Shown piece by piece: positions 1 through 34,042 of a DNA stretch of 34,042 bases. The notes beneath the pieces were generated by a model. It made no database searches. It worked only from the letters and a program-made list of their open reading frames with translations, and was not told the DNA's origin. Position 1 is the stretch's first letter. Every line of letters begins with the position of its first letter. The translations under genes and the position numbers were made by a program. This stretch comes from Paracoccaceae bacterium. Lineage in GTDB: Bacteria; Pseudomonadota; Alphaproteobacteria; Rhodobacterales; Rhodobacteraceae. The stretch covers positions 1 to 34,042 of the forward strand of contig JAPOTI010000135.1 of assembly GCA_026709265.1 (NCBI GenBank), written 5' to 3'.

Positions 1-169
1 GCACGCCCCGCGCCAGGGCCGCCTGACGATTCGCCAAAAGCAACAGATCAGGAATCAATCAGGGTCCAAACCCAGCCATATGGGAATCACTCCCTGCCTG
101 TTGCCCAATATTGACTCTCAAATGTGAATATGGCATTGACATTGGCAAGACATAGAACCTGCAGCAACG

Positions 170-193
170 CCACCTGATTGCTGAATCAGGCGG
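170..193. terminator. Short stem-loop, possible terminator
   Basis: CCTGATT (173-179) and AATCAGG (184-190) are perfect inverted arms around a GCTG loop, and two more G:C pairs follow beyond one mismatch. On the plus strand the stem is followed only by TTT, so termination is a weak guess. The rest of 1-260 shows no gene I can recognise. Confidence 0.3.
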
Positions 194-260
194 TTTGGAA
201 TAGATAGCCTTTCATCATCGGCATCTCTCTTGTATCGCTGTCATACGATTTGATTAAGGT

Positions 261-455
261 ATGGTTGTGGACAATTCTCAAATTCCCCCGAAATCAGACA
301 ATCCCGTATCTGTCACCGGCTCTTCCGGTCATTTCGGGGCAAATCTGATCCGGCGGCGGCGGCAGGATGGGCAGCGGGTGCGCGTTTTTGTACGGCGGCA
401 AAACATGACAGGAGCGTGGCTATCAACCGGCATCCATTCGTCGCGCAGCGGGTAA
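261..455 (+). pseudogene. N-terminal remnant of an NAD(P)-dependent epimerase/3beta-HSD-like gene
   Basis: The 64-codon frame contains VTGSSGHFGANLIRRR followed by a second strand ending VRVFVRR. That is the first beta-alpha-beta unit of a Rossmann-fold epimerase/dehydratase (extended SDR), with the GxxGxxG dinucleotide loop at about residues 20-26. A complete member has roughly 300 or more residues; here the homology stops after about 50 and a stop codon follows. No continuation was found in the other frames before the next gene. It lies about 130 bases upstream of the Rieske oxygenase on the same strand, so it may once have belonged to that operon. What is seen is the truncated nucleotide-binding start; that it was a sterol dehydrogenase is only inference from the neighbours. 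Confidence 0.5.
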
Positions 456-588
456 TGCCTATTCGTTTCATCACGCGCGTGGAGTGGTCACCAATCCAAG
501 CGCAAAGCCACCGCGCAACACGGATCATGATGAGGGCATGTCAGACAAGCGTAACGTCTGATAAATTACTTGATCGGAGACTGATAAA

Positions 589-1707
589 TTGAACAAGATG
601 ACGACCAACGGACCACCGCGCTTTGAAGAGGCAGCCAACCTCCGCCAGAAGGCTCGAGCCGCCGGCATGGACCCAAATTACTGGTACCCGGCGGAAGAAG
701 TGCGCAATGTCAAACCCGGAACAGTGACAGAAATCGTGTTTTGGAAACGCTCTATTGCCTTGTTTCGTGGAGAAGATGGCGAATTTGAGGCCATGGAAAA
801 CCGCTGCGCACACCGTCAACTCAAACTCTCGCTCGGGCATGTGGTCGGTTGTCGGCTGGTTTGCGAATATCATGGTTGGGAATATGGCGGAAAGGATCGT
901 CCTCCCGGTGTACCCTTTGATCAGGGGCGAAGCTTCCCGGCGTTGGCACTCAGAACCTATCCTGTCAAAGTTCGTTACGGGCTCATCTGGATTTTCCCCG
1001 GCGACAAGGAAATGGCTGAAGTACGTAAGATTCCTGATATTCCTGAGCTTGAAGGCTCCAATCGCTGGACATGTATACCCCTGCGTTTTCAATGGTCAGC
1101 GCATCACTCCATGGTGATCGACAATGTCAGCGATTTCACCCACGCCCATCTTCACCGTCGCTTCAAACCATTCGAAGATGCCACCCTGACCGAATATGAG
1201 ACGGTCGGCGATAATGTGCATCTCGCGTATGACACGCGGGTTGGACGCGGCCGAGTCTCCGGTTTGTTTGTTGACCACAAAAAGCTGAACACCAATCATA
1301 TGAAGCTCTGCTATGAATACCCGTATCAGTGGTCGAATACTGACAATGCGATCAAACATTATCTGTTCGTGTTACCGATGAATGAGCGAACCTCACGGGT
1401 GTTTTTCCTGTTCTATTTCAAGGCCCTGAAGATTCCATTTCTGCCGATTCGGATACCGCGTATCGCCATGAATACCCTGATGCGCATTTCCAACCGTCTT
1501 TTGATCGTCCCGCTTCTCTCCGAGGACAGGTTTGCCTTGGAAGCGGAGCAGGAGGGTTATGAAAATCACTGGAACTCTTTTCCTGTTGAAACCAATCCAG
1601 TTGTCAAAGCGTTTCAAGAGGTGACCGTGCGCAAGTGGAACGAATATCTGAGCCGGACGGCAGAGGCCGCCGCCGCCCAAACCGCCAAGCGTGCCCGACC
1701 CCACTGA
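589..1707 (+). CDS. Rieske [2Fe-2S] oxygenase, possibly sterol-acting
   Basis: This is a 372-residue oxygenase of the Rieske non-haem iron type. The [2Fe-2S] ligands are C73-x-H75 and C92-x2-H95. The mononuclear-iron region is D182-F-T-H185-A-H-L-H189, preceded by N179. Such enzymes take electrons from a separate reductase and use O2 to oxidise ring or methyl carbons. The TTG at 589 is preferred because GGAGA (576-580) sits eight bases upstream; the ATG at 598 is spaced worse. The 3' end overlaps the next gene by 17 bases, so the two are probably translated together. That neighbour belongs to the sterol C-14/C-24/delta-7 reductase family. Known relatives that act on sterols are bacterial SdmA (C-4 demethylation) and animal Neverland/DAF-36 (7-desaturation). 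The sterol assignment is inference; the Rieske assignment is firm. No ferredoxin or reductase gene lies beside it. Confidence 0.85.
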   Translation: MNKMTTNGPPRFEEAANLRQKARAAGMDPNYWYPAEEVRNVKPGTVTEIVFWKRSIALFRGEDGEFEAMENRCAHRQLKLSLGHVVGCRLVCEYHGWEYGGKDRPPGVPFDQGRSFPALALRTYPVKVRYGLIWIFPGDKEMAEVRKIPDIPELEGSNRWTCIPLRFQWSAHHSMVIDNVSDFTHAHLHRRFKPFEDATLTEYETVGDNVHLAYDTRVGRGRVSGLFVDHKKLNTNHMKLCYEYPYQWSNTDNAIKHYLFVLPMNERTSRVFFLFYFKALKIPFLPIRIPRIAMNTLMRISNRLLIVPLLSEDRFALEAEQEGYENHWNSFPVETNPVVKAFQEVTVRKWNEYLSRTAEAAAAQTAKRARPH

Positions 1708-2785
1708 GCCGTTGCCAGTCATGTCAGGAGAAATGCTGCTGTCCGCGGCAATCGGGGGCCTGGCCTTTACGATCCTGCTGTTTGTTGCCTCCGTTCTTCT
1801 GCCTGGGAAGCGCGCCACCGGACCGGATGCTGATGGCGGTGAAAGGGTCTATTGTCTGAACGGTTTCGTCATATTCCTGCTCACTATTTTTGTCGTGGGG
1901 TTGGCTTACATCTTCGGCTGGTTTTCTCTGTCCTGGGTGCATACGCATTTTTTTGGTCTTTTCGCCATTGCAAATCTGTTCGCATTCTCATTTCCTCTAT
2001 GGTTTTACTTTCAAGGGCAGCGCCAGCGACGCTACCCACACGGCTTTTTGCATGGCTATTTTTATGGCGTGGATGCATCCCCCGTCTGGTGGGGTATTGA
2101 CCTCAAGTTTTTCAGCTACCGACCTTCACTCATAGGATTAGCCCTACTCAATTTGTCATTTGCGGTGGTCCAGTACGAAACGTACGGCGAAGTCAGCCTC
2201 GCCATGGCTCTCTATCAGGTCTTCACATTTGTTTATGTGCTCAACTACTTCCAGTTCGAGGATGGGATGATCCATACATGGGATATCATCAGTGAACGAT
2301 TCGGGTGGATGCTCGTCTGGGGCGACTATGTATTGGTTCCATTCTTCTACTGCCTGCCCGCATGGTTTCTGGTCGATACCCGGGTCACATTGTCTCCTGC
2401 TGCTGCCGTCGCCATTACAGCCCTCTTCGCCTTCGGGTTCTGGTTGTTTCGTACAGCCAACCAGCAGAAACATGACTTCAAACACAAGCCAAAGGCCTCG
2501 ATCTGGGGACGCCCCGTTGAAACACTTGATGGAAAATTGTTGATCTCTGGCCTTTGGGGCATTGGACGCCATCTCAATTATACAGGGGAAATCTGTGTCT
2601 ATTTCGCATTTGCTTTGACAACGGCATTTTCCTCCTGGATACCGTTTCTGCTGCCAGTCTGGCTCACCATTCTGCTGTTGCATCGCTCCGTTCGCGACGA
2701 ACGCCGTTGCCGCAAAAAATATGGTGAATTATGGGACCGCTACAGCCAGAGGGCGCGTTTTTCCATGATCCCTTTCATCCACTGA
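1691..2785 (+). CDS. ERG4/ERG24-family sterol reductase-like membrane protein
   Basis: This 364-residue protein has about eight to ten hydrophobic segments and the signature blocks of the ERG4/ERG24 family (sterol C-14, C-24(28) and delta-7 reductases, NADPH dependent, in membranes). The blocks are DLKFF near residue 137, FGWMLVWGDYVLVPF in the middle, a FRTANQQK segment, GRHLNYTGE, and the C-terminal run RDERRCRKKYGELWDRY ending in a conserved IPFI tail. The last 80 residues are the most convincing. Eukaryotic members are longer at the N terminus. The GTG at 1691 overlaps the Rieske stop; ATG 1721 and ATG 1733 are alternatives, and none has a well-spaced ribosome site. Which double bond is reduced cannot be told from sequence. 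Bacterial members are uncommon, which makes the pairing with a Rieske oxygenase notable. The family call is confident, the substrate is not. Confidence 0.85.
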   Translation: MPDPTEPLPVMSGEMLLSAAIGGLAFTILLFVASVLLPGKRATGPDADGGERVYCLNGFVIFLLTIFVVGLAYIFGWFSLSWVHTHFFGLFAIANLFAFSFPLWFYFQGQRQRRYPHGFLHGYFYGVDASPVWWGIDLKFFSYRPSLIGLALLNLSFAVVQYETYGEVSLAMALYQVFTFVYVLNYFQFEDGMIHTWDIISERFGWMLVWGDYVLVPFFYCLPAWFLVDTRVTLSPAAAVAITALFAFGFWLFRTANQQKHDFKHKPKASIWGRPVETLDGKLLISGLWGIGRHLNYTGEICVYFAFALTTAFSSWIPFLLPVWLTILLLHRSVRDERRCRKKYGELWDRYSQRARFSMIPFIH

Positions 2786-3357
2786 TCTCCCATCGTCATT
2801 GCATTGATGTCATATCAAAGCGTGGGGAGTGGTTCTCGTATGGCGGAATCGTGAATTTTCAACCCGTTGAAAACGCGTGTTTTTCGGAATCTTGGTGCCA
2901 ATCCCCCGACGGTCGGCGCCGCCGCACGCCCCGTCTGCACATGGGTGCCATGCCTCCATCATGCGAGCGATGACACCCGTGTCGCGCTACACGTCAAAAG
3001 AGTGCTGAATCGTCGTCAATGGCGGACACCATTGGGGAATCGCCCACCACAGGCAGCCTGTGGCCAACATCTATGGGATTGCATCACAGACCGCACGGAG
3101 ATCCGTCGTGCGGCGACACCCATGACCATTTGTCATCCGTCAAATCACTATCACCTCACCCCGTCTGGCGTTGATCACGCGCACGGGTGGTCGCATTCCA
3201 GACCCGGGGCACCTCCTTGTTTCAGTGTACTTCTCACAAGGATAGACCCTCCACATTCTCGGTCAAACTCTAAGTCGGCTAAAGTTAGCCCTTCAGACAA
3301 TTTTTTCAACGATTCTGTCGATATTTGTCTGTTGTCGCCGCAGCTCTCTTCTTATTT
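2786..3357. other. Gap without a recognisable gene, rich in inverted repeats
   Basis: No reading frame here resembles a protein. The longest plus-strand frame (2867-3418) has low-complexity, arginine/histidine-rich content and no start signal. Perfect or near-perfect inverted repeats occur at 2856-2873, 2972-2983 (GACAC-CC-type core), 3047-3063 (CCACAGGC-A-GCCTGTGG), 3091-3113 (CCGCAC...GTGCGG with GGA/TCC inside) and 3277-3290 (GGCTAA-AG-TTAGCC). The gap separates the sterol-like genes from the A+T-richer kinase/regulator block, so it may be the left border of acquired DNA. Confidence 0.5.
2856..2885 (+). terminator. Inverted repeat with trailing T run downstream of the sterol reductase
   Basis: TTTTCAAC (2856-2863) and GTTGAAAA (2866-2873) are perfect arms with a two-base centre. 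A second small stem, AAAAC-GCGT-GTTTT, follows and runs into a T-rich stretch. It lies 70 bases after the preceding stop codon. It could end the two-gene transcript, but the stems are A:T-rich, so an operator is equally possible. Confidence 0.3.
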
Positions 3358-3726
3358 CTATGCACTTTCCCTCATCGTGTTCGTCTTCGAGAGCCGTACG
3401 AGAGTCTTATGGGCGTAATCATTACGGATCGAGTTTAACGACCGAAAATCGCCATCATCATCTCTTGCGAAATCGTGAAGCGTATTCTGCTCGACGCTAT
3501 CATACTCAAGGAACACCAACATCTTTTTCACGATTTTCCAACGCGTTTTCGTGTCATAAACAGGTGAGAGAAAGCATTTGGTCATGTGAGTCGCAAACAC
3601 GCCGACGTCATCCGGGAAATCATCTGCGTCTTTCTTGGCAGATTCCGAACGATCTGAGATGATGCCCTTCACATAATGAGCAAGCGCTGATTTATGGTCG
3701 TTTTCGAGTTTCTGCCATGCCTGCAA
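3358..3726 (-). pseudogene. Frameshifted C-terminal domain of the response regulator, HEPN-like motif
   Basis: The frame starts at a TTG inside the preceding gene and continues it after one frame change: adding one T to the six-T run (3725-3730) joins ...LNQIF directly to LQAWQKLEND. The 120-odd residues are helical in character, with many charged residues. Near the C terminus is SIRNDYAHKT, where R101-N-D-Y-A-H106 fits the R-x4-H motif of HEPN domains; MltR/MtlR-type proteins show a similar segment. HEPN domains are often RNases or nucleotide-binding partners in defence and toxin systems. The motif is seen; the HEPN fold is inference. It may be a genuine disrupted gene, a slippage site giving two products, or an assembly error in a homopolymer. 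Confidence 0.55.
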
Positions 3727-4214
3727 AAAATCTGATTGAGCCGGGCATCAAGTTCACTAACGCCCTCCATAAGGAGACCACGAGTCTGCTTTGTCGTCTG
3801 CTCCTTATTCAGGAGGCTTCTTACAACGTCTTTGAATTTGTCCATCAGAAATCGGCGATTTGCGATATAAACGCCATCAAGTCGCTTTGTGCACACGGCG
3901 TCAAATATCTCTTCTTCAGGACTGGATGAATAGAAAATCACGGGGAGGTAAACGTGGTCAGTATTCCTTATGAGATGAACAAGTTCGTCTCCACTCAATC
4001 CGTTCATATGGTAATCAACGATCAGAATATCGAGTTCAGGGTTGCTGAGATTATCCTTAATTCTGTCGTGAATGGACCCATCTGGAGGTGCCTCTACAAA
4101 TTTAATATCAGCATATATGCCGAATTCTTCCAGAAACTCTGTTATATCAATCTGATCCGGTTGCGTATTGTTAGGCTCGTCGTCGATCCATAGGATATTA
4201 TAGGAAGTTTTCAA
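3669..4214 (-). CDS. Response regulator receiver domain (frameshifted at its 3' end)
   Basis: A CheY-like receiver domain occupies roughly residues 5-135: the acidic pair is D11-D12 in LWIDDEP, the phospho-acceptor is D67 in ILIVDYHMNG, and the serine switch position lies in FYSSS. No DNA-binding domain follows in this frame; after about residue 160 it runs out of frame relative to the HEPN-like domain described at 3358-3726. TTG at 4214 is chosen because GGAG (4228-4225) is ten bases upstream; an in-frame TTG at 4238 has no such site. The start sits just after the kinase stop, and the two would be co-translated. The cognate kinase is the adjacent gene. The intact product would be about 280 residues, receiver plus helical effector. 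Base composition is more A+T-rich than the flanks. Confidence 0.7.
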   Translation of the reverse strand: MKTSYNILWIDDEPNNTQPDQIDITEFLEEFGIYADIKFVEAPPDGSIHDRIKDNLSNPELDILIVDYHMNGLSGDELVHLIRNTDHVYLPVIFYSSSPEEEIFDAVCTKRLDGVYIANRRFLMDKFKDVVRSLLNKEQTTKQTRGLLMEGVSELDARLNQIFCRHGRNSKTTINQRLLIM

Positions 4215-4218
4215 AAGT

Positions 4219-5427
4219 CTATAACTCCAGTTCGACAACGGCTCCGCCGTCGTTATCGTTTCGGATCAAGATTCCGCCGTTGAGATCACTGACGATTTGC
4301 TTCACATGGTTAAGCCCGATTCCTGAACCGGACGTTGTCGAAATTCCACGTTCAAAGAGATCGTCGGCATCATACTTCGCAGACAGACCCATTCCGTTAT
4401 CAACAAAAGCTACCTTCGTCTTGCCTTTCGCTTTCGATACAACAACCCGAACGTTGGTGGCATTTGCTTTTCCGGCGTTCACAAGAAGATTATCGACAAG
4501 TATGGTCATTTCGATAGGCCTGAAAGATCTTTTGAGGATTATCCCGTCAGGATTCTCAAAAAATATACGAATGCTCAGCGCGTGAAGGATATCCTTATAA
4601 CTTTCAAGATATTCCTCAATGAACTGTACAATGTCAGCGTTGACTTTATTGGTCATTAAATCGAAATTGGCTTTTAATGCCAACTTCGTCGCATTACGAA
4701 TTTTCTCAAGCTCATACTGACCCGCTTCAATCGCCTCAATCAACTCCTCCTTAGAGTATCGTAACGGGTCCTTTCGGAATCTCCGGCTCACACCGTTTAG
4801 GCGTTTCCAGATGCCATCGGCAATCAGGTTTACCTGATGATGTAACTGTAGAATTGTGTGTTGACCGGTCGAATAGTGAGCCTCGGCAAAAAGGCGTCGC
4901 TTTTGCTCGACACACAGTTCCTTTTCGGCAACCGCACGTTTTTGCTCAAGTCGCTTATTGGTTTTGTCTTTGACTTTAATTTCTTTGGCCGCGCGGCTTA
5001 TGAATTTAGATAAATCGCGCTTTTCAGTTGGCCGCAGTTTTTCGATGGGGCGTCCTTCGAATTTTCCTTCGAGAGTTTCAACAAGCTCTTCGTATTTTTC
5101 AGCTTCTTGTTCAGCGAGATCGCTCAAATAACGAAGATTCACTTCGACGTTCTGAATGTACTCGTTCGGTGAACGAATACGGACAACCGAATCGATCGTT
5201 TCCAAAGGGTTATGCTCAAATCTGGGTAACGTTCTGATCGCGCATAACAGGTCGCGGCTGACGGCACGTTTCACAGCGAAAAGAAAGTTGTGTGCGGTTT
5301 TGTCAGTACAGAAGACAGCACGCCGTTGATGTCGGTGATTTGGCTTACTCACGAAATTCGTGTGGGCCGATACCCCAAATCTGCGATCGATGAACCCATC
5401 CCTGGTACCCACCGGCTCTGATCGCAC
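4219..5427 (-). CDS. GHKL histidine kinase, probably truncated at its N terminus
   Basis: The C-terminal 140 residues are a HATPase domain with N box DNLLVNAGKA, G1 box DNGMGL and G2 box GSGIGL. Before it is a long charged helical region (about residues 85-190, likely coiled coil) and a dimerisation segment with ILQLHHQVNL, whose histidine pair could be the phospho-acceptor. No membrane segment or sensor domain is visible. The open frame begins at GTG 5427 inside the end of the SH3 gene, and its first 27 codons are only a shadow of that gene. No ribosome site is seen at any start; GTG 5274 is another possibility. I recall related soluble kinases carrying an extra Hsp90-like ATPase domain upstream, so a 5' deletion at about 5290-5345 is inferred. 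The 60 bases from 4621 are 35% G+C, which suggests acquired DNA. Confidence 0.65.
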   Translation of the reverse strand: MRSEPVGTRDGFIDRRFGVSAHTNFVSKPNHRHQRRAVFCTDKTAHNFLFAVKRAVSRDLLCAIRTLPRFEHNPLETIDSVVRIRSPNEYIQNVEVNLRYLSDLAEQEAEKYEELVETLEGKFEGRPIEKLRPTEKRDLSKFISRAAKEIKVKDKTNKRLEQKRAVAEKELCVEQKRRLFAEAHYSTGQHTILQLHHQVNLIADGIWKRLNGVSRRFRKDPLRYSKEELIEAIEAGQYELEKIRNATKLALKANFDLMTNKVNADIVQFIEEYLESYKDILHALSIRIFFENPDGIILKRSFRPIEMTILVDNLLVNAGKANATNVRVVVSKAKGKTKVAFVDNGMGLSAKYDADDLFERGISTTSGSGIGLNHVKQIVSDLNGGILIRNDNDGGAVVELEL

Positions 5428-5905
5428 ACCAGTCCGGCAGACATGTTTTCAGTTCGGCAATCACATTTTTCTCTGCCTGTGCTCGAACGGTTGCCACAGA
5501 GGTTGGACTGACCCTGAATTCAGCGAAATCTTCGGTCACCATGACATATCGTTTGCCGGTCAATAGAACCGAATGCATCCAGCCATTCAACCCGTCGACA
5601 GTTTCCACCCGACGCCACAGCCCATGTTCTTCAACGATCTTGAGCGGCAATCCGGGTTGCGTGAATTCATAGATGATCCGATGCGAGCTGGAAGGTCCAA
5701 CCCGTAACCTCCCGACAGATGCTTTCATGGAGACAAAACGCGGCAATGGACGCCCCGTCACAGAGCCGGACTTTGCCGGGACAGCGGCGTTTTCCGAGGT
5801 CTCCTGCTGCGCTTCCACCGCAGGAGATGCTATGAAAAGGGTCACAATAAGCGCTGCCAGTAATTGATTCCAAGTCAAGAAACCTGTCACCCGAATCCGC
5901 CTCAC
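5345..5905 (-). CDS. Exported SH3-like domain protein
   Basis: With GTG 5905 the protein has 186 residues and begins with RRIR followed by a hydrophobic stretch ending ASPAVEA-Q, a clear Sec signal peptide. GTG 5890 and TTG 5914 are alternatives; the longer frame to 6016 overlaps the divergent gene. The mature part is two SH3-like modules, recognisable by GRLRVGPSSSHRIIYEF, GLWRRVETVDGLNGWMH and the second-module segments DWCAIRAGGYQGWVHRSQ-W. Such proteins are common in alphaproteobacteria and are thought to bind peptidoglycan or other periplasmic peptides; no activity is known to me. It is divergent from the 2-hydroxyacid dehydrogenase, an arrangement typical of the class. Its 3' end now abuts the truncated kinase. 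Confidence 0.8.
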   Translation of the reverse strand: MRRIRVTGFLTWNQLLAALIVTLFIASPAVEAQQETSENAAVPAKSGSVTGRPLPRFVSMKASVGRLRVGPSSSHRIIYEFTQPGLPLKIVEEHGLWRRVETVDGLNGWMHSVLLTGKRYVMVTEDFAEFRVSPTSVATVRAQAEKNVIAELKTCLPDWCAIRAGGYQGWVHRSQIWGIGPHEFRE

Positions 5906-6009
5906 ACCGCGCAACTGATTGACATCGCGACCCTGACCTGTCCTTGTATTTTTCTTACGGTTGTCAGATTGATTGCAGTCAAATGTCACGATGCCGTCGG
6001 AGCCGCAAG

Positions 6010-6996
6010 ATGTCAAACGCTAAACTCACCGTGTCAGTCACGAGGCGTCTGCCAGCACCGGTAGAAAACAGGATGCGAGAGCTGTTTGATCTCCGGTTGC
6101 GGAATAACGACCATCCGATGCGCCGGGAAGAATTGCAAGCGGCCATGGCCAACTGCGATGTCCTGGTGCCGACCATTACCGACATCATTGACGAATCTCT
6201 TCTGGCGCAAGCCGGTGAGAGGCTCAAACTCATCGCCAACTTTGGCGCGGGTTTCGACAATATTGATGTGGAAGCGGCGCGGGCACGCGACATCCTGATT
6301 TCCAACACGCCGGATGTCGTCACCGAAGATACCGCTGATATGGTCATTGGCCTGATTCTCGCGGTTTCACGACGCCTACGAGAAGGAATCAATATGATGG
6401 AATCCGACAGTTGGGACGGCTGGTCGCCAACGGCCATGATGGGCAACCGGGTTGGCGGCAAAATGCTCGGGATCCTGGGAATGGGACGCATTGGAACCGC
6501 CGTCGCGAGACGCGCCGCGGCTTTTGGCATGGAGATCCACTACCATAACCGTAGACAAGTGCATGCGGAGGTCGAGAGTGAATTAAAGGCAACCTTTTGG
6601 GATAGTCTCGACCAGATGATCAGCCGCGTCGACATTGTGACAGTCAACTGCCCTCATACGCCATCCACCTATCATTTGCTGAATGCACGTCGTCTTCGGC
6701 TCATGAAACCCACCGCGATATTGGTCAACACGTCCCGCGGTGATGTGCTCGACCAGAATGCCCTGATTCGCATGCTTCTCAAGAAACAGATTGCAGGAGC
6801 CGGGCTGGATGTCTTTGCCCGTGATACGAATATGGATCTTCCGCCCCGTGGACTGGACAACGTGGTGTTGCTGCCGCACATGGGATCAGCAACGGTCGAA
6901 GGTCGGATTGAAATGGGTGAAAGGGTCCTCATCAATATCAAGACATTCGCCGATGGCCACCGCCCGCCCGATCTCGTGGTTCCGGGCAGCTTATGA
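6010..6996 (+). CDS. D-isomer-specific 2-hydroxyacid dehydrogenase (glyoxylate/hydroxypyruvate reductase type)
   Basis: This is a 328-residue NAD(P)-dependent dehydrogenase that interconverts 2-keto acids and D-2-hydroxy acids. ATG 6010 is chosen because GGAG (5999-6002) lies seven bases upstream; a TTG at 5944 would add 22 unlike residues. The Rossmann motif is GILGMGRIGTAVA, followed by HYHNRR at the second strand; the arginine there suggests NADP(H). The catalytic arginine is in VNTSRGD and the catalytic histidine in LPHMGSAT. The usual glutamate, 18 residues before that histidine in a DVFxxEP motif, is replaced here by aspartate (DVFARDT). The stop codon directly abuts the stop of the convergent ThiF/MoeB gene. 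The specific substrate cannot be assigned. Confidence 0.88.
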   Translation: MSNAKLTVSVTRRLPAPVENRMRELFDLRLRNNDHPMRREELQAAMANCDVLVPTITDIIDESLLAQAGERLKLIANFGAGFDNIDVEAARARDILISNTPDVVTEDTADMVIGLILAVSRRLREGINMMESDSWDGWSPTAMMGNRVGGKMLGILGMGRIGTAVARRAAAFGMEIHYHNRRQVHAEVESELKATFWDSLDQMISRVDIVTVNCPHTPSTYHLLNARRLRLMKPTAILVNTSRGDVLDQNALIRMLLKKQIAGAGLDVFARDTNMDLPPRGLDNVVLLPHMGSATVEGRIEMGERVLINIKTFADGHRPPDLVVPGSL

Positions 6997-7986
6997 TCAG
7001 GATGAAAGGCGCGCGCGCTTCCCTGAACAAACCGAACAATCCGGTCTTTGTCCATATTTGACGACCCGGGTTTCACCCCACAGGGCATCGTAAATCAATA
7101 GACTGCCGTGCAACGGTGAGCCCGCACTGGTGAGCACCTTGATGGCCTCAGTTGCCATCATTGATCCGACAATGCCGGGAAGGGCACCCATAACACCTGC
7201 CTCTGCACAGGACGGGACCAAATCAGCACTGGGTTGCACCGGAAAAAGACATTCCATGCATGGCGCTTCGCGGCCCGGATCGACAACCGTGACCTGTCCT
7301 TCCCACTGACTGATGGCGCCCGAGACCAGAGAAATATTCTTCTCAATGCAGATCCGGTTGACCAGTAATCGCGTTGCGAAATTGTCTGACCCGTCAAGAA
7401 CGATGTCAATGTCGTCAAGCATTTCGGCATGAGCCGAATCCAACCTGCCCTCTATCGGTTCCGTCACGACATGCGGATTCAGGAATCGAATCGCCCGGGC
7501 CGCAGATTCGGCCTTATTTTGCCCCACGGTACTGTCCGTGTGGATGATCTGGCGTTGCAGATTGGAAAGCTCCACGCGATCATCATCGATAACCCTGATC
7601 ATTCCAATCCCCGCTGCTGCAAGATACAGGAGCGCGGGCGATCCAAGACCACCCGCTCCAACGACAGCAACGCGGGCATGTTTGAGTTTTCTTTGTCCCT
7701 CACCGCCTATTTCCCGCAACATGATATGTCGCGAGTATCGTTCCAGCTCCACCGAAGAAAAGGTTCCGGCTTTTGGCGGAACAGTTTCCGGGGGTTTGAC
7801 GGCCCTGCGGCGCAGGCGCCGCATGAAAGCCGCATAGACAAACAGGAAGCCGACCACCCCGAGAATGGAAATCCAAAATGACCCGGCAGCGGATTCGGAT
7901 AGGTCTGCCGCGGCAAAGACAGGAGTCGACAAGATCAACTGCCCGCTAATCGTTGCACCTGCAAAAGAAAAACCCGTCGCGATCAT
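6997..7986 (-). CDS. moeB: ThiF/MoeB-type adenylyltransferase with N-terminal membrane extension
   Basis: This E1-like enzyme adenylates the C-terminal glycine of a small sulfur carrier (MoaD or ThiS), a step in molybdopterin or thiamine synthesis. Visible features are the nucleotide motif VVGAGGLGSPALL (about 108-120), DDDRVELSNLQRQ, DGSDNFATR, the putative catalytic cysteine in SCAEAGVMG, and zinc cysteines CMEC and CSVC near the C terminus. The first 75 residues are unusual: a hydrophobic stretch at about 5-27 and another at about 38-55, then an arginine-rich RRLRRR stretch and a linker. The start is supported because it shares an ATGA overlap with the dut stop. The enzyme would thus be membrane-tethered with its catalytic part in the cytoplasm. 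A MoaD-like partner is encoded at 17201. MoeB versus ThiF cannot be separated with certainty. Confidence 0.85.
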   Translation of the reverse strand: MIATGFSFAGATISGQLILSTPVFAAADLSESAAGSFWISILGVVGFLFVYAAFMRRLRRRAVKPPETVPPKAGTFSSVELERYSRHIMLREIGGEGQRKLKHARVAVVGAGGLGSPALLYLAAAGIGMIRVIDDDRVELSNLQRQIIHTDSTVGQNKAESAARAIRFLNPHVVTEPIEGRLDSAHAEMLDDIDIVLDGSDNFATRLLVNRICIEKNISLVSGAISQWEGQVTVVDPGREAPCMECLFPVQPSADLVPSCAEAGVMGALPGIVGSMMATEAIKVLTSAGSPLHGSLLIYDALWGETRVVKYGQRPDCSVCSGKRARLSS

Positions 7987-8450
7987 CGTTGACCGGTGGA
8001 ACCAAAGCCTCCCGCTCCGCGTCCAGTCTCATTCATGGTCTCACACCACTGGAATAAGACTGACCTTGCTTGGGAGATGACCAGCTGGGCGATCCGGTCA
8101 CCATGATGGACTGAATACGGCTCTGGACCGTGATTGATAAGAATGACACCCACTTCTCCACGATAATCACTGTCGATTGTCCCCGGTGTATTCAACACGG
8201 TGACCCCAAATCGTACAGCAAGTCCCGAACGGGGACGAATCTGCCCCTCAAAACCAGGTGGAATCTGCATGATCAAGCCAAGCGGAATGAGGCAGTGCCG
8301 CCCCGATTCAATCAGGATTCCATCATCGCGCTGTCGTGATGGCAAATTGGCACACAGATCCGCCCCTGCTGCTCCTGCAGACTGGAAACACGGGGGCGGG
8401 ATTGCCGGATCAGCTTCTTCTGTGTGCGTTATGCGAATAACCGGGGTCAT
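7983..8450 (-). CDS. dut: Deoxyuridine 5'-triphosphate nucleotidohydrolase (dUTPase)
   Basis: The 155-residue protein hydrolyses dUTP to dUMP and pyrophosphate, keeping uracil out of DNA and supplying dUMP for dTMP synthesis. All five trimeric dUTPase motifs are present in order: AGADL near residue 28, PRSGLAV, GTIDSDYRGE, GDRIAQLVI, and the glycine-rich C-terminal RGAGGFGSTG arm. The length is normal for the family. It overlaps coaBC upstream and the ThiF/MoeB gene downstream by four bases each (ATGA), so the three form a translationally coupled operon, an order familiar in alphaproteobacteria. Confidence 0.95.
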   Translation of the reverse strand: MTPVIRITHTEEADPAIPPPCFQSAGAAGADLCANLPSRQRDDGILIESGRHCLIPLGLIMQIPPGFEGQIRPRSGLAVRFGVTVLNTPGTIDSDYRGEVGVILINHGPEPYSVHHGDRIAQLVISQARSVLFQWCETMNETGRGAGGFGSTGQR

Positions 8451-9646
8451 TGTGCCAGGAGTTCTGCAGCGATCAGGTCAGCCAGATGCCCCGCGAATTC
8501 TGCCTTCGATTGACGCGGCAGTTGGTTCTCGCCGTTTTCAGTGATGATCACTGGCTGATTCTCATCACCGCCCAGAATTCCTGAGCCGGCACTCACGTCA
8601 TTGGCAACGATCCAATCGCAACCTTTTTGTCGCAGTTTCCCAAGGGCATTCTCAATGACATTTTCCGTTTCCGCAGCAAATCCGATAACAAGTGATGGTC
8701 GGGTCTCTGTCAACTGTGAGATCTCTGCCAGAATATCCGGATTCTCCCGGAGTCTGAGGTTTGGCGGCGCAGCTTCCGACTTCCGAATCTTGGATCCTCG
8801 AACGGCATCGGCTTTCCAGTCGGTCACTGCGGCGGCAAAAACAGCGGCATCAACGGGAAGCGCTGCGCGCGTCGCGTACAACATTTCATCTGCCGTCTCT
8901 ACAGCGACAATTTGCGCATTCGGAGGCAGTGCCACGGATGCCGGTCCCGTCACGAAAACCACCTCAGCGCCACGTGCCTGCAGCGCTTTTGCGATTTCGG
9001 TTCCCTGGCGACCCGATGACCGATTGGCAATCACTCTGACCGGATCAACAGGTTCCCAGGTGGGGCCAGATGTGACAAGAATACGGCGACCGCACAACAG
9101 GCACTGCGCCGGAAAATGACAGATTGCAGACAGGATGCTATGGGGTTCACTCATCCGCCCTGGACCTGTCTCTCCGCAGGCCATCGGCCCGTTTTCGGGC
9201 CCGACAAAATGAACCCCATGGTGACGCAGGGTTTTCACATTGTGCTGCGTGGCAGGATGTTGCCACATTCGCACATTCATCGCCGGTGCAACCAGAACCG
9301 GTTTGTCGGTCGCGAGAAGAACCGTGGAAGCCAGATCGTCGGCCAGCCCGTTTGCCATCTTGGCCAGAAGATCCGCCGTTGCCGGGACGACGGCAACAAG
9401 GTCAGACTGCCGTGACAGCTGGATGTGATCCATACGTGCTTCTTCGTGCGGGTCAAAGATCTCCACACGAACCTGCTCCCCACACAAGGCCGCGACTGAT
9501 AACGGAGTGACAAACTGTTGGGCTGCGCGCGTCATCACTGGCGTCACCGATAGACCGGCTTCCCGCAGTTGCCGAATCAATTCCAAGCATTTGTAGGCAG
9601 CGATTCCCCCGCCAATGATAAGGAGTACGCGCAGAACTGACGTCAC
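8447..9646 (-). CDS. coaBC: Phosphopantothenoylcysteine decarboxylase/phosphopantothenate-cysteine ligase
   Basis: This bifunctional coenzyme A enzyme (Dfp) joins cysteine to 4'-phosphopantothenate and then decarboxylates the product with FMN. The N-terminal CoaC half shows IGGGIAAYKCLEL, the FMN/substrate segment and PAMNVRMW. The C-terminal CoaB half starts near residue 185 with VTSGPTWEPVDPVR and NRSSGRQG, and carries AAVTDWK. GTG 9646 (399 residues) is preferred over the longer frame to 9712, since an AGGAAAGG stretch lies upstream and the protein then starts, as usual, just before the first beta strand. It is the first gene of the coaBC-dut-ThiF/MoeB run. Confidence 0.94.
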   Translation of the reverse strand: MTSVLRVLLIIGGGIAAYKCLELIRQLREAGLSVTPVMTRAAQQFVTPLSVAALCGEQVRVEIFDPHEEARMDHIQLSRQSDLVAVVPATADLLAKMANGLADDLASTVLLATDKPVLVAPAMNVRMWQHPATQHNVKTLRHHGVHFVGPENGPMACGETGPGRMSEPHSILSAICHFPAQCLLCGRRILVTSGPTWEPVDPVRVIANRSSGRQGTEIAKALQARGAEVVFVTGPASVALPPNAQIVAVETADEMLYATRAALPVDAAVFAAAVTDWKADAVRGSKIRKSEAAPPNLRLRENPDILAEISQLTETRPSLVIGFAAETENVIENALGKLRQKGCDWIVANDVSAGSGILGGDENQPVIITENGENQLPRQSKAEFAGHLADLIAAELLAQ

Positions 9647-9940
9647 GACCTTGTCGCCTTTCCTGAAACTTTCCTGTCGTTTATTCCCTTGTTTGCAGAT
9701 TGCCAAACTCAAGCCGAAATTTGGGCTGTCCAGTCAAACCCGACACGGCCTTCAGACTCTGTCGAAAGGCGTGTTCCGGCAGTGCTGTTTTCGTGTCATG
9801 GAGATGACCTGTCACTGTCGGTCTGACGCGCTATTTGGACGGCATTCCATGTCACGCCAAGTGATGACATTGCACAAGAAAACCGCCAGTCGGCGAAAAT
9901 CAACGGCTCTCTCGGAAGCGCCACTTGCATTCATCTGAAT
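9647..9940. other. Divergent promoter region between coaBC and cobU
   Basis: About 300 bases without a credible gene; the plus-strand frame at 9615-9938 does not resemble a protein. Small inverted repeats are present (GTCAT-GGAG-ATGAC at 9797-9810). I looked for a cobalamin riboswitch ahead of cobU and did not find a convincing B12 box or the conserved core. Confidence 0.4.
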
Positions 9941-9956
9941 TGTGATCAAAATCACA
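9941..9956. promoter_or_regulatory. Perfect CRP/FNR-type palindrome at the cobU start
   Basis: TGTGATCAAAATCACA matches the CRP consensus TGTGA-N6-TCACA exactly, and the symmetry extends to TTGTGAT/ATCACAA (9940-9957). It ends three bases before the ATG of cobU, so there is no room for a ribosome site or a downstream promoter. Binding here would be expected to block transcription or initiation rather than activate cobU, unless it acts on another promoter. Confidence 0.5.
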
Positions 9957-9959
9957 ATC

Positions 9960-10502
9960 ATGGTAGCAAAACTCGTTTTAGTTCTGGGCGGTGCGTCCTG
10001 TGGAAAAACCGCCTTGGCCCAGCAAATGACAGAAAGATGGGGCGAGTCTCCCGCCTATATTGCAACTGCTGAGCCGTTCGATCCGGAAATGAAAGAAAAA
10101 ATCCACCGGCACCGCGCTACGCGTGGAGACAACTGGATCACCATTGAAGAACCCCTGAAAATCGCTGAAATTCTTCAAGATCAAGGTGATTGGAATGCAG
10201 TACTTATCGATTGCCTGACCATGTGGGTGATGAATCTCATCATCGCAGATACCGATGTGACCAACGCTACGGTCAACCTTATTGACGCCGCAATCGGATG
10301 TCCGGTCCCTGTAGTTATGGTTTCAGGCGAAACCGGAATGGGAATTGTGCCATCCGGCAAACTGTCACGACAGTTCTCGCAAGAATTGGGGCAGGTGAAT
10401 CAGTTGATTGCGTCTCAGGCGAACCTGGTGATTCTAACCGTTGCCGGTCTGCCGATTGCGCTCAAGGGATCTATACCGGAATGTCTTCAATCAACAATGT
10501 GA
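9960..10502 (+). CDS. cobU: Adenosylcobinamide kinase/adenosylcobinamide-phosphate guanylyltransferase
   Basis: The 180-residue enzyme (CobU/CobP) phosphorylates adenosylcobinamide and then transfers GMP to it, activating it for lower-ligand attachment in vitamin B12 synthesis. The P-loop is G10-GASC-G15-K16-T17. The histidine that receives GMP lies in the HRHRATRGDNW segment, and the characteristic DCLTMWVMN and VSGETGMGIVPSGKLSR stretches follow. ATG 9960 begins the family-typical start; an in-frame GTG at 9942 would add six residues. Neither has a ribosome site, and the start is covered by a CRP-like palindrome. The 3' end overlaps the phosphatase gene by 22 bases, so these two nucleotide-loop assembly genes are linked. 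Confidence 0.9.
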   Translation: MVAKLVLVLGGASCGKTALAQQMTERWGESPAYIATAEPFDPEMKEKIHRHRATRGDNWITIEEPLKIAEILQDQGDWNAVLIDCLTMWVMNLIIADTDVTNATVNLIDAAIGCPVPVVMVSGETGMGIVPSGKLSRQFSQELGQVNQLIASQANLVILTVAGLPIALKGSIPECLQSTM

Positions 10503-11068
10503 TCTGGATCCGGCATGCCATTACGCATACCAGGACCCTGGTCGGATGGACCGATATCGAGGCTGATCTCTCCGATGTCGTGACCCTTTCCCGGCTCCGG
10601 AACCGACTGCCAGAAGATGCAATTGTCGTATCTTCCGACCTGAAACGCGCCAGCCAGACCGCTGACGCAATTGTCGGCCGTCGCCGCCGTCTGCCGGATG
10701 ACCGCGGTTTGCGTGAAATTCACTTCGGCTTGTGGGAAGGCAAGACAACAAAAGAAATTGAAATGTCGCATCCTGTCATTTCACGTCGCTTTTGGACCAA
10801 TCCCCGGGGCGTGTCCCCGCCACAAGGTGAAAGCTGGCAGGATGTCGGATTCCGTGCAAGTGACTCAATTGATCGATTGATACAACAGTTTCCGGGGGAT
10901 ACGATTGTCGCTGTCGCGCATTTCGGGACCATTCTGTCGCAGGCCTGTCGGGCCAATAATGCCGATCAGGAAACTCTCTTCGCCACATCCATCGCCAATC
11001 TCTCGATGACGATACTGCGTCATGATGGAGATCACCGGGAATTGTTGGAGTTCAGCAAGATGCCATGA
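10481..11068 (+). CDS. cobC: Histidine phosphatase family protein, probable alpha-ribazole phosphatase
   Basis: The 195-residue protein belongs to the phosphoglycerate-mutase-like phosphatases: the phospho-histidine motif is R11-H12-A13 near the N terminus, then SSDLKRASQTA, the acidic REIHFGLWEGK segment and the second histidine in VAHFGTI. ATG 10481 is chosen because AAGGGA (10464-10469) lies eleven bases upstream. Overlap with cobU makes alpha-ribazole-5'-phosphate phosphatase (CobC/CobZ role) the best functional guess; family membership alone does not fix the substrate. It ends 131 bases before the convergent gshB stop. Confidence 0.8.
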   Translation: MSSINNVIWIRHAITHTRTLVGWTDIEADLSDVVTLSRLRNRLPEDAIVVSSDLKRASQTADAIVGRRRRLPDDRGLREIHFGLWEGKTTKEIEMSHPVISRRFWTNPRGVSPPQGESWQDVGFRASDSIDRLIQQFPGDTIVAVAHFGTILSQACRANNADQETLFATSIANLSMTILRHDGDHRELLEFSKMP

Positions 11069-11199
11069 AAGGTGCAGCAATCATTGAGTGACCTCCAGGC
11101 GTCAAGACATTTTCGTTCGGCTTGGGATTCAATGGCGGCGACGCGATAGCCACGTATCGCATGGATGAGTTGCTGGCCCAGATGGGTGATGACGAATCA

Positions 11200-12165
11200 T
11201 CATACTGTATGATCGACACTCTCACTTCGGACCTTTGTTTCAATGGCGTCCCATACCAGGTCAGTCACAGAGAGACCGTCAAACCGTGCAATCTCAACCA
11301 ACCCTGTTGGCGAGGTCACATTGATTTCAGTCAACCATCCATCAATGACATCGATGCCTACAAAAACCTGTCCGTGCGATGCCAGAAACGGGCCGATTCG
11401 CTGACAAATCTCTCTTTCTTGCGTGGTGAGTTGTGCTGCCTCGGCACGACCGCCAACATGCAGGTTGGAACGCGCTTCGTCAGCCGCCGGAATACGGTTC
11501 AATGCACCAACCGGCTTTCCATCCACAAGAATAATTCTCTTATCGCCATCGCGGACCTTGGGCAGATACTTTTGTACGATAATCGGCTCACGACTCGAGT
11601 CAAGAAACATCTCGCACAATGCATTGAAATTCAGATCATCCTGACGGAGAACAAAAACGCCCGAACCTCCATTCCCGTAAAGCGGCTTAAGCACAATCTC
11701 CCGGTAACGCTCTCGAAACTCGCTGATCGCATCTGTATCGCGAGAAATCAGGGTCGGCGGCGTCAGATCAGGAAATTGAAGCGGTAACAATTTCTCAGGT
11801 TGATTGCGCACCCAAAAGGGATCGTTAACCACCACAACCTTATCTGAAACCCGATCCAACAGATAGGTTGTCGTAATGTAAGACATATCGAAGGGCGGAT
11901 CCTGCCGCAGGAGAATCACATCACATTCATCGAGATTCCGAACCTCTTGCTGACCGTGGTCAAAATGGCCTCCAATTCTCTCTCCCGCAGTCAATGTCCA
12001 TCCGCGTGCCATAACCTTTCCAGTCGTAACAGTCAGATTCCCAGGCAAATAGTAAAAGAGAGAATGTTGGCGTGACTGTGCTGCCACGGCCAAGGCGAAT
12101 GTGCTGTCCGTTTGAAAATTGATGGTATCAATAGGGTCCATCTGAATCGCAACATTCAGTTTCAT
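11200..12165 (-). CDS. gshB: Glutathione synthetase
   Basis: The 321-residue ATP-grasp ligase adds glycine to gamma-glutamylcysteine. The prokaryotic GshB pattern is clear: N-terminal VAIQMDPIDTINFQTDSTFA, the LRQDPPFDMSYITTTYLLD block, NDPFWVRNQPEK, ATP-grasp segments IVLKPLYGNGGSGVF and GGRAEAAQLT, and the metal-binding end VFVGIDVIDGWLTEINVTSP. Length is typical. GGAG lies nine bases before the ATG. It is downstream of rsmI on the same strand, separated by about 490 bases in which the usual yraN gene is not recognisable. Confidence 0.95.
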   Translation of the reverse strand: MKLNVAIQMDPIDTINFQTDSTFALAVAAQSRQHSLFYYLPGNLTVTTGKVMARGWTLTAGERIGGHFDHGQQEVRNLDECDVILLRQDPPFDMSYITTTYLLDRVSDKVVVVNDPFWVRNQPEKLLPLQFPDLTPPTLISRDTDAISEFRERYREIVLKPLYGNGGSGVFVLRQDDLNFNALCEMFLDSSREPIIVQKYLPKVRDGDKRIILVDGKPVGALNRIPAADEARSNLHVGGRAEAAQLTTQEREICQRIGPFLASHGQVFVGIDVIDGWLTEINVTSPTGLVEIARFDGLSVTDLVWDAIETKVRSESVDHTV

Positions 12166-12658
12166 CCTCGAAACTCCCGCTTCACTTCACCATCGCCCGC
12201 AAGACATTGTCGCAATGATGCTTTCAACCCATATCTTCCGACAGAACTGGTGCTTCACGAACCTTCTGGCAAAACCAAGAGGTCAGGGCATCAAGAACAC
12301 TGACTGACCCGACAAATCAATGGGTTTATTGCCAACCCATCTTGTGGCGCCCGGGCATTGGTTGACCCAAAGCCATGGATGACAATGGATCATCGCTCGA
12401 GCGAAATATGCCAGACTGCAACAGCATTCAACGAAGGCATCACAAGAGAGTGTATCCCGGATGTATGGCGCACACCAATGCCGGCTGTCCGGCCTTTCAT
12501 CTGAGGATACGGGTCCGGCAATCATTGAGAAATCAGACACAAACGGATCCGTGATCTCCCGAAATCCACATCTTGCCAAAACACAATTGTCAGACCCGTT
12601 ATGACGTCTTCGAGAAGCACCCCAGACAAGATTGATCGTGACGGTCATCACGTTTCAC
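12166..12658. other. Gap between rsmI and gshB without a recognisable gene
   Basis: In many proteobacteria this position holds yraN (UPF0102). The only minus-strand frame of that size (12283-12651, about 122 codons) shows none of the expected YraN pattern, such as GEIDLI or VFVEVK, and is rich in Cys, His and Trp. I found no yraN-like segment in the other minus-strand frames by eye. The gap may be a decayed remnant or simple spacer. Confidence 0.45.
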
Positions 12659-13555
12659 TCAGCTTCTCGCTGGCTCGTCACCGCTCATTCGGAGTGCCAG
12701 CCGATAGATGTCACGCTTTCTTGCACCATGCAGGTGAACTGCAGCTTCGACAGCTTCCCGAAAAGTCAGTCGAGACATGAGATCGGTCAGATCCTGTTCC
12801 AGTGCCATCCTGGAATATTCAACCGGTGTGCGATCAACAAGAATCACGATTTCACCCTTCGGTGTCTCAGCAGCGGCACGCGCCGCCAATTCATCGGCAT
12901 TACCTTGCCAGACCTCCTCGAACTTTTTGGTTATTTCTCGACAAACAACCGTCGGCCTTGAGCCGCCCAGAATATCACAAATTGCCCGTAGCGAATCAGC
13001 GAGCCGACGTGCCGTCTCGAAAAATATCAAGGTGGCCTGAATGTCGGCCAACTCCTCGAGCCGTCTTGCCCGCGCTTGCGGCTTTGCGGGGAGGAATCCA
13101 GCAAAAAGGAAACGATCGGTTGGAAGTCCGGAGATGGACAATGCGGCAATCGCCGCGCATGGGCCAGGAACAACGTGAATTGCGATCCCGGCTGCCACCG
13201 CCTCACGAACAAGTTTGTGTCCAGGATCAGCAATGAGGGGTGACCCCGCTTCACAGATCAGACATACGCGCCTCCCGGCATTGAGTTCAGACAGGAGAAC
13301 GGGTCTTCGCCGGGCGCCATTGCCATCATGATAGGAAACCAATTGTCTGCCGGAAAGCGCAATCTCATATATCGCCATGAGCTTGCGTGCCGTGCGGGTA
13401 TCTTCGGCTGCGAGGATATCGGCATGTTGAATCACGTCAAGGGCACGCAGGGTGATATCGCGTGCGGTACCAATCGGTGTTGCGACCAGATATAAGCCGG
13501 GCGCAAGGTTCGGATGCTTTTCCAGCGCCGGACTCGTCGTCGATACAGTGGCCAT
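12659..13555 (-). CDS. rsmI: 16S rRNA (cytidine1402-2'-O)-methyltransferase
   Basis: RsmI uses S-adenosylmethionine to methylate the ribose of C1402 in the ribosomal P site. The tetrapyrrole-methylase fold shows in order: LYLVATPIGTARDITLRAL, ADILAAEDTRTARKLM, the SYHDGN segment, ICEAGSPLIADPG, VVPGPCAAIAALSISGL and FLFAGFLPAK, with a conserved C-terminal helical tail. ATG 13555 gives 298 residues, the normal length; the frame could extend to 13714 but would overlap the divergent lipoprotein gene. A 12-base palindrome (GATTC-TC-GAATC, 13556-13567) lies immediately upstream of the ATG. Confidence 0.93.
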   Translation of the reverse strand: MATVSTTSPALEKHPNLAPGLYLVATPIGTARDITLRALDVIQHADILAAEDTRTARKLMAIYEIALSGRQLVSYHDGNGARRRPVLLSELNAGRRVCLICEAGSPLIADPGHKLVREAVAAGIAIHVVPGPCAAIAALSISGLPTDRFLFAGFLPAKPQARARRLEELADIQATLIFFETARRLADSLRAICDILGGSRPTVVCREITKKFEEVWQGNADELAARAAAETPKGEIVILVDRTPVEYSRMALEQDLTDLMSRLTFREAVEAAVHLHGARKRDIYRLALRMSGDEPARS

Positions 13556-13579
13556 GATTCTCGAATCAAAAAGTGGGAT

Positions 13580-13607
13580 TTGTATTGCAACGGTTTGGCT
13601 GTAAAAT
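13580..13607 (+). promoter_or_regulatory. Candidate sigma-70 promoter for the LpoA-like gene
   Basis: TTGTAT (13580-13585) and TAAAAT (13602-13607) are separated by 16 bases. The -10 matches the consensus at five of six positions, the -35 only at three. Transcription would start about 20 bases before the GGAGG ribosome site and the ATG at 13638. Confidence 0.35.
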
Positions 13608-13637
13608 CCAGCACGAGTACAACAAGCGGAGGTCAAT

Positions 13638-14816
13638 ATGACACGCATCTCGATACGCCTGGCAGGAACGGCTGCATTAGTGGCTTGTGGGTTACTCCTT
13701 TCCGCCTGCGGCAATGAGGTCTCGGGACCTGCTGTACCTCTGCCGGAGCGGCAGGAAACTCAGTCATCAGGCATGATCGCACTGTTGCTCCCCTATGGAG
13801 ATGAAAGCAGAAAAGACTTGATGGCTCTTGCCGAAAGCCTCGAGAACAGTGCGAGACTAGCAGTACGGGACAGTCCCACTGGCACGATCGACCTGAGAAT
13901 TTATTCCACCAGCGGAACCGCTGAGGGCGCAGCATCAGCTGCACAAACAGCCCTTGCAGATGGTGCTTCAGTCATCCTCGGCCCCGTATTCAGGGATGCG
14001 GCAACCAGTGCCGCTGCAGTCGCTGCCGCTCAACGGGTACCGGTACTCAGTTTCTCGAACGATTCATCGATTGTCGGTAACAATCTGTTCATTCTTGGTC
14101 ATACTTTCGAAAATTCAGCCGACAGAATCGTCCAGTTCGCTGCTGCCAATGGCCGTCGTGATATGCTCTCGATCTATGCCCGCAATGAACAGGGAATGAA
14201 GGGCAATAGTGCCATCGAAGCATCGATTGGAGACTATGACGCTGAGCTGGCTGGCAGTCTCAGTTATGAATTCTCGCAAATCGGAGTTGTCGACTCAGTT
14301 CCACAGGTCAAAGAGCTCGTGGAAACCACGGATGCTGACATCATCGTCTTCACTGCCGATACTGCAGGCGCACTTTCGTTACTTGGCACGCTCCTCCCCG
14401 AAGCCGGAATCGATATCGAACAAGTGCAGTTTGCCGGCCTCACGCGCTGGGATATCCCGGAAAGCAATTTGCGCAACAAAGGCCTCCAAGGCGGCTGGTT
14501 TCCCTTACCGGATCCCAATCTTTCGACCAGTTTCAGCTATCGATACCGGTATGAATTCGACCAAGTGCCCCACCCTCTCGCAGGATTGGCATATGATGGA
14601 ATCATTGCCGCAAGAAGTATGCTCAGCAGCAATTCAGCCCACGCAAATGTTGCTGCATTGCGTGCACCGGGCGGTTTTATCGGTGCAACCGGACCTTACC
14701 GTTTTCTGGCGGACGGGCATATTGAAAGAGCGCTGGCGGTTGCCGAGATTCGCAATTTCCGCGCCGAAATCATCTCTCCGGCACCGCGCCAATTTGCGGG
14801 TGAAAGTCCTTCCTAA
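13638..14816 (+). CDS. Penicillin-binding protein activator (LpoA-like) lipoprotein
   Basis: The 392-residue protein has a lipoprotein signal: basic start, hydrophobic core and lipobox L21-S-A-C24, so it is probably anchored by its lipidated cysteine. The rest is a type I periplasmic-binding-protein fold (Leu/Ile/Val-binding-like), with IALLLPYG at the start, ASVILGPVFRDAATSAAAVA, VPVLSFSND and LAYDGIIAARS. In proteobacteria the lipoprotein next to rsmI is LpoA, which activates the peptidoglycan synthase PBP1A. The start is certain: GGAGG (13628-13632) precedes the ATG by five bases. It is divergent from rsmI, 82 bases apart. The activator role is inferred from synteny and fold; a branched-chain amino-acid binding role is less likely. 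Confidence 0.8.
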   Translation: MTRISIRLAGTAALVACGLLLSACGNEVSGPAVPLPERQETQSSGMIALLLPYGDESRKDLMALAESLENSARLAVRDSPTGTIDLRIYSTSGTAEGAASAAQTALADGASVILGPVFRDAATSAAAVAAAQRVPVLSFSNDSSIVGNNLFILGHTFENSADRIVQFAAANGRRDMLSIYARNEQGMKGNSAIEASIGDYDAELAGSLSYEFSQIGVVDSVPQVKELVETTDADIIVFTADTAGALSLLGTLLPEAGIDIEQVQFAGLTRWDIPESNLRNKGLQGGWFPLPDPNLSTSFSYRYRYEFDQVPHPLAGLAYDGIIAARSMLSSNSAHANVAALRAPGGFIGATGPYRFLADGHIERALAVAEIRNFRAEIISPAPRQFAGESPS

Positions 14817-14861
14817 CTGCAATCTGTCAAGAATCGATTGCATTGATCCGACAGCAGATCG

Positions 14862-16421
14862 GTGGTCACACCCATCGCTCATCCTTCAGAGCGCCAACCC
14901 CTTTCGCGTGGCTTTTTCACGGTTGGAGTATGGACCCTTATCAGCCGCGTCCTCGGATTCGCCCGTGATGTCGTGTTTGCGGCTTTGCTTGGATCAGGGC
15001 CTGTCGCCGAGGCATTCCTGATTGCCTTCAGTCTGCCAAACATGTTTCGGCGAATCTTTGCGGAAGGTGCCTTCAACGCTGCCTTTGTCCCCCTTTATTC
15101 AAAGAAGCTCGCCTCCGGCGGCGCGCACGGCTTTGCCAATGATGCCTTCTCGGGCCTCATTGCAATACTCATCCTTCTCACCGTTATCGCACAATTGGCG
15201 ATGCCCGTGTTGGTCGTTGCCATGGCGAGCGGATTTCTTGGTGATGGCAGGTTTGACCTGACGGTCCTTCTGGGCCGAATCGTCTTTCCCTATATCCTGT
15301 TTATTTCTCTTGCAGCGCTGCTGTCGGGCATGCTGAACGCGGCGAATCGTTTTGCTGCGAGCGCCGCGGCTCCCGTGTTGTTGAACGCATTCTTTATCGT
15401 CGCGCTATTCGCCGCCGACGCGTTTGGCCTCGATGCCGGTCTCACCTTGGCATGGACATCACTCGCCGCCGGACTTGCCCAGCTTCTGCTGGTCTGGATT
15501 GCATTGCATCGCGCCGGTTATTCCCTCAAATTGAGGTGGCCGCGTCTGTCTCCCGAGATGCGCCGCCTTGCCATCGTGGCGGCTCCGGCCGCTCTTGCGG
15601 GAGGTGTCGTTCAGATCAATCTGTTGATCGGAAGACAGGTCGCAAGCATGTTTGAGGGCGCGGTCGCATGGCTGAGCTATGCAGATCGGCTCTACCAGCT
15701 CCCTTTGGGCGTCGTGGGCATCGCCATTGGCGTAGTGCTGCTTCCCGAGCTTTCACGTCGCTTTGCCAGCGAGGATGGTACGGGCGCCCGGGAAGCTCTC
15801 AGCCGCTCGGCGGAGGCGGCGCTGGCCTTGTCGGTGCCAGCTGCCGGAGCACTGGCCGTCATTCCCCTGCCAATGATACAAGTCCTTTTTGAGCGGGGCG
15901 AGTTCAACCAAACAGACTCTGTCGCCACTGCCGCCGCACTCACTCTCTATGCCGCAGGTCTCCCGGCATTTGTCCTGCAGAAGGTTGTACAAACGCAGTT
16001 TTTTGCACGGCACGATACACGGACCCCATTTGTTTGTGCATTGATCGCCATGTTGATCAATGCCGCTATTGCGGGCGGGTTGGCAAAGAGTCTTGGATAC
16101 CTGTCAGCCGCCCTTGGTGCCACATGTGCGGGATGGGGCCTATTGATCCTGTTGTTGTTGCAGACAAACCGCCTTGGGCGAACTGCACGGTTTGATCGCC
16201 GTTGCCTGAATACGGTTCCGAAAATCATTGCAGCAACCATCGTCATGTGCCTTGCTCTTCATTTGGCCACGTCCTGGAGTTACCCAATCGTTGCCGAATC
16301 GGCGTGGCGCTACGCCTGGCTTGCCGCCATCGTCATGGCGGGCACTGTGATTTACGGGACCGTTCTCTATCTGACGGGCGCGCTGCGACGGTCAGATATT
16401 CATCGACTCATCAAACGATAG
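14862..16421 (+). CDS. murJ: Lipid II flippase MurJ
   Basis: The 519-residue polytopic inner-membrane protein of the MviN/MurJ (MOP) family moves lipid II across the cytoplasmic membrane for peptidoglycan synthesis. The N-terminal signature is complete: TLISRVLGFARDVVFAALLG, AEAFLIAFSLPNMFRRIFAE and GAFNAAFVPLYS. Later come YADRLYQLPLGVVGIAIG and MIQVLFERGEFN. About 14 membrane segments fit the family. The start is GTG 14862, with no strong ribosome site; no better in-frame start exists before the conserved region. It follows the LpoA-like gene by 45 bases, so both genes serve cell-wall synthesis and may be co-transcribed. It converges on the rhomboid-like gene with an 11-base gap. Confidence 0.94.
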   Translation: MVTPIAHPSERQPLSRGFFTVGVWTLISRVLGFARDVVFAALLGSGPVAEAFLIAFSLPNMFRRIFAEGAFNAAFVPLYSKKLASGGAHGFANDAFSGLIAILILLTVIAQLAMPVLVVAMASGFLGDGRFDLTVLLGRIVFPYILFISLAALLSGMLNAANRFAASAAAPVLLNAFFIVALFAADAFGLDAGLTLAWTSLAAGLAQLLLVWIALHRAGYSLKLRWPRLSPEMRRLAIVAAPAALAGGVVQINLLIGRQVASMFEGAVAWLSYADRLYQLPLGVVGIAIGVVLLPELSRRFASEDGTGAREALSRSAEAALALSVPAAGALAVIPLPMIQVLFERGEFNQTDSVATAAALTLYAAGLPAFVLQKVVQTQFFARHDTRTPFVCALIAMLINAAIAGGLAKSLGYLSAALGATCAGWGLLILLLLQTNRLGRTARFDRRCLNTVPKIIAATIVMCLALHLATSWSYPIVAESAWRYAWLAAIVMAGTVIYGTVLYLTGALRRSDIHRLIKR

Positions 16422-16432
16422 TCGACAGCGTC

Positions 16433-17143
16433 TCAATCGCGAAACAGACGGCTCAGACCTGTCCGGGTGGCACGTAAGCCACCGCGTACCACCAGATTCG
16501 CAAGCATCAGGCCAACGGCAAAACCGGTTGCATTTGCAGCCCAATAACCGGCAGGTCCGAAAATGACATCAGAGACGATCGTCAATCCAACAAGAAGAAA
16601 CGGAAGAGCAATCATGGCAGGGCTTGCGCCCGCAACGCCCCTGCCATGCGCAATCAGCAGCAAACCGGCCAGCAGGCCAAACATTCCCAGAATTCCGGGC
16701 GAAGAACCAACCAGAAAGACAGCTGAGCTGGGCAGCAGGGAATAAGCGAGTCCGCCGACGATGGCGCTGATGAAAAATGTCAGCAAACACAGCCAATTGC
16801 CAGCCAGGCGGCTCAGTAAACTGCCGATGCAAAGGATCAGCACCGTACTGAAGACAGCAGAGGTGAGATTCGCATGAAAAAAGACATATGAGATGAGTGT
16901 GAATGGTGAACTGCCAATCAGACTGAGCGAATCAGAAAAGAGGGAGGCCATCTCCAGTCGAAAGCGGAAATCCAATGGATCGAAAGCAAATGTCTGGAAA
17001 ACGTCCATCCGGCTGATGCCGGTTGATTGCACGAGAAACGGCAGTTCAAGCAGCGTGAGAAACACTTCGACGCAGCCCACAGCCGTCGCCAGCAGAACAG
17101 CAGACAGCGATACCGGGCCAAATACGCGATTGTGCAGTTCCAT
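16433..17143 (-). CDS. Rhomboid-family membrane protein, apparently catalytically dead
   Basis: The 236-residue protein has about six or seven membrane segments in a rhomboid-like layout. The segment FTLISYVFFH90AN corresponds to the strand and helix that carry the first conserved histidine. The active-site loop reads G146-S-S148-P-G150 where active proteases have GASGA. The helix that should provide the catalytic histidine (A-H-x-x-G-F) reads A203-N204-A-T-G-F here. So the histidine is replaced by asparagine and the loop glycine by proline. It is probably a non-proteolytic rhomboid relative. It lies downstream of the Mo-hydroxylase/MoaD operon on the same strand, 57 bases after the MoaD stop; a functional link is not evident. 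Confidence 0.7.
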   Translation of the reverse strand: MELHNRVFGPVSLSAVLLATAVGCVEVFLTLLELPFLVQSTGISRMDVFQTFAFDPLDFRFRLEMASLFSDSLSLIGSSPFTLISYVFFHANLTSAVFSTVLILCIGSLLSRLAGNWLCLLTFFISAIVGGLAYSLLPSSAVFLVGSSPGILGMFGLLAGLLLIAHGRGVAGASPAMIALPFLLVGLTIVSDVIFGPAGYWAANATGFAVGLMLANLVVRGGLRATRTGLSRLFRD

Positions 17144-17200
17144 TCACCTCAAATGAATCACGATGTCGATGGCAAAAGAACAACGATACAGCATGCGGGT

Positions 17201-17446
17201 TCAACCGCCCTTGATACGCTGAAGCAATACCACTTCACTGTCGTGGGCCACTGGCTCGTTTCGCCCGGAAGCAATAATCGTGCCATCAACCGACACTGAA
17301 ACACCGCGTTCAATATGCGGCTTGAGCGCGGGATGAAGGTGAATCAAACCTGACAGAATGCCGCCAACCGTGTCGGCATCAACTTCAACGCTGGTCTTGT
17401 CATCGGCAAATCGTCTCAGACTTGACCATAACACGACGTCAACCAA
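17201..17446 (-). CDS. MoaD/ThiS-family sulfur carrier protein
   Basis: The 81-residue protein has the ubiquitin-like MoaD pattern and ends in Gly-Gly (LLQRIKGG), the terminus that is adenylated by a MoeB/ThiF enzyme and thiocarboxylated. A VDGTIIASG segment and a late hydrophobic strand (SEVVLLQ) match MoaD. It overlaps the Mo-hydroxylase large subunit by eight bases and is the last gene of that operon, so its likely role is sulfur delivery for the molybdopterin cofactor of the upstream enzyme. No MoaE (large synthase subunit) is nearby; the general set must be elsewhere. The possible activating enzyme is encoded at 6997-7986. Confidence 0.8.
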   Translation of the reverse strand: MVDVVLWSSLRRFADDKTSVEVDADTVGGILSGLIHLHPALKPHIERGVSVSVDGTIIASGRNEPVAHDSEVVLLQRIKGG

Positions 17447-19688
17447 GCTCTTTCTCCTGGATTGCCTTCAACAGGCGTGGCGGAGACATCGGCAAATGGG
17501 TCATGCGGACATCCGCGGCATTGGAAACGGCATTTGCGATCGCTGCCAGTGGTGGACAAATCGACGTCTCTCCGACGCCTCTCACCCCATAGGGATGTCC
17601 TGGATTGGGAACTTCAACGATCACCGTGTCGATAAAGGGCAAGTCGGAAGCCACGGGCATTCGGTAATCCAGAAATCCGGCATTCTGGAGGCAACCATCA
17701 TCACCGTAAACATATTCTTCGTTGAGTGCCCAGCCGATCCCTTGCACTGCACCACCTTGATACTGACCTTCAACATAGGAAGGGTGGATGGCCTTTCCGG
17801 CATCCTGAACGACCGTATATCTGACGACTTTGGCCGCACCGGTCTCCCGATCAACCTCCGCATCAACGATATGTGTCGCAAAGCTGACTCCGGCACCGTT
17901 TGGCGTGATCTCAAAATGTCCGGCGATGGGGCCACCGGTTTCCCCCATATCAGCGGCAATCGCGGCGAGGCTGAGTGGCTCGAATTCCCCGGCATTCGGC
18001 CCGGCAGGGCGCGCATGCCCGTCCTCCCAAACCACGGCCTCTTCGTCGATTTCCCAACGCGCTGCCGCCCGTGCACATAACTTCCTGATCGTATCTTGTG
18101 CCGCCCGGATGGTGGCGAGTCCCGAAGCATAAGTCACCCTGCTGCCGTGAGAAATATCGTTGTAACCAAGGCTCCCGGTATCGGCGATTGTCGTACGAAC
18201 ATTTTCATAGGGAATACCCAATTCCTCAGCCGCCATCTGACACATCGAGGCGCGCGAACCACCAATATCCGGCGTGCCGACTGAGAGAGACACGGTGCCA
18301 TCATAAGAAAGAGCCAATGAAACCGAAGTTTCACCCGAATGGTTGAACCAGAATCCACAGGACACACCGCGCCCCTGCCCCGGCTTCAATTCGGCCATAT
18401 AATGGGGATGTGCCTTCGCCTGTTCGAGGGTCTCAATCAATCCGATTCGCTGAAAGCGCGGGCCAAAGGCCGCCCGCGCGCCCTCCTTGACGGCATTCCG
18501 CAGCCTCACTTCAATCGGATCCAACTTGAGGCGATTGCAAAGCTCATCGATGACGCTTTCAACCGCGAATGCACCCATCGGCGACCCCGGTGCCCGATAG
18601 GCGGCCTGTTTGGGTCGATTGCAGAGGATATCCCAGCCCCGTGAGCGGACATGTTCAAGATCGTAAGGAGCAAACGCGCACATCGCCGCAAATTCCATGG
18701 GCGCATTGGGAAATGCACCTCCCTGGAGCCGGAATTCTCCTTCGGCGGCCGTGATATCACCATTCTTGCGCATCCCGATCTTGACATTCATTGATGCGGA
18801 AGATGTCGGGCCCGTCGCGCGGAACACTTCGCTGCGCGACATGACAATCTTCACCGGACGATTGGCCTTTCGTGAAAGAGCCAAAGCCACAGGTTCAATG
18901 AAAACTGTTGTCTTCCCGCCAAATCCACCACCGATCTCCGACGGTGTCACGCGCAATTGACTGGCATCAATTCCCACGAGTTTGGCGCAAATGCGGGCGG
19001 CGGCAAAATGACCCTGCGTACAACACCAGAGCTCCCCTTTGCCGTCCGGGCCCAATTGCGCCAGACAGGCATGTGGCTCAATATAGCCTTGATGCGTTGC
19101 CTCGGTGACAAATGATCTTTCAATGACAAGATCCGCTTCAGCAAAACCCTTTTCCACATCTCCATGGCCGTTTTCATGATACCGTACGATATTCGGATGC
19201 AGACCTTCGGGTACGCTTTCATCAGCAGCACCTTCACGGATCACCGGAGCGCCGGGACGTATAGCTTCGTCGACATCTGTCACGAAAGGCAACTTCTCAT
19301 AAGTCACATCAATCAGTTTCAGTGCATCCCGTGCTGACAGGGCAGACGTCGCCGCAACCGCAGCGATGGCATGACCATCATACAATGCGCGCTCACCCGC
19401 CATGATATTCTCCAGGACGTTCCAGTCTTCGCCCTCCAGGTTACCGGCAAAATCGGCACGGGTGACGACCGCCTTGACGGCAGGTTCAGCAATGGCTCTG
19501 GAGACATCAATTGACAGGATACGGGCGTGCGGATGCGGCGAGCGCAAAATCGCCCCATGCAGCATGCCTGATGCCGTGACATCGGCTCCAAACTTCGCAC
19601 GTCCGGTGACCTTGTCAATACCGTCCGGGCGTATCGGACGAGTTCCAACAACCCGGAATTCTTTTGTTCGAAGATCATCCAATGCCAT
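17439..19688 (-). CDS. Xanthine dehydrogenase family, molybdopterin-binding large subunit
   Basis: The 749-residue catalytic subunit carries the Mo-pyranopterin cofactor. It has the N-terminal hammerhead domain (DKVTGRAKFGADV, ILRSPHPHARI), the Mo-cofactor loop G253-GGFGGK259, the substrate-channel motif A363-YRAPGSP, and near the C terminus GVGE707T, where the glutamate is the base conserved in this family. It is not a form I CO dehydrogenase, which has AYRCSFR at the channel. The substrate (aldehyde, purine, aromatic acyl-CoA or other heterocycle) cannot be deduced. The order on the minus strand is FAD subunit, 2Fe-2S subunit, this gene, MoaD, all overlapping or a few bases apart. No XdhC/CoxD-type maturation gene is in the window. 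Confidence 0.92.
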   Translation of the reverse strand: MALDDLRTKEFRVVGTRPIRPDGIDKVTGRAKFGADVTASGMLHGAILRSPHPHARILSIDVSRAIAEPAVKAVVTRADFAGNLEGEDWNVLENIMAGERALYDGHAIAAVAATSALSARDALKLIDVTYEKLPFVTDVDEAIRPGAPVIREGAADESVPEGLHPNIVRYHENGHGDVEKGFAEADLVIERSFVTEATHQGYIEPHACLAQLGPDGKGELWCCTQGHFAAARICAKLVGIDASQLRVTPSEIGGGFGGKTTVFIEPVALALSRKANRPVKIVMSRSEVFRATGPTSSASMNVKIGMRKNGDITAAEGEFRLQGGAFPNAPMEFAAMCAFAPYDLEHVRSRGWDILCNRPKQAAYRAPGSPMGAFAVESVIDELCNRLKLDPIEVRLRNAVKEGARAAFGPRFQRIGLIETLEQAKAHPHYMAELKPGQGRGVSCGFWFNHSGETSVSLALSYDGTVSLSVGTPDIGGSRASMCQMAAEELGIPYENVRTTIADTGSLGYNDISHGSRVTYASGLATIRAAQDTIRKLCARAAARWEIDEEAVVWEDGHARPAGPNAGEFEPLSLAAIAADMGETGGPIAGHFEITPNGAGVSFATHIVDAEVDRETGAAKVVRYTVVQDAGKAIHPSYVEGQYQGGAVQGIGWALNEEYVYGDDGCLQNAGFLDYRMPVASDLPFIDTVIVEVPNPGHPYGVRGVGETSICPPLAAIANAVSNAADVRMTHLPMSPPRLLKAIQEKELG

Positions 19689-19690
19689 CT

Positions 19691-20161
19691 TTATGTGCTC
19701 CTCATTTCAATTGCCGCATCGGCCACAGCATGCACGATTTTATCATACCCTGTGCAACGGCACAGGTTTCCAGCAAGCCAGTAGCGGATTTCGCTCTCGG
19801 TCGGATCAGGGACTCGTTCCAGCAGGGCCTTCGCCGCCACCAGGATACCCGGTGTACAGACTCCGCATTGCAAAGCTGCATGCTCGAGGAACTTTCTCTG
19901 CAAGGGATGCAGGTCTTCGCCAGCGGCCATTCCCTCAACTGTCTCGATTTCCCTGTCCTGCCCTTCCGCAGCAAGCACCAAACATGAGCAGACAACATTT
20001 CCGTCAAGAAGTATTGAGCATGCACCGCAATCGCCGGTCCCGCATCCCTCCTTCGCCCCCGTGAGATTCAAACGATCACGCAGCGCGTCAAGCATCGTCT
20101 CGCGTGGATCACAAAGAAACTCGGTCGGGTCACCATTGACCTTCATTTTCACGTGAATCAT
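19691..20161 (-). CDS. Xanthine dehydrogenase family, [2Fe-2S] small subunit
   Basis: The 156-residue electron-transfer subunit binds two [2Fe-2S] clusters. The plant-ferredoxin-like cluster uses C40-x4-C45-x2-C48 and C60; the second uses C99-x2-C102 and C134-x-C136 (the LCRCTGY motif). Spacing and length match CoxS/HcrC-type subunits. It passes electrons from the Mo site to FAD. It begins within the last four bases of the FAD-subunit gene (ATGA) and ends two bases before the large subunit, so the three are made in stoichiometric amounts. Confidence 0.94.
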   Translation of the reverse strand: MIHVKMKVNGDPTEFLCDPRETMLDALRDRLNLTGAKEGCGTGDCGACSILLDGNVVCSCLVLAAEGQDREIETVEGMAAGEDLHPLQRKFLEHAALQCGVCTPGILVAAKALLERVPDPTESEIRYWLAGNLCRCTGYDKIVHAVADAAIEMRST

Positions 20162-21027
20162 GCGCTCTCTCTTTCTTGTGCACGACGATATGCCAGAATG
20201 GCCGCCCGCCGTGCGAGAACCCCGGCGATATCCGTTCGAAATGCAACAGTTCCCCGCTTGTCATCTATCGGTCGGCACGCCGCGCGACACGCCGCGGCGA
20301 GATCGTTCAGCGCGGTCTCGTCAAGACAGGTTCCACAAATCGCCGTGGCCGCATCCGGGACCAGCAGCACGGTGGGCGCAACCGCACCCAAAGAAACGCG
20401 TGCAGTGCACACCTGACTGTCCTTAACGGTCAGGTTCACAGCACAACCAGCGACCGCAATATCCATCTCGGTTCGTGGAATGAAGCGGAGATAGGCGTCG
20501 GCACTCCCGGCAACGCGGGCCGGCAGATCAATTGAAGTGACGATCTCACCTTTTTTGAGGTTGGTCTGGCCGGGAGCCATCAGGATGTCTGCCACTTCAG
20601 CCGTGCGCAAACCATCAACACCGGCAATCGACACCGTTGCACCGGCGGCAACCATGGCCGGGATGCCATCAGCCGCTGGGGACGCATTGCACAGATTGCC
20701 AACAAGGCTCGCCCGACTTTGGATTTGTGTCGATCCAATCAATTCCATGGCTTCCACGATACCTGGCCAATCATCACGCAAGCCTTCGATTGTTCCCAAT
20801 ATACGTCCCGGAACAGCAGCCCCTATTGTCCATGCCCCCTCTGGACTGCGGGTCACGTCAAGCATTCCAGGAATTTGTTTGATATCGATAACGAGATCAG
20901 GCTCGAACAGTCCGGATCTCAACTGGACCAGCACATCGGTACCGCCGGCGAGAAAACGAACCTGACCATCGGTTTCGTGCGCTAACGCCAAGGCATTGTC
21001 CAATGTCGCCGGAGCGGCATATTCCAT
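20158..21027 (-). CDS. Xanthine dehydrogenase family, FAD-binding medium subunit
   Basis: The 289-residue subunit has the CoxM/HcrB fold: FAD contacts LAGGTDVLVQLRSG near residue 28 and the second block SRASLVGNLCNASPAAD near residue 105, then the C-terminal domain with RTEMDIAVAGCAV. Family members with an extra [4Fe-4S] insertion (4-hydroxybenzoyl-CoA reductase) are longer, and no such insertion is seen, so that enzyme is unlikely. It is the first gene of the operon; GGAGG lies eight bases before the ATG and a candidate promoter is at 21089-21117. Confidence 0.93.
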   Translation of the reverse strand: MEYAAPATLDNALALAHETDGQVRFLAGGTDVLVQLRSGLFEPDLVIDIKQIPGMLDVTRSPEGAWTIGAAVPGRILGTIEGLRDDWPGIVEAMELIGSTQIQSRASLVGNLCNASPAADGIPAMVAAGATVSIAGVDGLRTAEVADILMAPGQTNLKKGEIVTSIDLPARVAGSADAYLRFIPRTEMDIAVAGCAVNLTVKDSQVCTARVSLGAVAPTVLLVPDAATAICGTCLDETALNDLAAACRAACRPIDDKRGTVAFRTDIAGVLARRAAILAYRRAQERESA

Positions 21028-21088
21028 AATGTTGATCCTCCTGCGACTCGAATCCGACCGCCTGTCTGCATCAGTGAAAACTTCTCAT

Positions 21089-21117
21089 AATCTAGCTGAA
21101 AATGGCTAAAATGTGAA
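21089..21117 (-). promoter_or_regulatory. Candidate sigma-70 promoter for the Mo-hydroxylase operon
   Basis: Read on the minus strand, TTCACA (21117-21112) and TAGATT (21094-21089) are separated by 17 bases. The -35 matches at five of six positions and the -10 at four. The start of transcription would be near 21082, giving a leader of about 55 bases before the ATG at 21027. Confidence 0.4.
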
Positions 21118-21477
21118 CTGCCAAATGTGATTTCCTTGCATTCTGGCGGAGACAATACGCGTAAAACCGGTGTGGACGGTCGCAGATGTCGGGTTGGCGA
21201 TGGGAGCTGAAAAAATCCTCTCAGCCGATATCGATGCAGGCCGTGTCCGACGTTCCGGCCAGCACCAAGATGACCCTGACCCATCACGGATTGATCAAGA
21301 CAACCAGTATCTGTTTCCCCATGCACAAGCGGTGTCCGCGATCCATGTTGCCTCTTCTATTTCGTGCATCGCAATATGTAAACTTGACCATTTTTCTTTC
21401 ATCATGGTCTTGCGCCGTCGATACTGTACTGACTAAGTGATCGCGAAACCGCCGAAGACATTTGTGAAGAACCGATC
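21118..21477. other. Intergenic region between divergent operons
   Basis: No credible gene in this 360-base stretch. It separates the leftward Mo-hydroxylase operon from the rightward M24 gene and must hold the latter's promoter, but I see no well-matched -10/-35 pair for it. TTGACC at about 21384 is a possible -35 without a good -10. Confidence 0.35.
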
Positions 21478-22623
21478 ATGAGACATTTTTCCGATCAGGA
21501 ATTTACTGAGCGACGCGCTGGCCTGATGCAGGAACTTGAACGGAGGGAACTGGACGGCCTCCTCTGCTTTGCTCAGGAGAGCATGTATTGGCTCACGGGC
21601 TACGATACGTTCGGATTCTGTTTTTTCCAATGTCTGGTTGTGAGCAAACAACATCTTGTCCTTATCACCCGCTCGGCGGACCGCCTGCAGGCGAATCTGA
21701 CTTCCAATGTGAAGGATGTCGTCATCTGGGTGGATGATGAAATGGCCGATCCGGCTGCTGACCTCGCTGAACTTTTGCACCAGCGCGGATTTTCTGGCAA
21801 AAATCTTGGAATCGAACTCGACACGCATGGCCTGACCGCTGCCAACTATCTTCGTGTCCACCGTGCACTGGATGCCCATTTCAACCTGGTTGATGCTTCC
21901 GACCTCGTATCGAGACTGCGCCTCGTCAAGTCCGCGCAGGAATTGAACTATGTCCGCAAAGCCGCTGCCCTCGCCGACAATGCGCTTGATGCGGCTCTCA
22001 TGGAAATCAGGCCCGGTGCTGACGAGGGCAGAATACTGGGGGCAATGCAGGCATCGATATTCACCGGTGGCGGTGATTATCCGGCCAACGAATTCATCAT
22101 CGGCTCCGGCGCGCAAGCGCTTCTCGTGCGCTATGCGTCCGGAACCCGGAAGCTGTGCGCGAATGACCAATTGACGCTCGAATGGGCGGGAGTCTTCAGG
22201 CATTACCATGCAGCGATGATGCGCACGGTGATTGTCGGCACCCCGGCACCGCAACATCTGCGCATGCATGAAGCAGCGATTGAGGCATTGTTGCGCTGTG
22301 AAGCCATGCTCATTCCGGGAAACAGTATGGAATCAGTGTTCAAGACACATGCCGCAACACTCGACAATGCTGGTCTCGGATCATACCGCCTGAATGCTTG
22401 CGGCTATTCGCTTGGCGCCCGGTTTTCACCCAGCTGGATGGAACAGGAAATGTTCCGCAAAGGAGCAACGACGATTTTGCAACCTGGCATGGTCATGTTT
22501 ATCCATATCATTCTTGCCGACGACGAAACAGGGCTCGCAATGACGACAGGGCGAACATCGATTGTCACCGCAGCAGGTGGCGAGATTCTATCGGGACATG
22601 GACTCGAACTGCTGTGTGTATGA
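21478..22623 (+). CDS. M24-family hydrolase, ectoine hydrolase (DoeA)/creatinase-like
   Basis: The 381-residue pita-bread-fold protein has a creatinase N-terminal domain (about 1-150, with SMYWLTGYDTFGF) and an M24 catalytic domain. The metal ligands of true aminopeptidases are not conserved: the usual first Asp position reads LTLEWAG, the next HYHAAMMRT, the GHGIG histidine motif becomes CGYSLGARFSPSW, and the MVFTIEP glutamate position becomes MVMFIHI. This pattern fits metal-independent relatives such as creatinase and ectoine hydrolase DoeA, the latter closest in my judgement, which opens the ectoine ring to N-acetyl-diaminobutyrate. The companion gene doeB is not here, so ectoine use is unproven. 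Many databases would label it Xaa-Pro aminopeptidase. Confidence 0.75.
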   Translation: MRHFSDQEFTERRAGLMQELERRELDGLLCFAQESMYWLTGYDTFGFCFFQCLVVSKQHLVLITRSADRLQANLTSNVKDVVIWVDDEMADPAADLAELLHQRGFSGKNLGIELDTHGLTAANYLRVHRALDAHFNLVDASDLVSRLRLVKSAQELNYVRKAAALADNALDAALMEIRPGADEGRILGAMQASIFTGGGDYPANEFIIGSGAQALLVRYASGTRKLCANDQLTLEWAGVFRHYHAAMMRTVIVGTPAPQHLRMHEAAIEALLRCEAMLIPGNSMESVFKTHAATLDNAGLGSYRLNACGYSLGARFSPSWMEQEMFRKGATTILQPGMVMFIHIILADDETGLAMTTGRTSIVTAAGGEILSGHGLELLCV

Positions 22624-22671
22624 CTGACAGATCCACGAAAATTTCCTTCATGAAATGAACGAAAGAAACTC

Positions 22672-23616
22672 ATGACAGAAATACGCCACACACGGTTGTT
22701 GATTGTTGGATCCGGTCCAACGGGATACACGGCCGCGATTTACGCTGCCCGCGCCATGCTCAATCCCTTGCTCATTCAAGGCATTCAACCAGGCGGGCAA
22801 CTGACCATCACCACCGATGTCGAAAACTGGCCAGGAGACATTAATGTTCAAGGGCCGGATCTCATGCAACGTATGGAAGCGCATGCCGTGAGTACCGGTG
22901 CTGAAATTCTCAATGATCATGTGCAGTCCATTCACCTTGCGGAGAAACCATTCAGGATCACCCTCGACAGCGACGCCCTTCTGACCTGTGATGCGCTGAT
23001 TCTTGCAACGGGTGCCCAGGCCCGCTGGCTGGGACTCGATTCCGAGGACAAATTCAAGGGTCATGGTGTCTCAGCCTGCGCAACCTGTGACGGGTTTTTC
23101 TATCGCGATCAGGATGTCGCCGTCATTGGTGGCGGCAACACGGCCGTTGAGGAAGCCCTGTTTCTCACGAACTTTGCCAGGAAGGTTACTCTTATTCATC
23201 GCCGCGACAGTCTACGCGCCGAAAAGACTCTCCAGAAACGGCTCTTCAATCACGAAAAGATCCATGTCCTTTGGGACCATGTCGTCGATGACGTGCTGGG
23301 CAGCGACAACCCGCGCATTGTCTCGGGACTGAGGCTGCGTCATGCCCGGAATGGTGCAGAGTCCAAGTTGGATTGCAAGGGGGTATTTGTTGCAATTGGT
23401 CACACACCGGCATCGGAGCTTGTCGCCAGTCAACTGCAAACACGCGCCGGCGGCTATGTCATAACCAAGCCGGAATCGACAGAAACATCGATCGACGGTG
23501 TCTTTGCGGCAGGAGATCTCGTTGACAGTGTCTATCGTCAGGCCGTCACGTCAGCGGGAATGGGTTGCATGGCGGCACTCGATGCCGAACGTTATCTGTC
23601 TCATCGGCACGGCTGA
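22672..23616 (+). CDS. trxB: Thioredoxin reductase
   Basis: The 314-residue flavoenzyme reduces thioredoxin with NADPH. The FAD motif is GSGPTGYTAAIYAARA (from about 13), the redox disulfide is C136-A-T-C139, the NADPH motif is GGGNTAVEEA, the arginine-rich HRRDSLRAEK segment supports NADPH use, and the second FAD motif is GVFAAGDLVD. Length is normal. It starts 48 bases after the M24 gene on the same strand; co-transcription is possible but no functional link is evident. No thioredoxin gene is nearby. Confidence 0.93.
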   Translation: MTEIRHTRLLIVGSGPTGYTAAIYAARAMLNPLLIQGIQPGGQLTITTDVENWPGDINVQGPDLMQRMEAHAVSTGAEILNDHVQSIHLAEKPFRITLDSDALLTCDALILATGAQARWLGLDSEDKFKGHGVSACATCDGFFYRDQDVAVIGGGNTAVEEALFLTNFARKVTLIHRRDSLRAEKTLQKRLFNHEKIHVLWDHVVDDVLGSDNPRIVSGLRLRHARNGAESKLDCKGVFVAIGHTPASELVASQLQTRAGGYVITKPESTETSIDGVFAAGDLVDSVYRQAVTSAGMGCMAALDAERYLSHRHG

Positions 23617-23682
23617 GATTTATGCCCGAAACTGGGTGAAAGCAGGAGAAAGATGGCATATCCAGACGGCAATAATCAACAT

Positions 23683-23699
23683 CATGACACCGTGTCATG
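23683..23699. repeat. 17-base perfect palindrome
   Basis: CATGACAC-C-GTGTCATG has 8-base arms and a single central base. A one-base centre cannot form a good RNA hairpin, so a dimeric DNA-binding protein is the more natural reader. It lies 67 bases after the trxB stop; no gene start is close. Confidence 0.45.
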
Positions 23700-23795
23700 G
23701 CCCAACAGAAATGCGCCATCTGCAGAGGGTGGACGTGATGATGTCCGGACTGCGCAAGGTTTTTCGGAAGATTCCAGACCCGATGGCCAGCCGTG

Positions 23796-23848
23796 ACATC
23801 AACGTGATCGGTTGCCTGATGGCGGCGACGCGATGTTGCGGTTGATGT
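23796..23848 (+). other. Nested stem-loop, possible structured RNA
   Basis: Outer arms ACATCAAC (23796-23803) and GTTGATGT (23841-23848) pair perfectly over 8 bases. Inside, ATCG pairs with CGAT, and GTTGCC pairs with GGCGGC (two G:U pairs) around a TGAT loop. The segment also contains a 16-base string found exactly once more in the window, at 11132-11147, in another intergenic region. No T run follows, so it does not look like a terminator. Confidence 0.35.
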
Positions 23849-24536
23849 CTCCTTCGCTGTTGTGTTTTGATCAGGAGATGCGGAGAATATCGAGCGATGC
23901 GACGATCAATAACAATCTGACATGATTGATTATACCGGAGTCACTATTCAGGTTCTTTCCGGATCGACATCCCTGTCTGCGGCATTCCGTTTGACAATGT
24001 CTTCACTTTTCATAGGCCTGCCAACCAAGACGGCTGAAGCCGCGGAGACAGGCAACAGACTGGCCAGGCAGGCATCCCGTGCCAGGACCCACCGACGATC
24101 TTGAGCCATTGGCCGTCTCCGACTTGACGGTGACTCTCGTGGACCGTGATTGCCGAGCTGCGTGCGACGATCGTTGTCAAGGCCGTGCGCATCGCCAAGC
24201 CGGAGCGCCGCCTCGGGCTTGACAGTTTCAACAGCGGCCGACCACCGCCAGACCCATGACCTTCCGCCGCCACGCCCGTTTGCCGTTCACCGCGCATCGC
24301 GTCCATCGGTGTGTCTGCCCCGCCTGTGGCGTGGTACTCCCACACCGCCTGGCACGACGCCCGGCCCCGCATGAGTTGCACCATTGTCGGTTTGCCGGAC
24401 ATTTGCATCACGCAACCGCTTCCTGTTATCCGGCTTGCATATCTGTCGTCATTGCGACGACAATCATTCATGCGCAGCGGTTGAGCGCGACCGCGCGCAG
24501 GACGTCTGACTGCCGGATTGATGACAGGGAGCAAGA

Positions 24537-25259
24537 ATGCGGCTGACACAGCACAAAATTCTGTCATTTGACTGCTACGGCACGCTCATCGACTGGGAAA
24601 CGGGAATCATCAACGGACTGTCGCCACTTGCCAGCAGGTCAAATCATCCCTTGTCAGAGGACCAGATCCTCGAGGCACATGCCTACCATGAATCCTCTCA
24701 GCAGCGCGCGACGCCAGGTATGGTTTATACAAAATTGCTTGCGGTTGTTCACCGGCGGCTGGCAGAAGACTGGAACGTTCCGACGCGTTGGGAGGAAAGT
24801 CTCTCCTACGGTGAATCAGCGGGCGATTGGCCTGCCTTCGGTGATTCAGCGGATTCTCTCAAATCTCTGAGTTCACGATTCAAACTGGCGATCCTCTCGA
24901 ATGTCGACAACCGGACCTTTGCCAGATCCGTGCAAAAATTGGGGGTCAGTTTTGACGCCGTCTTCACGGCCGAGGATATAGGCTCATACAAACCATCAAC
25001 CGGAAATTTTACCTATATGCTGGACCATCTCCGCCGTCGAGGATTCAGTCACAGCGACATCCTGCATGTGGCCGAGAGTCTGTTTCACGATCATGTCCCC
25101 GCGAAACAAGCTGGCCTGCACAATTGCTGGATCCATCGGCGCCGTGGGAAAGCAGGTTTCGGGGCCGCCGCCTCTCCCGCCGAAATACCAGAAACCGATT
25201 TCGTATTTTCCTCTCTTCGTGAACTGGCCGAGGCATGCGAGAGCGAGGGAAGCGTTTGA
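24537..25259 (+). CDS. HAD-superfamily hydrolase, haloacid-dehalogenase type
   Basis: The 240-residue protein has the HAD motifs: nucleophile D12 in FDCYGTLID (D-x-Y-G-T, the tyrosine being typical of the L-2-haloacid dehalogenase branch), motif II in LSNVDN, the lysine of motif III in SYKPST, and motif IV in AESLFHDHVPAKQAGL. A cap domain lies between motifs I and II. AGGGAG precedes the ATG by five bases. Such proteins dehalogenate 2-haloacids or hydrolyse phosphates; the substrate is not evident. It converges on the DHPS operon, whose last gene ends 116 bases downstream. Confidence 0.82.
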   Translation: MRLTQHKILSFDCYGTLIDWETGIINGLSPLASRSNHPLSEDQILEAHAYHESSQQRATPGMVYTKLLAVVHRRLAEDWNVPTRWEESLSYGESAGDWPAFGDSADSLKSLSSRFKLAILSNVDNRTFARSVQKLGVSFDAVFTAEDIGSYKPSTGNFTYMLDHLRRRGFSHSDILHVAESLFHDHVPAKQAGLHNCWIHRRRGKAGFGAAASPAEIPETDFVFSSLRELAEACESEGSV

Positions 25260-25375
25260 CCGCCGCGTTCGCGCCGTTTCACATGATCGCCGTGGGGCGT
25301 TTGCCCATCCCGTAAGACTCCAATGACCTTAAGTCATGTCCTTTCTTGTCCGCAATGCCTTCTCCAACCTCAAGA

Positions 25376-26554
25376 TCAGGCACTGCGATAGAGTTTGGTC
25401 ATTGAGAATTCCCGATGGCCGAGAGCTTCCGCTGCGGTGGCACGACCATTCGAGGTGCGCAGGATCATGTCAATCAATGCATCCCCAGCCTCATCAATGG
25501 TCATCTCACGACGAAGAATTCCCGAGACGTCGACATCCACATGTTCGCTCATCGTCCGCATCGTTCTGGGATTCGCGGTGATCTTGATCACAGGCACGAT
25601 CGGGTTGCCGACCACATTTCCCTGACCTGTGGGGAAGGTATGCACCACCGCTCCGCCGGCGGCCATCAGCGTGACACATTCCGCCGCCGCCGAAGATGAA
25701 TCCATGAAGTAGAGACCCGCCCCGGAGTCGGGTGGTTCGGCCGGGTCGAGAATATCGATATAACGGGACGTACGACCGATTTTCTCCAGATTTCCAAGTG
25801 CCTTTTCTTCAATCGTCGTCAACCCGCCTTCAATATTTCCCTTGGTGGGCTGACTGTCAGAAAGATCATCGGTCTGATGGGCAAATATCACTTCATCCTG
25901 ATAGGCTTTCCACATCCTGTACCAGCGTTCACCAACATCTTCGCTGACGGCGCGCTTCTGGCAGATATGTTCGGCACCCGTGATCTCCGATGTCTCACCA
26001 AAAAATCCGGTGATGCCCTCCGGCAAAAGTTTGTCATACATATTGCCAACCGTTGGGCACGATCCCAACCCTGTAGTGGTATCGCTCTCGCCGCACTTGG
26101 TTGAAATCCAAAGTTCGGAAATATCACATTTTTCTCTTTGGACCTCGGTTGTCTGCTGGACGAAGTCCTTGGCTGCCCAGGATGCCGCACGGATTGTTTC
26201 AAAATCGCCTTTCTGTTCAATGGCGAACTCGGCAACCGGCTTGCCGGTTTCCCGAATTCCATTCGCAATATGCGCTGTCCATCCAGGTTCAATCCCGATG
26301 ACCACCACGGCGGCCACATTGGGATTCGACCCGGTCCCAATCATGGTTCGAAAATGCAACTCCAGGTCTTCCCCGAATTGCAGCCTCCCATAAGCATGGG
26401 GGAGGGAAAGAGTCCCTTTGACATTGTTGGCGACTGCCTCGCAGGCAGCATTGGAAATATCATCAACCGGCAAAATGATGACATGGTTGCGCACGCCGAC
26501 CCGTCCATTTTCCCGTCGAAATCCAAAGAACGCCATATCGGAATATTTCGTCAT
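25376..26554 (-). CDS. suyB: (2R)-sulfolactate sulfo-lyase, large (beta) subunit
   Basis: The 392-residue protein belongs to the UxaA/altronate-dehydratase large-subunit family: [16 protein letters not shown] at the start, a cysteine-containing [20 protein letters not shown] segment, and [19 protein letters not shown] near the C terminus. SuyB with SuyA splits (R)-sulfolactate to pyruvate and sulfite. The assignment over altronate dehydratase rests on context: HpsN, two dehydrogenases and a TRAP transporter lie in the same operon, and large and small subunits are separate genes. ATG 26554 is chosen because GGAG (26565-26562) lies seven bases upstream. It is the final gene of the operon. No sulfite exporter or oxidase is in the window. 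Confidence 0.85.
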
Positions 26555-26565
26555 GTCGTTTCTCC

Positions 26566-26871
26566 TCACCAGCGTTTTGTCTTGAGATTATGCGTATGAA
26601 CATGCTCACCCTGGTCGACATCCGCAATCACTTGACCGATGTCTTCCCCATATTTGATGGCCGTGTCACCGGCTTTCAGATCGCTGAGCGCGACTTTATG
26701 TCCGATGGGCACATCATGTTTCGCAGTCAGTCGAAATGTCGAATTGTCGTGGGTAATGCAGCACAGCAAGTCTGTTCCGGCACAGAGTCCCTCAACAACG
26801 ACGACACCGACATTGTCAGCTTTCTCATGAACCAGAAGATGAGGGATTTCATCGATTGTAGGATTTGACAT
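26566..26871 (-). CDS. suyA: (2R)-sulfolactate sulfo-lyase, small (alpha) subunit
   Basis: The 101-residue SAF-domain protein resembles the N-terminal part of altronate dehydratase: [16 protein letters not shown], then [11 protein letters not shown] and [10 protein letters not shown], with the VHTHN segment near the end. In SuyAB this small subunit forms part of the active enzyme with SuyB. ATG 26871 is preferred, with GGAAA upstream; TTG 26883 would add four residues. It begins 14 bases after the stop of the alcohol dehydrogenase and ends 11 bases before suyB. Confidence 0.87.
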
Positions 26872-26885
26872 GTCTGTTTCCAATT

Positions 26886-27860
26886 CTAGGGCTTGAGGAT
26901 GACTTTTGGAGCGGCGACGCGGCCGGCACGAATATCTGCAAAGGCCTCAGCGCCAGCATCCAGTGGTCGGATGTCTGTCCAGTCCAGTTCTCCCAAACGA
27001 CCATCAAAAATTGCAGCTGCCGTGTCACGGAAATCCTGGAGCGTGTAAGTGTAAGTCCCGATAAAGGTGATCTCCTGTAACGTCATGCGGCGAACGTCAA
27101 GACCGCCGGAATCCTCCCCCAGACCAATATGGACGATCACGCCTCCGGGAGCGACATGTTGTGACGCCGTGGCCCGCGTCACCGCATAACCAACAGCATC
27201 GAAGATGAGGGAAAACTGGCCAGACGTTTCAGAATCGGCGGTGACGCCCCCGCGGGCGGCAAGGTAGGCGCGGCGCCGTTCATTGGGTTCCGTGAGCACA
27301 ATATCCTCAACCCCCATCGCTTTGAGAACCAATGCGGCTGCCAAACCAATCGTTCCGCCGCCGATGATCAAGGTTCTGTACGCGATATCTGGATGCAGTG
27401 CTGCGAGTCCGAGACGAGCAGCATGCCAACTGACTGCCAGTGGCTCTGCCAGCGCGGCGACCGACAATGTCACCGCAGCAGGAACCTCAACCAGATTGTC
27501 CCGAGGAATCACGACATATTCGGCAAATGCCCCCTGGCGTGGTGCCATGGAGATAATTTGGCGGTGCGGGCAAATATTCTCGCAACCGCGTTTGCAATTC
27601 GGGCACTGGCCGCACGAGACCAAAGGGTTGATCGTCACGCGCTTTCCAGCCTCTGGTCCCTCCGCGATGGTTCCAGCCGCCTCATGCCCCAGAATCAGAG
27701 GAGCAGACCTTCTCTCGTCATGTCCAAGATAGGCATGCATGTCCGACCCACAGATTCCAACACTGTCCACCCGCACGCGCACTTCACCTTCCGCTGGTTG
27801 CGGTTGATCGGCCTCTTGAATATCAAGGGAACAGGGGCCATTATAAACCAGTGCTTTCAT
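26886..27860 (-). CDS. Zinc-dependent alcohol dehydrogenase (MDR), probable DHPS 2-dehydrogenase
   Basis: The 324-residue medium-chain dehydrogenase has the catalytic-zinc cysteine in SVGICGSDMHAYLG, the GHEAAG motif, and four structural-zinc cysteines in CGQCPNCKRGCENIC. The cofactor loop is IIGGGTIGLAAALVL, followed by LTEPNERR. Its ATG overlaps the SDR stop by four bases. In DHPS degraders two 2-dehydrogenases (HpsO and HpsP) interconvert the R and S forms through the ketone; this gene and the adjacent SDR would fill those roles. Which of the two names applies I leave open. The zinc-MDR assignment is certain, the substrate is inference. Confidence 0.82.
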   Translation of the reverse strand: MKALVYNGPCSLDIQEADQPQPAEGEVRVRVDSVGICGSDMHAYLGHDERRSAPLILGHEAAGTIAEGPEAGKRVTINPLVSCGQCPNCKRGCENICPHRQIISMAPRQGAFAEYVVIPRDNLVEVPAAVTLSVAALAEPLAVSWHAARLGLAALHPDIAYRTLIIGGGTIGLAAALVLKAMGVEDIVLTEPNERRRAYLAARGGVTADSETSGQFSLIFDAVGYAVTRATASQHVAPGGVIVHIGLGEDSGGLDVRRMTLQEITFIGTYTYTLQDFRDTAAAIFDGRLGELDWTDIRPLDAGAEAFADIRAGRVAAPKVILKP

Positions 27861-28627
27861 TTGGCCGTGAACCCGCCATCCAGCATCAATGTCTGCCCTG
27901 TCACATACCGCGATGCTTCTGAACACAGAAAAAGCAAGGGGCCATCAAGATCGGTCATATCTCCGTTGCGACCGATACAGGTCTGATGGGCATTCCTCTC
28001 GCGACGTTCGGGATCGGCGAACACTGCCTGTGTCAGTTCTGTTTCGAAAAAGCCGGGAGCGATGGCGTTGACATTGATCCCGGAACCCGACCACGCCTCG
28101 GCCATGGCACGCGTCAGTTGTGTCAACCCGCCCTTGGCAGCTCCGTAGGCCAGCCCATCAGGAAATGCACGATAGCTCTGCAGAGACGCAAAATTAACGA
28201 TCCTGCCCCATTCCCGATCCTTCATTGATGGAACCAGTGCCTGGCTGAGAAAGAAGGGGGCTGCAAGATTCACAGACATTGTGAAATCCCATGTTTCCCT
28301 GTCCAGATTGTCGGCGGATTGACGCGGGTTGAGCCCGGCTGCGTGTACAATGATATCGGGTGGCCCGAATGGCGCAACAATCCGTGAAACCAGGTCATCA
28401 TGCTGGTCCTGATCTGCTATATCACCGGGCGCAATGGCCGCCTGATTCGGGAATTTGTCCTGCCATTCCCGGAGCCCGCGGGTTCGCCGCGCCACTCCCA
28501 CAACCCTGGCACCTGCCGCCGCCAATACCGACGCGGCGTGCCGTCCAAGCCCTGAACTCGCCCCTGTCACGCAGGCGATGCGCCCGGCGATGTCAAAGAG
28601 TCGGGTGGGGTCATCCAACTCAGCCAT
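27857..28627 (-). CDS. Short-chain dehydrogenase/reductase, probable DHPS 2-dehydrogenase
   Basis: The 256-residue classical SDR has the cofactor motif TGASSGLGRHAA (from about 20), the NNAG-equivalent VHAAGLN, the active-site S and the Y-x3-K pair in YGAAKGG, and the C-terminal VTGQTLMLDGGF. ATG 28627 overlaps the end of the HpsN gene by eight bases; the open frame upstream is only a shadow. With the zinc dehydrogenase it would racemise DHPS so that HpsN receives the R form. The family is certain; the role comes from the operon. Confidence 0.85.
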   Translation of the reverse strand: MAELDDPTRLFDIAGRIACVTGASSGLGRHAASVLAAAGARVVGVARRTRGLREWQDKFPNQAAIAPGDIADQDQHDDLVSRIVAPFGPPDIIVHAAGLNPRQSADNLDRETWDFTMSVNLAAPFFLSQALVPSMKDREWGRIVNFASLQSYRAFPDGLAYGAAKGGLTQLTRAMAEAWSGSGINVNAIAPGFFETELTQAVFADPERRERNAHQTCIGRNGDMTDLDGPLLFLCSEASRYVTGQTLMLDGGFTAK

Positions 28628-29927
28628 CAGCAGATAAACCGAAGGATTGATCGGGAAAATATTTCTTGAGGCGGAGATCGGCAGTGCGCGCATGCGCCTC
28701 CATTCCTTCAAGCCGCGATATCCGTGCTGTGGCCTCGGCAACCGGCCGCACACCTTCACGCGTCGCACGCTGCCAGGTCACGATCTTCATGAATTTGTGG
28801 ACGCTGAGCCCCCCGGTGTAGCGGGCGGCACCCGAGGTCGGAAGGACATGGTTGGGCCCGGATGCCTTGTCACCAAAGGCAACCGTGGTTTCTTCGCCCA
28901 AAAACAATGAGCCGTAACATTTCAGCCGATTCAGCCACCAGTCGAGATCTTCAGCCTGTACGGTCAGATGTTCAGGCGCATAATGATCGGCCGTCGCCGC
29001 CATTTCATGGCGATCAGAGCAGACGATGACTTCGGCATAATCACGCCACGCACGAAACGCACTTTCCCGATTTGTTTCTGGCAGATCGTCAATCAGGCGT
29101 GGAACGCGTTGCATAACATCTTCGGCAAGTCTGCGGGAGTCTGTGACCAGCCAGACTGGCGAATTGTAGCCATGTTCTGCCTGGCCAGTCAGATCAGCCG
29201 CAACAATTTCAGGATCGGCCTGCGCATCAGCAAGGATCAGACTGTCGGTTGGTCCTGCAATCATGTCAATCCCCACACGACCAAAGAGCATGCGTTTCGC
29301 CTCAGCAACAAACTGGTTGCCCGGTCCCGCGAGTATGTTGGCGGGGGGAAGACCAAACAGGCCGAAGGTCATGCTGGCGATCGCCTGCACACCACCCATC
29401 GCAATAATCTTGTCCGCACCGCAGCTATGTGCGGCATAAATGATCGCCGGCGCAATTCCGGTCCCCGGGCGCGGAGGAGAACAGACAGCAACATGTTCAC
29501 AACCTGCAACCTTGGCAGTGGTCACCGTCATGATCGCGCTTGCAATATGGCTGTAACGTCCGCCGGGAACGTAGCATCCAGCAGCTTCGACGGGGATACA
29601 TTTCTGCCCGGCCGTCAGGCCGGGGACGACTTCAACGTCAATCTCTCGTAATGTCGACTTCTGAGCCGCAGCGAACCTGGTGACATTCGACCGGCTAAAA
29701 TCAATGTCGCGTTTGAGTCGTTCTGGGACTTGCGCAATGGCCGTCTCAATGGCCACATCTGACAGGAGAATTTCGCCGTCGTATCGGTCAAACTTCCGCG
29801 CGTACCGAAGTGCCGCTTCTTCCCCTCCGTTTTCGATATCGTCAAGGATGCCGCGCACGGTCTCCTGCGTTTCCACATCGTCGCTACGAGAATGCTGAGT
29901 TGCCTTTTTGAGAAATTCACGGGGCAT
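28620..29927 (-). CDS. hpsN: Sulfopropanediol 3-dehydrogenase (HpsN), histidinol-dehydrogenase family
   Basis: The 435-residue enzyme is a HisD-family dehydrogenase. HpsN oxidises (R)-DHPS in two NAD-dependent steps to (R)-sulfolactate. Zinc and active-site positions are visible: Q and H in LTGQAEHGYNSP, the HYAPEHL segment, GPNHVLPTSGAARYTGG, and the LSVHKF histidine. The GYNSPVWLVT stretch differs from biosynthetic HisD and fits the HpsN branch. No other his genes are near, and TRAP transporter and suyAB genes flank it, which argues strongly against histidine synthesis. GAGGA precedes the ATG by about seven bases. Confidence 0.88.
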   Translation of the reverse strand: MPREFLKKATQHSRSDDVETQETVRGILDDIENGGEEAALRYARKFDRYDGEILLSDVAIETAIAQVPERLKRDIDFSRSNVTRFAAAQKSTLREIDVEVVPGLTAGQKCIPVEAAGCYVPGGRYSHIASAIMTVTTAKVAGCEHVAVCSPPRPGTGIAPAIIYAAHSCGADKIIAMGGVQAIASMTFGLFGLPPANILAGPGNQFVAEAKRMLFGRVGIDMIAGPTDSLILADAQADPEIVAADLTGQAEHGYNSPVWLVTDSRRLAEDVMQRVPRLIDDLPETNRESAFRAWRDYAEVIVCSDRHEMAATADHYAPEHLTVQAEDLDWWLNRLKCYGSLFLGEETTVAFGDKASGPNHVLPTSGAARYTGGLSVHKFMKIVTWQRATREGVRPVAEATARISRLEGMEAHARTADLRLKKYFPDQSFGLSADG

Positions 29928-30089
29928 CGGGGATCCTCAGTTTGTGGTGGTCGGAGTGATGATTGCCAGCTGTCTCTGAATGTCTGATCCGCAAAAAATG
30001 GGTGGGCTTTGAAACTTTCGGGACTCCGTCATCTTGATGATCACCTCGGAGGCTGCGCGACCTTGCTCCAGGACATAAGGTCACCGCCT

Positions 30090-31421
30090 TTATTTGTAGA
30101 TTTCGGGAAGAAGCGTGGTTGAAATCGACGGAATGTAAGCAATGAAGAGCGTTACAATTAACATGAAAAAGACGAAGGGAATGGCGCGATAGGCGATCTT
30201 GAGGATGGATTCTCCTGTCAGACCCGACACGACAAATAAATTCAGGCCTAAAGGTGGCGTGATAAAGCCAACACCGAGCGCGGTGATCATCATGATGCAG
30301 AACTGAATTTCGTTCATACCGATATTGTCAGCCAAGGGTTTCAAGATTGGTGCCAAAATCACAATATTCGGCGTGGTCTCCATCACACAACCAGCGGCAA
30401 TGAGAATCAGAACCATCATGAGAATCAGAACAGCCGGTTCTTCGCTGACCGAAGTTGCGGCGGCGACAAATCCTTGCGGAACACCCAGAATCGCCAATGC
30501 CTGGGCAAGCGGCAGCGAAAAGGCAATGATCGGAAGAATCACTCCGTTGACCTTGGCTGAACTGACGAGCATCGCCGGAAAGTCACTGAGTTTGAGTGTA
30601 CCCAGAATGAAGCCCATCGCTATGGTGACAACAACGGCAGTTGCACCCGCCTCAGTTGGCGTCAGTCTTCCGGAAAAAATCCCGAAAAAAATGATCCCGG
30701 GTACGATAAAGGCATACCAGCCGGATTTGAGAGCCCGTCCCAATCGCAACAACCATTCACTCATGCTGACATTGCCACCACCTTCCCAACCATAGAGTCG
30801 ATTGACAACAATATTGGTCACAAGAATCGACAGCAGAATTGCCAGTCCGGGTATCACTGCCGCCAGAAACAATGTTGAGGCTGAAATCCCGAGCACAAGA
30901 CCAATAATGATATAGGCGATTGATGGTGGAATGAGAATTCCGGTACAGGCTCCCGCAGCGACCAGCGCACAGGCATAAGGACGGGGGTATCCCGATTCGA
31001 CGAGTCGGCTGATGGTCATTCGTCCAACCGCCGCTGCACCTGCAGCATCCGATCCTGAAATCGCGGCAAACATACCGCAGACCAAGACTGTGGCTGACCC
31101 GAAGCCCCCCTTGGCGAATTGAGTCAGCGCTTCAGCGACATCAAGGAACTTGCGACTCAAACCGGTCCGAACCAGTACATCACCTGTCAGAATAAATAAT
31201 GGCACCGCCGTCAAAGCGAAATGATCAATTCCGTGAAACAGGCTTTCCCCGACCAGTGACAATGGAAGGGCCTCGGATATGATCAGCATCAGGATCGCTG
31301 AGGCACCGATCGCTGCCCAGACAGGCACGGCAAGGGCGATCAGAAATACGAAGAGCAAAACGGGGCCGTAGAAAGACCAACCGAGCTCGATTGTTTGTTG
31401 ATTCAGTTGATTCCAGAGCAT
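30090..31421 (-). CDS. dctM: TRAP transporter, large permease subunit (DctM)
   Basis: The 443-residue DctM protein has about 12 membrane segments and the family blocks ALTAVPLFILTGDVLVRTGL, AAISGSDAAGAAAVG, GILIPPSIAYIIIG and the late FITPPLGLNLFVVSG. It couples Na+ or H+ gradients to uptake of an acidic solute delivered by the binding protein. It starts nine bases after dctQ. The 162 bases between its end and hpsN hold no gene and no clear terminator, so catabolic genes may be co-transcribed. DHPS as substrate is inferred from the operon. Confidence 0.92.
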   Translation of the reverse strand: MLWNQLNQQTIELGWSFYGPVLLFVFLIALAVPVWAAIGASAILMLIISEALPLSLVGESLFHGIDHFALTAVPLFILTGDVLVRTGLSRKFLDVAEALTQFAKGGFGSATVLVCGMFAAISGSDAAGAAAVGRMTISRLVESGYPRPYACALVAAGACTGILIPPSIAYIIIGLVLGISASTLFLAAVIPGLAILLSILVTNIVVNRLYGWEGGGNVSMSEWLLRLGRALKSGWYAFIVPGIIFFGIFSGRLTPTEAGATAVVVTIAMGFILGTLKLSDFPAMLVSSAKVNGVILPIIAFSLPLAQALAILGVPQGFVAAATSVSEEPAVLILMMVLILIAAGCVMETTPNIVILAPILKPLADNIGMNEIQFCIMMITALGVGFITPPLGLNLFVVSGLTGESILKIAYRAIPFVFFMLIVTLFIAYIPSISTTLLPEIYK

Positions 31422-31430
31422 CTGTCGGCA

Positions 31431-31946
31431 CTAATCGAAAAGCTTGTTACCCAAGAATACCGGTCTTCCGTAACGCAAATCTGCGATGTCACGGATCAAC
31501 GACTGTGCAATGCGCAGCAGCAGCAAGGCGAATCCAATTGGTACAGCCGAGAGGAACCAGACCTGGCTGATCCTGAGACCATGGGTCACCGAACCGAATT
31601 TGGCGGAAACCAATACTGTCTCCAAAGACCAGTAAAATGCCACGATCGCCACGGCAAACATCACAAGATCGCCGAGGATGTACAACAGCGCCTTCAGCCG
31701 CGGCCCACAATACTGGAGAATGACGTCAATGCGGATATGCGCGCGTTCACGCATGGCCGCTGCTGCCCCAATCCATGCCAGATAAATGAATGCATAGCGG
31801 ACGATCTCCTCGCCCCAGATTGACGAGTAGGCAAGCAGTTCGCGGCGTACCACCTCGACGAACATCGTCACCACGAGCATCACATAAAATACCAGCAGAG
31901 CCCAGCGCTCTGCATTCTGATTCAGATGGTGCAGCAACCGTGGCAT
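31431..31946 (-). CDS. dctQ: TRAP transporter, small permease subunit (DctQ)
   Basis: The 171-residue protein has four hydrophobic segments and the DctQ pattern: RRELLAYSSIWGEEIVRYAF, then the paired W-E-E and acidic residues, and WIGAAAAMRERAHIRIDV. It pairs with DctM to form the membrane complex. It follows the binding-protein gene after 96 bases containing a strong hairpin and precedes dctM by nine bases. Confidence 0.9.
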   Translation of the reverse strand: MPRLLHHLNQNAERWALLVFYVMLVVTMFVEVVRRELLAYSSIWGEEIVRYAFIYLAWIGAAAAMRERAHIRIDVILQYCGPRLKALLYILGDLVMFAVAIVAFYWSLETVLVSAKFGSVTHGLRISQVWFLSAVPIGFALLLLRIAQSLIRDIADLRYGRPVFLGNKLFD

Positions 31947-31998
31947 GAATATTCAAACAGCAAGAATGACAGGCTGATGCGGCGGCAAACGCGACAGG

Positions 31999-32025
31999 CG
32001 CAGATCAGCGCGCAACGCCGATCCG
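31999..32025 (-). promoter_or_regulatory. Intercistronic hairpin between dctP and dctQ
   Basis: On the minus-strand transcript GCGGATCGGCG pairs with CGCTGATCTGC over 11 pairs (two G:U) around a TTGCG loop. It lies 17 bases after the dctP stop. No T run follows, so it is more likely an RNA-stability or processing element than a terminator; such hairpins often raise the level of binding-protein mRNA above that of permease mRNA. Confidence 0.5.
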
Positions 32026-32042
32026 CTTGTCTTGAAGACACA

Positions 32043-33191
32043 TCACGCGTCGTGCACGTAATGTCTTCCCATGGTGTTGGCTGCGTCTTCGAGCTTATCG
32101 AAAGCCGCCATCGAACCCGCCAGTTCAACCTTGAACTGATCCCACTCGGAGCGCTGATAACCACCGACTTCCTGCCATTCTGCCAATTGATCCTGAGACA
32201 ATGAGTGGAATTGCACACCCGCCGATATCAGCTCGGCCATGGCATAGCTGCGTGCCGACGGAACCTTGGCCAGATTCTGGTGTGCGGTGAGTTCACCCGC
32301 AAATTCGATCCCCTCCTGGACGTCGCTCGGAAGCGCGTTGAACCATTCCAGATTCACCGAGTAGACCTGACTATCCGGCACCGCCTGTGTAAACGTGACA
32401 TGGCTCAGAATATCCTTGAAACCGAACACGAACAATGCGCCCACGGCCGGGTCCAGTGCGTCGGCCACACCTTGCTTGATGGCCGAAGGTGTTTCACCCC
32501 AGGCCACCGGTGTCGGATTGGCACCCACCATCCGGTAATATTGCTGCAACATCTTTGATCCCGGGACGCGGAACTTGATCCCTTCAAGGTCAGACGGCAA
32601 CAGGACCGGACCCGCTCCACCGGCGCGCACCGCAACAACCCTTGGATCAATCACAACATAGAACAAGGCCTTGAAACCTGAACTTTCGACTTTCGGGTGA
32701 ACCTCCGATTTCCAGGCATCTGAAGTCACAAGGTTGGTAAATCTCTGGTTCGCGCCGCAGAAGTAAGGCAGGTTGATCAGATCAACGGCACTGGCAAACG
32801 GTGCAAAATTTGACAGCGAATGCTGCGCACACTGGATCGTTCCCGACTGAACAGCCTGCGCCAGGGCTCCACCGGCCCCCAGCTGACCACCGGGCGCGAG
32901 CTTGACATAGACTTTACCACTGGTCGCGTTCTGGATATTCTCTTTCAGATCCAGTTGCATGATCGGATAACTGCGTGAGGCCCCCAGGACATACGCTGTG
33001 GCCACAGTCATGACATGTTGCGCATTCCGCTCTCTCTCCGCTTCTTCCGCCTGAGTCTGAGCAGCCGCCTTGTCTGACCACAAGACACCACTTGCACCGG
33101 CAACCGCAGCCGCCGTAAAACTGCCTGCACCTGCAAGTTTCAGGAAGTTCCTGCGTTCCGCTGAGCGGAGCTGTTTATCTTGACTCTCCAT
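32043..33191 (-). CDS. dctP: TRAP transporter solute-binding protein (DctP)
   Basis: The 382-residue protein starts with a twin-arginine signal (R13-R-N-F-L-K, then a hydrophobic stretch to DKAAAQ), so it would be exported folded. The mature part has the DctP pattern: LDLKENIQNATSGKVYVKL, then GTIQCAQHSLSNFAPF, the PLPSDLEGIKFRVPGS-like block (conserved arginine in FRVPGS that contacts the ligand carboxylate or sulfonate) and WGETPSAIKQGVADALD. GGAG is ten bases before the ATG. It captures the substrate in the periplasm; DHPS is inferred from the downstream suyAB/hpsN genes. Confidence 0.9.
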   Translation of the reverse strand: MESQDKQLRSAERRNFLKLAGAGSFTAAAVAGASGVLWSDKAAAQTQAEEAERERNAQHVMTVATAYVLGASRSYPIMQLDLKENIQNATSGKVYVKLAPGGQLGAGGALAQAVQSGTIQCAQHSLSNFAPFASAVDLINLPYFCGANQRFTNLVTSDAWKSEVHPKVESSGFKALFYVVIDPRVVAVRAGGAGPVLLPSDLEGIKFRVPGSKMLQQYYRMVGANPTPVAWGETPSAIKQGVADALDPAVGALFVFGFKDILSHVTFTQAVPDSQVYSVNLEWFNALPSDVQEGIEFAGELTAHQNLAKVPSARSYAMAELISAGVQFHSLSQDQLAEWQEVGGYQRSEWDQFKVELAGSMAAFDKLEDAANTMGRHYVHDA

Positions 33192-33212
33192 CGTCTGAAT
33201 TCTCCATTATGA

Positions 33213-33413
33213 TCATTGGTCTGAGACTCCGGTCTCCTGATGGGCCCGTGTGCGAATTTCCCGCTGCAGGACGCCCACAGCAAAGGTGATTGAGCATCCG
33301 AACAACACGAGCATTTCCTGAACGTCACTGAGAAAGGTTGATCCTGCAACCGCGCCAAGTCCGACGTTCAAGGCGAATATAGTGAATAGGAAAGCTGAAG
33401 CTGCCAAGACCAT
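33213..33413 (-). CDS. Small two-helix membrane protein
   Basis: A 66-residue protein from ATG 33413, chosen because GGGAGG lies nine bases upstream; GTG 33434 would add seven residues. Two hydrophobic segments (about 2-22 and 28-48) are followed by a charged cytoplasmic tail. It sits 21 bases before dctP. Small proteins of this kind occur ahead of some TRAP operons; the function is unknown to me. Confidence 0.6.
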   Translation of the reverse strand: MVLAASAFLFTIFALNVGLGAVAGSTFLSDVQEMLVLFGCSITFAVGVLQREIRTRAHQETGVSDQ

Positions 33414-33446
33414 CGCGCATGACCTCCCACTCACACCGGATCGTTC

Positions 33447-33830
33447 TCAACCCACCCCTTTAACACAATGATCTGACTTCGCAAGCCACCAAAAATAGAG
33501 GGGAATCACTCCCGTCCAGTCACCGGGTGTTTCTTCTTCATGCAGTTCGTTGTAGACGGCGAGACGCGTGTTTCCGTCAATACAAATAAGCTGGCCATCC
33601 TTCGGCACAACGACAATCGGCACCGAGATTCCGCCTGATGCACGAATGGAATCTTTGAGGGAACGGTAGGATGAAGTGCTTGAGGACCCCTCTGTAGCTG
33701 TCTGCAGAGCAAAGCGGATGCGCTGCGCGTTGAGCTTTTCGCCATACTTCTCGAACGCAACCTTGATCCTTGGATTTTCACGATCGAATTCGATCTCCTG
33801 AGTTGAGACCCTCTGATATATGCTTCTCAT
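33447..33830 (-). pseudogene. ParB-like domain protein, truncated at its C terminus
   Basis: The 127-residue frame begins with STQEIEFDRENPRI and contains LKDSIRASGGISVPIVVVPK and the key CIDGNTRLAVYNEL block. That is the ParB/sulfiredoxin-like fold with its GNxR nucleotide-binding motif. Larger relatives continue after the following W-x-x-I-P strand with a helical region of a few hundred residues, absent here: after VIPLYFWW only about 16 unlike residues remain before the stop, and the TRAP operon starts 34 bases on. So it appears cut off by a recombination or deletion at about 33450-33500. It could also be a genuine short protein. It has no evident role in sulfonate use. Confidence 0.55.
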
Positions 33831-34012
33831 AACGCGCTCTCTTGATTTGGAATAAGTACGTCGCGCAGGGCCGAAATCAGGTCACAAGGTCAGGCGGTAA
33901 ATCGCGCAACTGCTTGATTTGGCTATCCAAACAATGACGCTGCCCTTCTATCAAAAGGATGTGCAATACGGATCGACTAGGGATGGGCGCAGGATCTGTC
34001 ACTGGCCCACAC

Positions 34013-34041
34013 TTGACACTGTATCTCTGTTGCGATAACCT
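34013..34041 (+). promoter_or_regulatory. Candidate promoter facing the right end of the window
   Basis: A perfect -35 TTGACA (34013-34018) is followed after 17 bases by TAACCT (34036-34041), which matches the -10 consensus at three positions. It would drive a gene beyond the window. The 33831-34012 stretch shows no gene; CTTGATTTGG occurs twice in it (about 33842 and 33913). Confidence 0.3.
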
Positions 34042-34042
34042 G

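Follow-up and report, generated by a model that had tools for sequence, protein, structure and literature searches.

The closest described counterparts of the locus considered here come from sponge symbionts. In the sponge Melophlus sarasinorum, a gammaproteobacterial symbiont carries the msb cluster, which encodes an oxidoreductase (MsbA), a Rieske protein (MsbB), a sterol reductase (MsbC), a C30-demethylase (MsbD), a bifunctional squalene epoxidase/sterol cyclase (MsbE) and an SMT (msbF) (PMC7074536), and related clusters of steroid genes (CSGs) are published from Ircinia symbionts (PMC9531527). In addition, SdmA and SdmB of Methylococcus capsulatus have been discussed (PMC10202945), and fused SMO/OSC proteins are mentioned in the methods of a study on bacterial sterol synthesis, a trait that affects the reading of sterane fossils (PMC10070321).

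The window analyzed here corresponds to the complete contig C105 (34,042 bp) from an alphaproteobacterial genome (G000; 3.14 Mb, 144 contigs, 98% complete) whose sterol genes lie on three contigs: C105, C104 and the short C79 (5,735 bp). With a probability of roughly 0.85, judged from sequence comparison, the window genes would belong to a dispersed but complete pathway for de novo sterol synthesis, in which they encode the C-4 oxygenase (SdmA) and probably the C-14 reductase.

The Rieske oxygenase and sterol reductase genes

A preliminary description of the window reported a Rieske oxygenase gene overlapping a gene for a protein with the ERG4/ERG24 signature. Both reading frames are real; they lie on the same strand and share 17 bp (Table 1). 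The Rieske frame opens with TTG, and the ATG at 598 is the more likely start. Its product matches Rieske (4.5e-18) and VanA_C (2e-12) in Pfam. Its NCBIfam match is to NF052579, the profile for SdmA (4beta-methylsterol monooxygenase), at 9.3e-116 and 386.6 bits, which is below the curated equivalog cut-off of 600 bits. The runner-up family reaches ~31 bits, so the protein does not fall among the aromatic-acid demethylases. The Rieske CxH/CxxH ligands and the mononuclear iron residues D182/H185/H189 are invariant in a 56-row alignment.

The second protein matches ERG4_ERG24 (PF01222) at 4.7e-69 and 233.7 bits against a gathering cut-off of 27, compared with 49 bits for DUF1295, and thus does not group with the latter. 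The C-terminal ERG4/ERG24 signature is conserved and the closest solved structure is the delta14-sterol reductase of Methylomicrobium (PDB 4quv, 3.9e-65). The protein is a probable C-14 reductase.

Further downstream, on the minus strand (3358-4238), two ORFs overlap in different frames (3358-3726 and 3669-4238), the second resembling a response-regulator receiver. They are possibly a single frameshifted gene; a Pfam search at 1e-5 gave no match for either.

Table 1. Coordinates of the sterol-related features in the window (C105) and of CYP51 on C104
Feature	Position	Strand	Evidence
Non-coding, 5′ of SdmB remnant; duplicate of the C79 region upstream of intact SdmB	102-260	+	129/159 identical
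SdmB (3beta-HSD/epimerase-like) 5′ remnant, first ~50 codons	261-408	+	tblastn with eight SdmB proteins; C79 DNA 82%
Deletion junction, aligning with each end of the 812-bp stretch kept by C79	398-408	+	overlapping blastn arms, junction sequences
SdmB 3′ remnant, other reading frame	398-543	+	82% DNA identity to C79 4181-4036
SdmA-like Rieske oxygenase (MsbB homologue), intact	589-1707	+	372 aa; NF052579, Rieske ligands
ERG4/ERG24-family sterol reductase (MsbC homologue), intact	1691-2785	+	364 aa, GTG start; PF01222
CYP51 (P450)	L028 7115-8515 on C104		best PDB relatives CYP51 chains, 6mcw 3.3e-101

A deleted and an intact SdmB

Upstream of the Rieske gene, the preliminary description had placed the start of an epimerase-like gene. 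The start at 261 is present, but it belongs to an internally deleted SdmB remnant: the frame runs for ~65 codons and then meets a stop. In tblastn searches, SdmB residues ~17-53 align to window positions 294-404 and residues ~322-361 to 397-516 in another frame. An 812-bp deletion and a frameshift thus leave the window without an intact SdmB frame, whereas C79 carries an intact one (361 aa, 4045-5130, minus strand; NF052578, 308 bits, below the NCBIfam equivalog cut-off of 600 bits). The profile matches as a whole uphold the idea of a sterol-type locus with an SdmA-like Rieske protein, an SdmB-like epimerase and a C-14-type reductase.

Window positions 102-408 and 398-543 are 82% identical to C79 at the DNA level, the upstream non-coding part included, which indicates that the window copy has lost 812 bp. 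The sequence CAAAGCAAGA, a 10-bp direct repeat, is found in the C79 copy at both ends of this stretch, and the loss fits a deletion between short direct repeats. The SdmB start region would have been duplicated and the window copy deleted.

Two other features of C79 (locus L122) deserve mention. A 467-aa desaturase-like protein (PF00487; 1807-3210, minus strand) adjoins the intact SdmB gene. Relatives of the protein (49-55% identity) are encoded close to the sterol cassette of L078, L050 and L064, and L046 has a fragment. A PDB search at 0.01 gave no match for this protein, which is a possible sterol-tailoring accessory. At the contig edge (27-836, minus strand) are pieces of an IS4/5-family transposase, part of which recurs as a 96% identical copy on C128 (11857-12216). 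Reading-frame listing and self-comparison revealed no recognizable remnants of IS elements next to the window's split or upstream of CYP51.

CYP51, the epoxidase-cyclase fusion and the predicted pathway

Neither a squalene epoxidase nor an oxidosqualene cyclase had been seen in the window, and nothing contradicts this; a search of the genome found both, together with CYP51, on C104. There, at locus L028, a single open frame of 1136 aa overlaps CYP51 and contains the Pfam domains squalene epoxidase (SE), FAD-binding, SQHop_cyclase_N and SQHop_cyclase_C. The best structural matches of its two halves are squalene monooxygenase (6c6n, 9e-29) and human lanosterol synthase (1w6k, 2.5e-130). In the fused cyclases, the positions aligned to human OSC 381/449/453 are A/H/V in 75/77 rows; the C104 fusion has these residues and a VSDCTAE motif. 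Since the key valine of MsbE was read as lanosterol-type by the Melophlus authors (PMC7074536), the product of the C104 fusion is probably lanosterol.

The genome therefore holds orthologues of all five msb/CSG enzymes, including a single protein that combines epoxidase and cyclase; their genes are spread over C105, C104 and C79 rather than forming a contiguous cluster. The presence of CYP51, the fusion and an intact SdmB implies that de novo sterol synthesis is encoded. Residues that are invariant in all other rows of the respective alignments are kept at 110/115 positions in SdmB, 121/122 in SdmA, 91/93 in ERG24, 89/90 in CYP51 and 126/127 in the fusion, and for this reason the enzymes look functional. 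In the trees, SdmA, ERG24, CYP51 and the fusion each fall within sets of alphaproteobacterial rows, as expected if one cassette had been split. By path, alphaproteobacterial rows are the closest to the C79 SdmB, but this protein lies in no starred set, so its placement is not firm. The branches leading to this genome are long for ERG24, CYP51, the fusion and SdmB.

In the proposed pathway (inferred from these homologies), the fusion would form 2,3-oxidosqualene and cyclize it, with lanosterol as the probable product. CYP51, encoded next to the fusion, would remove the C-14 methyl group and the window ERG24 would reduce the delta14 bond. The window SdmA would oxidize a C-4 methyl group, with the SdmB from C79 completing the demethylation. 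Squalene could be provided by a squalene-synthase-like enzyme on C86 (TIGR01559, 116.8 bits, below the cut-off); an SQS/PSY match on C128 was rejected as the sterol-specific synthase because it sits among carotenoid-type genes. The ancestral layout may have been the msb/CSG cassette SdmB-SdmA-ERG24-CYP51-[SE-OSC], which later broke up.

Alternative explanations and close relatives

The deleted SdmB copy and the long branches would also be expected if the cassette were being lost and the remaining genes were relics without net function. The close relatives bear on this question. Three congeners (G001-G003) gave no ERG4/ERG24 and no cyclase match; their CYP, SdmA-profile and SdmB-profile matches are weak, with no close CYP51, SdmA or SdmB. 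In G032, a relative from the same family, the fusion is intact, ERG24 has two stops and SdmB has one. SdmA is absent from the G032 fusion locus (elsewhere nothing scores above 94 bits), and no close CYP51 was found in that genome. G032 thus adds to the case for decay. In G000, however, all five enzymes are open and keep nearly all invariant residues, and a second SdmB copy survives, which makes decay of the pathway in this genome unlikely. For the family as a whole, we tentatively raise the possibility that erosion of the cassette begins with its late steps, given that G000 keeps all the enzymes, scattered, and G032 only an intact fusion; the first cyclized sterol might then be the product that selection retains.

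The dispersal might instead stem from assembly or binning, through a false split or because C79 and C104 belong to another symbiont. The genome is in 144 contigs, and C79 is short and carries transposase pieces. However, CYP51 and the fusion are in the middle of C104, amid other genes, ~31 kb of the window follows ERG24, and the 18% difference between the two SdmB copies shows that they do not represent a single locus that was assembled two times; we consider such an artefact very improbable. Uptake of host sterols and their modification by SdmA and ERG24, or action on another terpenoid, was the function suggested in the preliminary description, and the window by itself, having neither epoxidase nor cyclase, is compatible with salvage of this kind, but an intact SE-OSC fusion, CYP51 and an intact SdmB in the same genome leave it with scarcely any likelihood. 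We therefore retain the reading of a complete, dispersed pathway. It follows that the absence of cyclase genes beside SdmA and ERG24 does not imply sterol salvage.

Distribution of the fusion and the cassette

A scan with a two-row alignment (A1) confirmed 116 fusions, from which the best 80 named loci were kept. The comparison covered 82 loci, including L028 and L029; all of them have the epoxidase and the cyclase in one frame, which is free of stops in 80/82. SdmB, SdmA, ERG24 and CYP51 all lie within 10 kb of the fusion in 56/80 loci (best 80 of 116), distributed over Gammaproteobacteria (31), Alphaproteobacteria (8), Nitrospiria (7), Rhodothermia (4), Bacteroidota (2), Terriglobia (1), Binatia (1) and unclassed records (2). 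This arrangement is the published msb/CSG cluster of sponges (PMC7074536, PMC9531527). Also among the best 80 of 116, eleven fusions for which 6 kb or more of upstream sequence was available have none of the four partners nearby. Most fusion loci are from records titled MAG; some record titles and the Ircinia and Melophlus publications point to sponges as the habitat of the cassette.

In L078 (Binatia) the cassette is rearranged, with ERG24-CYP51-fusion on one strand; SdmA and SdmB follow downstream on the opposite strand. Three Polyangium loci (L103, L104 and L105) have a fused epoxidase-cyclase of ~47% identity and, just upstream, an SdmB-like gene (~38-39% identical); Polyangium has been described as having mostly only an Osc (PMC12004948). 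As L104 is from P. fumosum DSM 14668, bifunctionality could be tested in a strain-collection bacterium.

Comparison with known systems

The likeness to M. capsulatus lies in the use of two enzymes for C-4 demethylation, a Rieske oxygenase and an NAD(P)-dependent reductase. In contrast, the G000 proteins score below the equivalog cut-offs, and M. capsulatus has a separate squalene epoxidase gene, MCA2872 (PMC4919349), where G000 has the SE-OSC fusion. The Ircinia CSGs are alike in their order, DFR - hypothetical - ERG24 - CYP51 - LSS, and their last three genes span 5910 +/- 74 bp (PMC9531527) compared with a summed 5907 bp in G000. These CSGs are contiguous, however, and SdmA/SdmB and the fusion are not named in that paper, although the length of the LSS alignment given there (3765 positions) suggests that the Ircinia LSS is a fusion. 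A Sterol_MT_C search of G000, made without a positive control, found no match, whereas the msb cluster includes an SMT. The same five enzymes are otherwise present in both; in the msb cluster they form one locus with msbF (PMC7074536), while in G000 they occupy three contigs, with SdmB duplicated and one copy dead. The kind of system is thus already known, and the present genome adds an alphaproteobacterial example in which this package of sterol genes is dispersed; what is new is that layout, the dead SdmB duplicate beside a live copy elsewhere, and the remnant in G032.
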